Positions 1-64,000 of a stretch of 64,000 bases of DNA are shown here, piece after piece (the first letter of the stretch is position 1; each line of letters starts with the position of its first letter). The notes below the pieces were generated by a model. It did not search any database and was not told where the DNA came from. It worked only from the letters and a program-made list of their open reading frames with translations. Origin of the DNA: Aphanothece saxicola GSE-SYN-MK-01-06B (GTDB lineage: Bacteria > Cyanobacteriota > Cyanobacteriia > PCC-6307 > Cyanobiaceae); assembly GCA_019359745.1 (NCBI GenBank), contig JAHHGT010000004.1, forward strand, positions 186,001 through 250,000, in the 5' to 3' direction. The position numbers and the translations under genes were made by a program.

Positions 1-1058
1 TCACCCCCGACGGCGTCCACGAGCTGGTCTCCCAGGGCATGGAGGTGCGCGTCCAGGAGGGGGCGGGCCTGGGGGCCGGCATCAGCGACGACGACTACCG
101 CGCCTCCGGCGCCCGCATCGTCAGCTGTGAGGAGGCCTGGGCCGCCCACCTGGTGGTGAAGGTGAAGGAGCCCCAACCCCAGGAATTCGCCTTCCTGCGC
201 AGCGACCTGGTGCTGTTCACCTACCTGCACCTGGCGGCCTATCCCGAGGTGGGCCGGGCCCTGCTGGAGGCGGGCACCACGGCGGTGGCCTACGAGACGG
301 TGCAGCTCGAGGACGGCAGCCTGCCGCTGCTGGCGCCGATGAGCGAGGTGGCAGGAAGGCTGGCGGCCCAGGTGGGGGCCCACCTGCTGGAGAAGCCCCA
401 CGGGGGGCGTGGCGTGTTGATCGGGGGCTGCACGGGTGTGCGGCCGGCCCGGGTGGTGGTGCTGGGGGCCGGCACGGTGGGCTGGAACGCGGCCCGCATC
501 GCCGCGGCGATGGATGCGGAGGTGTTCCTGCTGGATCGCTCGCCGCACCGCCTGCGGGGTCTGGAATCCGCCCGACGCGGCCGGATGACGGGCCTGGTGA
601 GCAGCCGCAGCCTGATCGAGCGGCTGGTGCCGGGGGCCGATCTGCTGATCGGTGCCGTGCTCCTGCCTGGCGGCCGGGCCCCCACCCTGGTGGGGGAGGA
701 CCTGGTGCAGCGCATGCGGCCCGGCTCGGTGATCGTCGATGTGGCCATCGACCAGGGGGGCTGCATCGCCACCAGCCGTGAGACCACCCACACCGATCCG
801 GTGGTCACCATTCATGGCGTGCAGCACTACGCCGTGGGCAACATGCCCGGCGCCGTGCCCTTCACCTCCACCGAAGCCCTTGTGAGCGTCACGCTGCCCT
901 ACATCCTGGTGATGGCGGGACGGGGCCTGCTCGAGGCGGTCACCGACCGGCCCGAACTGCTCTCCGGCCTGAACACCGTGGACGGGGCGGTCTGCCATCC
1001 CGGGGTGGCCAAGGCCCTGGGCGTGGCGCCCCGCCATCCGATGGCCTGTCTGCGCTGA
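1..1058 (+). CDS. ald: Alanine dehydrogenase, 5' end cut off by the window
   Basis: Catalyses NAD-dependent interconversion of L-alanine with pyruvate and ammonia in the cytosol. The reading frame is open from base 3, and the residues before the first Met (TPDGVHELVSQG) match the Ald N-terminal region, so the gene begins before the window. Seen: substrate-site Lys in KVKEPQ, the catalytic-type His in TYLHLAA, the Rossmann motif VVLGAGTVGWNAA, and the conserved NMPGAVPFTST segment near the C-terminus. About 350 residues are present against roughly 370 for the family, so only some 15-20 are missing. The next gene is convergent. Confidence 0.95.
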   Translation, partial: TPDGVHELVSQGMEVRVQEGAGLGAGISDDDYRASGARIVSCEEAWAAHLVVKVKEPQPQEFAFLRSDLVLFTYLHLAAYPEVGRALLEAGTTAVAYETVQLEDGSLPLLAPMSEVAGRLAAQVGAHLLEKPHGGRGVLIGGCTGVRPARVVVLGAGTVGWNAARIAAAMDAEVFLLDRSPHRLRGLESARRGRMTGLVSSRSLIERLVPGADLLIGAVLLPGGRAPTLVGEDLVQRMRPGSVIVDVAIDQGGCIATSRETTHTDPVVTIHGVQHYAVGNMPGAVPFTSTEALVSVTLPYILVMAGRGLLEAVTDRPELLSGLNTVDGAVCHPGVAKALGVAPRHPMACLR

Positions 1059-1074
1059 GCCGGCGCCGTGACCC

Positions 1075-1815
1075 TCAGGTGGCGCTCTGGGCGGTGGCGA
1101 AAAAGATCACCGAGGCGGGCTGGCCGCTGAGGGGATCAAGGGGTTCACGCATCTCCTTGACGACCAGATCGTGGCGTCGGAAAAGACGCATCCAGGATTC
1201 CATGGTGCGGAAATACCAGGGAGCCGGCGCCCGGAAGGCCGCGGAGAAGCCGGCCCAGGAGCCTTCGCGCCATCCGTCTTCGTAGGGGTAGTCGGCGCAG
1301 ACCAGCAGGGGGTGGAGGGTCTGCACCAGCACAGAACCCCCCGGGGTGAGCAGCTTCGGCAGGGCCTGGAACAGCTCGTCGAGGATGCCATCCCCCAGCA
1401 GGGAGAAGTTGGCCACCACCACGTCGAACTGTTGGTTCAGGCCGCCATCGGCGATCTGCTGGTAGGTGAGTGTCTGGAAGCGGGCCCCCGGCGGGGCGCT
1501 CTCTGCGGCGATGGTGGTGAACTCGGCCACGGCGTCGGTGCCGAGCACCTCGATTCCCCGGCGGGCGCACTGATGGCTCAACCAGCCTTCACCGCAGCCC
1601 AGATCCAGCAGGCTGCGCGGGGCGGCAGCGGAGATCGCTGCCAGGATCGCCCCATTCGTCACCCGTTCGCGGCTGAGGATCTCACCGCGGCGGACGGCCC
1701 GGGTCCAGGTGGCGGCGTTGACGACCCAGGAGGCCAGGATCTGCTCTTCCAGGCCCGGTCCCGGGGGCTGCTGCGCCGAGGCCTCGCCACCGTCGGCGTC
1801 ATGGGGAAAGAGCAT
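1075..1815 (-). CDS. Class I SAM-dependent methyltransferase
   Basis: A 246-residue methyltransferase of unknown substrate. Motif I is clear (SLLDLGCGEGWLSHQCA, around residues 80-95), followed by an acidic loop after strand 2 (VLGTDAV), a motif IV-like strand (FDVVVANFSLLGDG) and the post-IV segment LLTPGGSVLVQTLHPL, which fits a small-molecule methyltransferase of the UbiG/Tam type. I chose the ATG at 1815. A TTG seven codons upstream (1836) would add MPVQAPS. It stands alone, convergent with ald. Pho-box-like repeats lie just upstream. Function beyond methyl transfer cannot be assigned. Confidence 0.85.
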   Translation of the reverse strand: MLFPHDADGGEASAQQPPGPGLEEQILASWVVNAATWTRAVRRGEILSRERVTNGAILAAISAAAPRSLLDLGCGEGWLSHQCARRGIEVLGTDAVAEFTTIAAESAPPGARFQTLTYQQIADGGLNQQFDVVVANFSLLGDGILDELFQALPKLLTPGGSVLVQTLHPLLVCADYPYEDGWREGSWAGFSAAFRAPAPWYFRTMESWMRLFRRHDLVVKEMREPLDPLSGQPASVIFFATAQSAT

Positions 1816-1838
1816 GGAGGGGGCCTGGACGGGCAAAG

Positions 1839-1857
1839 CTTAATCGGAGCTTAACAG
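1839..1857. promoter_or_regulatory. Possible Pho-box-like direct repeat
   Basis: Two 8-base repeats, CTTAATCG and CTTAACAG, are separated by exactly 3 bases, giving the 11-base period of the cyanobacterial Pho box. A third repeat is not recognisable. The pair lies about 25 bases upstream of the chosen methyltransferase start, but the canonical sense of the repeat is on the strand opposite to that gene. Treat as tentative. Confidence 0.2.
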
Positions 1858-2052
1858 AAAGGTGAATGCTTGATGAATGAGCGCGACAAGCCCTCCTCCG
1901 GTCAGCGACTTCAGCATCAGTACTTCGGAATGTAGTCAATACGAATCAGAATCGTCATCTGGCTGACGACATGGCGCCTGACGGTCAGAGCCGCCGCACG
2001 TCAACCTCCCTTGGGGGGATCCTGAGCCCCACGCCCCAGCAGGGGGCCAGGG

Positions 2053-2826
2053 TCAGGCCGCCGGCTCAACCAGCAGCCCGGTGAGGTCTTCGCTGCCGAA
2101 CACCTGGCGGTAGGCAGCCGTGCTGGTGCACAGGATCACCGGCACCGCCACCAGCAGCCCCACGAAGCAGGCCAGCAGGCCCAGCAGGGCGATGGCGAAT
2201 TCCACCAGGGCCAACAGCAGCACCGAGCCCCACTGGGGATCGAGCAGGCTGCGCCCCCGGGTGATCGATTCGATCGGTCCGAGCCCCTGCAGCAGGGCGA
2301 TCTGGGCCATGAACTTCTGGTTGACCGCCAGGTAGATCAGCACGGCGAACGCCACCAGAAAGGGCAGCACGGCCAGGACCTGGTTGAGCTGGGCGGCGGC
2401 GACCCCGACCAGGGCCGCCACCACCAGCACCACGGCGAACAGAATCCCCAGCACCAGTCCATTGCGGAACAGGCGCCAGCTGGCCTGGCCATCCCAGCGG
2501 ACGAAGGTGCCCAGCCTTGGCTTCCCTCCCTCCAGGGCGCTCCAGGCGCCTCGAACCAGGCCGGTGGTGCTCCAAAGGCTCACCAGCACGCTGAGGATCG
2601 AGCCCAGCACCATCCGGACCAGCTGAAGCGTTGTGATGGCGTCGGCAGCTTCGGGGTCCACCTGGCCCTGGATCAGGGAGCAGAGGCTGCTCAGGATCCC
2701 CGCCAGCACGGTGAAACCGATGAACACCCAGGGGGCCCGGGCGAAGGCCTGCCACCCCTCCTTCACCGCCTCGATCACCTTGAGAGTGGACCCACCGGAG
2801 GGATCCTGCATCGGAGACACGGCCAT
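2053..2826 (-). CDS. Multi-pass membrane protein of unknown function
   Basis: A 257-residue integral membrane protein with about five to six hydrophobic segments (for example APWVFIGFTVLAGILSSLCS near the N-terminus, LVLGILFAVVLVVAALVGV mid-protein, and LLALVEFAIALLGLLACFVGLLVAV near the C-terminus). A short cytosolic-looking helix (VIEAVKEGWQAFAR) precedes the first segment. The arrangement resembles DUF975 or glycerophosphodiester-phosphodiesterase membrane-domain proteins, but no catalytic motif is visible. Alternative ATGs are at 2811 and 2886; the shorter ones are favoured because upstream residues look non-coding. No operon partner is evident. Confidence 0.7.
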   Translation of the reverse strand: MAVSPMQDPSGGSTLKVIEAVKEGWQAFARAPWVFIGFTVLAGILSSLCSLIQGQVDPEAADAITTLQLVRMVLGSILSVLVSLWSTTGLVRGAWSALEGGKPRLGTFVRWDGQASWRLFRNGLVLGILFAVVLVVAALVGVAAAQLNQVLAVLPFLVAFAVLIYLAVNQKFMAQIALLQGLGPIESITRGRSLLDPQWGSVLLLALVEFAIALLGLLACFVGLLVAVPVILCTSTAAYRQVFGSEDLTGLLVEPAA

Positions 2827-2923
2827 CGAAGCTGGTGGGGAGCGTTGCCGGGAGACTAGGCAGAGGGGTATCGGCGGGCACCCCATCGCGTGTGAACAGT
2901 TGCAAGGGGAGGCGGCCTGTCGA

Positions 2924-3121
2924 TCAGCCCGGATGAAGAAACTTGAGCACCGCCTGGGTGCGGTTGCTCACCTGCAGCTTCCGAAAGATGGTGTGCAGAT
3001 AAACCCTCACCGTGCCTGTGCCCAGACCGAGGCTGGCGGCGATCTCCCGGTTGGTGAGTCCGCCGGCCATGGCCGCCAGCACCTCCCGCTCCCGTGGGGT
3101 CAACAGGGCCAGGGACGTCAG
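2924..3121 (-). CDS. Small LuxR/FixJ-type HTH regulator, apparent CTG start
   Basis: The last 65 codons of this frame are a complete LuxR-type DNA-binding domain: LTPREREVLAAMAGGLTNRE, the recognition-helix region GTGTVRVYLHTIFRKL and the closing VSNRTQA. No ATG, GTG or TTG lies at the right place; a CTG overlaps the TGA stop of the preceding gene (CTGA), so the start is inferred. A TTG four codons in (LLTPRE) is an alternative. Such HTH-only proteins resemble the small cyanobacterial regulator PedR. It could instead be the C-terminal part of a frameshifted fusion with the upstream small gene. It lies third in a leftward TetR-small protein-HTH string. Confidence 0.6.
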   Translation of the reverse strand: MTSLALLTPREREVLAAMAGGLTNREIAASLGLGTGTVRVYLHTIFRKLQVSNRTQAVLKFLHPG

Positions 3122-3363
3122 GCGCCGCCGCAGCTGTGCTGGCTGTCCGGCAGGGTCCAGGTGCCGCCGGTGCGCAGATTGCGGGCCCGGTAGACGCGGC
3201 CGCTGACGTCGCCGCGGGGAGCCCCATGGCCATCCGGAACGAAGGTCAGGCAGAGCTCGACCGGATCCCCTTCCCGGCTGCTGTGGATCGCCGGCACTGT
3301 GTCGTAGGAAACCTGGTAGCCCCCATTGGTGAGGGCCTGCCAGCGGTGGCTGTTCCTGGCCAT
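3118..3363 (-). CDS. Small conserved-looking protein, function unknown
   Basis: An 81-residue soluble protein with a balanced composition unlike its out-of-frame neighbours. Seen: an aromatic start (RWQALTNGGYQVSYDT), a central hydrophobic strand (VELCLTFVPDG) and a basic C-terminal half (VYRARNLRTGGTWTLPDS) ending SCGGA. I do not recognise a named domain. Its ATG overlaps the TetR stop codon (TGATG) and its own stop overlaps the presumed start of the LuxR-type gene, so the three are probably translated in a coupled way. Being embedded between two regulators suggests a regulatory or sensory role, which is inference only. Confidence 0.6.
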   Translation of the reverse strand: MARNSHRWQALTNGGYQVSYDTVPAIHSSREGDPVELCLTFVPDGHGAPRGDVSGRVYRARNLRTGGTWTLPDSQHSCGGA

Positions 3364-4031
3364 CAGCGCAACGATCCTGGCGGTCCCCCGGTTGTAGGGC
3401 CCACACGGTGGCTTGTCAGCGGTGGCCCACCACCGGCCTGGCCCGTTCGCGGGGCGGAAGCCAGCAGGGCTTCGGCGGCCCGGCGGGCATCGCCGGCGGC
3501 CAGGGGAGTCCGCTGCAGGAAGGCCACCACCAGGGCGCCTTCAAACAACAGCTGCAGCTGGCGGGCCAGACCCTCGGGGTCGGCGACAGCGAGATCGCGG
3601 CAGAGCCCTTCCAGGAGGTGGCGACAACCCTCCTTGAAGGCCTCGGCCGCCTGCCGGGGCAGATCCTCCGCAGCGGGGTACTCGCTGGCGGCCTTGATGA
3701 ACAGACAGCCGTGGAACTCCGGCGAGCGCACCGCCTGCTCGAGCCAGTCGAACACCACCAGCAGGCGCGTGCCGGGGTCCTTCGGTGCCGCGGCGATCCG
3801 CTCGGCGAGCACCGCGGCGATGGAGCTGGCGCGGCGCTCCAGAACGGCGGCGATCAGCTCCTCCTTGGATCGGAAGTGCTTGTAGAGGGTCATCTTGGCC
3901 ACCCCGGCCGCGGCGAGCACCGCGTCGATGCCCACGGCCCGGTAACCGTGGCGGGCGAAGAGCCCTTCGGCGGTGTCCAGGAGCGCGTCCCGCTTGGCGG
4001 AGGACCTGGTGGTGGTGCCGCTCCCGGCCAT
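3363..4031 (-). CDS. TetR/AcrR family transcriptional regulator
   Basis: A 222-residue repressor. The N-terminal HTH is textbook: KRDALLDTAEGLFARHGYRA, then GIDAVLAAAGVAKMTLYKHF and SKEELIAAVLERR (residues 13-65). The ligand-binding half matches the TetR subgroup with CLFIKAASEYP and QLQLLFEGALVVAFLQ. The last ~30 residues (Gly/Pro-rich, after AEALLASAP) look like a non-conserved tail, perhaps from a lost stop. It is divergent from a glutathione S-transferase gene, and the intervening 120 bases carry palindromic repeats, so it probably represses that operon and itself. Its ligand is unknown; electrophilic or aromatic toxic compounds are plausible. Confidence 0.9.
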   Translation of the reverse strand: MAGSGTTTRSSAKRDALLDTAEGLFARHGYRAVGIDAVLAAAGVAKMTLYKHFRSKEELIAAVLERRASSIAAVLAERIAAAPKDPGTRLLVVFDWLEQAVRSPEFHGCLFIKAASEYPAAEDLPRQAAEAFKEGCRHLLEGLCRDLAVADPEGLARQLQLLFEGALVVAFLQRTPLAAGDARRAAEALLASAPRTGQAGGGPPLTSHRVGPTTGGPPGSLR

Positions 4032-4059
4032 GGAGTCCCCTGCAGTCAGACCAATCTAC

Positions 4060-4084
4060 TGAGTAGACAGAAAGGTCTGCTACT
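4060..4084. promoter_or_regulatory. Probable TetR operator, distal copy
   Basis: Half-site TGAGTAGACAG (4060-4070) faces a reverse half-site GTCTGCTAC (4075-4083). The half-sites repeat those of the stronger palindrome 25 bases downstream, though the spacing here is looser. Its position next to the tetR start suits autoregulation. Confidence 0.5.
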
Positions 4085-4090
4085 TTGACC

Positions 4091-4114
4091 TGAGCAGACA
4101 GGTCTGTCTACTCA
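4091..4114. promoter_or_regulatory. Probable TetR operator, near-perfect palindrome
   Basis: TGAGCAGACAG and CTGTCTACTCA form an 11-base inverted repeat around a 2-base centre with a single mismatch. It lies between the divergent tetR and glutathione S-transferase genes, about 40 bases before the transferase ATG. Size and symmetry fit a TetR-family dimer site. Binding by the adjacent TetR is inferred. Confidence 0.7.
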
Positions 4115-4152
4115 GGTTGCCTGCGACCCCTGACCCCCACCCCCTGGCACCC

Positions 4153-4758
4153 ATGCTCAAGCTCCACGGCCACGAACTCTCTGGCAACAGCTACAAGGTG
4201 CGCCTGCTCCTGGAACTGCTCGGGCTCGACTACGACTGGGTCCGGGTCGATCTGATGGCCGGCGAACACAAGGGGGAGGCGTTCCTCGCCGTCAATCCCT
4301 TTGGCCAGGTGCCCGTGCTCCAGGAGAACGGCACCACCCTCGCCGACGCCCAGGCGATCCTCTTCTACCTGGCGGCCCGCCAGGGGGATGGCCAGTGGCT
4401 GCCGGCCGATCCCCTCGGCCAGGCCCGGGTGGTGCGCTGGCTCTCCACCGCCGCCGGTGAGGTGCGCCAGGGGCCGGAAAGCGCCCGGCTGCATCACCTG
4501 TTCGGTGTCAAGGCGATCCCGATCGAGCGGGCCAGCGAGAAGGCCGCCTTCATCCTGGGCCAGCTGGAGCGGCACCTGGCCCACCGGGAGTGGCTGGAGC
4601 TGGAGCGCCCCACCATCGCCGACATCGCCGTGTTCCCCTACGTGGCCCTGGCACCAGACGGCGGGATCGATCTGGCCCCCTATCCCAACGTTTGCGCCTG
4701 GATCGGGCGGATCAAGGCGCTGCCGGGCTACAGGCCCATGAAAGGCCTGGAGGCCTGA
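4153..4758 (+). CDS. Glutathione S-transferase family protein
   Basis: A 201-residue cytosolic GST. The thioredoxin-fold N-terminal domain shows LSGNSYKVRLLLELLGL (Ser at the usual catalytic position), VNPFGQVPVL with the cis-Pro, and LADAQAILFYLA binding the gamma-glutamyl part of glutathione. The helical C-terminal domain has PTIADIAVFPYVAL, the N-capping box that closes the fold. The ATG at 4153 puts the first strand (MLKLHGHEL) at the N-terminus; an upstream TTG at 4117 is less likely. It is first of a two-gene unit with the flavin-binding protein, downstream of the TetR operators, so probably a detoxification operon. Confidence 0.92.
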   Translation: MLKLHGHELSGNSYKVRLLLELLGLDYDWVRVDLMAGEHKGEAFLAVNPFGQVPVLQENGTTLADAQAILFYLAARQGDGQWLPADPLGQARVVRWLSTAAGEVRQGPESARLHHLFGVKAIPIERASEKAAFILGQLERHLAHREWLELERPTIADIAVFPYVALAPDGGIDLAPYPNVCAWIGRIKALPGYRPMKGLEA

Positions 4759-4773
4759 GCAGAGCTTCCTCCC

Positions 4774-5379
4774 ATGAGCCAGCACTACCTGCATCGCCAT
4801 CTCACCCCCGCCGTGGGGGAGGCCCAGCTCCAGGCCTATGGCCAGAGCCAGGGGGTGCCCCCGGCCCCGGCATCCGATCGCCTCAGTGCCAGGGAGATCG
4901 CCTTCATCAGCGCCCGCGACAGCTTCTACCTGGCCAGCCTCACCGAAGCGGGTGCCCCCTACCTGCAGCACCGGGGCGGGCCGGTGGGCTTCCTGCGGGT
5001 GCTCGACGAGCACACCCTGGGGTTCGCCGATTACGGCGGCAATCGCCAGTTGCTCACCGCCGGCCATCTGCGCCGCGATCCGCGGGTGGCACTGTTCCTG
5101 ATGGATTACCCAGCCCGTCGCCGCCTCAAGATCGACGGGGAAGCGGAGGTGGTGCCGCCCGCTGACGACCCTCAGCTGGCGGAGCAGCTGGGACCGCAGG
5201 CGGCGGGGGAGGTGGAGCGTCTGTTCCGCATCCGGGTGGAGGCCTTCGACTGGAACTGCCCGCAGTTCATCACGCCGCGGTTCACCCAGGCGGAGTTGGA
5301 GGCCCGGCTGCGGCCCCTGCAGGAGCGGATCGCAGCGCTGGAGGATGAGCTTCGAGGTCTGCGCCCGCTCCCCTCATAA
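4774..5379 (+). CDS. Pyridoxamine 5'-phosphate oxidase-like FMN-binding protein
   Basis: A 201-residue split-barrel flavin-binding protein. Core signatures are DSFYLASLTEAGAPYLQHRG, GFADYGGNRQLLTAGHL and RVALFLMDYPARRRLKIDGE, typical of the PNPOx-like family that binds FMN as a dimer. The C-terminal half adds NCPQFITPRF and a short coiled coil (ELEARLRPLQERIAALEDEL). The genuine PdxH C-terminal signature is absent, so the substrate is open. It follows the GST gene by 15 bases and is probably co-transcribed and TetR-controlled. Its 3' end overlaps that of the convergent cupin gene by six bases. Confidence 0.85.
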   Translation: MSQHYLHRHLTPAVGEAQLQAYGQSQGVPPAPASDRLSAREIAFISARDSFYLASLTEAGAPYLQHRGGPVGFLRVLDEHTLGFADYGGNRQLLTAGHLRRDPRVALFLMDYPARRRLKIDGEAEVVPPADDPQLAEQLGPQAAGEVERLFRIRVEAFDWNCPQFITPRFTQAELEARLRPLQERIAALEDELRGLRPLPS

Positions 5380-5754
5380 CGATCCTTCCCCGCCCCGCTG
5401 GGGAAAGGACACATCCAGCACCAGGCAGCCAGCCCCATCGGTGCGGAAGGGGCCATGCAGCTCGCCGGGGGGACGGCTGGCGTAGTGCCCCGCCTCCAGC
5501 CACAGGCCGAAGGCGGCATCGAACAGGCGCCCGCTGACGATGAAGATCTCCTCGGGGAAGGGGTGGGCCTTGCCCCCGAAGGCGGCGGTGTCGGCCCCGC
5601 TCAGGAAGCGGGTGAGCCGGGTGATCTCCCCGGTGGACGGATCCTCACTGAGCACCAGCTCCTGCACCTGGCCCTCCAGCCCCTCCAGCCAGCGCCAGCG
5701 GTGGGCCTGCTCCGGCGCCAGGGGATTCCAGTAGGAGCTGGTGGTCTTGCTCAT
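5374..5754 (-). CDS. Cupin-domain protein (ChrR-like)
   Basis: A 126-residue single cupin. Seen: the first cupin motif region around AHPFPEEIFIVSGRLFD, and the second around GHYASRPPGELHGPF, with His and Glu residues positioned to hold a metal. The N-terminal ~30 residues (YWNPLAPEQAHRWRWLEGLE) resemble the ChrR/acetylacetone-dioxygenase-like cupins. Probably a small metal-binding oxygenase or sensor. It is downstream of an SDR and an alpha/beta hydrolase on the same strand and overlaps the hydrolase start by four bases (ATGA), so the three look like one operon. Confidence 0.75.
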   Translation of the reverse strand: MSKTTSSYWNPLAPEQAHRWRWLEGLEGQVQELVLSEDPSTGEITRLTRFLSGADTAAFGGKAHPFPEEIFIVSGRLFDAAFGLWLEAGHYASRPPGELHGPFRTDGAGCLVLDVSFPQRGGEGSL

Positions 5755-6383
5755 GGTGGGGCGAAGGGAGCGGCGGCGGCCAGGTGGGCGTCGATCAGCG
5801 GCGCCAGCCGCCCGGCGTGATGCAGGCCCAGATCATGGTCGCCGCCGGGGATCACCTCCAGACGGGCCCGGGGCAGTTTTTGGGCCAGGCGCTCCCCCAC
5901 GGCGATCGGGCTGAACGGGTCCGCATCCCCCCACAGCAGCAGGGTGGGTGCCGAGACCTCCGGCAGGCGCCCGGAGAGGTCCGTGTTTTCCGTGGCGAAC
6001 CAGTCGGGGAAATGGGACAGGCTGGTGCGAAAGCCGGCCCTCCAGTCGGCGGCCCCCAGCTCCGCCATCGGCAGGCCGCCGGAGGTGGCGCACAGCACCA
6101 GGTGCGTCACCCAACAGGGCCGGGCCAGGGCGGCCCGCAGGGCCAGGACCCCTCCCATCGACTGGGCGATCAGGGCGCAGGGGCGATCCAGCGGCTCCAG
6201 CAACAGGGCCAGCAGGTCATCGAATCCTTCCACCCCCGGCCGGGGCGGGGTGTCGCCGAAGCCTGGCCAGCCCAGGTGCTGCCGCTCGGCGCGGCAGGCC
6301 AGCCGCCGCTCCAGCGGACGCCAGAAGCCGGTGTCGCCGGAGGCGCCGGGAAGGAACAGCAGCCGCTCGGGCAGGCCCTTCAA
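5751..6383 (-). CDS. Alpha/beta hydrolase
   Basis: A 210-residue alpha/beta-hydrolase fold protein. The oxyanion stretch LLFLPGASGDTGFW, the nucleophile elbow AQSMGGVLAL (Ser in SMGG), the acid strand TLLLWGDADPFSPIAV and the terminal GGDHDLG with the catalytic His are all present and in order. The substrate cannot be told. The start is inferred as a TTG overlapping the TGA stop of the SDR gene (TTGA); a longer frame exists but would overlap that gene by 49 bases. It sits between the SDR and the cupin in one compact unit. Confidence 0.85.
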   Translation of the reverse strand: MKGLPERLLFLPGASGDTGFWRPLERRLACRAERQHLGWPGFGDTPPRPGVEGFDDLLALLLEPLDRPCALIAQSMGGVLALRAALARPCWVTHLVLCATSGGLPMAELGAADWRAGFRTSLSHFPDWFATENTDLSGRLPEVSAPTLLLWGDADPFSPIAVGERLAQKLPRARLEVIPGGDHDLGLHHAGRLAPLIDAHLAAAAPFAPP

Positions 6384-7441
6384 GGCCGGTCGGCCTCCAC
6401 GCCCACCAGGGCCGCACTCGCCTCCCACAGCCGCCGGGCCAGATCAGGGTCCTGCCCCTCGAGGCTGGTGGCGGTGGGCTCAAACACGTGCCGGCCAGGA
6501 GCCGTGACGCGGTTGCGGTGGTAGGTGAAGCCGCCGGCGGCATGGGCGTCATCGACGACCAGGGCGGCCAGCAGCGCCCCGGCGTTCTCGACGCTTTCGG
6601 TGAGGCGAAGGATCGAGCGGGCCGCCAGGGCGAACAGCCGCTGGCCCAGCTCATTCGACTGGCGGCTGTAGCGCCAGAAGCCGCCTTCGCTGGTGGGCGG
6701 AATCACCAGACCGGGGCTCCAGGCGATCACCGGAGCGGGCGTGCCCCGCGCCTCCAGGCGGCGGGCGAACTCGCGGGCAAACAGCACGTTGCAGAGCTTG
6801 CTGTCCTTGTACGCCTTGTCGGCATTGAAGCCGTCTGTGCCGTTCACCATCGTGGTGGCCTGCCCTGGCTGCAGACCAGCCAGCGCGCCGAGCCCCGCGG
6901 CGGCGCCCACCTTTCCCCCCGCGGTGGTGGGGTCGTGGACTTCGCTGGCGGTGACCACCACCCGTGGGGACTGTCCGGCTGCCAGCAGGGGCCGCAGCTC
7001 GTGGGCCAGCAGGAAATGGCCGAGATGGTTCACCCCGAAGCTGAGCTCATGGCCCTGGGCGGTGCGCCGCGGTTCGCTGGCACCGGCGTACTGCAGGCCG
7101 GCATTGAGCACCAGCGTGTCGATGGGGGTCGCCTGGGCGAGCAGGGCGGTGGCACAGGCCCGCACGATCTCCAGATCGCCCAGGTCGCAGGCCTCGGTGG
7201 CGGGGGGCATGCCGGCGCCGGCCCGCTCCAGCACCCGCCGGCTGGCCGCCTCGCCGGTGGCCCGGTCCCGGCACAGCAGGGTGAGCCGGTGGCCGGCCCG
7301 ACAGAGGACCACGGCCGCCTCGAAACCGATGCCGGAGTTGGCGCCGGTCAGCAGGATGTGGCGCGCTGCGGCCAAAGGGCGAACTCCTGCGGGCGGCGAA
7401 AGGGGTGCCGTAAGCCGGCCCAGGCTAAGGACCCCCGCCAT
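6380..7441 (-). CDS. Short-chain dehydrogenase/reductase, light-independent Pchlide-reductase-like
   Basis: A 353-residue Rossmann oxidoreductase. TGANSGIGFEAA binds the nucleotide; CDLGDLEIV and LVLNAGLQYAG follow; VVVTASEVHD supplies the active-site Ser; and YKDSKLCNVLFARE carries the catalytic Tyr-x3-Lys. The length and the YKDSK form resemble the retinol-dehydrogenase / protochlorophyllide-reductase-like branch of SDRs, but the Pchlide reductase Cys residues are not identifiable, so the substrate is unknown. ATG at 7441 gives MAGVLSLGRL; a longer in-frame start at 7495 is less likely. It heads the SDR-hydrolase-cupin unit. Confidence 0.85.
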   Translation of the reverse strand: MAGVLSLGRLTAPLSPPAGVRPLAAARHILLTGANSGIGFEAAVVLCRAGHRLTLLCRDRATGEAASRRVLERAGAGMPPATEACDLGDLEIVRACATALLAQATPIDTLVLNAGLQYAGASEPRRTAQGHELSFGVNHLGHFLLAHELRPLLAAGQSPRVVVTASEVHDPTTAGGKVGAAAGLGALAGLQPGQATTMVNGTDGFNADKAYKDSKLCNVLFAREFARRLEARGTPAPVIAWSPGLVIPPTSEGGFWRYSRQSNELGQRLFALAARSILRLTESVENAGALLAALVVDDAHAAGGFTYHRNRVTAPGRHVFEPTATSLEGQDPDLARRLWEASAALVGVEADRP

Positions 7442-8148
7442 GGGCAGCGGGCCTGGTGCTGGCGATCGCGGCGGTCGTCGCCTTTCGGGAGTCAACCAGC
7501 AACGCGCCCACTCTCACCAACAGGAGGGGGTGCACATTCCGGTTCCTGGACGTGTCATTGCCATGGCGAAGCCTGAGCTTCTCGTCGATCGTCGATGGGG
7601 AGGCCGTCACGCCCATGCGCTTTCTCCCAGGGCTGTGTCACCCATGGGCAAGTCGGCGATGTGGTGCGGATCGAGGTTGATCCTCGCAGCGAGGTCAGGC
7701 TCCATCAGCGGAGGCGTCTGGAGCTTTCTTAGGAGATGTCGCTCGTCGTGACCCAAACGTATGCATTGTTCAGCGGCGTGGTGCAGAAGAAGCGCACCAA
7801 TTCCTTTCCTCCGGTACGAAGGCAGAACGTCCATCCCGACGCTGTGCGGGGAGGTGCCGATCGACTGAGCTGCGAGGAACCCAACGGAAGCCATGGGTGG
7901 TCGCCCCGGCTTCAACCCCGAAGCCTCGGTGTGCACCCTGACAGGGGGCGCGCAAAGGGGATCGCCTTCGAAGTGCAGACCCGATCAAGATCGCTTGCGG
8001 GGGAAACACCTTCGGGCACAACTGTCCACGCTGACGGCCCCAGCAAGACATTCTGTTTCGAACAGACAAGAAGCACGGCACTGACCCGTGCCCGACAGAG
8101 TCGGATCTGCTGCACAGCAGAAGAGCATCACTCAGGGCCTGGCCGAAG
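7442..8148. other. Gene-poor stretch containing a decayed gene
   Basis: Apart from a GNAT acetyltransferase remnant (7607-7894), I see no convincing intact gene here. Base composition is less GC-rich than in the flanking genes, short frames on both strands overlap at random, and no tRNA or clear terminator is visible. It looks like a decayed segment at the edge of the SDR unit. Confidence 0.5.
7607..7894 (-). pseudogene. Remnant of a GNAT N-acetyltransferase
   Basis: The translated strand holds an isolated acetyl-CoA-binding motif A: VLPSYRRKGIGALLLHHAAE, followed by CIRLGHDERHL. The preceding residues (ASVGFLAAQ) look like the strand before motif A, but the rest of the ~150-residue fold is missing. 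After RHLLRKLQTPP the frame becomes compositionally random and stops. The piece is about a third of a GNAT protein, with neither the N-terminal helices nor the C-terminal strand. Best read as a truncated, non-functional copy. A frame shift within the region could hide more of it. Confidence 0.6.
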
Positions 8149-8826
8149 GTGATAAAAAAATGGACAGACCTATGGGTGAATTCCGTGAGCTTTCATCGTG
8201 CCGCCCTGACTTCGGCTGCTGCCGTTGCAGTGTTCGCCAGCTTGAGTGTGGTCAATCCAATGGCCGCCAGTGCCAAGGTATCGATCTTCGAGGCCATCCT
8301 CGACGGTCCCAGCGAAGATCCACCGGTCAATTCACCCGGCACCGGCACGGCCTTTCTGACAACCGACGATGTTCTGAACACCCTGCGGTTACAGGTCAGT
8401 TTCGGTGATCTGATCGGCGGCACAACCGTGGCCCACATCCATGCACCAACGGCCGTTGCCAATGGCGGTGTGGCTGGGGTCGCCACCACCGTCCCCACCT
8501 TCCCCTTCTTCCCCACCGGCGTCACAAGCGGTACCTACGACCAGACCTTCGACATGCTCCTGGCCAGTTCCTACAATCCGACGTTCATCAACAACAACGG
8601 CGGATCTCCAGCCACCGCACAGGCGGCCCTTTTCAGTGCCATCTTCGAGGGGAAGGCTTATCTCAACATCCACACAACGGAATTCGGTGGGGGTGAGATT
8701 CGCGGCTTCTTCCAGCCACAGCCAGAGTCCGTGCCAGGGCCGCTTCCCCTGCTCGGGGTGGGAGCCGCCTTCGGATGGAGCCGCCGGCTTCGCAACCGCC
8801 AGCGGCAGAAGGCCAAGGCCGACTGA
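8149..8826 (+). CDS. CHRD-domain exported protein with PEP-CTERM-like tail
   Basis: A 225-residue secreted protein. A signal sequence (AALTSAAAVAVFASLSVV, cleavage near AASAK) leads into a CHRD domain: FEAILDGPSEDPPVNSPGTG, AHIHAPT, SGTYDQTF and AYLNIHTTEFGGGEIRGFF. The C-terminus is VPGPLPLLGVGAAFGWSRRL plus basic residues, the VPxPLP / hydrophobic / RR layout of cyanobacterial PEP-CTERM-type sorting tails. The start is a GTG in an AT-richer spot; a later GTG at 8185 is possible. Probably cell-envelope anchored. CHRD domains occur in exported proteins, but their activity is unclear. Confidence 0.85.
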   Translation: MIKKWTDLWVNSVSFHRAALTSAAAVAVFASLSVVNPMAASAKVSIFEAILDGPSEDPPVNSPGTGTAFLTTDDVLNTLRLQVSFGDLIGGTTVAHIHAPTAVANGGVAGVATTVPTFPFFPTGVTSGTYDQTFDMLLASSYNPTFINNNGGSPATAQAALFSAIFEGKAYLNIHTTEFGGGEIRGFFQPQPESVPGPLPLLGVGAAFGWSRRLRNRQRQKAKAD

Positions 8827-8865
8827 GCCTGGCGATGGTGACCCGTCCGGCCGGGGACGTGGCCC

Positions 8866-10050
8866 TCAGAACAGCTTGAAGAGGTTGAAGCTCCCCTGTT
8901 TCTTGGGCTCCTCTTTCCCTTCTCCCGCACCCGGATCGAGGCCCTCCAGGCCCTCACCCAACGGACGCATGGCCGTGGAGCGCCGCTCCAGGCTGAGCCG
9001 CCAGGAGGGGGCGCCCTTGGCGCTGTTCAGCAGCAAGGTGTCGCCGTAGGCGGTGAAGGTGAGCATCGCCATCCGCATCGCCGCCATGGCCTGGGCGCTG
9101 ACCGAGCAGGTGGTGCGCTCCGGCGCCAGCAGCACGCCGCGCTGCACCAGCCGGGCCGCTGCCGGGGCCCGCAGTTCGCCCGGCACCGAGCTGTCGGCCC
9201 AGGGCGCCTCGCTGGAGGTCCACATGACGATGTCGCCCTCCTGGCGGCCCATGCCGGTGGCCATGGCCTGGTAGCCGAGGGCGGTGGGGATGGCCTGCCA
9301 GCCCAGCCGCTGGGCACCGCCGGCTGTGGTGGTGGTCAGCGTCACCGGGGCCAGGAAGTCGTGGCTGCGCTCCACCTGGAAACGGATCTCCGGCGCGTAG
9401 TTGCTCGCCACCACATGGCTGCCCACCAGCGAGGCCTGCGCCGGCACCGCCTGTGCCTCCGCCGCCGCCGGCCAGCGGCCGCTGGTGAGGGGGGCGCCGC
9501 CAGCGGCGGGGCTGGTGGCCAGACCCCTGAGGCCCTCCAGGGCCTGGCGACGCTGTTCCGGCAACAGCCCCTTCAGGGTGATGATCTCCGGCTGGCCGGC
9601 GCCGGCGCTTTCGGCGCAGCCTCGATAAAGCAACAGCCGCCCCTTCGGTTCGGGGATGTCCTTGTCCTGCCACGGGGCGGGCTGCCCAGGGCTGTCGCTG
9701 TCGCTTCGCAACGGCAGCGCCGTGCCCATCGCCAGGGCGGGGGGGATGCGGTGCTCGGCCGAGGGGCTGGCCACCTTGCCGGGCGCCTGCAACCGCAGTT
9801 CCAGTTGGCGGCTGGTGCTGTTCATCGAAGGGCGGCCGCCCATCATCATCCGCATGATGTCGGCGCCGCCCATGGCCATCGCCCCCATCCCTGAGCTGGT
9901 GACGGCCTCCATCCCATAGGTGGCCACCGGGGCCGCCTGCCGGGTGCCCACTTTGGGCGTTGCCGCCAGGGCCGGCAGGGCCAGGCCGGTGCCGAGCACC
10001 ACCACCAAGGGGCCCGCTGCCTGCCGGATTCTCCGCTGACCTGCCCCCAT
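8866..10050 (-). CDS. Secreted Met-rich protein of unknown function
   Basis: A 394-residue protein with an N-terminal signal (PLVVVLGTGLALPALAATP, cleavage after ALA likely). Directly after it is a methionine-rich stretch, about residues 45-78, containing GMGAMAMGG and IMRMMMGG. The rest alternates strands and Pro/Gly segments with no recognised domain, though RLLLYRGCAES and DIVMWTSSEAPWADS look structured. The C-terminus is charged (GEGKEEPKKQ) and ends SFNLFKLF. It is divergent from the cupin gene with only 32 bases between the starts. Met clusters can bind Cu(I) or Ag(I), but that is inference here. Confidence 0.75.
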   Translation of the reverse strand: MGAGQRRIRQAAGPLVVVLGTGLALPALAATPKVGTRQAAPVATYGMEAVTSSGMGAMAMGGADIMRMMMGGRPSMNSTSRQLELRLQAPGKVASPSAEHRIPPALAMGTALPLRSDSDSPGQPAPWQDKDIPEPKGRLLLYRGCAESAGAGQPEIITLKGLLPEQRRQALEGLRGLATSPAAGGAPLTSGRWPAAAEAQAVPAQASLVGSHVVASNYAPEIRFQVERSHDFLAPVTLTTTTAGGAQRLGWQAIPTALGYQAMATGMGRQEGDIVMWTSSEAPWADSSVPGELRAPAAARLVQRGVLLAPERTTCSVSAQAMAAMRMAMLTFTAYGDTLLLNSAKGAPSWRLSLERRSTAMRPLGEGLEGLDPGAGEGKEEPKKQGSFNLFKLF

Positions 10051-10082
10051 GGCGTTGCCGCTGCCTCCAGGGCGATCAATCT

Positions 10083-10637
10083 ATGGGTCGTTGCCGATGG
10101 TCGCCCGTGCCCCCGTTGGAGTCCGCCGCCCCCTCCCCCCTGCAGCGCATCGACCAGGCGCTGTTCGACACCGTGGCCGCCGGCGCCGCCGACTCCCCAC
10201 GCCGGCGCCTGAACCACAACTTCCACGCCCCTTCCGATCGGGTGCAGCGCTTTCTCAATGTGTTGCAGATCGGCACCTACGTGCGGCCCCACCGCCATCG
10301 GCGCGCCCAGCCCGGGGCTGGTTTTGAGTGCTTCCTGGTGCTGCAGGGGGAGGTGGGGCTGCTGCTGCTGGATGGCGGCGGTCGGGTGCTGGACCGGGAG
10401 CGGATCAGTGCCGGCGGTCCCCTGTTCGGGATGGAGCTGGCCGAAGGGGTGATCCACACCCTGGTGGCCCTGAGCGCCGATGCGGTGCTGATGGAGATCA
10501 AGCAGGGGCCCTACGAGCCATCCGCTGACAAGGACTTCCTGGCCGGGTTCCCCCTGGAGGGAACCGAGGCCGCGGCGGTTCAGGAACAGGCCTGGCGGGC
10601 CCTGTTCGACGACCGTCCTGCGGCTGGCGGTCCCTGA
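10083..10637 (+). CDS. WbuC-type cupin-fold metalloprotein
   Basis: A 184-residue cupin. RRLNHNFHAPSDRVQRFLNV, then YVRPHRHRR with the metal-binding His cluster, ECFLVLQGEVGLLLLDGGG and VLMEIKQGPYEP all follow the WbuC pattern seen next to O-antigen or exopolysaccharide genes. WbuC proteins are annotated as cupin-fold metalloproteins without a proven reaction. The ATG at 10083 (MGRCRWSP) is used; upstream residues look non-coding. No polysaccharide cluster adjoins it, so the genomic context does not help. Confidence 0.85.
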   Translation: MGRCRWSPVPPLESAAPSPLQRIDQALFDTVAAGAADSPRRRLNHNFHAPSDRVQRFLNVLQIGTYVRPHRHRRAQPGAGFECFLVLQGEVGLLLLDGGGRVLDRERISAGGPLFGMELAEGVIHTLVALSADAVLMEIKQGPYEPSADKDFLAGFPLEGTEAAAVQEQAWRALFDDRPAAGGP

Positions 10638-10657
10638 ACAGGCCCCGCTGGAGGCCG

Positions 10658-11233
10658 TCAGGCCAGTTCGGCGCGGCGGCAGAAGCTGCAGTGGCCCCAG
10701 CGGGCCATCTCCCCGGCCGGCGCCGGCCGGCCGCAGGCGGGGCAGTCCGCCATGCCGTGAACATCGCAGCGGCTGGGATGGGCTGCCCAGACGTCCGCCT
10801 CGCTCTGGGCGCCCGGCGTGCTGGGGGCACCGGGATGGTGCTGCTGCACCCGCACGTCCCGCACCACGAAGCCAGCCGCCCGCAGCGAGCCCAGCAACTG
10901 GTGGCGGTTGTATTGCAGGGCCTGCAGCCATGGCCCCGGCGCCGCACCCACGGTCAGCAGGCCCCCCTGCAGCTGCAGGGGCCGGCAGTGGGGGGCCAGC
11001 TGGGGACCGGCGATCCGGGGCCATTCCCGCCACAGACCGGCCAGGTGGCCGTCGCGGCGCCAGTCCTGCTGGAGGCTGTCGAGGCAGCTCGCCAGGGCGC
11101 TGGCCGGCGGCCGGGGGGGAGGCATCAGCAACGAGATGTTGCCCACCCGCCGCGTCTGTACGGCCTCGCTGATCCGGCGACGGGAGCCGCTGCCATCGGC
11201 TTGGCGGCGCTGGCGGGAACGGGAAGGCTCCAT
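10658..11233 (-). CDS. DciA-like DUF721 protein with C-terminal zinc ribbon
   Basis: A 191-residue protein. The middle carries a DUF721/DciA domain (DWRRDGHLAGLWREWPRIAG, LAPHCRPLQLQGGLLTVGA, WLQALQYNRHQLLGSL), the family that loads the replicative DnaB helicase in bacteria lacking DnaC. A basic N-terminus (RSRQRRQADGSGSRRR) could touch DNA. The C-terminus holds two Cys pairs, CPACG and CSFC, set about 20 residues apart, likely a zinc ribbon. It is divergent from the Vipp1 gene and convergent with the cupin. The DciA role is from family knowledge; the ribbon is unusual. Confidence 0.75.
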   Translation of the reverse strand: MEPSRSRQRRQADGSGSRRRISEAVQTRRVGNISLLMPPPRPPASALASCLDSLQQDWRRDGHLAGLWREWPRIAGPQLAPHCRPLQLQGGLLTVGAAPGPWLQALQYNRHQLLGSLRAAGFVVRDVRVQQHHPGAPSTPGAQSEADVWAAHPSRCDVHGMADCPACGRPAPAGEMARWGHCSFCRRAELA

Positions 11234-11328
11234 GGGCCAAGGCTAGGGGTGCGGCAATCCGCTGGCCGGTGGAGGGGGCTTGCCGGCTGGTTCTGGCTAC
11301 TGTCAAGGACTGCAATAGCCCCGCCTCC

Positions 11329-12102
11329 ATGGGTTTCTTCGATCGGCTCAGCCGCCTGCTGCGCGCCAACCTCAACGACCTGGTGAGCAAAGCGGAGGAT
11401 CCGGCCAAGATCCTCGATCAGTCCGTGGCCGACATGCAGGCCGACCTGGTGAAACTGCGCCAGGCCGTGGCCACGGCCATCGCCAGCCAGAAGCGGCTGC
11501 AGAACCAGGCCGAGCAGGCCGAGGCCCAGAGCCGCACCTGGTACGAGCGCGCCGAGCTGGCGCTCAAAAAGGGTGAGGAGGACCTGGCCCGCGAGTCCCT
11601 GTCCCGCCGCAAGACCTACACCGACACCGCCGCCGCCCTCAACGCCCAGCTCAACGGCCAGGCCGGCCAGGTCGACACCCTCAAGCGCAGCCTCACCGCC
11701 CTCGAGGGCAAGATCGCCGAGGCCAAGACCAAGAAGGACATGCTCAAGGCCCGCGCCCAGGCGGCCCAGGCCCAGGAGCAGCTCCAGAACGCCGTGGGCA
11801 GCCTGAACACCAACAGTTCGATGGCCGCCTTCGACCAGATGGAGGAGAAGGTCCTCAACATGGAGGCCCGCAGCCAGGCCGCCGCCGAGCTGGCCGGCGC
11901 CGATCTGGAAAGCCAGTTCGCCGCCCTGGAGGGCGGCAACGTCGACGAGGAGCTGGCGGCACTCAAGAACCGGCTGGAAGGCGGCAAGACCCCCATCTCT
12001 CTGCCCATGGAGGGCGGTCCGGCCCCCCAGCTGGAGCCGGTCAAGGTGGCCGAGGTGAATGCCGAGCTCGAGGAACTGCGCCAGTCCATCGACAAGCTCT
12101 GA
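11329..12102 (+). CDS. vipp1: PspA/Vipp1 (IM30) membrane-remodelling protein
   Basis: A 257-residue ESCRT-III-like protein. The amphipathic N-terminal helix MGFFDRLSRLLRANLNDLV is followed by SKAEDPAKILDQSVADMQ and long Ala/Gln/Lys-rich coiled coils, then LNTNSSMAAFDQMEEKVLNM. After helix 5 a linker (LPMEGGPAPQL) joins a short terminal helix (VNAELEELRQSIDKL), the extension that separates Vipp1/IM30 from PspA. In cyanobacteria it maintains thylakoid and plasma membranes. The ATG at 11329 fits the helix exactly. Thioredoxin follows 35 bases later on the same strand. Confidence 0.9.
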   Translation: MGFFDRLSRLLRANLNDLVSKAEDPAKILDQSVADMQADLVKLRQAVATAIASQKRLQNQAEQAEAQSRTWYERAELALKKGEEDLARESLSRRKTYTDTAAALNAQLNGQAGQVDTLKRSLTALEGKIAEAKTKKDMLKARAQAAQAQEQLQNAVGSLNTNSSMAAFDQMEEKVLNMEARSQAAAELAGADLESQFAALEGGNVDEELAALKNRLEGGKTPISLPMEGGPAPQLEPVKVAEVNAELEELRQSIDKL

Positions 12103-12137
12103 ATTCATACAATCGGGCCACAGCCGTCCCGAACGCC

Positions 12138-12488
12138 GTGCCCGCCGACGTCGATTCCCCCGTCCTTGCCCTCACCGATGCCAACTTCCAGGCGTCGGTT
12201 CTGGAGGTCCCGGGCCCGGTGCTGGTGGACGTCTGGGCGGCCTGGTGCGGCCCCTGCCGCCTGATGGCCCCCCTGATGACCTGGGCCGCCACGGCCTACG
12301 CCGAGGCCCCCGGTGGCACCCTGACTGTTGGCAAGCTGGAGGCCGATCCCAACCCGATCACCCGCGACAGCCTCAAGGTCCAGGGTCTGCCCACCCTGAT
12401 CCTGTTCCGGGCCGGCCTGGAAGTGGCCCGCCATGAGGGCGCCATGGCCCAGTCCCAGCTCAAGGCCTTCCTTGATGCCCATCTCTGA
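12138..12488 (+). CDS. trxA: Thioredoxin-domain protein
   Basis: A 116-residue thioredoxin. The active site is WAAWCGPCRLMAP, with the cis-Pro in VQGLPTLILFRAG and the family FQASVLEVPGPVLVDVWA lead-in. It lacks a signal peptide, so cytosolic. The start is GTG. Which thioredoxin subtype it is cannot be settled by eye; the sequence between strands (APGGTLTVGKLEADPN) differs from the canonical m-type. The next gene starts 14 bases before this stop. Confidence 0.88.
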   Translation: MPADVDSPVLALTDANFQASVLEVPGPVLVDVWAAWCGPCRLMAPLMTWAATAYAEAPGGTLTVGKLEADPNPITRDSLKVQGLPTLILFRAGLEVARHEGAMAQSQLKAFLDAHL

Positions 12489-13686
12489 GCGCCTGTCGCG
12501 GCTCGGCAGCGGCGTCTTCGCCCGCAACGACCAGCGCAAGGCCGCTTACAGCGCTCGTGCCGCCGCCGGCCACGCAGCGGACGGGTCTCCCCTGCCGTCG
12601 CTGCTCGACCTCTCCCTCGGCTCCACCGACCTGCAGCCCCCGCCCGTGGCCCTCGAGGCCATCGCCGCGGGCCTGAACAGGCCGGAGAGCGCCTCCTACT
12701 GCCTCCACGCCGCCACCCTGCCCTTCCGCGAGGCGGTGGCGGCCTGGGCGCAGCGCCGTTTCGATGTGGCGGTGGACCCGGAAACGGAGGTGCTGCTGCT
12801 GGTGGGCTCCCAGGAGGGCACGGCCCATCTGCCGCTGGCGGTGCTCAACCCCGGCGATCCGGCCCTGCTGCTTGATCCCTACTACCCCTCCCACATGGGG
12901 GGCCTGCATCTGGCCAGTGCCGAACCGGTGCTGCTGCCCCTTGAGGCCGAGGCCGGCTGGCGGCCGGATTTCGATCGGCTCTCCCCCAGCCAGTGGCAGG
13001 CCCTCAAGCTGATGGTGCTGGGCTTCCCCCACAACCCCACGGCGACCACAGGCGAGCAGGCCTGGCTGGATGCGGCGGTGGAGCGGGCCCTGCGCCACGA
13101 CGTGGTGCTCGCCCACGACAACCCCTACGTGGACCTGGCCCTGGAGGGGGAGGCCCCCGCCCTGCTGCGGAATCCGGCTTGGCGGCGTTGCGGCATCGAG
13201 TTCTTCTCGTTCTCCAAAAGCTGGTGCCTGGGCGGGTACCGGCTCGCCTTCGCCATTGGCGCCGAGGAGCTGATCACCGCCCTGCGCCAGCTCAAGGGGG
13301 TGGTGGACTTCAACCAGTCCCTCGCCCTGCAGGCCGGAGCCATCGCCGCCCTGGAGCAGGCCCCCCACTGGCCCCAGCAGCTGCGCGGGGTCTACCGGGA
13401 GCGCCGCGACCGGATGGCCGCCGCCCTCGAGGCCCAGGGCTGGCCGCTGCGGCTGCCTTCGATGGCGCTTTATCTGTGGCTGCAGATCCCTGAAGTGGCG
13501 CGGGCTCGAGGTCTGGATTCGGAGCGTTTCTGCGCCGCCCTGCTGGAGGGAACGGGCGTCTGCCTCACCCCTGGCAACGGCTTCGGCCCCGGCGGCGAGG
13601 GCTGGCAGCGGCTGGCCCTGGTGCACCCGGCCGCGGACCTGGAGGCTGGGGCGGCCCGCATCGGCGACTGGCTGCGGCGGTTTTGA
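12475..13686 (+). CDS. Class I/II PLP-dependent aminotransferase
   Basis: A 403-residue fold-type I aminotransferase. Seen: LLLVGSQEGTAHLPLAV (phosphate-binding loop), DPYYPSHMGG, GFPHNPTATTG with the carboxylate-site Asn, HDNPYVDL with the pyridine-N Asp, and the PLP lysine in FFSFSKSWCLGGYRLAF. It resembles the DapL / DapC / AspC branch, without a residue that fixes the substrate. ATG at 12475 overlaps the thioredoxin end by 14 bases, and its stop overlaps the biotin-ligase TTG, so thioredoxin-aminotransferase-birA are probably one transcript. Confidence 0.88.
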   Translation: MPISERLSRLGSGVFARNDQRKAAYSARAAAGHAADGSPLPSLLDLSLGSTDLQPPPVALEAIAAGLNRPESASYCLHAATLPFREAVAAWAQRRFDVAVDPETEVLLLVGSQEGTAHLPLAVLNPGDPALLLDPYYPSHMGGLHLASAEPVLLPLEAEAGWRPDFDRLSPSQWQALKLMVLGFPHNPTATTGEQAWLDAAVERALRHDVVLAHDNPYVDLALEGEAPALLRNPAWRRCGIEFFSFSKSWCLGGYRLAFAIGAEELITALRQLKGVVDFNQSLALQAGAIAALEQAPHWPQQLRGVYRERRDRMAAALEAQGWPLRLPSMALYLWLQIPEVARARGLDSERFCAALLEGTGVCLTPGNGFGPGGEGWQRLALVHPAADLEAGAARIGDWLRRF

Positions 13687-14483
13687 TCGGCGCGATCGGG
13701 GCCCATCGACGGGCGACCCCGGACGCCCCGGCGTCGCCCCTTGCCTGGCGGCTGAGGGCCCTGCCGGTGTGTGCCAGCACCGAGACGGAGCTCGATCGCT
13801 GGCTGGCGGGTGATCCGCGTCTGGCGGGCACCGGGCCGCTGCGGACCCCCCGCGCCCTGATCGCCGGCCGCCAGCGCTTCGGACGCGGCCAGCAGGGCCG
13901 CCCCTGGTGCTCGCCGAGCGGGGGGGTTTGGCTGAGTGCGGCCCTGCCCTGGCCCGCCGCTGCCGAGCTGGCCGCCGCTCCCGGTCTGGCGGTGGCGGTG
14001 GGGCTCTGCCTGCGGCTGGAGGCCCGGGGGCTGCCGGTGCGGCTCAAGTGGCCCAACGATCTGCTGCTGGCCCCCGCCGATGTGGTCGGTAAGGACATCG
14101 CACCGCTGAAGCTGGCGGGTCTGCTGCCCCGGCTGCGGCTGCGGGGGGGCGCCTGCCGTTGGGCCCGCGTGGGGGTGGGGCTCAATGTCGCCAACCGGGT
14201 GCCTGCCGGTGCGGTGGCCGTGGCAACGGTGCTGGGCCCAGGGCGCGCCGATCCGTTGCACTGGTGTGGGGAAGTGCTGGCGGCCCTGGAGTGGGCGATG
14301 GCCTGGGCCGGCCGGCCCGAGGAGGTGCGCCGGCAGGCGGAGCAGCGCCTGCTGCTGCCCGCTGGCTCCATCCGCCTCGACGGCGACGACTGGCGCCCGG
14401 CCGGGCTGGCCAGTGATGGCGGTCTGCGGTTGGTTCACGGACCCCGGGAGCGGGTGCTGCACCGCTGTTTCGGCGCCGGATGA
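13683..14483 (+). CDS. birA: Biotin-[acetyl-CoA-carboxylase] ligase
   Basis: A 266-residue biotin ligase that charges the BCCP subunit of acetyl-CoA carboxylase. Signatures are RQRFGRGQQGRPWCSPSGGV (biotinyl-AMP site), LKWPNDLLL, LKLAGLL with the catalytic Lys region, and RVGVGLNVAN. No N-terminal winged helix is present, so it is a ligase only and not a repressor. The inserted segment between KWPND and LKLAG (APADVVGKDIAP) is a little longer than usual. TTG start overlaps the aminotransferase stop (TTGA). Confidence 0.9.
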   Translation: MIGAIGAHRRATPDAPASPLAWRLRALPVCASTETELDRWLAGDPRLAGTGPLRTPRALIAGRQRFGRGQQGRPWCSPSGGVWLSAALPWPAAAELAAAPGLAVAVGLCLRLEARGLPVRLKWPNDLLLAPADVVGKDIAPLKLAGLLPRLRLRGGACRWARVGVGLNVANRVPAGAVAVATVLGPGRADPLHWCGEVLAALEWAMAWAGRPEEVRRQAEQRLLLPAGSIRLDGDDWRPAGLASDGGLRLVHGPRERVLHRCFGAG

Positions 14484-14519
14484 GCGCCCCCCTTACAGTG
14501 TGTTTCGCCTTTCTCTGAC

Positions 14520-15770
14520 ATGGCCCCCAAGCCCATCACCGCCCTGACGGCCCTCACGGCCGGCGCCACGGTCTCCTGGCTGGCCATGCCCCTGGTGCTG
14601 GCCCAGGCCGTTCCTGGCGGCGAAGCGCCGGCCCCGCCGGCCCAGGCCCCGGAGCCGACGCCAGTGCTGCGCCCTTCGGTGCGGATCGCCGCGCCGGTCA
14701 CCCGCCCCGAGTTCCAGGCCCCCGTCCAACCCCTGGCGCCACCGCCACCGGTCAGCGGTGAGTCCGCACCGGCGACGCTCCGTCCTGGCACGGCGGAGCG
14801 CCGTCCCGAGCCGGTCCGCCGTTTCGACGCCTCCCTTGATGCCCTGGTGCGGGACGGGGTGGTCACCCCTGGCGAACGGGTGCGGGTGCGCGGCTCCCTA
14901 CTCTCGCCCCAGGAGGCGGCCACCCGCAGCAAGGCCTGCCGTGCCGGGGCCCTCTCGGTCCAGGAATGCAACAGCGGCGTGATCATCATCGGCCGTGGCC
15001 GCAAGGATGGTCTCTCGGACGGCCTGGGCGAGGGGGATCTGGTGGCCGGGGGGCGCGGCATCGGCTTCGGCGGTTTCGGCCTCGACGCCTCCCCCCTGCC
15101 GCCGATCACCGTCCCCGTCAGCGCCCTCCTCACCGGCGCCGGCGGCAGTTTCCGGCTCACCGACGTGTTCCGGGTCACCCCCCGGCCTGCCCCGATCGGC
15201 GGCAATGGCAACCAGCGGCTGCTCTTCCCCCTGATCGGCTCCGCAGTCACCACCAGCAATTTCGGCTGGCGCCTGCATCCGGTGATCGGCAGCTGGCTGA
15301 TGCACGCCGGCCGCGATCTGGCGGCCCCCGAGGGCACTCCGGTGGTGGCGGCCCTCTCCGGTCGCGTCGTCAGCAGCGGTCTGGCTGGCGGCTATGGCCT
15401 GGCGGTGGAGATCGAGCACGACCGCCCCCGTCGCCGCACCCTCTACGGCCACCTGTCCGAGCTCTACGTCAAGGACGGCGAGATGGTGCGCCAGGGTGAG
15501 GTGATCGGCCGGGTCGGCAGCACGGGCCTGAGCACCGGTCCCCACCTGCACTTTGAGCTGCGCCTGCCCGAAGATGGCGGCTGGGTCGCCACCGACCCGG
15601 GTGATCTTGACCCCGGCGGCAGCCTGTTCGCCGGCCTGGCGGGCCCGGATGGCCGTGGTTCCACCGACGCGGTGGCCCTGCTGATGGGCCAGCTCATCGC
15701 CACCCTGGAGCGGCCCCGCTCGCCCCTGCCCCTGCCCGGGGAGCGGCTGCCCGCGCCAGCACCGGGCTGA
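14520..15770 (+). CDS. M23 family metallopeptidase, exported
   Basis: A 416-residue peptidoglycan hydrolase. A signal segment (TALTAGATVSWLAMPLVLAQ) is followed by ~75 Pro-rich residues, a central Cys-containing region (CRAGALSVQECNSG) and then the LytM/M23 domain in the C-terminal third: GWRLHPVIGSWLMHAGRDLA with the zinc His and Asp, ALSGRVVSSGLAGGYGLAVE, LYGHLSELYV and the second zinc motif TGPHLHFELR. All zinc ligands are intact, so likely active rather than an EnvC-type activator. It follows birA by 36 bases. Expected in the periplasm, acting on cell-wall cross-links. Confidence 0.9.
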   Translation: MAPKPITALTALTAGATVSWLAMPLVLAQAVPGGEAPAPPAQAPEPTPVLRPSVRIAAPVTRPEFQAPVQPLAPPPPVSGESAPATLRPGTAERRPEPVRRFDASLDALVRDGVVTPGERVRVRGSLLSPQEAATRSKACRAGALSVQECNSGVIIIGRGRKDGLSDGLGEGDLVAGGRGIGFGGFGLDASPLPPITVPVSALLTGAGGSFRLTDVFRVTPRPAPIGGNGNQRLLFPLIGSAVTTSNFGWRLHPVIGSWLMHAGRDLAAPEGTPVVAALSGRVVSSGLAGGYGLAVEIEHDRPRRRTLYGHLSELYVKDGEMVRQGEVIGRVGSTGLSTGPHLHFELRLPEDGGWVATDPGDLDPGGSLFAGLAGPDGRGSTDAVALLMGQLIATLERPRSPLPLPGERLPAPAPG

Positions 15771-15777
15771 GGGCACC

Positions 15778-16461
15778 TCAGCCGCTGATGCGGCCGTCGC
15801 GGAAGTGGACCACCCGATCGGCCCTGGCGCCCACCTCGTTTTCGTGGGTCACCAGCAGGATCGTGATGCCCTGGGCATTGAGATCACCGAACAGGCTCAG
15901 CACCTCCTCGGTGGTGTGGGAATCGAGCGCGCCGGTGGGCTCGTCGGCCAGGAGCATGGCCGGGTCGTTGATGATCGCCCGGGCCAGGGCCACCCGCTGC
16001 TGCTGGCCGCCGGAGAGCTGGTTGGGCTTGTTCTCCAGGCGGTTGGACAGACCCACCCGATCCAGGGCCGCCAGGGCCTTCCGGCGCCGCTCCTCCTTGG
16101 GGATGCGGGCGTAGATCATCGGCAGCATCACGTTGTCGATGGCACTCAGCTGGGGCAGCAGATGGAACTGCTGGAACACAAACCCCAGCTGCTGGTTGCG
16201 CAGGTCGGCCAGCGCGTCGTCATCGAGGCTGTCGACATCGGTGCCGTTCAGCCGGTAGCTGCCGGAGCTGGGGCGATCCAGGCAGCCGAGGATGTTCATT
16301 GCCGTGCTCTTGCCAGAGCCGCTGGCCCCCATCACCGCCAGGTAGTCGCCCTGCTGGACGGTGAGGGAGAGGTCGTCGAGGGCTCGGACTTCTGTATCGC
16401 CACGGCCGTAGACCTTGGAGACGTGGACCAGCTCGGCCACCGGTGGGTTGGGGAGATCCAT
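15778..16461 (-). CDS. ABC transporter ATP-binding protein, LolD/MacB/DevA type
   Basis: A 227-residue ATPase with Walker A GASGSGKST, Q-loop LGFVFQQFHLLP, signature LSGGQQQRVALARAI and Walker B MLLADEPTGALD, then HENE with the switch His. The long QQFHLLP and the TGALDS motif mark the MacB/LolD/DevA exporter branch (mechanotransmission or glycolipid export). No permease lies beside it. An HlyD-type adaptor of the sort used by such exporters is 45 kb away in this window. ATG at 16461 gives MDLPNPP; a GTG lies three codons upstream. Convergent with the M23 gene; upstream of it lies ndhB, 9 bases away, same strand. Confidence 0.9.
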   Translation of the reverse strand: MDLPNPPVAELVHVSKVYGRGDTEVRALDDLSLTVQQGDYLAVMGASGSGKSTAMNILGCLDRPSSGSYRLNGTDVDSLDDDALADLRNQQLGFVFQQFHLLPQLSAIDNVMLPMIYARIPKEERRRKALAALDRVGLSNRLENKPNQLSGGQQQRVALARAIINDPAMLLADEPTGALDSHTTEEVLSLFGDLNAQGITILLVTHENEVGARADRVVHFRDGRISG

Positions 16462-16479
16462 GGCCGCCACGCTAGGAAC

Positions 16480-18084
16480 TCAGCCCAGTGGGGGGATGGC
16501 CGCGGCGGCGATGGCCTGCTGCAGGATCGGGGTGCCGGCCACGGTGGAACTGGCCCAGTCGAACAGCGGGCTGGAGAGAACGCCGCCCACGGCGGTGATC
16601 ACCACGCAACCCACCAGGGCCGCCCGCAGGGGCTGCATGCCGGCCAGATTCCAGGTGATGGCAGGGTAGGCCTTGACCACATCAGAGGCCTCCTGGGGTT
16701 CTTTGACCACCATCATCTTGATCACCGAGATGTAGTAGTAGATCGACACCACCGAGGTGACCAGACCAACCACCACCAGCAGGTACTGGTGGTCGGCCCA
16801 GCCGGCGAAGAAGAGGTAGATCTTGCCGAAGAAACCCAGCATCGGCGGGATGCCACCCAGGGAGAGCAGGCACAGACTCAACCCCAGGGTGATCAGGGGA
16901 TCCTTCTGGTAAAGGCCGGCGTAGTCGGCGATGCGGTCGCTGCCGGTGCGCAGTGAGAACAGGATGATGCAGGCGAAGGCGCCCAGGTTCATGAACAGAT
17001 AGGCCGCCATGTAGAGCACCATCGCCGAGAAGCCGTCCTCGGTGCCGCACACCAGACCGATCATCACGAAGCCAGCCTGGCCGATGGAGCTGTAGGCCAG
17101 CATCCGCTTCATCGAGGTCTGGGCCAGGGCCACCACGTTGCCCAGCACCATGCTCAGCACCGCCAGCACGGTGAACAGGAATTTCCACTGGGCATCGAAG
17201 CTCTCGAAACAGCCCACCAGCAGCCGCACCGCCAGGGCGAAACCGGCGGCCTTGGAGCCCACCGACAGAAAAGCGACCACCGGCGTGGGGGAACCCTCAT
17301 AGACGTCGGGGGTCCACTGGTGGAACGGAACGGCGGCGATCTTGAACGCCACGGTGGCCAGCACGAACACCAGGGCCAGGGCCGTGATCGGCGAAGCGCT
17401 GGTCTGCAGGGCCAACCCGATGGTGGCCAGGCTGGTGGCACCGCCGCTGAGGCCGTAAAGCAGGGAGGCGCCATAGAGGAACACCGCCGCGGCGGCCGAT
17501 CCCACCAGCAGATACTTCAGGGCCGCCTCGGAACTGCGGGCATCCCGCTTCATGTACCCCGCCAGCAGATAGCTGGCGACCGAGAGGGTTTCCAGGGAAA
17601 TGAAGATGCTGACCAGGTCGGTGGAGCCACACAGGAACATGGCCCCGAGCGTGGCGGCCAGCAGGATCGCGGCGTATTCGCCCATCGGCGTGCCGCTGCG
17701 CTCCACGTAGCGCCAGCTGAGCAGCAGCGAAATCAAGGTGGAGGCGGCCACCACCGCCCGGAAGGCGATCGCCAGGTTGTCGGCCAGGAAAGAACCGAGG
17801 AAGGAAGGCTCCAGGGGGCTGTCCCACTGCAGGGCCAGCAGCACCAGGGAGGCCCCGAGGCCGCCGTAACAGATGGGCGGCACCCAGCGACTGACCGCCT
17901 TCTCACCGGCCAGGTCGACCACGAGGCAGACCACCAGGGTCAGCAGAACGGCCACTTCCGGAGCGATGGCCCCGGCATTCAGTTGCAGGGCCAGCGCGCC
18001 CGTGCCCAGACCCGAAGCAATGGCCTCGGCGGCGGAAGCGGCCGTGGTGACGGAGCTCGCTGCTGCCAGAAACAGGTCTGCCAC
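16480..18084 (-). CDS. ndhB: NAD(P)H-quinone oxidoreductase subunit 2 (NdhB)
   Basis: A 534-residue core membrane subunit of NDH-1, a proton-pumping antiporter-like protein of photosynthetic and respiratory electron flow. About 14 hydrophobic helices are seen. Conserved features include [33 protein letters not shown] with the key Glu, [35 protein letters not shown] and [14 protein letters not shown]. The GTG at 18084 matches the family start; a longer open frame upstream runs over the topA promoter side and is rejected. Divergent from topA, the arrangement usual in picocyanobacteria. Confidence 0.95.
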
Positions 18085-18205
18085 AGGGTTCGGGGAGGCA
18101 CGCGATCTGGCGGACTGTAGCCGCCATCTGGGGGGTCGGTCTGGTGCCCCGATACCCGCCGGGTCCGCCGATGCGATAAAGAAGGAAGCGGTATCGCGCC
18201 TTCCC

Positions 18206-20947
18206 GTGGCCCACACCCTGGTCATCGTCGAGAGCCCCACCAAGGCCCGCACCATCCGGGCGTTCCTGCCCAAGACCTTCCGCGTGGAGGCGTCGATGGG
18301 CCATGTGCGCGACCTGCCCAACAACGCCAGTGAGATTCCTGCGGCCCACAAGGGGGAGAAGTGGGCCAACCTCGGTGTCAATACCGCCAACGCCTTTGAG
18401 CCCCTGTACGTGGTGCCGAAGGACAAGAAAAAGGTGGTGAAGGAGCTCAAGGACGCCCTCAAGGACGCCGACCAGCTGTTGCTGGCCACGGATGAAGACC
18501 GGGAAGGGGAGAGCATCAGCTGGCACCTGCTCCAGCTCCTGGGGCCGAAGGTGCCGGTGAAGCGCATGGTGTTCCACGAGATCACCAAGGAGGCCATCGG
18601 CCGCGCCCTCGACCAGACCCGCGACCTCGACATGGAGCTGGTCCATGCCCAGGAGACCCGCCGCATCCTCGATCGCCTGGTGGGCTACACCCTCTCGCCC
18701 CTGCTCTGGAAGAAGGTGGCCTGGGGCCTGTCCGCCGGACGGGTGCAGTCGGTGGCGGTGCGGCTGCTGGTGCAGCGCGAGCGCGCCCGCCGCGCCTTCC
18801 GCAGCGGCAGTTACTGGGATCTCAAGGCCGGCCTCGAGCAGGCCGCCGTGCCATTTGAAGCCAAGCTGACCCACCTGGGGTCCGAGCGGATCGCCGGCGG
18901 CTCCGATTTCGATGAGACCACCGGCGGCCTCAAGCCGGGCAGCAAGGTCAAGCTGCTCAGCGAAGCGGAGGCCGGTGCCCTCAAGGCCGCCGTGGAACGC
19001 TCGCCGTGGCGGGTGTCTGCGGTGGAGGAGAAGCCCACGGTGCGGCGGCCCGTGCCCCCCTTCACCACCAGCACCCTGCAGCAGGAGTCCAACCGCAAGC
19101 TGCGGCTCTCGGCCCGCGACACCATGCGCACGGCCCAGGCCCTCTACGAGCGGGGCTTCATCACCTACATGCGCACCGACTCGGTGCACCTCTCCGACCA
19201 GGCCCTGACGGCGGCGCGCAACTGCGTCGGCGCGATGTACGGCAAGGAATTCCTCAGTCCCGAGCCGCGCCAGTTCAGCACCAAGGCCCGCAATGCCCAG
19301 GAGGCCCACGAGGCGATCCGGCCCGCCGGCGAGAGCTTCCGCACGCCCAAGGACTCCGGCCTCGATGGCCGCGACCTGGCCCTCTACGAGCTGATCTGGA
19401 AGCGCACCGTGGCCAGTCAGATGGCCGACGCCCGGCTCACCCTGCTGGCCGTCGACATCGAAGCGGCGGGTGCCACCTTCCGGGCCAGCGGCAAGCGCAT
19501 CGACTTCGCCGGTTTCTTCCGCGCCTATGTGGAGGGCAGCGATGACCCCGATGCGGCCCTGGAGGGCCAGGAGGTGCTGCTGCCCTCACTCGCCGTCGGC
19601 GACGCGCCCGTCTGCCGGGGGGTGGAGGCCCTCGGCCACCAGACCCAGCCCCCCGCCCGCTACAGCGAGGCCGCCCTGGTCAAGACCCTGGAGAAGGAGG
19701 GCATCGGCCGGCCCTCCACCTACGCCAGCATCATCGGCACCATCGTCGACCGGGGTTACGCCACCCTGCAGAACAATTCCCTCACCCCCAGCTTCACGGC
19801 CTTCGCGGTGACGGCCCTGCTGGAGGAGCACTTCCCCGACCTGGTGGACACGGCTTTCACCTCGAAGATGGAGCACACCCTCGACGAGATCTCCACCGGC
19901 AAGGTCTCCTGGTTGCCCTATCTGGAGGGCTTCTACAAGGGCGAGAAGGGCCTGGAGACCCAGGTGCAGCAACGGGAGGGCGACATCGACCCCGGCATCT
20001 CCCGCACGGTGGTGCTGGAGGGTCTGCCCTGTGTGGTGCGCATCGGCCGTTTCGGGGCCTACCTCGAGACCAAGCGGGTGGCGGAGGACGGCAGCGAGGA
20101 GCTGCTCAAGGCCACCCTGCCCCAGGAGATCACCCCCGCCGACCTCGACGCCGAGAAGGCTGAGCTGCTGCTGCGCCAGAAGGCCGAAGGTCCCGAATCG
20201 CTCGGGGAGGATCCCGAGAGCGGCGAGCAGGTCTACCTGCTGTTTGGCCAGTACGGCCCCTATGTGCAGCGCGGCCAGGTGAGCGAGGAGGTACCCAAGC
20301 CCAAGCGGGCCTCCCTGCCCAAGGGCGTCAAGCCTGAGGATCTCAGCCTGGAGGACGCCCTGGGTCTGCTGCGGCTGCCCCGCCTCCTGGGGGAGCACCC
20401 CGACGGGGGCAAGGTGCAGGCCGGGCTGGGACGCTTCGGCCCCTACGTGGTCCACGACAAGGGCAAGGGGGAGAAGGACTACCGCTCCCTCAAGGCCGAA
20501 GATGACGTGCTGGCTGTGGGCCTCGACCGGGCCCTGGAGCTGCTGGCCATGCCCAAGAAGGGTCGCGGCGGTCGCACGGCCCTGAAGGATCTCGGCGCGC
20601 CGGAGGGCTCCGAGGAGTCGATCCAGCTGTTCGACGGTCCCTACGGCCTGTACGTCAAGCAGGGCAAGGTGAACGCCTCCCTGCCGGAGGGCACCACCGC
20701 CGACACGATTTCCCTGGAGCAGGCGGTGGAACTGCTGGCTGCCAAGGCGGCCAGCAGCAAGAGCGCCGCCAAGGCCCGCAGCGCCACCAGGGCTGCCGCC
20801 AAGACCACCACCAAGGCCAGCTCCAAGACGACAGCCGCCAAAAAGACGACCCCCAAGCCAGCCGCCGCCAAGAAGCCCCCCGCCACCACCAAGTCCGGTC
20901 GGCTGCGGGCCAGCGCCGTGCGGGTGATCAAACCCGCGGGCAGCTGA
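18206..20947 (+). CDS. topA: DNA topoisomerase I
   Basis: A 913-residue type IA topoisomerase that relaxes negative supercoils. The Toprim domain starts at once ([36 protein letters not shown] with the Asp-x-Asp metal pair). The active-site Tyr is in [35 protein letters not shown] and [15 protein letters not shown] are classic. Beyond ~residue 600 the usual C-terminal repeats occur ([43 protein letters not shown]), then a ~65-residue Ala/Lys/Thr-rich basic tail. GTG start at 18206; upstream in-frame codons oppose ndhB and are ignored. Confidence 0.97.
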
Positions 20948-21453
20948 TGGCAGCGCCCCGCCCCTCCCTTCCTCTGGCGGGAACCCTGCTGACGCTGCCC
21001 CTGCTGCTGTCCGCCTGCGGTGGCACGGCCTTCGGCGACGCCCTGTCGCGCAGCTTTTCCGGTGCTCCAGCCTCCCCCCCGGCCACGGCCCCCCGGACGA
21101 CGCCCACCACCCCGGCGCCAAGCCCGGCCACCCCGCCCCGCCCGGTGGCCAGCGAGCCGCCGGCCCGCTCTCCTGCCGCCACCCCCACCCCGGTGACCCC
21201 CGAGTCCCCGCCCGTGCGTCCGGCCCCCTACCGCGTCACGATCCGCCTGCCCCTGGCCGACCCCTCCGCCCCGGCTGAGGTGGTCACCAAGGCGCTGCGG
21301 GCCGCCGGGGTGCCGTTCGAGGTGGAGACGATCGAGCGCATGCCGGCGGCCGGCACGCCCGCTCCGGAACCCCCCGCCCCGGCCACCGGCAGTGCCGCCC
21401 CCGCCGCGGGCAGCGCGGCCCCCGCCTCCCGTCCGGCGCCGGCGCCGCGCTGA
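20947..21453 (+). CDS. Proline-rich lipoprotein, function unknown
   Basis: A 168-residue secreted protein. The signal peptide ends in a clear lipobox (LPLLLSACGG), so it is probably lipid-modified and anchored. Residues 40-100 are Pro/Ala/Thr-rich and disordered. The only structured part is RVTIRLPLADPSAPAEVVTK and PFEVETIERM, perhaps a small alpha/beta fold. A second low-complexity Ala/Pro tail ends it. Its ATG overlaps the topA stop (TGATG), so translation is likely coupled. No named family recognised. Confidence 0.7.
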   Translation: MAAPRPSLPLAGTLLTLPLLLSACGGTAFGDALSRSFSGAPASPPATAPRTTPTTPAPSPATPPRPVASEPPARSPAATPTPVTPESPPVRPAPYRVTIRLPLADPSAPAEVVTKALRAAGVPFEVETIERMPAAGTPAPEPPAPATGSAAPAAGSAAPASRPAPAPR

Positions 21454-21457
21454 GCCG

Positions 21458-22114
21458 ATGACCCCTCCCTCCCGGCGGCAGCTGAGCCCTCGCCAGGCAC
21501 GCCAGCTGATGGACACCGCCTACCTGGCGGCCTCCACCGCCCTGTTGTGGGTGGCGCTCTACTACCTGCCGGTGGGCAGCCCCCTGTTCCGCCTCGCCCT
21601 GCCCCTGCCCCTGGCCCTGCTGCAGTTGCGCCATGGCTGGCTCTGCGCCCTGGAAGGGGTGGTGGTGACGGCTCTGCTGCTGGTGGCCCTGATGGGGCCG
21701 ATCCGCGGCCCCCTGGTGCTGTTCCCCTATGGCCTGCTTTCCCTCTGGCTGGGGTGGGGCTGGCGTCGGCGCAGCAGCTGGTGGCTCACCCTGGGGGTGG
21801 GCGCCCTGATCGGCGCCGCTGGCTTCCTGGTGCGGGTGGCCGTGCTCTCGGTGCTGGTGGGGGAGAACCTCTGGGTGGTGATCACCACCGCCGCCGCCAA
21901 TCTGCTGGACCGCCTGGCGGGGGTGGTGGGTCTGGCCGGGGGCTTCGATCTGGCCCAGGTGCAGGTCGCGGCCCTGCTGCTGGTGCTGCTGCAGAACCTG
22001 ATCGTGGTGCTGGCCCTCCACGCCGTGGCCTACTGGATCTTCCCAAGGCTCGGCCTGCCGATCAGCGAGCCGCCGCCTGCCCTGCGCGGTCTGGTGGCCC
22101 TCGACCCCCTTTGA
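21458..22114 (+). CDS. DUF2232 (YybS-like) membrane protein
   Basis: A 218-residue integral membrane protein with about six hydrophobic segments, first at TAYLAASTALLWVALYYLPV. LALLQLRHGWLCALEG and the LFPYGLLSLWLGWGWRR part fit the DUF2232/YybS family, which is related to ECF-type S components. That its neighbour is a cobalamin-pathway protein suggests, without proof, a role in vitamin or precursor uptake. It starts four bases after the lipoprotein stop and its own stop overlaps the next start (TTGA). Confidence 0.8.
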   Translation: MTPPSRRQLSPRQARQLMDTAYLAASTALLWVALYYLPVGSPLFRLALPLPLALLQLRHGWLCALEGVVVTALLLVALMGPIRGPLVLFPYGLLSLWLGWGWRRRSSWWLTLGVGALIGAAGFLVRVAVLSVLVGENLWVVITTAAANLLDRLAGVVGLAGGFDLAQVQVAALLLVLLQNLIVVLALHAVAYWIFPRLGLPISEPPPALRGLVALDPL

Positions 22115-23259
22115 GCCAGCTGCGGCGGATCTGCGGTTCCGCGGCCGCCGCCGACCGCTGGTGCGGGCCCTGGCGGCAGGGCTGGCGCCACAGCGAGGTG
22201 CTGTTGCTGCTGGCGGCCACCGACACCGCCGCCGTTCCCGGCATCTCCGCCGCCGGTGCCACCCCAAGCTCCCGGCGCCGCACGGCGGCGGCTGACGCCG
22301 AACTGCTGCTGCTCGGTCCCGCCGGAGAGCGTCCCCATGCCCTGCCGCCCCTGCCCGCCGGGGTGTCCCCCGCCCTGATCAGCCATGTGGTGCTGCGGGA
22401 GCTGGCCGTGGCCCCCCTGGTCGTCGACCTGGGCTGCCCGGTGGCCCCGGCCGTGGCCCACCTGCGGCTGCCGGGGTTGGCCGGGGGCGGTCCGGCCCGC
22501 TGCCTGAGCGGCGGCGAGGCCCTCGATCCGGGGCGGCTGGAGGCCCTGCTGGCCCTGGGCCGCCGCTGGGGCGAGGGTCTGCCCCCAGGGCGCCCCCTGC
22601 TGCTGGCGGAATGCGTGCCAGGGGGCACCAGCACGGCCCTGGCCGTGCTGGTGGGGCTGGGGGTGGCGGCCCACGGGCTGGTGAGCGGCAGCCTGCGCCA
22701 CCCCGACCATGGCCGCAAGGCGGCGTTGGTGGAACGGGGGCTGCGGGCGGCGGGCCTGACCGATGGTGGTGCTGGGGCCGCCCGCGTGGCGGCGGCGCTG
22801 GGGGACCCGATGCAGCCCCTGGCCGCCGCCATGGTGCTGGCCGCCGCCGCCGCTGGCCGGCCCGTGCTGCTGGCCGGCGGCAGCCAGATGGCGGCGGTCC
22901 TGGGCCTGGCCCTGGCTTTGGCGCCCCCTTCGCTCCGCCCGGCGATCGCTGCCGGCACCGCCCTGGGCACCACCGCCTGGGTGGCGGATGAGGCGGGCAG
23001 CGACCTGGCCCTGCTGCTGCGCCGCATCGGTGGGCGCTGGGGGGTGGAGCCCCTGGCCTTCGCGGCCGACCTGCGCTTCACCGATCCCTGCCATCCGGCC
23101 CTGGCGGCCTACGAGCTGGGCTACGTCAAGGAGGGTGTGGGGGCGGGAGGGCTGGCCCTGCTGTGGCAACTCAGCGGCCGCTCCAGCCCGGCCCTGGCCC
23201 GCCTCTGCGACCAGGCCTGCGCCACGCTGCTGGGGCCGCCGCCACCTACGGTCCGCTGA
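22111..23259 (+). CDS. Nicotinate-nucleotide phosphoribosyltransferase, CobT type
   Basis: A 382-residue protein of the CobT-related NMN-dependent phosphoribosyltransferase group (TIGR00303-like), which prepares the lower base for (pseudo)cobalamin. Glycine-rich loops LLLAECVPGGTSTALAVLVG, GSLRHPDHGRKAALVER and PVLLAGGSQMAAVLGLALAL and the C-terminal YVKEGVGAGGLALLWQ support this. Picocyanobacteria make pseudocobalamin with adenine as lower ligand, consistent with this distant branch. TTG start overlaps the DUF2232 stop. CobM lies 28 kb away. Reaction on adenine is not proven. Confidence 0.8.
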   Translation: MSQLRRICGSAAAADRWCGPWRQGWRHSEVLLLLAATDTAAVPGISAAGATPSSRRRTAAADAELLLLGPAGERPHALPPLPAGVSPALISHVVLRELAVAPLVVDLGCPVAPAVAHLRLPGLAGGGPARCLSGGEALDPGRLEALLALGRRWGEGLPPGRPLLLAECVPGGTSTALAVLVGLGVAAHGLVSGSLRHPDHGRKAALVERGLRAAGLTDGGAGAARVAAALGDPMQPLAAAMVLAAAAAGRPVLLAGGSQMAAVLGLALALAPPSLRPAIAAGTALGTTAWVADEAGSDLALLLRRIGGRWGVEPLAFAADLRFTDPCHPALAAYELGYVKEGVGAGGLALLWQLSGRSSPALARLCDQACATLLGPPPPTVR

Positions 23260-24288
23260 ATGGGTGCCCCTTCCCCCCCACCGCCATCCCCGGGCCTCAG
23301 CCGCCGCACCCTGCTGCGTCTTGGTGCCGCCTCCGCCCTCACCCTGCTGGCCGGTTGCGACCGCCAGGAGCCGCTGCTGCTGGGCAGCCGGGGCGATCTG
23401 CCCGCCGCCTGGGTCCGCCGCCTGCCCAAACCCTGGCGCAGCCAGCTCCTGGAGGATCCCGCCCAGGTGCTCGCCCGGGCGGCCGCTCCCCTGACGGGCC
23501 TGCTGCAGCTCAGCGATGGTTGGGCCGGCGAACTGAAACCCACCGACCTGCAGCCCATCGGCACCCCGGCGCTGATCGAGCGGCTCGCGCCGATGGCGGC
23601 CCCACTGGCCCGCCTCCATGGCCCATCCGGCAACGGCCCCCTGGCGTTCCCCTGGTCCTACGGCCCCTGGGTGCTGGTGCTGCGCAACCGGCCCGACCTG
23701 GCCCGGCGGCGGTCCGAGGGCTGGGACCTGCTGCTCGACCCCAGCCTGGCCGGTCGCCTGGTGCTGCCCTCCTCCCCCCGGGTGACGATGGCGTTGGTGG
23801 GGGAGGACCCGGAACGGCTGCGGCGGCTGCGGCGCTCAGCCCTGGCCTACGACGAGCGGGATGGCCTGAGCCTGCTGCTCACCGGCGAAGCCGAGGCCGT
23901 CGTCCTGCCCCGCCAGCGGGTGGTGGGCCTGCTGCGCCGCGATCCCCGGCTGCAGGTGCTGCTGCCCGAGGGCGGCTCCCCCCTGAGCTGGAACCTGTTG
24001 CTGCGGCCGGCCGGTCCCCATCCGGAGCCGCCCCTGGAGTGGTTGGGGGAGGCGCTGGAGCCCCCCCTGCTGCCGGCCCTGCTGGCGGGGGGCTGGGTGC
24101 CGCCCCTGCCCAGGGACCAGCTGCAGCGGGCCCTGGCGGATTTCCCGGCGGCGGTCGCCGCCTTGCTGTTGCCCCCCCAGCCGGTGCTGGAGCGCTGCTT
24201 CAGCTTGCCGCCGCTGGCGGCCGCCGAGCGCCTCAGGCTGCAGCAGCTGTGGGATGGCGCCGCCCCTGCCCCTGCCCCTGGCGCTTGA
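23260..24288 (+). CDS. Substrate-binding-type lipoprotein (polyamine-like), orphan
   Basis: A 342-residue exported protein. A twin-arginine-like start (SRRTLLRLGAASALTL) leads to a lipobox (LLAGC), so lipoprotein or Tat-exported. Body shows the two-lobed solute-binding layout: AFPWSYGPWVLVLRN, GWDLLLDPSLAGRLVLPSSP and LSWNLLLRPAGPHPEPPLEW. It resembles PotD-type polyamine or ferric/spermidine binding proteins, but no permease or ATPase adjoins it. ATG directly abuts the CobT-type stop (no gap), so it may be translated with it. Ligand unknown. Confidence 0.7.
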   Translation: MGAPSPPPPSPGLSRRTLLRLGAASALTLLAGCDRQEPLLLGSRGDLPAAWVRRLPKPWRSQLLEDPAQVLARAAAPLTGLLQLSDGWAGELKPTDLQPIGTPALIERLAPMAAPLARLHGPSGNGPLAFPWSYGPWVLVLRNRPDLARRRSEGWDLLLDPSLAGRLVLPSSPRVTMALVGEDPERLRRLRRSALAYDERDGLSLLLTGEAEAVVLPRQRVVGLLRRDPRLQVLLPEGGSPLSWNLLLRPAGPHPEPPLEWLGEALEPPLLPALLAGGWVPPLPRDQLQRALADFPAAVAALLLPPQPVLERCFSLPPLAAAERLRLQQLWDGAAPAPAPGA

Positions 24289-24303
24289 AGGGGTCATCGG
24301 GGC

Positions 24304-25413
24304 TCAGCCCCACAGACGGCGGCGTGGCGCAGCGGCCAGCCGCCGGTGGGTGTCGGCCAGCAGATCGGGGATCGGCAGCTGGAGCGGGCAGCGGGGCAGG
24401 CAGGCGCCGCAGCGACCGCAGGCAGAGGCATCCACCTGCTCCCACCAGTGGCCGGCCCGGCCGATGAGGTTGTAGCGCTCGCTTGCGAACGGTTCCATGC
24501 CATGGCCCACCGCCAGGTTGCGCAGGCGCAGCAGGGCGGGGATCGGAACGGCGTTGGGGCAGGGCAGGCACTGGCGGCACTGGCCGCAGCGGTCGGCTCC
24601 GAGCCGTTCGCTCCCGGCCCTCTCCAGTCGTGCCAGAGCCGCCGCCAGGGCCTGGCGTTCGTCGGCACTGGGGACAGCGGCGACGGCGCCCAGGCGCACG
24701 GCCCAGGCCAGGTCCTCCGGCCGGGCGGCCCCCAGGGTGAGGGTGCTGATCCCTTCGGCCAGCAGGAAGCGGTAGGCGAGCTCCAGCGGCGCGAAGGGGG
24801 CGCAGTCGGCGATCAGCTCGTCGGGGGGGGCAAAGAGACGGCCGCCCTTGTCGGCCGGGGAGATGGCCATCACGCCGATTCCTGCCGCCAGGGCCTGGCG
24901 GGCCAGGGGCAGCCGTTCCTGGTCGAACAGATGCAGGTGCAGGCTGCAGAAGCTGAAGTGGCCGCTGGCCAGGGCCGCGTCGATCAGGGCCGTGTCGCCG
25001 TGGCTGCTGAAGCCCACCTGGCCCACCAGCCCCTCGCCGGTGGCCCAGGCCAGCAGCTCGGCGCCTGGTCCCGACAGGGCCCAGGCCAGATGCTCCGGCC
25101 GGTTGAGGCCATGCACGGCCAGGTTGTCGAGCCGTTCGATCCCCAGCCGTTTCAGGCAGGCCCGCAGCTGGCTGCGGCCTTCATCAACACCCGGACCCGG
25201 CAGCAGCTTGCTGGTCAGCACCAGGGCGGAGAGGCCGGCCGGGTCGCGCTCCCCAAGCCGCTGCAGGGCCCGCCCCAGGAACACCTCGGCCGGGCCATAG
25301 GCGGGGGCGGTTTCGATGTGGTTGATTCCGGCCGCCAGGGCCGCCACGAGCACGGCGTCGGTGGCCTCCGCAGAATCCAGGGCCCGCATCGTGCCGAGGG
25401 TGAACGCCGACAC
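24304..25413 (-). CDS. Aldo/keto reductase with C-terminal 4Fe-4S domain
   Basis: A 369-residue protein. An aldo/keto-reductase barrel (LGTMRALDSAEATDAVLVAA, HIETAPAYGPAEVFLGRAL with the catalytic Tyr in APAYG, LDNLAVHGLN, GQVGFSSHGD) is followed after ~residue 270 by a ferredoxin-like tail: CGQCRQCLPCP and CGRCGACLPRCP, eight Cys in all, able to hold two [4Fe-4S] clusters. Members are annotated as 4Fe-4S binding oxidoreductases of unknown substrate. Start is GTG. Convergent with the substrate-binding gene. Confidence 0.88.
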   Translation of the reverse strand: MSAFTLGTMRALDSAEATDAVLVAALAAGINHIETAPAYGPAEVFLGRALQRLGERDPAGLSALVLTSKLLPGPGVDEGRSQLRACLKRLGIERLDNLAVHGLNRPEHLAWALSGPGAELLAWATGEGLVGQVGFSSHGDTALIDAALASGHFSFCSLHLHLFDQERLPLARQALAAGIGVMAISPADKGGRLFAPPDELIADCAPFAPLELAYRFLLAEGISTLTLGAARPEDLAWAVRLGAVAAVPSADERQALAAALARLERAGSERLGADRCGQCRQCLPCPNAVPIPALLRLRNLAVGHGMEPFASERYNLIGRAGHWWEQVDASACGRCGACLPRCPLQLPIPDLLADTHRRLAAAPRRRLWG

Positions 25414-25468
25414 CGGCCTGCCGCGTCCGAACGGTCGCCGTGCTGCCGGCAGCGGCGGCGCCTGGGGG

Positions 25469-26020
25469 TCAGGCGCCAGGGCCGCCTCCCTCGGGGGCTT
25501 CCTCCGGGCCGAGATCGGGCTCGGCGACCGTTCGGCCGATGTGGCGGATCAGGTCGGCCGGGCTGGTGCGGTCGAGGAAGCGGCGGAAATCCTCCTGGTC
25601 TTCGGCATCGGCCTCCGCATCGACCGGGATCGAGGCGTCGGCCACCACCTCCTCGAGCATCCAGATGCCGCTGTCGGTGCGCAGGGCCAGGGCAATGGCA
25701 TCGCTGGGCCGGGCGTCCAGCTCGATGGGCTGGTCGGTGCCGTTCTGCAGCTTGAGCACGGCCCGGAAGGTGTTGTCCTCGATCGCGTGGATGATCACCC
25801 GCTCCAGCCGCAGGCCCCCGGCCTCCAGCAGGGTGGCCATCAGGTCGTGGCTCAGGGGCCGGGGCGGCCGTTCCCTGTTCAGACCCGAAAGGATGTTCTG
25901 CGCCTGGGCCTGGTCGATCCAGATCGGCACCTGCCGGCGGCCGGCAGGGTCCCGCAGCAGGACGATCGGGCTTCGGCTGGCCGCATCCAGGGCAATCCCG
26001 GCGACACGCATTTCAACCAT
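25469..26020 (-). CDS. Bifunctional nuclease (BFN/DUF151) family protein
   Basis: A 183-residue cytosolic protein. MVEMRVAGIALDAASRSPIV, PIWIDQAQAQNILSGLN, HDLMATLLEAGG and the family core DARPSDAIALALRTDSG are diagnostic for DUF151. The plant and archaeal members cut RNA and DNA in stress responses. An acidic region (DAEADAEDQEDFRRFL) precedes the C-terminal DLIRHIGRT. ATG at 26020 is preferred over 26041. Divergent from riboflavin synthase with 69 bases between. Confidence 0.88.
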   Translation of the reverse strand: MVEMRVAGIALDAASRSPIVLLRDPAGRRQVPIWIDQAQAQNILSGLNRERPPRPLSHDLMATLLEAGGLRLERVIIHAIEDNTFRAVLKLQNGTDQPIELDARPSDAIALALRTDSGIWMLEEVVADASIPVDAEADAEDQEDFRRFLDRTSPADLIRHIGRTVAEPDLGPEEAPEGGGPGA

Positions 26021-26089
26021 GGTCGGGCCCGCTCCTCGCACGTGATGGTCCCCGTGGAACGATTATGGCCAGTGCAGCCGCCTCAGGGA

Positions 26090-26731
26090 ATGTTCACCGG
26101 ACTGGTGCAGGCCATCGGCAGGCTGGAGCGGAGTCCGGCCGGTGTGCGCGTGCGCACCGATCTCAGCCCGTTGGCCCTGGGGGACAGCGTGGCCGTCGAT
26201 GGGGTCTGCCTGACGGTGGCCGAGCTGTTCTCTGATGGCTTCCGGGCCGATGTCAGCGAGGAGACCCTGGGCCGCAGCACCCTGGCCGAGCGGGCCGCAG
26301 GTGGCGGCTGGGTGAACCTGGAGCCGGCCCTGCGCCTGGTCGACCGCCTCGGTGGCCACCTGGTCAGCGGTCACGTCGATGGCCTCGGGGAGATCACCGC
26401 CATCCAGCGGCAGCCGGATTCCTGGCGGCTGGAGGTGGCCTGGCAGGATCCCGCCTACGGCCGCTATGTGTGCGAGAAGGCGAGCGTGGCACTCGATGGC
26501 ATCAGCCTGACGGTGGCCGGCTGCGAGGCCGACGGCAGCCGCTTCTGGATCGCCGTGATTCCCACCACCTGGAGTACCACCACCCTGGCGGGACGCAAGG
26601 TGGGCGAGACGGTCAACCTGGAGGCCGACCTGCTGGCCAAGTACACCGAACAGCTGCTGCGGCCGGCTGGAAGGGCGGCGCCCCAGGCCACGCTCTCCTC
26701 GGCCTGGCTGGCGGAGCACGGCTGGGGTTAG
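26090..26731 (+). CDS. ribE: Riboflavin synthase, alpha chain
   Basis: A 213-residue enzyme that dismutates two lumazines to riboflavin. It shows the internal duplication expected: MFTGLVQAIGRL with GDSVAVDGVCLTV in the first barrel, and LGGHLVSGHVDGLGE with KASVALDGISLTVAG in the second. SVAVDGVCLTV and SVALDGISLTV are the matched substrate loops. The C-terminal helix LEADLLAKYTEQLLR drives trimer formation. ATG matches the family start MFTGLV. No FMN riboswitch is seen upstream. Confidence 0.95.
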   Translation: MFTGLVQAIGRLERSPAGVRVRTDLSPLALGDSVAVDGVCLTVAELFSDGFRADVSEETLGRSTLAERAAGGGWVNLEPALRLVDRLGGHLVSGHVDGLGEITAIQRQPDSWRLEVAWQDPAYGRYVCEKASVALDGISLTVAGCEADGSRFWIAVIPTTWSTTTLAGRKVGETVNLEADLLAKYTEQLLRPAGRAAPQATLSSAWLAEHGWG

Positions 26732-26833
26732 CGGCCCGGCGGCGGACCCGGAGCCGCGGATGCTGAGAGTCATCAACGCCTGTGGTCAGTGGCGGGCTCC
26801 CTTGTCACGCTGACGACAGCGCCAACGGCACAG

Positions 26834-27424
26834 ATGCTCACCACCGAAGCCCCCTCCTCCCGCCAGGCCATGGGCTCGGCCCTGCGCGCCTTCACCTTGG
26901 CGGAGGGGGTGATGCTCCTGGTGCTGGGGGTGCTCGCCCTCGTGTTCCCCGTGCTGGCCTCCAAGTGGGTGACCGCCGTGGTGGCCATCGCCTTCCTGGT
27001 GGGAGGCCTGGTGGGGTGGATCAGCTCCCTGCTGCGCTCTCCGGGGCTGAGCAAGGCCATCACCTTCTGGCGTCTGGTGACCTCCACCCTGTTCCTGGTT
27101 CTGGGGGTATGGATGATCCAGCAGATGGCCTCCGGTCCGGCGGCGGCGGCGATCCCGATGGCAGGACTGGCTCTGGCGATCGGCGTGGTGTTCGTGGTGG
27201 AGGGGGTGGTGGAGGCCCTGGTCGCCACCTCCCACCGTCAGATCGCCGGTTGGCGCTGGGGCCTGGTGAACGGCCTGGTGACGCTTGCCCTGGGGCTGCT
27301 GATCCTCACGCTCAAGTTCTGGAGCCTGCTCTGGGTGGTGGGCACCCTGGTCGGGATCAGTTTCCTGTTCAGCGGCATCGACCTGCTGCGCTTCAGCGCC
27401 AGCTTTCACCCGGAAGCGGACTGA
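26834..27424 (+). CDS. HdeD/DUF308-family membrane protein
   Basis: A 196-residue protein with about six hydrophobic segments in two groups of three, the DUF308 layout of HdeD. Seen: FTLAEGVMLLVLGVLALVFP, WVTAVVAIAFLVGGLVGW, ALAIGVVFVVEGVVEALVA and VGTLVGISFLFSGIDLLRF. HdeD in enteric bacteria helps in acid stress; the role in cyanobacteria is unknown. ATG at 26834 is used; an in-frame GTG at 26789 would add 15 residues. Convergent with the cyAbrB gene, 18 bases apart. Confidence 0.8.
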   Translation: MLTTEAPSSRQAMGSALRAFTLAEGVMLLVLGVLALVFPVLASKWVTAVVAIAFLVGGLVGWISSLLRSPGLSKAITFWRLVTSTLFLVLGVWMIQQMASGPAAAAIPMAGLALAIGVVFVVEGVVEALVATSHRQIAGWRWGLVNGLVTLALGLLILTLKFWSLLWVVGTLVGISFLFSGIDLLRFSASFHPEAD

Positions 27425-27442
27425 CGGCCTACCGCGTCCGGC

Positions 27443-27820
27443 TCAGGGGAGGGCGTCGCCGGAATCATCAAGGGGCAGCAGCCAGATCGAACCGGTTTCC
27501 TTGTGGATCTCGATCCTGAACTCCTGACCCGGTTCCAGCCCCATGCGCCGCGTGTAGGCCTGGCCGATCAGCAGGTTGCCATTGCCGTGGACGCGAGTGC
27601 GGAATTCGGCCTGACGTCCCTTCCCGACCCCACTGGCACCGCTGCCGCCGGACCCACTTGATGGCAGGGTGTATCCCTTGGCGGCCACCAGGGCCCGGTA
27701 AAAATTCTTCTTGAGCACCCTGCCGCTCGGCCCCACATAGCCGCAGGCGCGGGCGATCTGATCCTCCGGTCGGTTGCTGAGCGAGCGGGCCTTCTCCAGC
27801 AACGCCTGGCCTTCCAGCAT
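27443..27820 (-). CDS. AbrB-like transcriptional regulator, cyAbrB type
   Basis: A 125-residue cyanobacterial AbrB protein. The N-terminal conserved block MLEGQALLEKARSLSNRPED / ARACGYVGPSGR / FYRALVAAKG is shared by cyAbrB proteins. A Gly/Ser linker leads into the C-terminal swapped-hairpin DNA-binding half (GNLLIGQAYTRRMGLEPGQE, SIWLLPL). cyAbrBs act in nitrogen, carbon and cold regulation in other cyanobacteria. ATG at 27820; one at 27871 is also in frame. It is on the same strand as ctaCDE and lies after ctaE. Confidence 0.9.
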   Translation of the reverse strand: MLEGQALLEKARSLSNRPEDQIARACGYVGPSGRVLKKNFYRALVAAKGYTLPSSGSGGSGASGVGKGRQAEFRTRVHGNGNLLIGQAYTRRMGLEPGQEFRIEIHKETGSIWLLPLDDSGDALP

Positions 27821-27896
27821 CACGGCTCCGGCTGAGTTGTCCTCATTGGCTGGTCCTTTCTGGGCACCCATCAGCCGGTCAGACGGAGACTTCTGA

Positions 27897-27915
27897 AACG
27901 ATTGTGCCGATCGTT
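27897..27915. promoter_or_regulatory. Possible operator palindrome upstream of cyAbrB
   Basis: AACGAT and ATCGTT form a perfect 6-base inverted repeat around 7 bases. It lies between the ctaE stop and the cyAbrB start. Autoregulation by cyAbrB or read-through control is possible. Short palindromes of this size can occur by chance. Confidence 0.25.
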
Positions 27916-27943
27916 GTGCTGAACAGGCAACAGTCTCAGGGAA

Positions 27944-28546
27944 TCAGAGCAGATAAAGAATCCCGTACAGGACCACCCAGATGCCGTCGACGAAGTGCCA
28001 GTAGAGCTCGGCGGCCTCCAGGCCGAAGGGGGCGGCGCTGGTGACACGACCGCCGTTGCGGGTCTGGAACCAGACCAGCAGGATGCAGATCACCCCGAGG
28101 GTGACGTGCAGCCCGTGAAAACCTGTCAGGGCATAGAACGTGCTGGCGAACAGGTTGTCGGTGAGGCCGAAGGGCAGGGTGAAATACTCCACCATCTGCC
28201 CGGCCAGGAAGGCGGCGCCGAGGCCCGCGGTGAGCAGCAGCCAGGCGCGGCAGGGGCCCATCTGACCCAGCAGCAGATTGCGGCCGGAGCGGTGGAAGGT
28301 GTAGCTGCTCACCAGCAACAGCATGGTGTTGATTGACGGCAGCAGCAGTTCCAGCTCGTAGGTGGATCCCTCCGGCAGTGGATTGACGGCACGGAAGGTG
28401 AGATAGGCGGCGAAGAAGCCCGCGAAGGTCATGCCATCGGCCACCAGGAAGGTGGCCAGGCCGAAAAGCCTCAGATCCGCATGGCCCTCATGGCCCTCGG
28501 CGGTCACCGCTTCGGCGGCGCTGGTGCTGGTGGCGAGGCTGGTCAT
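27944..28546 (-). CDS. ctaE: Cytochrome c oxidase subunit III
   Basis: A 200-residue membrane protein of the aa3-type terminal oxidase. Five hydrophobic segments are seen, fewer than the seven of mitochondrial subunit III, as in other bacterial A2-type oxidases. Motifs: FLVADGMTFAGFFAAYLTFR, the Tyr/Leu-rich STFYALTGFHGLHVTLGV and the terminal LYWHFVDGIWVVLYGILYLL, all family-typical. It follows ctaD by 46 bases and ends the ctaC-ctaD-ctaE operon. Stabilises subunit I. Confidence 0.96.
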   Translation of the reverse strand: MTSLATSTSAAEAVTAEGHEGHADLRLFGLATFLVADGMTFAGFFAAYLTFRAVNPLPEGSTYELELLLPSINTMLLLVSSYTFHRSGRNLLLGQMGPCRAWLLLTAGLGAAFLAGQMVEYFTLPFGLTDNLFASTFYALTGFHGLHVTLGVICILLVWFQTRNGGRVTSAAPFGLEAAELYWHFVDGIWVVLYGILYLL

Positions 28547-28592
28547 GGCAGGACGGACAAGGGAAGGCGGGGTAGGAAAAGCGGTGAGGTGA

Positions 28593-30260
28593 TCAGCGGC
28601 GCCCGGTGCCGCTCCAGAGGTCCCTGCCGGTGGCGGCCTCCACGCTCAGGGCGTCTTCGTCAACGCCGTAACCGTAGGGGTGTTCCACCAGCGGCGCTGC
28701 ACCGATCCAGTTCTCCACCGGCGGCGGCGAGGAGGTGAGCCACTCAGGAGTGAGGGCGTTCCAGGGGTTGTCGCCGGCCACCTGGCCCTTGAAGGCGCTC
28801 ACCAGCACGTTGTAGAGAAAGGGCAGGCTGCTGATGGCCATCAGCAGGGCTCCGACACTGCTGATCTGGTTGAGGGTGGTGAAGCTGGGGTCGTACTCAG
28901 CCACCCGGCGGGGCATGCCGTTCAGGCCCAGCCAGTGCTGGGGGGCGAAGCAGAGGTTGAAACCCACGAAGGTCAGCAGAAAATGCAGGCGACCCAGATC
29001 CTCATTCAGCATCCGGCCGGTGAACTTCGGATACCAGTGGTAGATGGAGGCGAAGATCACGAACACCGTGCCGCCATAGACAATGTAGTGGAAGTGGCCG
29101 ACCACGAAATAGGTGTCGTGCACGTGGATGTCGAAGGGAACCTGAGCCAGGGCCACACCGGTGATCCCACCGAACACGAAATTGACGATGAAGGCGCAGG
29201 AGAAGAGCATGGCGCTGTTCAGGGCCAGCTTGCCTCCCCAGAGAGTGGCCAGCCAATTGAAGAACTTGATGCCGGTCGGTACGGCGATGAACGAGGTGGC
29301 GATCGTGAAGAACAGGCGCATCCAGGGGGGCGTGCCGCTGGTGAACATGTGGTGCGCCCAGACCACCAGGCCCAACACCACGATGGCCAGGATGGAGTAC
29401 ACCATCGTGGTGTAGCCGAACAGGGGCTTGCGCGAGTGGATGGGCAGGATTTCGCTCACCAGGCCGAAGGCCGGCAGCACCATGATGTACACCGCCGGGT
29501 GGGAATAGAACCAGAAGAGGTGCTGGTACACCACCACATTTCCGCCCAGGGCCGGGTTGAAGAAGCCGGTGTGGGCGACGATGTCGAAGCTGAGCAGCAG
29601 CAGCGTGCCGGCCAGCACGGGGGTGGAGAGCACGACCAGGATGCTGGTGCCGAGCATCGCCCAGCAGTACATCGGCAGCTGCATCAGCTTCAGCCCGGGC
29701 CGCCGCAGCTTCAGCACCGTGGCGATGAAGTTGATCCCGCCGAAGATGGAACTGCCACCCAGCAGCAGGACGCTCACGATCCAGACCACCTGTCCAAGGG
29801 CGGGGGTGGTGAGGCTCAGCGGTGGGTAGGCGGTCCAGCCGGACTGGGCGGCTCCGGTGATGAAATAGCTGCCGATCAGCAGAATTCCAGCCGGCGGAAT
29901 CATCCAGAAGGCCACGGCATTGAGCCTGGGGAAGGCCATGTCCCTGGCCCCCACATAGAAGGGAATCAGATAATTGCCGAACCCACCATTCACCACTGGC
30001 ACGATCCATAGGAAGATCATCACGGTGCCGTGCAGCGTGAGAACTTCGTTGTAGGTTTCGCGGCTGACGAAATCGGAAATGGGACTGGCCAGCTCGGCCC
30101 GGATCACCCCGGCCAGGGCACCGCCGATGAAATAAAAGAGAAATCCGGTCACCAGATACTGGATCCCGATCACCTTGTGGTCGAGGCTGAAGCTGAAGTA
30201 GCGCAGCCAGCCCTGGGGCTGGAGGCTGTCCTGGAAGTCGTTGGGGGAAGCGACGGTCAT
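28593..30260 (-). CDS. ctaD: Cytochrome c oxidase subunit I
   Basis: A 555-residue catalytic subunit with heme a, heme a3 and CuB. Seen: LTLHGTVMIFLW (low-spin heme His), the CuB region HLFWFYSHPAVYIMVLPAFG, the YSHP form where other oxidases have GHPEVY, VWAHHMFTSG (CuB His pair), and FVVGHFHYIVYG (heme a3 and a His). YSHPxV marks the A2 class, in which the D-channel Glu is replaced; here the residue is Ala. It follows ctaC by 46 bases. Reduces O2 and pumps protons in respiratory electron flow. Confidence 0.97.
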   Translation of the reverse strand: MTVASPNDFQDSLQPQGWLRYFSFSLDHKVIGIQYLVTGFLFYFIGGALAGVIRAELASPISDFVSRETYNEVLTLHGTVMIFLWIVPVVNGGFGNYLIPFYVGARDMAFPRLNAVAFWMIPPAGILLIGSYFITGAAQSGWTAYPPLSLTTPALGQVVWIVSVLLLGGSSIFGGINFIATVLKLRRPGLKLMQLPMYCWAMLGTSILVVLSTPVLAGTLLLLSFDIVAHTGFFNPALGGNVVVYQHLFWFYSHPAVYIMVLPAFGLVSEILPIHSRKPLFGYTTMVYSILAIVVLGLVVWAHHMFTSGTPPWMRLFFTIATSFIAVPTGIKFFNWLATLWGGKLALNSAMLFSCAFIVNFVFGGITGVALAQVPFDIHVHDTYFVVGHFHYIVYGGTVFVIFASIYHWYPKFTGRMLNEDLGRLHFLLTFVGFNLCFAPQHWLGLNGMPRRVAEYDPSFTTLNQISSVGALLMAISSLPFLYNVLVSAFKGQVAGDNPWNALTPEWLTSSPPPVENWIGAAPLVEHPYGYGVDEDALSVEAATGRDLWSGTGRR

Positions 30261-30306
30261 CGGGGCTGGCAGGATCGGGCGGGGGGGAAACCTGGAGAGC
30301 GGACGA

Positions 30307-31206
30307 TCAGGCGGTGGGGGTGCCCGGGGCGCTGGCGACCGTGGCTGTCACGGGGCTGTTCTTCAGCAACCAGGCGTCATAGGCCTCCGGTTCGTGCACC
30401 ACCACGGTGGAACGCATCCCGCCGTGGTACGGGCCACAGAGCTCGGCACAGATGATCGGGTAGCTGCCCGCCTTGGTGGGGGTGAAGGTGAGCACGGTGG
30501 GCTGGCCGGGGATCACGTCCTGCTTGAGCCGGAACTGGGGCACCCAGAAGGCGTGGATCACATCGTTGGCCTTCATGCGAAGTTCCACCGGACGGCCATT
30601 GGGCACGTGCAGCTCGCCGCTGGTGATGTCTCCTTCCGGGTAGTGGAAGATGAAGGCGAACTGCATGGCTGTCACCTCCACAGGCAGCACATTGGTTTCG
30701 TCGGCTCCGGTGCCGATGCCGCCCCAGACCCGGGGGGCCTTCAGGGCGGGGGCTGCCGTGGGGTCCACCCCAGGGCCGGCTGTGCTGACCGAGGCCTCCA
30801 TGGTTTCCATGGGGGGCATCCGGTGCATGGCGGAATGGTCGTTGAGGCTGCTCATGCCGCCCATCCGCTCGTAGATGTCGTAGCTGTAGATGCCCACGAA
30901 CAGGACCACGATCGCGGGGATCGCCGTCCAGACGATCTCCAGCAGCAGGTTTCCCTCGATCGCCAGCCCGTCGGTCTGGTCGCCGGGCCGACGGCGGAAA
31001 CGCACCAGGCTGAACACCACCAGGCCGACGATGCCCAGGAACAGGATCGTGCCGATGCTGAACAGGACACGGAACAGGGAGTCGTAGACGGGGGCGTTGG
31101 CGCTGGCGTCGAGGGGGAGGAGGTCGACGTTGTAGCCCACCCAGAGGCCTGACAGGACGAGCGCCATGCCCACCAGCAGGGTGACCAGGGAAGAGGGAAT
31201 CGGCAC
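30307..31206 (-). CDS. ctaC: Cytochrome c oxidase subunit II
   Basis: A 299-residue subunit that takes electrons from cytochrome c or plastocyanin. An N-terminal anchor (SSLVTLLVGMALVLSGLWVG) and a second helix (LLEIVWTAIPAIVVLFVGIY) precede the cupredoxin domain. The CuA site CAELCGPYHGGM is intact, with the family VTAMQFAFIFHYPE and VIHAFWVPQFRLKQDVIPG. It carries a linker (MHRMPPMETME) rich in Met. GTG at 31206 is chosen because upstream codons run into the regulatory repeat. First gene of ctaCDE. Confidence 0.95.
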   Translation of the reverse strand: MPIPSSLVTLLVGMALVLSGLWVGYNVDLLPLDASANAPVYDSLFRVLFSIGTILFLGIVGLVVFSLVRFRRRPGDQTDGLAIEGNLLLEIVWTAIPAIVVLFVGIYSYDIYERMGGMSSLNDHSAMHRMPPMETMEASVSTAGPGVDPTAAPALKAPRVWGGIGTGADETNVLPVEVTAMQFAFIFHYPEGDITSGELHVPNGRPVELRMKANDVIHAFWVPQFRLKQDVIPGQPTVLTFTPTKAGSYPIICAELCGPYHGGMRSTVVVHEPEAYDAWLLKNSPVTATVASAPGTPTA

Positions 31207-31309
31207 GGTGGCGGCGGCGGGACGGCGCTCGGGAGGGTGGAGGGCTCCTGAGCTGAACAGCTTATGGAAGGCCGTTCGCGGGTCGTGCGTTCGTTGTAGC
31301 CAGAGAAGC

Positions 31310-31324
31310 AATTTCTGAGAAATT
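31310..31324. promoter_or_regulatory. Inverted repeat in R1 (AATTTC/GAAATT)
   Basis: Perfect 6-base arms around TGA. The same arms are kept in R2 around GGA, so the arms are conserved while the loop varies. Possibly a protein-binding site. Confidence 0.45.
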
Positions 31325-31341
31325 TCACATTCAGTTCGCAC

Positions 31342-31361
31342 GATGTGCTGATTCGCACATC
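31342..31361. promoter_or_regulatory. Inverted repeat in R1 (GATGTGC/GCACATC)
   Basis: Perfect 7-base arms around TGATTC. All 20 bases are identical in R2, although mismatches fall just outside them, which fits selection for a dimeric regulator site serving the cytochrome oxidase genes. Confidence 0.55.
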
Positions 31362-31425
31362 TTTGAATGCCTCCAAACTTCCTGGCCCGTCGAGGCCCTC
31401 GCCCAAGCCCCCGATCATGGGCACG

Positions 31426-31439
31426 CCCCCCCCCCCCCC
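31426..31439 (+). repeat. Poly-C tract
   Basis: Fourteen consecutive C, by far the longest homopolymer I noticed in the window. It lies between R1 and the channel-like gene. Tracts of this length are prone to slippage and to sequencing miscalls. Confidence 0.85.
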
Positions 31440-31637
31440 ACGGCCCTGCCGGTGCTGTTGGCCCCCGTTCGTGGAACCAGCCGTTCCTGTGGCGTGATCC
31501 CGCCTTCAGCCCTGGGCAGCGGCTGAACCCCATGGCGACCACGTTTCGCACCCACGCCCAGCTGTGGGCGATCTGTTGCCGGGATCCTTTGATTCTGAGG
31601 TGCCTCACATCCCGAGACGCGCTTGAGCGGAGCCGCC

Positions 31638-32411
31638 ATGCCCTTCACCCACGAGCAGATCCAGAGGCTCCGACACCGCCATCGCGGCTACATCCTGACC
31701 CTCGCCACCGAGGTGTTGATCATTCTGGTGCTGCCGTTCTGTCAGTCGCACGCCTGGGTGCTTTCTCTGCTGCTGATCAGCCTGGCGGTGGTGTTGATCA
31801 CCACGGTGACGCGGTACTCACCCCTGGTCAGCACACGGCCTCTGTTGTACGGCCTCGGTGGCCTGGCGCTCGTCCTGGAGGGGGTGTGGCATCTGGCACT
31901 GGCCTTCGATCCACCGCTGGGGCGCCTCATCACGGTGCCCCACGTGATCGCCTGGCTGCTGTTTTTTCTGGTGGCGCTGGTGCGCAAGGTGAAGACCCTG
32001 GTGCGTGAGCCCTTCGTGACCCTGGCCGTGGTGATGGGAGCCACCTCCGGCTATCTACTGGTGGGCATCGCCGGTGGTGTGATGCTGGTGGCCCTCTGGG
32101 TCCTGCACCCGGGCGCCTTCGACCTTGCCGCCCTGCCGGTGCTTCAGGATCGCAACGCTGACGCCGTGGCGATGGCGCCGGCGCTGATGGCGGCGTCGTT
32201 CATGATCCTGACCACCGTGGGAACGGCGGTGCTTCGCAGCAGCGACGTGACGGGGCAAGTGATCACGGTGGTGATCACCATTTCCGGCCAGCTGTACATC
32301 GCCATCCTCATTGCCCTGATCCTGGGCCGCTTCCACAGCAAGCCTGGGAAAGGAAGGGCCTTGCCGCGGTCCCGTTCCAGTCCGGAGGACCACCAGCCTT
32401 CGATCCGCTGA
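31638..32411 (+). CDS. Ion-channel-like membrane protein with atypical filter
   Basis: A 257-residue membrane protein with about six hydrophobic segments, including ILTLATEVLIILVLPFCQ, VLSLLLISLAVVLITTV and VIAWLLFFLVALVRKV. The last two segments flank a pore-loop-like stretch, ALMAASFMILTTVGTAVLRS, which has the TTVG of K+ channel filters but then TAV instead of YGD. The final helix (VVITISGQLYIAILIALILG) resembles a channel inner helix. ATG at 31638 follows the more upstream TTG at 31623. It lies between the two direct repeats, separate from ctaC and ctaA. Whether it conducts is unknown. Confidence 0.75.
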   Translation: MPFTHEQIQRLRHRHRGYILTLATEVLIILVLPFCQSHAWVLSLLLISLAVVLITTVTRYSPLVSTRPLLYGLGGLALVLEGVWHLALAFDPPLGRLITVPHVIAWLLFFLVALVRKVKTLVREPFVTLAVVMGATSGYLLVGIAGGVMLVALWVLHPGAFDLAALPVLQDRNADAVAMAPALMAASFMILTTVGTAVLRSSDVTGQVITVVITISGQLYIAILIALILGRFHSKPGKGRALPRSRSSPEDHQPSIR

Positions 32412-32506
32412 CCCGGCTCCCCGGCGGTGTTCGCCACCGCTGCTGGGACTCGGGCCTGGCTGGCGATGATGCGTTCGGAGAGGCAAGCCCCCGCACGCGC
32501 CCGTGG

Positions 32507-32598
32507 GTTCGTTGTAGCCAGAGAAGCAATTTCGGAGAAATTTCACATTCACTTCGGGCGATGTGCTGATTCGCACATCTTTCAATGCCCGCTAACTT
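32507..32598 (+). repeat. Direct repeat R2 (right copy of ctaC-ctaA regulatory element)
   Basis: Partner of R1 at 31289-31380, same orientation. It carries the same two inverted repeats: AATTTC-GGA-GAAATT (32528-32542) and GATGTGC-TGATTC-GCACATC (32560-32579). It ends 24 bases before the ctaA ATG, so it probably includes the ctaA promoter. The 95 bases between the channel-gene stop and R2 hold nothing recognisable. Confidence 0.9.
32560..32579. promoter_or_regulatory. Inverted repeat in R2 (GATGTGC/GCACATC)
   Basis: Identical over 20 bases to the palindrome in R1. It is about 45 bases before the ctaA start, a usual position for a repressor or activator site. Confidence 0.55.
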
Positions 32599-32622
32599 GG
32601 GCACCCAGAAGAGCATTCATTC

Positions 32623-33588
32623 ATGGCCGTGGCGCCTTCCGCGCAACCCCTGTCCCGGCCACGGTCCACCAGCGGGGCCGGTTGGCCCCTTCGCCTGGTG
32701 CCCCTGCTCACGGCCCACCTCGTCGTTGCCCTGGTGGCCCTGGTGGCCATCGGCGGCGCCACCCGGGTGATGGAGGCGGGCCTGGCCTGCCCGGACTGGC
32801 CCCTCTGTTACGGGGTGCTCTGGCCGGGCCGCCAGTGGAACCTGCAGGTCTTTCTGGAGTGGTTTCACCGCCTCGACGCCTTCCTTGTGGGCGTGGCCCT
32901 GCTGCTGCTGTTCGCCCTCAGCCTGCGCTTCCGCTCGCGCTTCCCAGGCTGGCTGCCCTGGAGCTCCGGCCTGGCCCTGGCCTTGGTGGCCGTGCAAGGG
33001 GGACTGGGGGCCCTGACGGTGCTCAGTCAGCTGGCGGCGCCCACCGTCACCCTGCACCTGGCCACCGCCCTCAGCCTGGTTCTGCTGTTGAGTGCCATGC
33101 ATCAGGGGCTGGAGCGCCCTGAGCCTGAGGCGGCTGCCGCCGCTGCCAGGTCCCTGCCGCGCTGGTGGCCCGCCCTGGCGGTTCTGGCGGCCCTGCTCGT
33201 CGGTGCCCAGTGCCTGCTGGGTGGGGCCATGGCCAGCCGCTGGGCGGCCGATCTCTGTTTCCAGGCCGGTGAGGGCTGCCGCTGGCTGCTCTTGCACCGG
33301 CAAGGGGCCTACCCGGCGGCCGTCGTGGTGCTGCTGCTTGCCGCCAGCTCCCTGGCTTTGCCGGCAGGCCATCGGCGCCTCCAGGCCCTCGCCTTTGCCG
33401 CTGCCGCTCTGGTGATCGTTCAGGTGGCCCTCGGGGTCGTCACCCTGCGGCTCCAACTGGTCGTCCCCGCCGTCACCGTGGCCCACCAGCTCACCGCCGC
33501 CCTGTTGGTGGGTGTGCTCGGTGGTCTCTGGGGATCGTCGTTCCTGTCCCCGTCCGTTCCTACCCGTCCTGAGGTGGTCCATGGTTAG
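32623..33588 (+). CDS. ctaA: Heme A synthase
   Basis: A 321-residue COX15/CtaA membrane protein that oxidises heme O to heme A for the oxidase. About eight helices. Conserved His-containing helices include [40 protein letters not shown], and the C-terminal [37 protein letters not shown] is the N-terminal signature. It also has the CxxxxxxC-like pair (CFQAGEGC) of one CtaA class. Overlaps ctaB by eight bases. Confidence 0.94.
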
Positions 33589-34576
33589 TGTTAGCGCCGT
33601 GTCGGCCATCGCCGCGTCTCCGGCGCCGGCAGCGATCCGACCCTCGGTGAAGTTGCCGGCCTGGCTTGAGGTGGCCAAGCCGAGGCTCATCCCGTTGCTG
33701 CTCGCCACCACCGTCGGGGGCATGGCCCTCACGGCCGCCTGGCCCCTGGACCCGCTGCGACTGGTCTGCACCCTGGTGGGTGGCTCGATGGCCTCGGCGG
33801 CGGCCGGTGTCCTCAACTGTCTCTGGGAGCAGGAACTCGACGGCCGCATGCAGCGCACCAGTCGCCGGGCGCTGCCGTCGGGCCGGCTGGCCCAGCGCCA
33901 GGCCTTTGCCCTGGCCGTCGGTCTCACGGTCGCCTCGGTGCTGGTGCTCGTCCTGGGGGTGAACGCCCTGGCCGCCTCCCTGGCCCTGCTGGGGCTGTGC
34001 AGCTACGTGCTGCTGTACACGGCCCTGCTCAAGCCGCGCACCACCCAGAACATCGTCATCGGCGGCATCGCCGGCGCCATCCCCCCGCTCGTGGGGGCGG
34101 CCGCCGCCACCGGCCACCTCGGCTGGAGCAGCTGGTGGCTGTTCAGTTTGGTGATGGTGTGGACCCCGGCCCACTTCTGGGCCCTGGCCCTGCTCCTGCA
34201 TGAGGACTACCGCTCGGTGGGCATCCCGATGCTGCCGGTGGTCAAGGGTCTGGAGGTCACGGCCGGGGCGATCCGCCGCTACAGCTGGGTGACGGTGGCG
34301 ATGAGTCTGGCCGGCGTGGTGGCCCTGCCCAGCGGTGGCTGGCTCTATGGCCTGCTGGTGCTGCCCTTCAACGCCAGGCTGCTCCAGCTCAGCGCCAGCC
34401 TGCTGGAGGACCCCGGCGATCCTCGCCGGGCCCGCAGCATGTTCCGCTGGTCGATCTTCTATCTGTTCGGCATCTGCCTGCTGCTGGTGCTGGCGCGCAC
34501 CCCCCTGGCCACCGCCGGTGCTCCGGGTGCCCTGGTGGCCGCTGCACTCCATCTGGCCCCCACGGCAGCTGCCTAG
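33581..34576 (+). CDS. ctaB: Protoheme IX farnesyltransferase (heme O synthase)
   Basis: A 331-residue UbiA-family enzyme that adds farnesyl to heme B. Nine hydrophobic segments. The two Asp-rich motifs are present: [23 protein letters not shown] is cut here as [12 protein letters not shown] and TSRRALPSG, and a second at [37 protein letters not shown] is family-typical. ATG at 33581 lies inside the end of ctaA, so the two are coupled. Feeds CtaA. Confidence 0.95.
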
Positions 34577-34614
34577 ATTGACCTGGCTTCCGGCCCATCG
34601 CGATTGATCCCGGC

Positions 34615-35637
<1,023 letters not shown>

Positions 35638-35659
35638 CGACCCGATTCCCTGATTCCCC

Positions 35660-36523
35660 ATGACCAGCGCCAGTCCCTCCCTCGCCCCCGTCCCCTCCGC
35701 CAGCACGGAGCCGTCGGCCTTCGCCGAGATCTCTCAGGAAACCCTCGCCCTCACCCGGCGCCTGTTCGTCCAGCTGGCCCGGCGTCCGTCCACCCTTGTG
35801 GCGGGGGTGCTGCAGCCCCTGATCTGGCTGGTGCTGTTCGGGGCCCTGTTCGCCAACGCCCCCGAGGGCCTGCTGCCCGGCGGCATCAGCTACGGCCGCT
35901 TCCTGGGGGCCGGGGTGATTGTGTTCACGGCCTTCAGTGCCGCCCTCAATGCCGGCCTGCCGGTGATGTTCGACCGTGAGTTCGGCTTCCTCAACCGGCT
36001 GCTGGTGGCGCCGCTGCGCTCCCGCAGTTCGATCGTCTTCGCCTCGGTGCTCTACATCACCAGCCTGAGCCTGGTGCAGAGTCTGGCGATCATGGGCACG
36101 GCGGCCCTGCTGGGCTATGGCTGGCCCGGCGGGGCGGGGCTGCTGCTGGTGCTGGTCACCCTGCTGCTGCTGGTCTTCGCCGTCACCGCCCTCAGCCTCG
36201 GCCTGGCCTTCGCCCTGCCGGGCCACATCGAACTGATCGCGGTGATCTTCGTGGCCAACCTGCCGCTGCTGTTCGCCAGCACCGCGTTGGCACCGATTTC
36301 CTTCATGCCCCCCTGGTTGGGCTGGCTGGCGGCCCTGAATCCCCTTACCTTCGCGATTGAACCGATTCGCGCCGCCTACGCGGGGTCGTTCCGCCTCACC
36401 GACGTGGTGCTGGTGGCGCCCTACGGGTCCCTCAATGCGGCCACCTGCCTGGCCATCCTGGCGGGCCTGGCGGCGGGTCTGTTCCTGTTGATCCGCCCGA
36501 TGCTGGATCGCAAGCTCACCTGA
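35660..36523 (+). CDS. ABC-2 type permease (DrrB-like)
   Basis: A 287-residue integral membrane partner of the ATPase. About six helices: LVAGVLQPLIWLVLFGALFA, VIVFTAFSAALNAGLPVMFD, VLYITSLSLVQSLAIMGTAALLG (shortened here to VLYITSLSLVQSLAIMGT), LLLVLVTLLLLVFAVTALSL and the C-terminal ATCLAILAGLAAGLFLLIRP. FDREFGFLNRLLVAPLRSRS is the ABC-2 signature loop. Operon partner upstream; the next gene starts 11 bases on. Confidence 0.92.
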   Translation: MTSASPSLAPVPSASTEPSAFAEISQETLALTRRLFVQLARRPSTLVAGVLQPLIWLVLFGALFANAPEGLLPGGISYGRFLGAGVIVFTAFSAALNAGLPVMFDREFGFLNRLLVAPLRSRSSIVFASVLYITSLSLVQSLAIMGTAALLGYGWPGGAGLLLVLVTLLLLVFAVTALSLGLAFALPGHIELIAVIFVANLPLLFASTALAPISFMPPWLGWLAALNPLTFAIEPIRAAYAGSFRLTDVVLVAPYGSLNAATCLAILAGLAAGLFLLIRPMLDRKLT

Positions 36524-36533
36524 CGCCCTCTCC

Positions 36534-37031
36534 GTGTCCCTGCCCCCCTCCCGGCCCGAGCTCTCCAACTTGCTTCTCGAGGCCGTCCACCGCAGGGATG
36601 CCACCGCCACGGCCCGTCTGATTCGGCAGTGGGCGCACCGCCACGGGGTGGGTTCCCTCGAGCAGTTCCGCACCGGCAGCCTGATCGCCGAGCAGGGCGG
36701 CGAGGCCGGTGACTGGCTGCGCCAGCACCTGGAGGGACCGGCCGTTGCCCCCACGGCCCCTGGGTCGGATCGGCTGAAGCCCGTGAGTGCTGGCGTGGAG
36801 GATGCCTTTGCAGCCTTGGAAGCGGCCTTCTCAACGCCGCCGCTGCCTGCCGTGGAGGCGCCGGCGCCCCTGGCGCTGGTCCCCGAGCCCGTGTCCGCGG
36901 CGATATCCCTGCCTGAGGCCTCACGCCTCAGCGTCCTGCCCCCGGGCACGGCCCCGGCCCCGGCGCCCTCCACCCTGGCCGGGCTGCGCTCGTGGCTCTC
37001 CGGCGACCCCCAGCATCGCCGCGCCAGCTGA
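36534..37031 (+). CDS. Hypothetical protein
   Basis: A 165-residue protein, GTG start. The N-terminal third is helical (ELSNLLLEAVHRRDATATAR, LIRQWAHRHGVGSLEQFRTG) and may be a small folded domain. The middle and C-terminus are Pro/Ala-rich and probably disordered (PLPAVEAPAPLALVPEP), ending GLRSWLSGDPQHRRAS. No family recognised. It is packed against the ABC permease on the same strand and could be co-transcribed with it and with nanE. Confidence 0.6.
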   Translation: MSLPPSRPELSNLLLEAVHRRDATATARLIRQWAHRHGVGSLEQFRTGSLIAEQGGEAGDWLRQHLEGPAVAPTAPGSDRLKPVSAGVEDAFAALEAAFSTPPLPAVEAPAPLALVPEPVSAAISLPEASRLSVLPPGTAPAPAPSTLAGLRSWLSGDPQHRRAS

Positions 37032-37052
37032 TCACCCCATTTGCAGCCGTCC

Positions 37053-37757
37053 ATGCTGTCGTCCCGTCCCCTGCCTGAACGCGCCGCCCTGAACGGCCAC
37101 CTGATCGTGTCGGTGCAGGCACCGGAGGGCTCGCCAATGCGCGATCCGGCCGTGATTGCCGCGATGGCGGAGGCCAGCCTCCGACAGGGGGCCGCCGGGG
37201 TGCGGCTCGAAAGTCCGGAGCACATCGGCGCGGTGCGGCGTCGCTGCCCCGGGGCCCTGATCGTGGGGCTGTGGAAGCGCCCATTCCCGGACAGCGCCGT
37301 GTACATCACCCCCGGCTGGGAGGAGATCCGTGCCGTCTGGGCGGCGGGCGCCGACGTGGTGGCCATCGATGCCACCGATCGCCCCCGCCCCGATGGCCAG
37401 GCGCTGGAGGACCTGATCAGGCGTGCCCACACGGATCTGGGCGCTCCGTTGATGGCGGATGTGGACAGCGTCTCGAACGGTCTGCGGGCGGCGGCCCTCG
37501 GCTGCCACTGGGTGGGCACCACCCTCTATGGCTACACCGAGGCGACCGCCTCGCTGAAGCCCCCGGCCTGGGATCTGCTGGGGCCATTGCGGCGCGACCT
37601 CCCCGAGGCCGTGGCGCTGATCTGTGAAGGGGGGATCGCCAGCCAGCAGGAGGCCTCCCGGGCCCTGGACGGTGGCGCCGATGCCGTCGTGGTGGGAACG
37701 GCGATCACCGGTGTGGATCTGCAGGTGGCCGCTTACGTGCGGGCCATGGCCGGCTGA
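37053..37757 (+). CDS. nanE: N-acetylmannosamine-6-phosphate 2-epimerase
   Basis: A 234-residue NanE-type TIM barrel. HLIVSVQAPEGSPMRDPAVI is the N-terminal signature; GVRLESPEHIGAVR, VVAIDATDRPRP with the catalytic Lys/Asp region, MADVDSVSNGLRAAALGCHW, GTTLYGYTEAT and ICEGGIASQQEASRALDGGA follow in order. It epimerises ManNAc-6-P to GlcNAc-6-P. No nanK or nanA is near. ATG at 37053; TTG at 37041 is also in frame. Convergent with groEL. Confidence 0.9.
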   Translation: MLSSRPLPERAALNGHLIVSVQAPEGSPMRDPAVIAAMAEASLRQGAAGVRLESPEHIGAVRRRCPGALIVGLWKRPFPDSAVYITPGWEEIRAVWAAGADVVAIDATDRPRPDGQALEDLIRRAHTDLGAPLMADVDSVSNGLRAAALGCHWVGTTLYGYTEATASLKPPAWDLLGPLRRDLPEAVALICEGGIASQQEASRALDGGADAVVVGTAITGVDLQVAAYVRAMAG

Positions 37758-37796
37758 GCGTCGGCTCACCCGGCCCCATCGGGCCCCCCAGGGGGC

Positions 37797-39554
<1,758 letters not shown>

Positions 39555-39599
39555 TCAGGGTCGGCTGCGGCCCCCCGTCGCAGGCGGTACCTTCACAGC

Positions 39600-39842
39600 A
39601 TGGAAGACCTGCTGCAGCAGACCCTCGACAGCGCGGCCACCGACGCGGCCCTCGTGCCCAGCACCAGCGCCGATGGGATGGTGTTTCTGCTGATCGCCGC
39701 CCTCGGCCTGCTGATGGCCCTGGTCTATGTGCCCATCCGGCTGTTTCTGACCCTCACGGCCCGCAGCCGGCGCCTGCGGTTGCTGCAGCGCATCCGCAAG
39801 TTGCGGGAAGACCTCGCCCAACCCCTGGCACCGGAATCCTGA
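39600..39842 (+). CDS. Small single-helix membrane protein
   Basis: An 80-residue protein. A Glu/Gln-rich N-terminus (EDLLQQTLDSAATDAALVPS) precedes one hydrophobic helix (MVFLLIAALGLLMALVYVPI) and a basic C-terminal helix (RSRRLRLLQRIRKLREDLAQ). The topology suggests N-out, C-in. No name. It is divergent from groEL with 135 bases between and ends against the convergent fabG. Similar small proteins occur in picocyanobacteria, by my recollection only. Confidence 0.7.
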   Translation: MEDLLQQTLDSAATDAALVPSTSADGMVFLLIAALGLLMALVYVPIRLFLTLTARSRRLRLLQRIRKLREDLAQPLAPES

Positions 39843-40652
<810 letters not shown>

Positions 40653-41777
40653 TCAGTCGGCCATCTGGTCGGAGCTCTCCAGGGCCGGGCCGAGCACCTC
40701 GGCGAACCGCTGCAGCTGCTCCTTGCTGCCCATCACCACCAGCAGCTGACCGGCCTCCAGGCGGATGTCGCCGCCGGGATTGGTGACCAGCGTGGCCTCC
40801 GGCGTGCCGTAGGTGGTGCCCCGGTAGGAGTAGGGGTTGACCACCGCCGGTGCCGGGGTGCGGATGGCCAGCACCTGGGCGCCGCTGCGGCGGCCGAACT
40901 GGATCTCCGCCAGGCTGCGGCCCAGCAGCTCGCCGAGCCTGGAGCTGTCGTCGCTGAGCTGGAACTCCTCCACCTCGCAGTCGGAGCCGGCCAGCAGCTC
41001 CATGAAGTCGACGGCGAGCGGCCGCAGGGCGGTGGCGGCCATCACCCGGCCCCCCGCCACGTAGGGACTCACCACCTGGTCGGCCCCGGCCAGGCGCAAC
41101 TTGCGGCCCGCCTCGGCGCTGTCGGAGCGGGCAATCAGGCGGCAGCGGGGGGCCAGTCCCCGGGCGCTCAGCACCACGTAGAGGTTGGCCGCGTTGCTCG
41201 GCAGGGCCGCCACCAGGCTGCGGCAGTGGTGGATGCCCGCTTCCAGCAGGGTCTCATCGAGGGTGGCGTCGGCGAACAGCACCGGCAGCCCCCGCTCCTC
41301 CGCCTCATCGCGGCAGCCCGCGTCCATCTCGACCACCAGCAGGGGGACCTTCTCCCGGATCAGCTGATCGGCGATCTCCTGGCCGATGCGGCCGTAGCCG
41401 CAGAGAATCACGTGGTTGTTCATGCTTTGGACCCAGGTGCGGAATCGGCGCTCCCGCAGGCGCCGGAAGTAGCCGGTTTCAGACAGGCCCACCAGGTTCT
41501 GGATGGTGAGCTGGACCACCACGAGGCCTCCGGCGATGGAGAACACGGTGATGATCCGCCCCGCGGTGGAGAGTGGATGAACCTCGCCATAGCCGATGGT
41601 GGCGATGGTGATGGCCACCATCCAGTAGCAATCACCCCAGTCCCAGCCTTCGGTGATCCGGTAGCCGATGGCGCTGGCGTTGACCACCACGATCAGGGCG
41701 ATCAGGGGGGTGACCCAGGGCCGGCGTGCCCTGGCGGAGGGGGGACGCTTCCTGCGGGAGAACCACAGGCGACTCAT
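40653..41777 (-). CDS. K+ channel with RCK/TrkA domain
   Basis: A 374-residue potassium channel. Two transmembrane helices surround the pore loop: TPLIALIVVVNASAIGY, DCYWMVAITIATIGYGEVHP with the canonical TIGYGE filter, and IITVFSIAGGLVVVQLT. The cytosolic TrkA-N domain has HVILCGYGRIGQEIADQL and the NAD-binding Asp/Glu (VVEMDAG). The TrkA-C domain is at the end (IRLEAGQLLVVMGSKEQLQR). Intact filter contrasts with the atypical protein at 31638-32411. Gates K+ by nucleotide or ligand binding, by family. Confidence 0.93.
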   Translation of the reverse strand: MSRLWFSRRKRPPSARARRPWVTPLIALIVVVNASAIGYRITEGWDWGDCYWMVAITIATIGYGEVHPLSTAGRIITVFSIAGGLVVVQLTIQNLVGLSETGYFRRLRERRFRTWVQSMNNHVILCGYGRIGQEIADQLIREKVPLLVVEMDAGCRDEAEERGLPVLFADATLDETLLEAGIHHCRSLVAALPSNAANLYVVLSARGLAPRCRLIARSDSAEAGRKLRLAGADQVVSPYVAGGRVMAATALRPLAVDFMELLAGSDCEVEEFQLSDDSSRLGELLGRSLAEIQFGRRSGAQVLAIRTPAPAVVNPYSYRGTTYGTPEATLVTNPGGDIRLEAGQLLVVMGSKEQLQRFAEVLGPALESSDQMAD

Positions 41778-41786
41778 GGACGCCGC

Positions 41787-42629
41787 TCAGCCCAGGCCAA
41801 GGGCCTTGAGCACGTCGCTGGAGGGGAGGTCACGCAGGTGGTCAGGGGAACCCAGCCCTTGTACTCCGCTGCGGGCCGGCAGGCTGTCGCAGCTGCGACC
41901 CAGGGCCACCACGGGGGTGCCGCTGAGCAGGGCCAGCTCGATGGTCACCGGATCACTGGCCAGCACCACGTCGCTGGCGGCCACCAGGGCGGCCCGCTCG
42001 GGCAGGTGGGCCGAAGAGGCCGGTGGCACCTGCAGGGAGCGCAGGCCGGGGAGGGTGGCGGCGATGTGGCCGGGCAGCTCCTGCCAGGCCGCAGCTGGCC
42101 AGTCGTCCGGGCCACTGCAGGGGGCCAGCAGCAGCATCGGCTCGTCGCCGGCCGGCAACGTGGCGACCGCGTCGTCGAGGGCGGTCTTCGACAGGCTGAG
42201 GCGGAAGGCGGCGGCATCGAGACTCACCCCGATCGGCCGCAGGTAGGCCTCCAGGGCCTGGGCGGGCCAGATGTTCTGGGGCACGTTCACCGTCTGGGTG
42301 GCGGAGAAGCCCCCGGCGGCCATGCGGTTGGGGATGTGGCTCATCGAGAGCATCAGATCCACCTGGCGGCCGCTGGCCAGGTTGATGCAGGCCTGAAAAT
42401 CGGGCTCCCGCACGCATCCCAGCAAGTTGGCCCAGTCGGCCAGGGTGGCGTCGTCGAAGTTGAAGGGGATGACCTTCTCCACAGCCGGCAGCAGCTTCCA
42501 GAGCGCCATCAGGGACGGATGGCAGGCCACCTGCATCTGGAAGTGGAGTTGCTCGGCGGTGGCCGCCACGGCGGGAAGCGCCTGCAACTGGCTGGCGCCA
42601 TCGCCCGGGATCAGAAACAGTGCGCGCAT
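41787..42629 (-). CDS. Glycosyltransferase family 9 (heptosyltransferase-like) protein
   Basis: A 280-residue protein of the GT9 / ADP-heptose-LPS heptosyltransferase fold. [20 protein letters not shown] is the N-terminal Rossmann start, [20 protein letters not shown] and [20 protein letters not shown] follow, and the C-terminal half has [40 protein letters not shown] and TPVVALG, the sugar-nucleotide region. It is shorter than LpsF-type enzymes. It probably acts on LPS or a surface glycan. ATG at 42629. Divergent from ispD. Confidence 0.82.
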
Positions 42630-42708
42630 CGGGCGTCGGGTCGGGCGGGCCTGGCGGCCTGATTGTATGGAGGGGATTCCAGTGTTCCGCCCGGGCGGCC
42701 CATCGCTT

Positions 42709-43416
42709 GTGCATTTGCTGATCGCCGCCGCCGGCAGCGGGCGCCGCATGGGCGCCGCCACCAACAAGTTGCTGCTGCCCCTGGCCGGTCGCCCCGTCCT
42801 GGCCTGGACCCTCGATGCCGCCCTGGCCTGCGGGGCGATCCGCTGGATCGGGGTGATGGGCAGGCCCGAGGACGAAGCGGCGATCGCCGCCATCCTGGCC
42901 GCGGCCGAGCCCCGCCGGTCCCTGGCCCAGCCGGTCGCCTGGATCGTCGGCGGTGACACCCGCCAGGAGTCGGTGCGGCTGGGCCTTGCAGCCCTGCCGG
43001 CGGATGCCGAGGCGGTGCTGATCCATGACGGCGCCCGCTGTCTGGCCGAACCGGAGCTGCTGGAGCGCTGCGCCACGGCCCTGACCGAGGCCATGGCCGA
43101 AGGGGCCGGCATCATCGCGGCCACCCCCGTCACCGACACCATCAAGCAGGTGGATGGCCGGGGTCTGATCACCGCCACCCCCGAACGCAGTGGCCTCTGG
43201 GCGGCCCAGACCCCCCAGGGCTTCGGGGTGGCCCAGTTGCGCCAGGCCCATGGGCGGGCCGAGCGTGAGGGCTGGAGCGTCACCGACGATGCGGCGCTCT
43301 ACGAGCGGCTGGGGCTGCCGGTGCGGGTGCTGGAAGCGCCGCCCTCCAACATCAAGCTCACCACCCGCTTCGACCTCACCATCGCCAGCGCGGTGCTGGC
43401 GGCCCGCGGCAGCTGA
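42709..43416 (+). CDS. ispD: 2-C-methyl-D-erythritol 4-phosphate cytidylyltransferase
   Basis: A 235-residue MEP-pathway enzyme making CDP-ME for isoprenoids. [20 protein letters not shown] binds [42 protein letters not shown], and the C-terminal [18 protein letters not shown] and [17 protein letters not shown] are diagnostic. GTG at 42709 gives (V)HLLIAAAG, as in related proteins; an ATG at 42667 would add 14 residues ([14 protein letters not shown]). The CpcT-like gene follows eight bases later. Confidence 0.94.
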
Positions 43417-43424
43417 GGCCGCCG

Positions 43425-44519
43425 ATGGACAGCGCCGCCCAGCTCGAGACGATCGCCGCCCGCTGGCAGGGGGCTTTCGACAACCGGCGCCAGGTGGCCG
43501 CCAGCCTGGCCAGGGGTGGCCCGCCGGCGCCCGAGCTCACCCGGGAGTTGCGCACGCTGGTGGTGGAGCGGCTGCAGGCGCCCCAGCTGGGCGCGCTGGT
43601 GCTCTATTTCCAGGAGTTCCGCGCCAGTGCCCCCCAGCTGGCCCACCGCCAGCGGGTGGTGGTGCTTGGCCTGGATCCGCAGCGCGGGGTGGTGCGGGCC
43701 GAGCAGCTGTTCTTCCGGGGCGGCTCCACCTACGACCGTCCGCCCCTGGCAGCCTCCGTGGTGCACAGCCTGGGGCCAGAGGCTTTCGATCGCCATCCAG
43801 GTTGCGATCTGTTCTTCGAGGCGGAACCGGCCCTCGATCGCTTCCGCGCCCGCATGGATCCCGGGGCCTGCCGCTACCGCCATCCCCAGGACGGCGAGGT
43901 CTGCGCCGAGTTCGAGATGCTCCTCCACCCCGACCAGCTCTGGTACCGGGACCGCAGCCTGCGGCTGGCCGATGGCTCGGTCCGGGGTGAGGTCGACGGC
44001 TTCAGCTGGCTGCTGTTTGACCGGGCAGGCCGGAGCGATGGGATCGGGGTGGACGGAGCTTTCGGGGACGATCTTCCCGCCCTGGTGCGGCAACAAGGCG
44101 TGTGGCGCGGCACCTTCCGCCGTTACGACGCCGGGGGCGGGCTGCTCGAGAGCTTCCCGAGCACGATCACCATCCGGGTGTTCCAGGAGGGAGGCCGCTG
44201 GCTTTACCACCAGAGCAACCTGCATGGCACTCAGGACGCCCCGCTGCGCCGCCTTGAAGCCCATGGCGAGATCCATTCCGGCCGGGTGTGGTTCGCCAGC
44301 GAGCGTTATCAGGGCTGGGCGATGGATCTGCCGGGCGAGGAGCCTGCCGCCGGCAGCCTGCTGGTGATGCACCCCCGCGACCCGGCGGATCCCGACATTC
44401 ACGAGATGATCCGCTGCAGCCCCGATGGTCGCCGTCGCTGGCGGGTGAGTCAGCTGCTGAAAGATGGCCAGCTGGTGGGCCGCACGTTCATCGACGAGGA
44501 GAAGCTCACGGACGACTGA
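43425..44519 (+). CDS. CpcT/CpeT-like lipocalin fused to a second lipocalin-like half
   Basis: A 364-residue protein. Residues ~5-205 look like the CpcT/CpeT bilin-lyase fold: ARWQGAFDNRRQVAASL, LYFQEFRASAP with HRQRVVVLGLD, PGCDLFFEAE, PGACRYRHPQDGEVCAEFEM and GEVDGFSWLLFDRAG. Residues ~225-364 (QQGVWRGTFRRYDAGGGLLE, TITIRVFQEGGRWLYHQSN, VWFASERYQGWAMDLPG, RWRVSQLLKDGQLVGRTFID) look like a DUF3598-type lipocalin. It may load or protect bilins on phycobiliproteins; no phycobiliprotein gene is in the window. It overlaps the convergent S66 gene by 14 bases. Confidence 0.7.
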   Translation: MDSAAQLETIAARWQGAFDNRRQVAASLARGGPPAPELTRELRTLVVERLQAPQLGALVLYFQEFRASAPQLAHRQRVVVLGLDPQRGVVRAEQLFFRGGSTYDRPPLAASVVHSLGPEAFDRHPGCDLFFEAEPALDRFRARMDPGACRYRHPQDGEVCAEFEMLLHPDQLWYRDRSLRLADGSVRGEVDGFSWLLFDRAGRSDGIGVDGAFGDDLPALVRQQGVWRGTFRRYDAGGGLLESFPSTITIRVFQEGGRWLYHQSNLHGTQDAPLRRLEAHGEIHSGRVWFASERYQGWAMDLPGEEPAAGSLLVMHPRDPADPDIHEMIRCSPDGRRRWRVSQLLKDGQLVGRTFIDEEKLTDD

Positions 44520-45456
44520 CGAACCCGGGGGCCGCGCTGATGACGCTCAGGCGGCCTCGGTCGCCGTCGAGCCGGGCCCGCACTCCCAGGGGCAGGGCGG
44601 CATTGACGTCGCCGTGGCCCACCGGCAGGCCGGCCAGCACAGGGATGCCCAGATCGGCGGTCCGCTCCCGCAGCACCTGCTCCAGGCTGAACCGGGGCGT
44701 GTCGTCGTCGGCGTCATCCCGGGGGTCGTCGCAGCCCTCGAAGCTGCCGAATCCGATGCCCCCCAGGCGTTGCAGGGCACCGCAGAGGCGCCAGTGGGTG
44801 AGCATCCGCTCGAGGCGGTAGGGGGCCTCCCCCACGTCTTCGAGGATCAGGATCGCCCCGTCCAGATCCGGCAGGTGCGGCGTGCCCAGCAGGTGGGTCG
44901 CCACCGTGAGGTTGGCGGCGAGCAGCGGGCCCTCGGCCTGGCCGCCCACCCAGGACTGCCCCTCGAGCGCGGCCAGGGGTTCGCCGAACAGCAGGGCCCG
45001 CAGCCGCTCCCGGCTCCAGGCCGGCTCGGCCGCCAGGGTGGTGAGCAGGGGGCCATGGATGGCGCCCCCGCGGCCCGTCGCCAGCCGGTGCCACAGCAGG
45101 GAGGTGACATCGGAGAAGCCCAGCAGCCAGCCGCCTGCCGCCTCCAACGGGCGCTCCAGCAGCCGGGCCGACCCCCAGCCCCCCCGCACGCACGCCAGCA
45201 GGGCCGGGGCGCCCACCGGTTCGGCACTGGGGCGCAGATCGCCGGCCCGCTCGTCGTCCCGGCCCGCCAGGTAGCCCCAGCGGCGCGCCGGCAGCCGGGT
45301 GGGATCGTCATCCAGCTCCAGGCCCCAGCTGGCCAGCACCGCCAGGCCGGCCTGCAGCCGCTCCAGATCGGCCAGGGCGGAGCTGGCGGCCACCAGTCGG
45401 ACCCTGTCGCCTGCCTGAAGGGCCGGGGGTTGGAGGGGCGGCAGGCCGGCGTTCAT
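44506..45456 (-). CDS. S66 family LD-carboxypeptidase
   Basis: A 316-residue serine peptidase that trims the tetrapeptide of peptidoglycan stems (LdcA-like). LVAASSALADLERLQAGL, the nucleophile VRGGWGSARLLERP, WLLGFSDVTSLLWH, ILILEDVGEAPYRLERMLTH (catalytic Glu) and the His in GLPVGHGDVNAALPLG are all present. In cyanobacteria it may recycle murein or process microcin-type peptides. It follows the UbiA gene by six bases on the same strand. Confidence 0.9.
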   Translation of the reverse strand: MNAGLPPLQPPALQAGDRVRLVAASSALADLERLQAGLAVLASWGLELDDDPTRLPARRWGYLAGRDDERAGDLRPSAEPVGAPALLACVRGGWGSARLLERPLEAAGGWLLGFSDVTSLLWHRLATGRGGAIHGPLLTTLAAEPAWSRERLRALLFGEPLAALEGQSWVGGQAEGPLLAANLTVATHLLGTPHLPDLDGAILILEDVGEAPYRLERMLTHWRLCGALQRLGGIGFGSFEGCDDPRDDADDDTPRFSLEQVLRERTADLGIPVLAGLPVGHGDVNAALPLGVRARLDGDRGRLSVISAAPGFVSRP

Positions 45457-45462
45457 GGCGGA

Positions 45463-46356
45463 TCAGGTGCCGGTGGAGAGGATCACGGCCAGCAGCAGCA
45501 GACCCCCGAGCCACACCTGGACGGCGAAGTGGCGCCCATAGGCGCTGCGGGGCAGGTCGGGGCGTCGCAACAGCGCCGCCTGCTGCTGCATGGCCAGGGC
45601 GGCGGCGGCCCAGGGCAGCCAGAACGGCAGCCCGGCCCGTCCCTGCAGCAGCACCGCCAGGGCCAGGGCCGCGCAGGTGAGCCCGTAGCAGAGGGCCACC
45701 GCCAGGGGCGCCCGGGCCCCCAGGCTCAGGGCACTGCTGCGCACCCCAAGGTGCCGATCGTCGTCCCGGTCGCTCATGGCATAGACGGTGTCGAAGCCGA
45801 AGGTCCAGCTCACCGCCGCCAGCCAGGTGAGCAGCAGGGGCCAGCCCCCCATGGCACCCTGCAGGCCCCCCTGGGCGGCCGCCCAGGGAATCAGCACCGC
45901 GAAACCCCAGCACAGGGCCAGCACCAACTGGGGATAGGCGAACCAGCGCTTGGCGGAGGGATAGAGCAGCACCAGGGGCAACGTGGCCAGGGCGAGCCCC
46001 ACGCACAGCGCCCGGCTGGTGGCGGGCAGGGCCAGCAGGGCCGCCAGGGCCACCACCAGGCAGAGGAGCAGCAGCGCCGCCGCGGTGCCCACCCCGAGGC
46101 GGCCATCGGCCAGGGGCCGGTGGCGGGTGCGCTCCACCAGGGGATCGATGCGCCGGTCCCAGAGGTCATTGGCCACGCAGCCGGCGCCGCTCACCGCCAG
46201 GCCCCCCAGCACGATCCAGCCCACCAGCAGGGCTGCAGGTGGCACGGCGGGACCGAGCCACAGGGCCCAGCCGGCGGGAATCAGGAGGATGAGCCGACCG
46301 CTCGGCTTGTGCCAGCGCAGCAGCTCCAGCCAGGCCTGGACACGGCCTGGGGCCAT
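45463..46356 (-). CDS. ubiA: UbiA-family prenyltransferase (4-hydroxybenzoate-type)
   Basis: A 297-residue membrane prenyltransferase of plastoquinone synthesis. First Asp-rich motif: VANDLWDRRIDPLVERTRHR; second: FDTVYAMSDRDDDRHLG. RLILLIPAGWALWLG and the helices LALLALPATSRALCVGLALA fit the UbiA family. In picocyanobacteria this gene is annotated as 4-hydroxybenzoate solanesyltransferase. ATG at 46356 is preferred over a TTG at 46377. It is divergent from ppx. Confidence 0.9.
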   Translation of the reverse strand: MAPGRVQAWLELLRWHKPSGRLILLIPAGWALWLGPAVPPAALLVGWIVLGGLAVSGAGCVANDLWDRRIDPLVERTRHRPLADGRLGVGTAAALLLLCLVVALAALLALPATSRALCVGLALATLPLVLLYPSAKRWFAYPQLVLALCWGFAVLIPWAAAQGGLQGAMGGWPLLLTWLAAVSWTFGFDTVYAMSDRDDDRHLGVRSSALSLGARAPLAVALCYGLTCAALALAVLLQGRAGLPFWLPWAAAALAMQQQAALLRRPDLPRSAYGRHFAVQVWLGGLLLLAVILSTGT

Positions 46357-46484
46357 CGGGACGTTCACCGCTCGCAATGGTTGGTTGCCGGCACCCTATC
46401 CAACTCCTGACGGCGGCGTTCTCACCGGCTGGCGATGGGGCGGCCGGTGGCAAAGTGGCGCCGCCGCTGCCCGGGCCGACCCCC

Positions 46485-48119
46485 ATGCCCCCGATCCCCG
46501 ACACCGCCGGTACCGCGGAACGGCGGGTGGCGGCCATCGACATCGGCACCAATTCCATTCATTTGCTGGTCGCGGCGATCGATCCGGTCCTGCGCAGCTT
46601 CTCGGTGGTGCTGGCGGAGAAATCCACCACCCGGCTGGGGGAGCGGGATCCCGATTCCGGCGACCTCACGCCCGAGGCGATCGAGCGGGCCTTCCTGACC
46701 CTGCGCCATTGCCGCGACCTGGCCACCAGCCACGGGGTGGAGCAGATCGTCACCGCCGCCACCAGCGCCGTGCGGGAGGCACCGAACGGCCGCGCGTTCC
46801 TGCAGGGGCTCCAGGACCAGCTGGGGCTGGTGGTGGATCTGGTCAGCGGGCCGGAGGAGGCCCGACTGATCTATCTGGGGGTGCTGTCGGGCCTGTCCTT
46901 CGGCGACCAGCCCTATTTCATCCTCGACATCGGCGGCGGTTCCACCGAGCTGGTGCTCGCCGATGGCCGCGATGCCCGCGCCCTCACCAGCACCCGCATC
47001 GGTGCGGTGCGCCTGCAGCGGGAGTTCTGCCGGGAGGACCCCCTGACGCCCGCCCGCCGCGGCTTTCTCGAGGCCTACATCCAGGGGGCGATGGATCCGG
47101 CGGTGGCCGAGGTGAAGCGGGAATTGCGGCCGGGGGAAAAGCCCGTGCTGGTGGCCACCAGCGGCACGGCCATGGCGATGGCGGCCCTGGCCTGCGCCCA
47201 GGACCCCAACCCGCCCCTGAAGCTCGACGGCTACCGCCTCGGCAGGGCCCGCCTGGACGAGATCGTCGAGCGGCTGGTGGCGATGACGCCGGAGCAGCGC
47301 CGCGCCCTCACCGCCATCAACGAACGCCGGGCCGAGATCATCGTCCCCGGCGCCCTGATCCTCCAGACCACCATGGAGATCCTCCAGGTCCGGGAACTGG
47401 TGGTCTGTGAACGGGCGCTGAGGGAAGGTCTGATCGTCGACTGGATGCTGCGCAACGGCCTGCTCGTCGATCGCTTCAGCTTCCAGAGCACGATCCGCCG
47501 GCGAACGGTGCTGCACCTGGCCCGCACCTATGGCGTGGACACGGGCCGGGCCGACCGGGTGGCCAGCCATGCCCTCAGCCTCTACGACCAGACCCGGGGC
47601 CTGCTGCACGATGACGACGGCGAAGGCCGGGCCCTGCTGTGGGCCGCGGCCCAGCTCCATGCCTGCGGCAAGCACGTCAACATCGCCGCTTACCACAAGC
47701 ACACCTGGTACCTGATCCGCCATGGCGAGCTACTCGGTTACTCCGAGGCCGAGCATCTGATGGTGGCGGCGATCGCCCGGTACCACCGGCGCGGCCTGCC
47801 CAAGAAGCGCCACGAGTCGTGGCAGCTGATCGAGGCCGGGCAGCACCGTCACACCGTGTTCACGATGGGGCTGTTGCTGCGGTTAGCGGCGGCCCTCGAC
47901 CGCCGGCCCGCCCCCGGCATTGAGGCGATCAGCGTGTCTGCGGACGCGCAGCGGACCGCTCAGACCAGGGGCTTCACGATCAGCCTGCAGCCGCACGCGC
48001 CGCAGCCCGGTGACCCCCCCCAGGACCTGAGCCTGGAGGAATGGAGTCTCCGCTCCTGCGCCGATCTGCTGCTGGAGGCCACGGGCCTGAGGCTCACGGT
48101 GCGGCAGGCGACGCCCTGA
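46485..48119 (+). CDS. ppx: Ppx/GppA exopolyphosphatase family protein
   Basis: A 544-residue polyphosphate/pppGpp phosphatase. The N-terminal ASKHA domain has AAIDIGTNSIHLLVAAID and DIGGGSTELVLADG; VTAATSAVREAPNGRAFL precedes it. The C-terminal HD-like part has RADRVASHALSLYDQTRGLL, AAQLHACGKHVNIAAYHKHT and YLIRHGELLGYSEAEHLMVA. Both halves are complete, so it probably degrades polyphosphate. ATG at 46485. It overlaps the convergent RodZ-like gene by 26 bases. Confidence 0.92.
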   Translation: MPPIPDTAGTAERRVAAIDIGTNSIHLLVAAIDPVLRSFSVVLAEKSTTRLGERDPDSGDLTPEAIERAFLTLRHCRDLATSHGVEQIVTAATSAVREAPNGRAFLQGLQDQLGLVVDLVSGPEEARLIYLGVLSGLSFGDQPYFILDIGGGSTELVLADGRDARALTSTRIGAVRLQREFCREDPLTPARRGFLEAYIQGAMDPAVAEVKRELRPGEKPVLVATSGTAMAMAALACAQDPNPPLKLDGYRLGRARLDEIVERLVAMTPEQRRALTAINERRAEIIVPGALILQTTMEILQVRELVVCERALREGLIVDWMLRNGLLVDRFSFQSTIRRRTVLHLARTYGVDTGRADRVASHALSLYDQTRGLLHDDDGEGRALLWAAAQLHACGKHVNIAAYHKHTWYLIRHGELLGYSEAEHLMVAAIARYHRRGLPKKRHESWQLIEAGQHRHTVFTMGLLLRLAAALDRRPAPGIEAISVSADAQRTAQTRGFTISLQPHAPQPGDPPQDLSLEEWSLRSCADLLLEATGLRLTVRQATP

Positions 48120-48867
48120 AGCTGCGCCACACCACCTGATCGATCCGCCCCAGGGAGCGGGGGGCCTGGCTGCCGGCGGTGGCCGTCACCAGGTCGGGCC
48201 GGCCGGCCAGCACCCTGAGACCCTGGCCCATGGGGAAACGCTTCTCGCCGGTGAAGGTGCCGCGGAACAGGGTGACTCCGGCCGCACTGCGGACCTCCAG
48301 CCAGCTGGGCTGGCTGCTCTGCAGCACCAGCGCGTCCGCCGCCGGCCGGGAGGGCTCCCCTGCGGCCACGGCCTGGCCAGGTGCCACACCCGGGTTGGTG
48401 GTTGCGGCCGGTGTTGACGGGGGTCGGGACGCCTGCGGGGCAAAGACCTTCCCCTGCAGGGCGGCCACCACGAGGCCGCCGCCGCCCAGCAGGAGCAAAG
48501 ACCCCCACAGCCAGCCGACAGAGCGTACCTGGCGGGTGGGGGCGGTGGCGGGCCGTCGCTGCAGGGGCGTGACGGGGGCCGGGCGGCCCTTGGCACGCAT
48601 CAGGCGGCTCCCCTGCAGATCACTGATCTGCTGGCTCACGTCGATCCCCAGGGCGCCGGCCACCCGCTTCGCCTGGGCTACCACGAACACCGCTTCCGGC
48701 AGGTGGGTGTGGTCCCCGGCCTCGAGGGCCGTCAGCTGTTCGCTGCCCAGCCGCAGCCGGTCGGCCAGTTCCTCCAGGCTGAGGCCCTGATGGCGCCGGG
48801 CCTGGCCGAGCTTTTCGCCCAGTTGGACCAGCTGGGGAATCGGTGCGCTCCAGTCGTCTGCGGCCAT
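48094..48867 (-). CDS. RodZ-like HTH membrane protein
   Basis: A 257-residue protein. An N-terminal HTH_25 domain (LGEKLGQARRHQGLSLEELA, LRLGSEQLTALEAGDHTHLP) is followed by a basic linker, one transmembrane helix (VGWLWGSLLLLGGGGLVVAA), a Pro/Ala-rich spacer and a periplasmic DUF4115-like domain (SWLEVRSAAGVTLFRGTFTG, RVLAGRPDLVTATAG). That is RodZ topology, a factor that links MreB to the cell wall. The last part is shorter than in E. coli RodZ. ATG at 48867. tRNA-Val lies just upstream. Confidence 0.85.
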   Translation of the reverse strand: MAADDWSAPIPQLVQLGEKLGQARRHQGLSLEELADRLRLGSEQLTALEAGDHTHLPEAVFVVAQAKRVAGALGIDVSQQISDLQGSRLMRAKGRPAPVTPLQRRPATAPTRQVRSVGWLWGSLLLLGGGGLVVAALQGKVFAPQASRPPSTPAATTNPGVAPGQAVAAGEPSRPAADALVLQSSQPSWLEVRSAAGVTLFRGTFTGEKRFPMGQGLRVLAGRPDLVTATAGSQAPRSLGRIDQVVWRSFRASPAAP

Positions 48868-49002
48868 GGTCGCGGCAGGAGATTCGAACAAGGGCAGGGT
48901 CTCCTGAAGCGCTGCGTCGCCAGCAGTATGACGAGCGGCCCGGTGAGCGACCAGTGCTCCGTCAGGGAGGACGTTACCGGCCGGAAAACGGAATTGAAGA
49001 CA

Positions 49003-49074
<72 letters not shown>

Positions 49075-49193
49075 ATCGTTGCCGTCTTAGCCCCGGCATC
49101 GCCTGAAAGAGGATCTTTCTGCGGCAGGGGTTTCGACCGGGCCGGGTGGCCTGAACCCTCCTACACGGTCGTCGATCACACTGTCAAATCCCT

Positions 49194-49856
49194 TCAGCCA
49201 GCCCTGTCGCAGCCGGCGTTCACCTGCCGCAGGGCCGTGGGGTCGAACTCGATGCTGGCGGGACCGTTGAACAGATCGGGCTGGAGCTGCCTGAGGGCCT
49301 GGGCGTCCCGGTCGAGCCGCACCTGGGCGGCCTCGATGCGCTCGGCGCGCCGCTGGCGCCACTGGGCCCGCTGGGAGGCCACCTGCTGTTCCCAGGCGCC
49401 GAGGGCGGCCTCGTACCGGTCCCGGTCGAGACGCTGGTCTTCGGGGCGATAGCGGGATTCCTTGCCGGCATCCAGGGGCTGGGGTGGCGCCACCGTCGGC
49501 CTGAACGGGCTGTTGCGGGCCGCGGCCAGCTCCTGTTCGGCCTGCCGTAGCGACCCGATCAGGGTGGTGATCGTCGCCTGCCGGCGGCGGCAGGCCTCCA
49601 GGGCCGTCCGTCGGGCCTTGGCGTTGGCCGCCTTCTCAGCCGCCTTCTCGGCCGTCAGGGTGGCATCTGAGCTGGGCAGGCAGCGGACGTAGCTCAGGGC
49701 TGCCGCCAAGGGATGGCCAGCGTCGGCTGCGAGCCTGCGGCAGCGCTCCCGGCCGGCCTCACTCACCCCGGTGAACTGACAGCCGCCCCCCAGCAGGGTC
49801 ACGCCCAGCAGCACCGGGAAGAGGCGCCGGTGACGGCGAGCACGGGAACAGCCCAT
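49194..49856 (-). CDS. Putative lipoprotein with helical body
   Basis: A 220-residue protein, function unknown. A basic start leads to the signal core FPVLLGVTLLGGGCQFTG with Cys in lipobox position (LLGGGC). Residues 65-120 are helical and Lys/Ala-rich (TAEKAAEKAANAKARRTALE), followed by a Pro-rich turn and a second long helix (YEAALGAWEQQVASQRAQWR). Two Cys in the N-terminal part and one near the C-terminus (NAGCDRAG). Probably a periplasmic coiled-coil lipoprotein. It stands between tRNA-Val and the alkB-like gene. Confidence 0.7.
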   Translation of the reverse strand: MGCSRARRHRRLFPVLLGVTLLGGGCQFTGVSEAGRERCRRLAADAGHPLAAALSYVRCLPSSDATLTAEKAAEKAANAKARRTALEACRRRQATITTLIGSLRQAEQELAAARNSPFRPTVAPPQPLDAGKESRYRPEDQRLDRDRYEAALGAWEQQVASQRAQWRQRRAERIEAAQVRLDRDAQALRQLQPDLFNGPASIEFDPTALRQVNAGCDRAG

Positions 49857-49964
49857 CGCCCTCGGAACTCCGCGCAGAGGAACACTGCATCCATTGTTGC
49901 CATCCTGCTGGCGTCCGGATACCCGAAGCGGCCGCCCGCCGTGGCGGCACCTGCCCCCCTGGAA

Positions 49965-50546
49965 TCAGGCTGGCAGCCGCACCCTCCGGAAGGTCAGGTT
50001 GAGCCGCGCGGACGCCACCTTCAGGCGCCGCGGCAACCCGTGCTGCCAGTGCTGCTGGGTGGGCGGGTCCATCAAGAGCAGATCCCCATGCCCCAGTTCC
50101 ACCGCCAGGGTGGGGGCTTTGTCCCGCTGGCGGGGACGGAAGCGCAGGGTGCGGCTGGCCCCCAGGCTGAGGGAGGCGATCGGGGCGTCCGGATCGAGCT
50201 CAGGCTCGTCATCGGCATGCCAGCCCATGGCGTCACGGCCGTCGCGGTAGTAGTTCAGCAGCAGGGAATTGAACTCCTGGGTGGCAGCGGCGCCAACGCG
50301 CCGGCGGATGGCGTCGGCCAGTGGTGTCCAGGGTTCGATGGCGTTCTCCAGTCCGGAGTAGCGGTAACCGCAGCCCGGATCCGCCATCCAGCAGGTGAGC
50401 CGGGGCATGGCGTGGCGGCGGCCAAACACGGTGATGAACTCCTGCTTCCAGGGCACCTCCTGCAGCAGCTGCTCCAGCCAGGCATCGGCTTCCTCAGTCC
50501 CCACCCAGCCCCGCCAGTGGCGCAGGCAGGGCGTGGCCGTCGTCAC
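49965..50546 (-). CDS. AlkB-like 2-oxoglutarate/Fe(II) dioxygenase
   Basis: A 193-residue AlkB-family enzyme that removes alkyl groups from nucleic acids. FNSLLLNYYRDGRDAMGWHA with the HxD iron motif (WHADDE), IASLSLGASRTLRFRPR, and the second iron His plus Arg pair in HGLPRRLKVASARLNLTFR. PRLTCWMADPGCGYRYSG fits the ALKBH2/3-like group. GTG start at 50546 overlaps the cobM stop (GTGA), so alkB follows cobM as a coupled pair. Confidence 0.92.
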   Translation of the reverse strand: MTTATPCLRHWRGWVGTEEADAWLEQLLQEVPWKQEFITVFGRRHAMPRLTCWMADPGCGYRYSGLENAIEPWTPLADAIRRRVGAAATQEFNSLLLNYYRDGRDAMGWHADDEPELDPDAPIASLSLGASRTLRFRPRQRDKAPTLAVELGHGDLLLMDPPTQQHWQHGLPRRLKVASARLNLTFRRVRLPA

Positions 50547-51307
50547 TCGGCGCCGCCGCGGAACAGGTGGTTGTGGCTGGCGGAATAGAGCAGGGATCGG
50601 GCCCCGTCGGCGGCCTGCAGGGCCGGACTCACCACGTAGAGGGTGGTGCGGATCAGGTTCCGCTCCCGGCTGACGCGGGCCATCGCCTCCAGGGGCACCA
50701 CCGTGAGCCACTGGTCGGGCCAGCTGACCCGGTAACCGATCGCCACCGGCGTGTCCGCTGGGTAATGCTGCAGCAGCTCGCTCTGCACCTCCTCCACGTG
50801 GCGCGCGCTGAGGTAGAGGCACAGGGAGGCCTGCAGGGCGGCGAGACGGGCCAGGGATTCGCGCTCCGGCACGCCGGTGCGGCCGCCGGCCCGGCTGAGC
50901 ACGATCGTCTGCACCCGGCCGGGAATGGTCAGCTCGGCCCCCAGGGCGGCGGCGGTGGCCTGGTAGGCGCTCAGGCCCGGCACCACCTCCACCGCCAGGC
51001 CGGCATCGGCCAACCGGCAGATCTGCTCCTGCAACGCTCCGTACAGGCAGGGGTCGCCGTCGTGGAGACGCACCACCCGCTGGCCGGCTCTGGCCCGCTC
51101 GATCACCACCGCCATCACCTCCTCGAGGGTGAGCGTGCTGGTGCGAACCGTTTCGCACTCCCTTGACGCCAGGGCGGCGATCTGGGGGCTCACCAGGGAG
51201 TCGGTCCAGACCAGCACCTCGGCCGCCTCGATGGCCCTGGCGGCCCTCAGGGTGAGCAGGTCCGGGGCGCCGGGGCCTGCTCCGACGATCTGAACGGTGG
51301 CTGTCAT
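50543..51307 (-). CDS. cobM: Precorrin-4 C11-methyltransferase
   Basis: A 254-residue SAM-dependent tetrapyrrole methylase in cobalamin synthesis. The GxGxG-like start [53 protein letters not shown] and [20 protein letters not shown] are typical of the family; [15 protein letters not shown] closes it. CobM/CbiF methylates at C11. ATG overlaps the lgt stop (ATGA). The CobT-type gene is elsewhere in this window. Confidence 0.93.
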
Positions 51308-52164
51308 GCGGTCAGGCCGGAGGGGTCGGGGAGGGGACGTTTGAAGCGGTAGAGCCAGAGCAGACCCGCCCCCCCCAGGGCGATGAGCAGCAGGCTCATC
51401 AGCTGGGCCATGCGCAGGCCACCGGCGCAGAAGGGTGGCTGGGAGAACAGGCACAGAGGATCGAGGCGCAGCCCCTCGATCCAGAAGCGGCCGCTGCTGT
51501 AGGCCATCAGGTAAACGCAGCTGAGGGACCCGGCTGGAAGCCGAAGTCGGCCCTGGCTGCCCAGGCGGAACAGGAGCAGCAGCAGGCCGCAGACCCCCAG
51601 ATTCCAGAGGGATTCGTAGAGAAAGGTGGGGTGGAAGGAGGCCTGCTCAAGGAATTCCGACGGCCGGTTGGCCATCGGAATGGTCAGGGCCCAGGGGAGG
51701 TTGGTGGGCAGCCCGAAGGCTTCGGAGTTGAAGAAATTGCCCCAGCGGCCGATGGCCTGGCCCAGGGCCACGGCGGGAACGAGCACATCAAGCAACGGCC
51801 AGAAGGGTTGGCGGCGCCAGCGGCAGAAGAGCAGCGTGACCAGGGTCCCGCCGATCAGGGCGCCATGGATGGCGATCCCCCCACGCCAGATGGCGAACAC
51901 ATCAAGCCAGTTGTTGTGGAACTGGCGCCATTCCAGCGCCACGTAATAGGTCCGAGCGCCGACCACGGCCCCCAGCACCATCAGGGGCAGGAGATCGGCG
52001 ATCAGGCCGGGATCGACGCCCCGGCTGCGTCCCAGACGGGTGGCCAGCAGGAGACCCAGCAGCACCGCCAGGGCGATCAGCAGGCCATACCAACGAACGG
52101 AGACGGGACCCAGCTGAAAGATCAGGGGTCCCGGGGAGGTGAAAAGGCCGAGAAGGGCGCTCAG
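51304..52164 (-). CDS. lgt: Prolipoprotein diacylglyceryl transferase, apparent CTG start
   Basis: A 286-residue membrane enzyme that adds diacylglycerol to lipobox Cys, the first step for the lipoproteins in this window. The N-terminal [19 protein letters not shown] is conserved and lies upstream of the first GTG (52065), so the start must be earlier. The only candidate is a CTG overlapping the petA stop (CTGA). Signature [29 protein letters not shown], and [17 protein letters not shown] follow. About seven helices. Coupled to petA. Confidence 0.9.
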
Positions 52165-53102
52165 AAGCCCTCCGCCGCCTGGACCTTCTCAACCTGGCGC
52201 TTTTTGAGCACCAGCATGATCTGGGCCAGGGCCACGGCAGCGAAGAAGGCCAGCAGGCCGTAGATGCGCACCGGATTCTGAAGCACCACTTCCGCGTCAA
52301 TCTGACCGAAGCCGCCGACGTTGGGGTCGTTGGTGATGGGCACACCGGCCTCCACCACATCGCCGACAGCGACGATCAGGCTGGGTCCGGCGGGGACGGT
52401 TTCGCTGACGGCGCCGGCTGCCCCGGTGATCTCCACCACGGTGCTGCCGTCATCACCGGCGGTGATGGCGCTGACGGTGCCGGCCACGGGGGCGGTATAG
52501 ACGGTGTTGTTGGTTTTCTCACCCTCGGGGGTCACCTGGCCGCGGCCGCGGTTGGCACCCACATGCACCTGGTACTTGCCGAAGTGGATGGCACTGTCGG
52601 TGGCAGGATCGGGCGACAGGATCGGGAAGACGATCTCCTGGTGCTGGTCACCGGGGAGGGGGCCCACCAGAAGGATGTTGGGCTGGTCGTCGCTGTACTG
52701 GGTGAAGTAGACGCCGGCGGTTTCCTCCTTGAGCTCATCGCTGAGCCGGTCCTGGGGGGCCAGGGTGAACCCGTCGGGGAGCATCACCACGGCACCCACG
52801 TTGAGGCCGGCGGGGCTGCCGTTGCCGGACAGCTGCTGCACGGAGGTGTCGTAGGGGATTTCGACCACGGCCTTGAAGACCGTGTCAGGGAAGACCGCCT
52901 GGGGCACTTCCACCCGGGTGGCCTTCTTGGCCAGGTGGCAGTTGGCGCAGACGATCTTGCCGGTGGCTTCACGCGGGGAGGCGTAGTTCTGCTGGGCCCA
53001 GAAGGGATAGGCCCAGCTGGGGCTGGCCCCCAGGAGCAGCACGCCCACCGAAAGGCTGAGGGTGAGGAGGGTGCCGAACAGGGGGGAGAGGAAGCGGCGC
53101 AT
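52161..53102 (-). CDS. petA: Cytochrome f
   Basis: A 313-residue cytochrome b6f subunit. A signal peptide ends before [20 protein letters not shown], where the mature Tyr supplies an axial heme ligand. The heme site CANCHLAKK (CxxCH) follows, then [20 protein letters not shown] and the Lys-rich C-terminal anchor [20 protein letters not shown]. It passes electrons to plastocyanin or cytochrome c6. It is after petC by 58 bases, one operon. ATG at 53102. Confidence 0.97.
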
Positions 53103-53160
53103 GGGGGTGCAGGTGGCGGGCGTCGGAGAGGGAAGCGGGGGAGGGAGATTCAGGCGCCGA

Positions 53161-53718
53161 TCACGCCCACCAGGCCTTCTCGCCGGTGCGGAAGTCGGTT
53201 TCGGTCCACTGGCTGAGGAACACGTTGTCGTTCTCGACACTGACGTGGGCCAGGGCCAGGGAGAGGGGAGCAGGGCCGCGCACCACCTTGCCGGTGGCGT
53301 CGTACTGGCTGCCGTGGCAGGGGCAGATGAACCGGTTGGCGCCGCTGTTCCAGGGCACCACGCAGCCCAGGTGGGTGCAGATGGCGTTGATGCCGTAGTC
53401 ACCGATGGCCTCGCCACCCTCCACCAGCAGGTAGGTGGGGTCACCCTTGAGACCCTGCACCAGGCTGCGGTCACCTTCCTTGTGGGTGGCCAGCCAACCG
53501 GTGGCGGTGACATTGTTGCCCAGCTCGTCCTTGGCGGTGACCCCACCACCGCTGCCGGCGGCTTTCGGCGGGATGAAGTAGTTCACCACGGGATAGAGGG
53601 CACCCAGGGCCACCCCTGTGACGGAGCCGAAAGTCAGCAGGTTCATGAACTGCCGGCGGCCCATTCCGGGCACATCAGCACCACCGCCGTTCGAGGAGGC
53701 CGCAGGAATCTGGGTCAT
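53161..53718 (-). CDS. petC: Rieske iron-sulfur protein of cytochrome b6f
   Basis: A 185-residue [2Fe-2S] protein. [20 protein letters not shown] is the twin-arginine-type anchor with the transmembrane helix; the cluster boxes are [11 protein letters not shown] and [10 protein letters not shown], both complete. The Gly-rich hinge [10 protein letters not shown] lies between. It moves electrons from plastoquinol to cytochrome f. ATG at 53718 fits the family start MTQ. Upstream is a divergent DUF3067 gene; petA follows. Confidence 0.97.
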
Positions 53719-53844
53719 AGGGAACGGCGCGGTGTGACCGATTGACGTGGCGCCCATTATGAACCTTGCCCTTCCCAGGCCGGGTCCGAGTCGCACCCGC
53801 CGGAGGCCGGCTGCAACATGCTGTTGTGGAGTGCGCCTGCCGCC

Positions 53845-54174
53845 ATGACCTCAGCTGAGCCGCTTCGCCCGGAGGAACTGCTCACGTTGCTGCGGACGCG
53901 CTGGCAGGCCACCTACGACCTGCAGCTGGTTCAGCGGCGCGGTCGCCTCTACCTGCACGTGATGTGGGGCTACCTCGAGCAGCAGTCCTTCCCGCTGACG
54001 CCCCAGGCCTATGAGGAGCACCTTCAGGAGCTGGTGGGCTCCCTCAACGGCCTCGGCGTTGCCGCCCAGGTGCGCCACTGGCTCCAGACCACCACGGACA
54101 AGCCGCGTCTGGGCAAGGCCCTCTCCCTGCCCCTGGAGCTGCCGGCGGGACGTGCCAGCGAGTTCATGCTCTGA
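53845..54174 (+). CDS. DUF3067 family protein
   Basis: A 109-residue cytosolic protein. [60 protein letters not shown] and [14 protein letters not shown] match DUF3067, found in cyanobacteria and plastids, and always with the petC neighbourhood in my recollection. Function unknown; the context beside cytochrome b6f and Tat genes suggests a role in b6f assembly, inference only. ATG at 53845; another at 53818 is in frame. Confidence 0.85.
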
Positions 54175-54183
54175 GCTGGAGCC

Positions 54184-54942
54184 TCAGGTGGAGGGCGACG
54201 GGGTGGGCCGCAGCCCTTCGGCCAGGGCCACCAGCGCCACCCCCAGCAGGTACAGGGCCGTGATCGCCCCGGTGAGCAGCAGCATGGTGATCGGGTCGGT
54301 GGAGGGGGTCAGCACCGCTCCGGCCAGGGCCGCCACCAGCACCACCCAGCGCCAGGCGCCCAGCATCGTGCGCCAGTCGATCAGCCCCAGGGCTCCCAGC
54401 AGGAGCTGCAGCACCGGCAGCTGGAAGGCCAGGGCCGTGGCCACCATCAGCAGCAGCACGAAGTCGAGGTAGCGCTCGATCGACCAGATCGGCTCCACCA
54501 CATCGGCTCCATAGGAGACCAGGAAGCGCAGGGCGGCCGGCACTAGGGCCCACCAGGCGAAGGTCAGACCGGCGGCGAAGAGCACCGTGGAGCCGGCGAC
54601 CGCCGGGGCCACCAGCCGCCGCTCCCGCCGGCTCAGCCCGGGCAGCACGAAGGCCAGGGTCTCGAACAGCACGTAGGGCAGGGCCAGGGTGAGCCCCGCG
54701 TAGCCGGCCACCTTCAAGGACACGAACAGGAATTCGCCCGGGGCCAGTTGCAGGAAGCGGATGCCTTCCGCCGGCACCTCCAGCAGCTTCACCAGCGGCC
54801 GCACCCCCACCAGGCAGACGGCGGCACTGACCACCACCGCCAGCAGGCTGCGCAGCACGCGCCGGCGGAGCTCCTCGAGGTGCTCCACCAGGCTCATCTG
54901 CACCTCGCCGGGGAAATTGTCCTCGGGGATGGAGTCGCTCAT
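54184..54942 (-). CDS. tatC: Sec-independent protein translocase subunit
   Basis: A 252-residue membrane protein of the Tat system, which exports folded proteins such as the Rieske subunit. MSLVEHLEELRRRVLRSLLA is the cytosolic signature; about six helices follow, with YAGLTLALPYVLFETLAFVL, PGLSRRERRLVAPAVAGSTV and ALAFQLPVLQLLLGALGLI. It overlaps the NFACT gene by four bases (ATGA). Convergent with DUF3067. The Rieske protein and the possible Tat-dependent lipoprotein (23260) are candidate clients. Confidence 0.95.
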   Translation of the reverse strand: MSDSIPEDNFPGEVQMSLVEHLEELRRRVLRSLLAVVVSAAVCLVGVRPLVKLLEVPAEGIRFLQLAPGEFLFVSLKVAGYAGLTLALPYVLFETLAFVLPGLSRRERRLVAPAVAGSTVLFAAGLTFAWWALVPAALRFLVSYGADVVEPIWSIERYLDFVLLLMVATALAFQLPVLQLLLGALGLIDWRTMLGAWRWVVLVAALAGAVLTPSTDPITMLLLTGAITALYLLGVALVALAEGLRPTPSPST

Positions 54943-56615
54943 GGCCGTTCCGTCGTCGGCAGCCTAGGGGGCCCCGCCAGGAGATCAGCGGCCCGCTCGG
55001 GCACTGCCCACAGCACCGTGCCGCCGCGGTGGCGCACCGTGCCGGGGCCGGCGCCGGCGATGCGCTGCAGGTCGCCGGTGGGCACCATCACCACCGGCAC
55101 CCGGCCGTTGGCCCGTCCCCGGCTGAAGTGGGCCGCCAGATCGGCCGCCTCCTGCAGGTCGTCGTCGCTGGGGGTGCCCTCCGAGCCCTTGAGCACCACG
55201 TGGCTTCCCGGGCATTCCTGGGCATGGAACCAGAGATCGCCACGCCGGGCCTGCTGCAGGCTGATCCACTCGTTCTGGCGATGGTTGCGGCCCACCTGCA
55301 ACCGCAGGCCACCACTGCTGCGCAGCTCCAGCGGGGCAGGGGCGCTGCCGGCTGGTCCGCGCCGGGTGCGCCGCGAGGGCCCGGGTCCCTGGCCGTCCCG
55401 ACAGGGGAGCAGGGCCGGCAGGTCCTCCTCGACGGCGGTGAGCTGGGCGTCGTTCTCCGCCTGCTCCAGGAAGGTGAGGCTGGTCTCGATCGCGGCCAGC
55501 CGCTGCTGATGCAGCTCCAGCCGGGGCGTGATCGCGGCCACGGAACGGCGCAGCTTGCGGGCCTGGCGGTAGAGGCGCTGGGCTTCGTCGATCCCATCCC
55601 GGGAGGGCGACGGCACGCTCAGCAGTCCATCGGCCCGGCGTTGCATCGCCTCGCTGCCCGGCACCGCCGCCAGCAGGGCCTGCTGCTGGTCGGCGTTGCG
55701 GCGCTCCCGCACGGCGGCGTTCTGAAGGCGTTGCCGCAGGCTCGCCCGCCGCTGCTCCAGCTCCCGACGGCCCAGCCGATCGTCGTAGTAGCGCGCCAGT
55801 CCCCGGTTGATCGCCCAGGGGGTGGGCGCGGCGGCCGGAGTCTCGGGATCCCAGCAGCGGTAGTCGCTGGGGCCGCCCCAGCCGAGGGCAAACCGCTCCT
55901 GATCCACCGTTTCCAGCCAGAGCCGCCAGCGCCGCCAGAGCTGCTGCCACTGCTCGGCTTGCAGGGTTTCCACCGGCAGGGGCAGCCAGGCGTCCGCCAG
56001 CTGGCGGGCCAGGGCCGGACCGACCCCCTGGTAGGCGCCCATCAGCGCCTGGCCGACCGTCTGGGGCAGCAGGCCGAGGCGCCGTTGCCAGGAGGCGAAA
56101 TCCTCCTGGAGTCGGGGTGGTTCGCCAGCCATGGGCGGCGGCGGCACGTAGGCATCCCCGGTGCCGATGGGCCGCAGGCGCGACCGGTCCTGGCGGACCT
56201 GGCGGGCCAGGGTGATCACCCGCCCGTCCTCATCCAGCAGGAACAGGTTGCTGTGGCGCCCCATCACCTCAAGCACCAGCTGCCTGGCGATCGGCTCACC
56301 GGGCCTGGGGGCGAACCCCAGGACCACCACCCGCTCCCAGCCCTGCTGCTCCAGGCTCACCAGGGCCAGACCCCGCAGGCCATGTTGCAGCTGCTGGGCC
56401 AGGGTGCTGCCATCCCCCAGCCGCAGGGGCGGCTCGATGGCCAGCAGGCGTGGCGCCTCCGCCAGCCAGCTGAGTTCCAGCCAGAGGGTTCCTTGCAGGC
56501 TGCGCAGGCCCAGCTGCAACCGATGGGCATCGGGCTGCTGGGCCTTCTCGAAGCGGCTGGGCAGCAGGCCGTGGCGCATCTCGACCAGCACGGCACGCAG
56601 GCTGGTCACATCCAT
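54939..56615 (-). CDS. NFACT family protein (RqcH/Rqc2-like, fibronectin-binding type)
   Basis: A 558-residue NFACT protein. N-terminal [17 protein letters not shown] and [20 protein letters not shown], the middle coiled coil ([20 protein letters not shown]), and the C-terminal NFACT-R domain with [39 protein letters not shown] and the D-x-x-E-type tail. In bacteria RqcH adds Ala tails to peptides on stalled 50S subunits. NFACT-N catalytic residues were not checked one by one. Overlaps tatC downstream; divergent from gmk. Confidence 0.9.
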
Positions 56616-56691
56616 GGCCTGGATGGGCGGGGATGGGGCCATCGCCTCCAAAGCGGTCCACCCCTACTGTGCGCCCCTGCGCCAGCGATCC

Positions 56692-57267
56692 ATGCCAGCC
56701 CCCCCCTCCCGCGGTCGACTCACGGTGATCACCGGCCCCAGCGGTGTGGGCAAGGGCACCCTGGTGGCCCGGCTGCTGCAGCGCCATCCCGGGATCTGGC
56801 TGTCGGTGTCGGCCACCACCCGGACGCCCCGCCCCGGGGAGATCGATGGGCAGAACTATTTCTTCCTGACCCGGCCCGAGTTTGAGCAACGGATCTCCAC
56901 GGACGGCTTTCTGGAATGGGCCGACTTCGCCGGGCACCTCTACGGCACCCCCCGGGGGCCGGTGGAGGAACATCTCGCCCTGGGCCAGCCGGTGCTGCTG
57001 GAGATCGAGCTGGAGGGGGCCCGCCAGGTGCGGCGCACCTTTCCATCGGCCTTCCAGCTGCTGATCAAGCCGCCCAGCTTCGCGGAACTGGAGCGCCGCA
57101 TCCGGGGCCGCGGCACCGACGCTGAGGAGGCGATCCAGAAGCGCCTGGCCCGGGCCCGTGTGGAGCTGGAGGCCGACGCCGAGTTCGATGCGGTGCTGGT
57201 CAACGGCGACCTTGACCTGGCCCTGCAGGAGCTGGAGTTGCTGCTGGGATGTCGCGACGCCGTCTGA
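56692..57267 (+). CDS. gmk: Guanylate kinase
   Basis: A 191-residue nucleotide kinase, GMP to GDP. Walker [20 protein letters not shown]-binding [37 protein letters not shown] and [19 protein letters not shown] complete it; the C-terminal helix has [18 protein letters not shown]. Complete and of family length. ATG at 56692 follows a divergent promoter region shared with the NFACT gene. Confidence 0.96.
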
Positions 57268-57299
57268 CCCCCCACCCCAGCCAGGGAGAAGCAACCATG

Positions 57300-57324
57300 A
57301 AAAAGCGGCCCGTCCAAGGGCCGC
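57300..57324 (-). terminator. Rho-independent terminator of psaF-psaJ
   Basis: On the minus strand GCGGCCC-TTGGAC-GGGCCGC is followed by five T. The hairpin has a 7-bp all-GC stem and a 6-base loop, about 30 bases after the psaJ stop. It also ends close to gmk on the other strand. The clearest terminator in the window. Confidence 0.85.
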
Positions 57325-57355
57325 CGGGGGGATTTGATCAGCCCTGCTGCAGGCT

Positions 57356-57472
57356 TCAGAGGGGATGGATGATCAGATCGGGGAAGAAGCGGAAGACCTC
57401 GATCGTGATGCCTGCCGTCAGGGTGAACCAGACGGCGGCCACGACGGGAGCGGTGGTCAGGAATTTTTTCAT
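57356..57472 (-). CDS. psaJ: Photosystem I subunit IX
   Basis: A 38-residue single-helix protein. [20 protein letters not shown], then [18 protein letters not shown], matches PsaJ over its full length, with the conserved Glu and Phe-Phe-Pro motif. It stabilises PsaF and nearby chlorophylls and carotenoids. It lies 11 bases after the psaF stop, the usual psaF-psaJ operon, and is followed by a terminator. Too short to be picked up by most gene-length cut-offs. Confidence 0.97.
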
Positions 57473-57483
57473 GGCTCTTGGGA

Positions 57484-57993
57484 TCAGCGGGGGGAAACGG
57501 TCACTTTGGAGTCGGACTCCACCATGGCGCCGCTGGTGAACTCCTTGAGGGCCGCCAGGGGCCAGACAGCGGCGGCCAGGGTGGTTTTGAACGCCAGGGG
57601 CAGATCAATCTGGATCTCACGCATGGCGGCGTCCTTGCTGCCGCGGATGGCGATCAGGTAGCCACGGCCGGCCCAGCCGATCGTGCCAGCGATGTACAGA
57701 AATAGGAGGCCCGGAATCGTGAAGTCACCGGCGTGGCTCCAGCGGCCGTCCGTGATCAGGTGAGGCAGGCCATCGGTGCCACAGAGGGCCTGCCCGTAGT
57801 ACGCGAACCGGGCCTTGGCCTGATCCGTGCTGGCAGCGGCGGCGCGCTGCTGGAAGCGGGGGGTCTCGCTGCAGGGGGTGAGTCCGCCGATGTCGGCCCG
57901 GGCCGAGGGAGCGAAGCCGAAGAGCAGGAACACGGACGCCACAAGGGCGAAGGCCCTGATGGCGAAGGAACGACTGGAGAGAAGACGGCGCAT
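57484..57993 (-). CDS. psaF: Photosystem I subunit III (plastocyanin/cyt c6 docking)
   Basis: A 169-residue lumen-facing subunit. Signal [20 protein letters not shown], cleavage after SARA; mature start [20 protein letters not shown] with the paired Cys (also [12 protein letters not shown]). The transmembrane segment is [20 protein letters not shown], and [20 protein letters not shown] closes. Complete. First gene of psaFJ, divergent from tsaD with 73 bases between the starts. Confidence 0.97.
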
Positions 57994-58066
57994 GGAGAGG
58001 GGCCGCGGTGGAACTGCCGCGGGGCAGGATGGCTCGTGCGGACAGTAGGGGAGCTCTCCAGGGAGC

Positions 58067-59122
58067 ATGAGCACGGTTCTGGCCCTCGAAACAAGTTGTG
58101 ACGAGTCGGCGGCGGCGATCGTGTCCGGACGGCGAGTGCTGGCGGGGGCCGTGGCCTCCCAGATGGAGGAGCACGCCCGCTGGGGCGGGGTGGTGCCGGA
58201 GATCGCCTCCCGTCGCCATGTGGAGGCGCTGCCGGGCCTGATCGCCCGGGTGCTGGAGGAGAGCGGTCTGGCCATGGCCGACCTCGATGCCATCGCCGCC
58301 ACGGTGGCCCCCGGGCTCGCCGGAGCGTTGCTGGTGGGGTCGGTGACGGCGCGCACCCTGGCGCGGCTGCATGGCAAGCCGTTCCTGGGGGTGCACCACC
58401 TGGAGGGCCATCTCTGCTCGGTGCACCTGGGTGAGGCGCTGCCGGAAGGGCACTACCTGGTGCTGCTGGTGAGCGGCGGCCACACCGAGCTGGTGAGGGT
58501 TGAGGCCCCCGGTCGCTATCTCCGCCTGGGCCGCAGCCGTGACGATGCCGCCGGGGAATGCTTCGACAAGGTGGCCCGCCTGCTCGGACTGGGCTATCCG
58601 GGTGGGCCGGCGATCGAGGCGGCGGCGCTGGCCGGCGATCCAGGCCGCTTCCGCTTTCCCAAGGGGAGGGTCTCCCTGCCCCAGGGGGGCTTTCACCCCT
58701 ACGACTTCAGTTTCAGCGGACTCAAGACGGCCGTGCTGCGCCAGGTGCAGACCCTCAGCCGCGAGGACGGCAGCCTGCCGGTGGCCGACCTGGCGGCGAG
58801 CTTCGAGCAGGTGGTGGCCGAGGTGCTGGTGGAGCGCAGCTGCCGCTGCGCCGTCGAGGCGGGCCTCCAGACCATCGTGCTGGTGGGGGGCGTCGCCGCC
58901 AACCGGCGCCTGCGACGCCTGATGGGCGAGGCCACCGCCGCCCGCGGTCTCTCCTGGCGTGTCGCGCCGCTGGCCTACTGCACCGATAACGCCGCCATGG
59001 TGGGCCTGGCGGCGATCGAGCGCTTCGACGCCGGCGGGCGTAGCGGGATCGCCCTGGGGGTGGCGGCCCGGCTCCCCCTGGAGCAGGCCGGCACGCTCTA
59101 TGCACCACAACCTCCCTTTTGA
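58067..59122 (+). CDS. tsaD: tRNA N6-threonylcarbamoyladenosine transferase subunit TsaD
   Basis: A 351-residue ASKHA protein (Gcp/Kae1) making t6A37 in ANN-decoding tRNAs. [16 protein letters not shown] opens; [34 protein letters not shown] with the metal His pair, [17 protein letters not shown] and [20 protein letters not shown] are intact, and [14 protein letters not shown] plus [15 protein letters not shown] finish it. Complete. An hli gene follows 40 bases downstream. Divergent from psaF. Confidence 0.97.
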
Positions 59123-59161
59123 TGCCCTTAGTGTGTGTTGATCGCTCTAAGGTCTGGCCCA

Positions 59162-59359
59162 ATGGCCCCCGCGAATCCCCTGCCCATTGAGCAGGTTGAA
59201 ACGAGCCTCAGTGACACGGAACCCGTGTCCCAGCAGGAACTCAACGCCTGGCGTCGCGGTTTCACGCCCCAGGCCGAGATCTGGAATGGCCGCCTGGCCA
59301 TGCTCGGACTTTCCGTGGGCTTGGGGGTTCTGCTGCTGGTGCGCCTGGCGGGGGGGTGA
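59162..59359 (+). CDS. hli: High-light-inducible one-helix protein (Hli/Scp)
   Basis: A 65-residue protein. The chlorophyll-binding motif is AEIWNGRLAMLGLSVGLGVL, with the Glu and Arg that bridge in the dimer and Asn as ligand, followed by the single helix ending LLLVRLAGG. The first 40 residues are soluble and acidic. Hlips bind chlorophyll and carotenoid in thylakoids under excess light and help photosystem II repair. ATG at 59162. It follows tsaD and meets pilT tail to tail. Confidence 0.93.
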   Translation: MAPANPLPIEQVETSLSDTEPVSQQELNAWRRGFTPQAEIWNGRLAMLGLSVGLGVLLLVRLAGG

Positions 59360-59363
59360 GCCC

Positions 59364-60521
59364 TCAGGTCCGACCCCGCAGGGTCTGGGCCAGTTCGCCG
59401 GGCCTGAGGCTGGCGGCCAGAGCTTCTTCAGGGTGCACCTTGCCGGCGGACACCAGATTGGCCAGGTACTGGTTGGAGGTGATCATGCCGTCAAACCCGC
59501 TGCGGGCCATGATCGCTTCGATCTCATCAAGATTCGCCCTCAGGATGTAGTCCTTGCAGGCGTCGGTGTTGATGAAGACGTCGTGGTAAGAGGCCCGCTT
59601 GCCATCCACCGTCTTGATCAGGCCCTGGGAGATCACCCCCAGCAGTGAATCAGCCACGGACCGCCGGACGATGTCCTGCTCATCGGGTGGGTACATCCCC
59701 AGCATCCGCTCGACGGATCGCACGGCCGAATTGGTGTGCAGAGTCCCCAGCAGCAGGTGACCGGTCTGGGACGCTTCGATGGCGGTGGTGAGGGTGTCCT
59801 GGTCGCGAATCTCTCCCACCAGGATCACATCGGGATCCTCCCGCAGCGCGGCCCTCAGGGCCGTCTTGAAGTACTTGGTATGGGTGCCCAGTTCCCGCTG
59901 GCGGATCAGGGACTCGCGGCTCTGATGCACGAACTCCACCGGATCCTCAATGGTGAGGATGTGGCGTTTCATCGTGCGGTTGATGTGATCGATCATCGCC
60001 GCCAGGGTGGTGCTCTTGCCGGAACCGGTGGGGCCGGTGACCAGGAGCATGCCCTTGGGCCGCTGGGCCAGATCCTTGAGCACCTGGGGCAGGCTGAGCT
60101 CGTCGATGGTGGGAACACTCTGCGGAATCAACCGCAGCACCATCGCCGGTCCCTGCAGCGATTCGAGCAGGTTGATCCTCACCCGCACGAAGCTGAAGGC
60201 GAAGGATCCGTCGTGCTCCTTCTGCTGGACGAAACGGTCGATCTGGGCAGGTTCCATGATCTCCCGCAACCAGTCACGGAAGGTGCCGGCATCGGTCACA
60301 CTCAGACCGGCCAGAATCATGTCGCCGCGATGGCGGAATCTGGGTAGTTCACCCACGCCGAGGTGAACGTCAGAGAAATTGCGATCGAAGGCCACCCGAA
60401 CGATCTGCTCCAGAGTCGGGGCCGCTTCCCCACCGGAGTCCATCGGCGGGAGTTGGGACGGGCGGGCCGCCACCGCCGGATTGATGCCCACAGGTGGTGG
60501 TGGTGGTGGCGCCTGTGGCAT
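59364..60521 (-). CDS. pilT: PilT twitching motility ATPase
   Basis: A 385-residue AAA+ retraction ATPase of type IV pili. Pro-rich start (PPPPPPVG), then SDVHLGVGELPRFRHRGDM, Walker A VTGPTGSGKSTTLAAMIDHI, ILTIEDPVEFVHQS (Asp box), LRAALREDPDVILVGEIRDQ (Walker B) and His box LLLGTLHTNSAVRSVERMLG. The C-terminal AIRE-like segment is not obvious. ATG at 60521; a TTG at 60536 is possible. Picocyanobacteria may use pili for competence rather than movement. Confidence 0.94.
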   Translation of the reverse strand: MPQAPPPPPPVGINPAVAARPSQLPPMDSGGEAAPTLEQIVRVAFDRNFSDVHLGVGELPRFRHRGDMILAGLSVTDAGTFRDWLREIMEPAQIDRFVQQKEHDGSFAFSFVRVRINLLESLQGPAMVLRLIPQSVPTIDELSLPQVLKDLAQRPKGMLLVTGPTGSGKSTTLAAMIDHINRTMKRHILTIEDPVEFVHQSRESLIRQRELGTHTKYFKTALRAALREDPDVILVGEIRDQDTLTTAIEASQTGHLLLGTLHTNSAVRSVERMLGMYPPDEQDIVRRSVADSLLGVISQGLIKTVDGKRASYHDVFINTDACKDYILRANLDEIEAIMARSGFDGMITSNQYLANLVSAGKVHPEEALAASLRPGELAQTLRGRT

Positions 60522-60686
60522 GGAAGAACTCTGCAAAACGGATGGGCGATCCAGTGCAACGGTTCGTTATCGCAGGCCATCCTAGGTGCGGATTCCCCTC
60601 TGTGGACATCAGCGGAGGGGAGCGGGCTTCGGGCCGGGGGAAGGTCGATCGGAGGCTCCCTAGGATCCAATCATCTGCTTTGGCGC

Positions 60687-61808
60687 GTGTCTCCACAGCC
60701 CCTGGTCAGCATCGTTCTGGGCACCCGCCCGGAGGCCATCAAGCTGGCGCCGGTGATCCTGGCCTTTCAGCGGGCCCAGGAGTTCCGTACCCGGGTGGTG
60801 CTCACGGGGCAGCATCGCGAGATGGTCACCCAGGTGATGCGCCTGTTCGGCCTCAGCGCCGACCATGACCTGGCGCTGATGGCGCCGAAGCAGACCCTCA
60901 CCCATGTCACCTGCGCGGCGCTGCAGGGGCTGAAGCAGGAGTTCGAAACGCACCGCCCCGACCTCGTGCTGGTGCAGGGCGACACCACCACCGCCTTCGC
61001 CAGTGCCCTGGCGGCCTTCTACGAGCAGATTCCCGTCGGCCATGTGGAGGCGGGTCTGCGCACCGACGATCTGTTGGATCCCTTCCCCGAGGAGGCCAAC
61101 CGGCGCCTGATTTCCCAGCTGGCCCGCCTTCACTTCGCCCCCACGGCCCAGTCGGCGGCCAACCTCAAGGCCTCTGGGGTGGTGGGCGACATCCTCACCA
61201 CCGGCAACACGGTGATCGATGCCCTGCTGCTGATGGCCCGCACCGCTCCCGACTGGGATCTGCCCGGGCTCGACTGGCAGAACCAGCGGGTGCTGCTGGC
61301 CACGGTGCACCGCCGTGAGAACTGGGGCGAGCGGCTGCTCGACATCGGCCAGGGCTTCCTCTCCCTGTTGGAACGCTTCCCCGACACCGCCCTGCTGCTG
61401 CCGCTGCACCGCAATCCCACGGTGCGAGAGCCCCTGCAGGCCCTGCTTGGCTCCCATCCCCGCGCCTTCCTGACCGAACCCCTCGATTACGACCGGTTGG
61501 TGGCGGCGATGCGCGGCTGCACCCTGCTGCTCACCGATTCCGGCGGCCTGCAGGAAGAGGCACCTGCCCTGGGCAAGCCCGTGCTGGTGCTGCGCCGCAC
61601 CACCGAGCGGCCCGAGGCGGTGGCGGCCGGCACGGCGAAGCTGATCGGCACCGACAGCGGCGCGATTCTGGAGGAAGGAAGTCGCCTGCTGGAGGACCAG
61701 GAGGCGTACCAGGCCATGGCCCACGCCCACAACCCCTTCGGTGATGGTGCGGCCAGCGGCCGGATCGTCGAGGCGGCGCGCCGTTACCTGGGGGTCAGCG
61801 CCGCCTAG
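60687..61808 (+). CDS. wecB: UDP-N-acetylglucosamine 2-epimerase (non-hydrolysing)
   Basis: A 373-residue GT-B-fold enzyme forming UDP-ManNAc. VSIVLGTRPEAIKLAPVILA, VVLTGQHREMVTQVM, VLVQGDTTTAFASALAAFYE, VGHVEAGLRTDDLLDPFPEE, LATVHRRENWGERL and LTDSGGLQEEAPALGKPVLV are all diagnostic. Complete. GTG at 60687. With NanE elsewhere in the window, it could feed amino-sugar or surface-glycan pathways. WecC is not adjacent. Overlaps the stop of the adaptor gene by four bases. Confidence 0.95.
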   Translation: MSPQPLVSIVLGTRPEAIKLAPVILAFQRAQEFRTRVVLTGQHREMVTQVMRLFGLSADHDLALMAPKQTLTHVTCAALQGLKQEFETHRPDLVLVQGDTTTAFASALAAFYEQIPVGHVEAGLRTDDLLDPFPEEANRRLISQLARLHFAPTAQSAANLKASGVVGDILTTGNTVIDALLLMARTAPDWDLPGLDWQNQRVLLATVHRRENWGERLLDIGQGFLSLLERFPDTALLLPLHRNPTVREPLQALLGSHPRAFLTEPLDYDRLVAAMRGCTLLLTDSGGLQEEAPALGKPVLVLRRTTERPEAVAAGTAKLIGTDSGAILEEGSRLLEDQEAYQAMAHAHNPFGDGAASGRIVEAARRYLGVSAA

Positions 61809-62911
61809 GGGCGCTTCTTGGCCCAGGGGGGCAGATCGATGAACACCCTGGTGCCGCTCTCCAGACCCGTGAGGATCTGGGTGTCCTTGCCGCTGCTGGC
61901 CCCCAGCTCCACCGGCTGGAAGGTGGGTTCCTGACCCTTGCCCACCAGCAGCACACCAGGGCGGCCGTCCTCCGTGACGATCGCCACGGTGGGCACCACG
62001 GTTCTGGCCTGGAGGGTGCCGGTCTGAAAGTCGATGTCGGCGGTCATGCCGATGCGTAGTTCCGGCGCTGGATCGACCAGCTGAAGCTTCACCTCGAAGG
62101 AGGTGACGTTGTTGGTCTTGACGGCCCTGGGGGCGATCTGGCGCACCCGGGCCTGGAAGCGACGGTCCGGGAAGGCATCGACCCGCACGCTGGCGGGCAG
62201 GCCCACCTTCAGCCGGCCGATATCGCTCTCGGGCACCTTGGCCACCACCTCCAGTCCCTCGGAAAGCTCCACGATCGAGGAGCTGGTGGCGCCGGCGGTG
62301 GCCGACGCGGTGGTGGTGGGGGTGACGAAGGCGCCCGGCTCGGCGTAGCGCTGACTGATCACCCCGTCGAAGGGGGCCCGCACGATCAACTCGTTCTTCT
62401 CGACCATCCGCTGCCGCAACCGCTGCCGTGCCGCGGCGGTGGCCAGCCGCCGCACCTCCGCGTCGGAGCGGAAGCGATTCATGGTGTCGAGGCTGATGGC
62501 CCCTTGGCGGAAGAGGGGTTCATTACGGCGCAACTCGCTGTCACTGCGGCGTTGTTCCGCCTGCGCCGATTGCACGTTGGCCTGCAGTTCCATCAACCGG
62601 TCGCGCAGGTCGCCGTCATCCATCAGCGCCAGGGGCTGACCCTTGCGCACCGTGTCGCCTTCGTCGACCAGCAACTGCAGCAGGATGCCCTGGCGCTTGG
62701 GGCTGACGTTCACCCGCTGGACGGCATCCAGTTCACCGCTGGCGGTGATCACCCCGGGCAGGGAGCCTTCGCGGGCCACCACGGTGAAGGGGGCCAGGTC
62801 GCGGCCGCCCTGCATCCGTTGACGCTGCCAGATCCCGGCGGAGGCCAGCAGGGCCAGCCCCACCACCAGGCCGATCCAGAGGCGGCGCCGGGAACGACGC
62901 TTTGCCGCCAC
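61805..62911 (-). CDS. HlyD/MacA-type membrane-fusion adaptor
   Basis: A 368-residue periplasmic adaptor. A membrane anchor (RLWIGLVVGLALLASAGIWQ) is followed by the beta-barrel and lipoyl halves: VNVSPKRQGILLQLLVDEGD, LRDRLMELQANVQSAQAEQR (helical hairpin), ELIVRAPFDGVISQRYAEPG and GLEVVAKVPESDIGRLKVGL. Similar to DevB/MacA of tripartite exporters. GTG start at 62911; a Pro-rich in-frame extension upstream may be genuine. It has no local ABC partner, but a MacB-type ATPase exists at 15778-16461. Confidence 0.85.
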   Translation of the reverse strand: MAAKRRSRRRLWIGLVVGLALLASAGIWQRQRMQGGRDLAPFTVVAREGSLPGVITASGELDAVQRVNVSPKRQGILLQLLVDEGDTVRKGQPLALMDDGDLRDRLMELQANVQSAQAEQRRSDSELRRNEPLFRQGAISLDTMNRFRSDAEVRRLATAAARQRLRQRMVEKNELIVRAPFDGVISQRYAEPGAFVTPTTTASATAGATSSSIVELSEGLEVVAKVPESDIGRLKVGLPASVRVDAFPDRRFQARVRQIAPRAVKTNNVTSFEVKLQLVDPAPELRIGMTADIDFQTGTLQARTVVPTVAIVTEDGRPGVLLVGKGQEPTFQPVELGASSGKDTQILTGLESGTRVFIDLPPWAKKRP

Positions 62912-63081
62912 GGGAGCGGCCGGCGGCGCCGGGCTCCGGGTCGGGGTGGGAGCCGGCGGCAGGGGGGTGATGGCGGGAATGGGCCGGCGTTTCGCTTCCG
63001 ACAGTTTCGCTCGCCTGGGCAGCTGTTGTGGACGGCGGGAGACCGAATGGTCCCTGGCACGGTGACCCCTAGATTTCGCCG

Positions 63082-64000
63082 ATGCTCAAAGCCGGAATCG
63101 TCGGGCTGCCCAATGTGGGCAAGTCGACCCTCTTCAACGCCCTGGTGGCCAACGCCCAGGCCCAGGCGGCCAACTTCCCCTTCTGCACCATCGAACCCAA
63201 TGTGGGGGTGGTGGCGGTGCCTGATGAGCGCCTGCAGAAGCTCTCCGACCTCTCCAGTTCGAAGGAGATCGTGCCGACGCGCGTTGAATTCGTGGACATC
63301 GCCGGCCTGGTGCAGGGGGCGAGCCAGGGGGAGGGGCTGGGCAACAAGTTCCTGGCCAACATCCGTGAGGTGGACGCGATCGTCCACGTGGTGCGTTGCT
63401 TCGATGACGACGACGTGATCCACGTCTCCGGCAGCGTCGATCCGGAGCGGGATGCCGAGATCATCAACCTGGAGCTGGGGCTGGCGGATCTGGCCCAGAT
63501 CGAGAAGCGGCGCGAGCGGCTCAAGAAACAGATGCGCACCAGCAAGGAGGCCGCCGCTGAAGACGCCGCCCTGGCCCGGCTGCAGGCGGAACTGGAGCAG
63601 GGCGGCGCTGCCCGCCGCGTCACCCTGAGCGAGGATGAGCAGGCCCTGGTGCGGAACCTTGGCCTGCTCACCGCCAAGCCGATCATCTACGCCACCAATG
63701 TGAGTGAGGACGACCTCGCCGGTGGCAACGCCTGGGTGCGTGCTGTCGAGGCGCTGGCCGCTCGGGAGGGGGCCGAAGCCGTGCGCATCTCCGCCCAGGT
63801 GGAGGCCGAACTGGTCGACCTGGCCGCCGAGGAGCGTTCCGACTATCTGGCCGGGCTGGGGGTGAGCGAGGGCGGCCTGCAGAGCCTGATCCGTGCCACC
63901 TACCGCCTGCTGGGTCTGCGCACTTATTTCACCACCGGCGAGAAGGAAACCCGCGCCTGGACGATCACCGCCGGCATGACCGCCCCCCAGGCCGCCGGCG
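63082..64000 (+). CDS. ychF: Redox-regulated ATPase YchF/Obg-like, 3' end cut off
   Basis: The first 306 residues of YchF (about 363 in the family). G1 [40 protein letters not shown] (G2), [20 protein letters not shown] (G3), the coiled-coil hairpin [14 protein letters not shown], and [12 protein letters not shown] (NxxE in place of NKxD, explaining ATP preference). The TGS domain starts near [17 protein letters not shown] and runs off the window. It binds ribosomes and is redox-sensitive in E. coli. ATG at 63082. Confidence 0.97.

Follow-up and report, generated by a model that had tools for sequence, protein, structure and literature searches.

The genes ctaC and ctaA, which are transcribed in opposite directions, stand in the window (the whole stretch of DNA analysed, 64,000 nucleotides) beside two copies of their own intergenic control region, and a gene for a channel-like membrane protein lies between the copies. 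The two copies, R1 and R2, are duplicates that have undergone complementary loss: the core is present in both, and each has lost the putative −10 box that the other retains. The account that we consider likely is that a fragment from a genome like those of the genus g23 was joined into the shared cta region, that the region was duplicated, that the copies then split complementarily and that the gene was kept by selection.

In this account, R would be the divergent control region common to ctaC and ctaA, with a core of about 70 bp that contains two palindromes and is flanked on either side by a −10-like box. The ancestor of one sub-clade of freshwater Cyanobium would have received about 1 kb from a g23-like Synechococcus, joined into R and bringing the 3′ end of a TolC-like gene, the channel-like gene and, behind it, the end of a small gene that converges on it. 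The joining event, or a tandem duplication around the same time, would have given a copy of the region on each side of the gene, so that ctaC and ctaA each retained a complete promoter. Complementary loss would then have left R1 with the core and the ctaC-side box, and R2 with the core and the ctaA-side box. Selection would have retained the gene in most lineages; it is damaged in two, and three close relatives lack it, perhaps after R1 had recombined with R2. Had the shared region been single, an insertion would be predicted to sever ctaC or ctaA from part of it, which would explain why the duplicated form is the one observed.

Repeat pair and neighbouring genes

R1 (31284–31380), identified by repeat search and alignment, adjoins ctaC, and R2 (32502–32598) adjoins ctaA; neither is assigned to a strand. 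The right arm of R2 is intact and its left arm is decayed. The two are direct copies in the same orientation, 97 nt long and 91% identical, with nine mismatches over the 97 nt, eight over 92 nt and five over 83 nt. The last figure is that of the earlier note, whose pair of same-orientation repeats is thus confirmed and slightly extended. Both palindromes that it had reported in each copy are perfect in R1 and R2 of the window. Palindrome 1 is located at 31310–31324 in R1 (AATTTC TGA GAAATT) and at 32528–32542 in R2, and palindrome 2 at 31342–31361 in R1 (GATGTGC TGATTC GCACATC) and at 32560–32579 in R2; the positions in R2 were obtained by pattern search, and no strand is assigned to any of the four. 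Palindrome 1 was not found elsewhere in the same genome at up to one mismatch. At two mismatches, palindrome 2 has three further places in the genome, and a reversed pattern used as control has two.

A search of the whole genome (3.25 Mb) at E 0.001 returned R1 and R2 only (E 1.6e-42 and 1.1e-31). A dispersed repeat family, which the earlier note had named as an outcome that would speak against its reading, is ruled out at this threshold. A relaxed search (E 1) added one partial match of 77% on another contig, with a chance-like E of 0.27.

To the left of R1, the minus strand carries the genes for oxidase subunits II, I and III. The first of these is ctaC (30307–31206, minus strand), which encodes cytochrome c oxidase subunit II (Pfam COX2_TM and COX2) and has its likely start at a GTG (31204–31206). 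ctaA (32623–33588, plus strand; Pfam COX15-CtaA) encodes heme A synthase and is followed 3′ on the plus strand by a UbiA-family gene, ctaB by its position. The inserted gene (31638–32411, plus strand), starting with the ATG at 31638 and encoding 257 amino acids, is the sole likely gene between R1 and R2, as the earlier note had it. Other frames of at least 60 amino acids situated mainly in the insert overlap this gene, and the six that were scanned gave no Pfam or PHROGs match. The spacer behind R1 contains a run of 14 C (31426–31439). A similar C run is present inside the damaged gene of genome G090, at the junction of its two out-of-frame pieces.

Distribution among relatives

The sample consisted of 42 genomes of the genus, each searched with R (E 0.01), the inserted gene and CtaA. 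R is present at E ≤0.01 in 17 genomes, the other 25 have no match, and none of the 42 has more than two matches at E 0.01. Two copies with an intact gene between them are found in ten genomes: the genome of the window (G000), G132, G202, G209, G208, G148, G175, G204, G218 and G210. In two more, G090 and G201, both copies are present and the gene is damaged. The G090 gene is split into two pieces in different frames and lacks its last third; the G201 gene loses its frame just behind the start and has an internal gap of about 26 codons. Five genomes (G198, G113, G005, G207 and G203) have one copy and no gene at the site, and in these single copies the left flank of R1 is joined to the right flank of R2. 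Two copies without the gene or a remnant of it were found in none of the 12 two-copy genomes. Members of the clade include Synechococcus sp. CS-1332 and BO 8801, several Cyanobium isolates, Aphanothece cf. minutissima CCALA 015 and Microcystis elabens FACHB-917; BO 8801 and CCALA 015 are two-copy isolates.

A further 33 ctaC–ctaA regions were collected, 13 from the 25 genus members without an R match and 20 from other genera. All 33 are divergent with no gene between, and one region without a gene is therefore taken as the ancestral state. This, together with the existence of one-copy relatives, agrees with the simpler layout proposed in the earlier note, a single shared divergent region. Its assignment of R1 to ctaC and R2 to ctaA is borne out by the flanks of the single copies and by the boxes that are kept in each. 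The arrangement in which all relatives carry both copies and the gene, which it had named as contrary to an insertion, was not found among the 42 genus genomes. The relatives with one copy and no gene (5 of 42 genomes) support its reading of an insertion.

Direct repeats on both sides of a single cassette that is present in some relatives and absent from others could also be the ends of a gene-carrying mobile element, either a target-site duplication or attachment sites. We regard this as very improbable. The repeat is the ctaC–ctaA region itself and is single where the insert is absent. No recombinase was found; the gene has a Pfam match below the cut-off only and none in PHROGs, and the six overlapping frames have none. 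The edges of the insert show no inverted repeat among the 12 listed pairs. There is no other copy in the same genome (E 0.001), each of the 42 genomes has at most two matches (E 0.01), and a 23-nt word from the core has no exact match in viral contigs. In these searches, the unit with its flanking repeats was found neither at a second locus nor next to a recombinase gene.

Complementary loss in R1 and R2

An alignment of 29 copies (12 R1, 12 R2 and five single copies) defines a conserved core (31293–31363) of two palindromes and a variable linker. The left end, AACAGCTTATGG, is common to R1 and the single copies, and the right end, CGCTAACTTG, is common to R2 and the single copies. The left arm of R1 (31256–31282, minus strand) lies outside the 97-nt repeat and includes, within AACAGCTTATGG, a putative −10 element TAAGCT (31264–31259). 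The right arm of R1 (31372–31381, plus strand) is decayed and reads TCCAAACTTC, where the single copies and R2 have CGCTAACTTG. On the ctaA side, R2 keeps the putative −10 region CTAACTT (32592–32598, plus strand), recognised by the conservation of GCTAACTT. Judging by their position and conservation, TAAGCT, read leftward, and TAACTT, read rightward, would be −10 elements of the form TANNNT that serve ctaC and ctaA, respectively. A sigma-70 consensus scan of 31150–32700 gave no promoter-like site, and one terminator-like site was found as compared to 0.9 expected.

Counted by regular expression, the left TATGG box is present in 12/12 R1, 0/12 R2 and 5/5 single copies, and the right GCTAACTT box in 0/12 R1, 12/12 R2 and 5/5 single copies. 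The same pattern is seen in the mean identity to the single-copy consensus, which for the left arm is 0.96 in R1 and 0.51 in R2 (0.91 for the single copies themselves), for the right arm 0.60 in R1 and 1.00 in R2, and for the core 0.92 in R1 and 0.94 in R2. Palindrome 1 is perfect in seven of the 12 R1, ten of the 12 R2 and all five single copies, and palindrome 2 in ten, 12 and four, respectively. Among the 33 further ctaC–ctaA regions, the right box is the same or similar in all 33 and the left box is found in 32 (regular expressions; the list of right-hand motifs was widened after these regions had been viewed, the left-hand motif TATG(A/G) is short, and the counts have no randomised control). 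In the 33rd, CTATGG stands at the very start of the extracted sequence.

In G218, the stretch of 60 bp on the left side of R2 aligns to its counterpart at R1 with a score that none of 500 randomised sequences reached, although its TATGG box is changed. This indicates that the left arm of R2 once existed. This left extension is not significant in the other 11 of the 12 two-copy genomes. The randomised controls here, as for the TolC remnant and the TANNNT counts below, were first-order Markov resamplings rather than exact shuffles.

The G218 alignment also bears on the order of events. The control region might have been duplicated in tandem beforehand, for other reasons, and the foreign gene have landed later between the copies. 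The end product would be the same, and the duplicated stretch in G218 continues to the left of the 97-nt repeat for about another 60 bp, which could result from an ordinary tandem duplication. On the other hand, no two-copy genome (0/12) is free of the gene or its remnant; we think this order of events unlikely.

The encoded protein

The inserted gene is under purifying selection, with a median dN/dS of 0.17 and a maximum of 0.30 (45 clade pairs, first 232 codons). In the model predicted with AlphaFold2 from 27 sequences (mean pLDDT 81.8), the order of the helices fits a six-helix channel with a pore helix. Foldseek ranks the SthK and hERG channels first, with a best E of 0.026 and no match reaching 0.001. 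VIA-align superimposes the Kir pore with a Z of about 7.2 and an rmsd of 2.2 over 96 residues, a channel Z that is not above those of unrelated helical proteins. Complex I subunit H and the Cry8 helical domain, which are also high in VIA-align, were taken as common helical arrangements.

The motif TVGYG is the selectivity filter of K+ channels. The filter position is occupied by TTVGTAV in the inserted protein; the Y is absent in 20/20 aligned proteins and the second G in 19/20 (L038 has SG). Pfam Ion_trans_2 does not match the window protein and matches one of the 20 aligned proteins at E 0.033. None of the curated families searched was reached, DUF3099 giving a match below the cut-off (E 0.03). 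The product has no match in PHROGs and none among PDB sequences at E ≤1. The inserted protein may be called channel-like, with six predicted helices and an altered filter.

Origin of the inserted gene

The closest relatives outside the clade are found in genus g23, with 88% identity in G069 (Synechococcus sp. CS-1328) and 84% in G023 over 257 positions; the next-best relative in a sample of 201 family genomes has 65%. CtaA of g23 is about 65% identical to that of the clade. The median dS between the clade and g23 is 0.31 for the inserted gene, 0.84 for ctaA and 0.68 for ctaC, while within g23 (two genomes) the values for the gene and ctaA agree (0.26 and 0.25). By these comparisons, the gene looks foreign and horizontally transferred from a g23-like donor. 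It is equally possible that the donor was a third, g23-like lineage instead of the sampled g23 genomes.

In G023 the g23 gene and ctaA are 287 kb apart, and in G069 they lie on different contigs. The gene starts 11 bases behind an OEP-family (TolC-like) gene, and a small convergent frame of at most 106 codons ends 14 bases from it, followed by an HlyD-like gene. The decayed 3′ end of the donor TolC-like gene, now non-coding spacer, is located at approximately 31507–31604 (plus strand; spacer positions 127–224 in a local alignment to the G023 tail). The similarity of the 120 nt before the gene to the g23 TolC 3′ end is above that of 300/300 randomised sequences in nine of ten genomes, and not significant in G148. 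The left edge of the remnant corresponds to G023 −178 to −180 in seven of the ten genomes and to −172, −158 and −150 in the others.

For eight genomes drawn from the ten with an intact gene, 25 TolC tails were ranked as the source of the remnant, in a ranking without a randomised control. A g23 tail comes first in seven of the eight, by a single point in G202, and in G132 another tail is the best match. An origin from the recipient's own TolC gene is less likely, since the g23 tail ranks first in 7/8 genomes.

At the other end, the g23 protein terminates with RFHRRPG. The clade proteins continue for about 20 residues, overlapping the end of the small convergent frame of g23, and the last 20 codons of the inserted gene (32349–32408, plus strand) correspond to the sequence behind the stop codon of the g23 gene. 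Behind the present stop, donor-like similarity is weak (above all randomised sequences in 3/10 genomes with G023 and in 0/10 with G069). The remnants of the TolC context give the direction of the transfer, from the neighbourhood of a TolC gene into the cta region. A remnant of the 5′ end of ctaA behind R1, suspected by eye, was unsupported in a profile search (best E 0.56).

The C-terminal extension (32349–32408) is retained in the eight clade proteins aligned. In L190, L200, L201, L205 and L206, the gene is directly followed by a second, distant copy of the family, 26–28% identical (L190 and L206 belong to genus g45). Another paralogue (about 38–44%) is located beside a TolC-like gene in L230, L231, L233, L234 and L236 (G171, G177, G217, G148 and G209); the family thus adjoins such efflux genes in more than one case.

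Expression of the inserted gene

The channel-like gene of g23 may share a transcript with the TolC-like gene, in which case the move into the cta region would probably have cut it from its promoter. The obvious candidate for a new driver is the weakened box of R1; by eye, AAACTT or CAACTT occupies the box position in nine of the 12 R1 copies. No TANNNT is present between palindrome 2 of R1 and the ATG of the gene in any of ten genomes. In this G+C-rich DNA, randomised sequences have a mean of 0 to 0.76 per genome, so that the absence alone is not unusual.

The earlier note had suggested that both copies may still be active, which would place the membrane protein under the signal of cytochrome oxidase. 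Equivalence of the two copies is not supported, as GCTAACTT is missing from R1 and TATGG from R2 in 12/12 each. The missing ctaA-type box in R1, taken together with the lack of TANNNT before the gene (10/10), leaves the functional idea weak. A narrower form of it would have R1 still driving the inserted gene through a weakened rightward promoter, as one oxidase-linked unit with ctaC. The core and palindrome 2 are mostly retained in R1, the AAACTT or CAACTT variants would suit such a promoter, and purifying selection on the gene requires some expression. Against this, the core is needed for ctaC in any case, GCTAACTT is lost in 12/12 R1, and TANNNT is absent between palindrome 2 and the ATG in 10/10 genomes. 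We consider it doubtful that R1 still drives the gene. The inserted gene may be co-regulated with the oxidase through the retained core of R1.

A more far-reaching proposal is that the gene could be tolerated solely through a simultaneous duplication of the promoter, and that the copies then became one-way promoters with a common two-palindrome core, making ctaC, the newcomer and ctaA separately tunable under one signal. If the weakened rightward box of R1 is active, the newcomer would be a recruited member of the oxidase regulon. The proposal seems to us speculative and rather improbable.

History of the locus

The flank trees and the TopA tree both place the one-copy strains G198, G113 and G005 between strains that have two copies. 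G207 and G203 branch outside the two-copy clade. A single insertion without secondary absence was rejected, as monophyly of the two-copy strains has a p-AU of 1e-31 for the flanks (6976 columns) and of 8e-9 for TopA. In the single copies of G198, G113 and G005, the left side has letters of the R1 type and the right end has letters of the R2 type. This would fit recombination between R1 and R2, and the ancestral state would fit equally.

The tree of the inserted gene disagrees in places with that of the flanks. The dS of the gene is below that of ctaA inside clade A and above it inside clade B, and the types of spacer between the gene and R2 do not, by eye, follow the flank tree. The trees, the spacers and the dS ratios show recombination at the locus, so that lateral spread and the replacement of alleles compete seriously with vertical descent and deletion. 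The insertion would then have occurred once and spread among Cyanobium by homologous exchange via the cta flanks, and the one-copy strains inside the clade would never have had it or would have had it replaced, rather than losing it by deletion between R1 and R2. The tree conflict, the spacer types and the low dS of the gene in clade A all favour such exchange, and TopA does not reject a single origin of the three one-copy strains (p-AU 0.0645). The flank alignment, in contrast, does reject it (p-AU 1.4e-6). Moreover, clades A and B and G218 all have the gene or its remnant; the lineages without it are the two basal ones and three strains of clade A, so that presence in the common ancestor is simplest. 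Spread by exchange is a possibility that we take seriously, while holding it to be the less probable course.

Relation to known systems

Duplication–degeneration–complementation (subfunctionalisation) of regulatory elements is an established concept, in which copies of a multi-part control region lose complementary parts and both must then be kept. R1 and R2 show such a loss of complementary parts. The difference is that only the divergent intergenic region is duplicated here, with the neighbouring genes in single copy, and that the split accompanies a foreign gene.

In other bacteria, small variable stretches enclosed by direct repeats are reported to be common, 66 to 94% of the repeats being below 30 bp (PMC2884548). 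As described there, such segments share with this locus a short, non-mobile variable stretch, empty alleles in relatives and recombination between repeats as a possible explanation; they differ from it in that the repeat here is about 97 bp, is a control region and has copies that diverged complementarily. Natural transformation can create tandem duplications by interchromatid integration (PMC3784515). Both this process and homology-facilitated illegitimate recombination (PMC3240628) resemble the joining proposed here in that uptake yields duplications or insertions without a mobile element. Interchromatid integration depends on a repeat that donor and host have in common (PMC3784515); a donor arm with homology to the cta region was not found here, and the age of the junctions precludes a judgement. 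Bacterial bidirectional promoters (PMC12825309, PMC10268837) likewise have one control region and divergent transcription. Their pseudo-symmetrical sites drive transcription both ways, whereas here two −10-like boxes about 110 bp apart would share a core.

No title or abstract opening on this locus was found among the open-licence papers searched; most subscription literature lies outside that scope, and this is weak evidence of absence. At this locus, the gain of a gene, the doubling of its shared control region and the complementary loss of the region's halves can be read together in a compact natural example, with ancestral, derived, decaying and empty states all present among relatives. 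It suggests how bacteria may accept a foreign gene inside a shared divergent promoter with neither neighbour harmed. The two-palindrome core offers a short, testable target for a putative regulator that would control the genes for cytochrome oxidase in this group.

A related, less symmetric form of palindrome 2, GATGTGCGGGATCGC(T/C)CATC, occurs in none of the 20 regions from other genera and in all 13 of those from other members of the genus (L124–L136).
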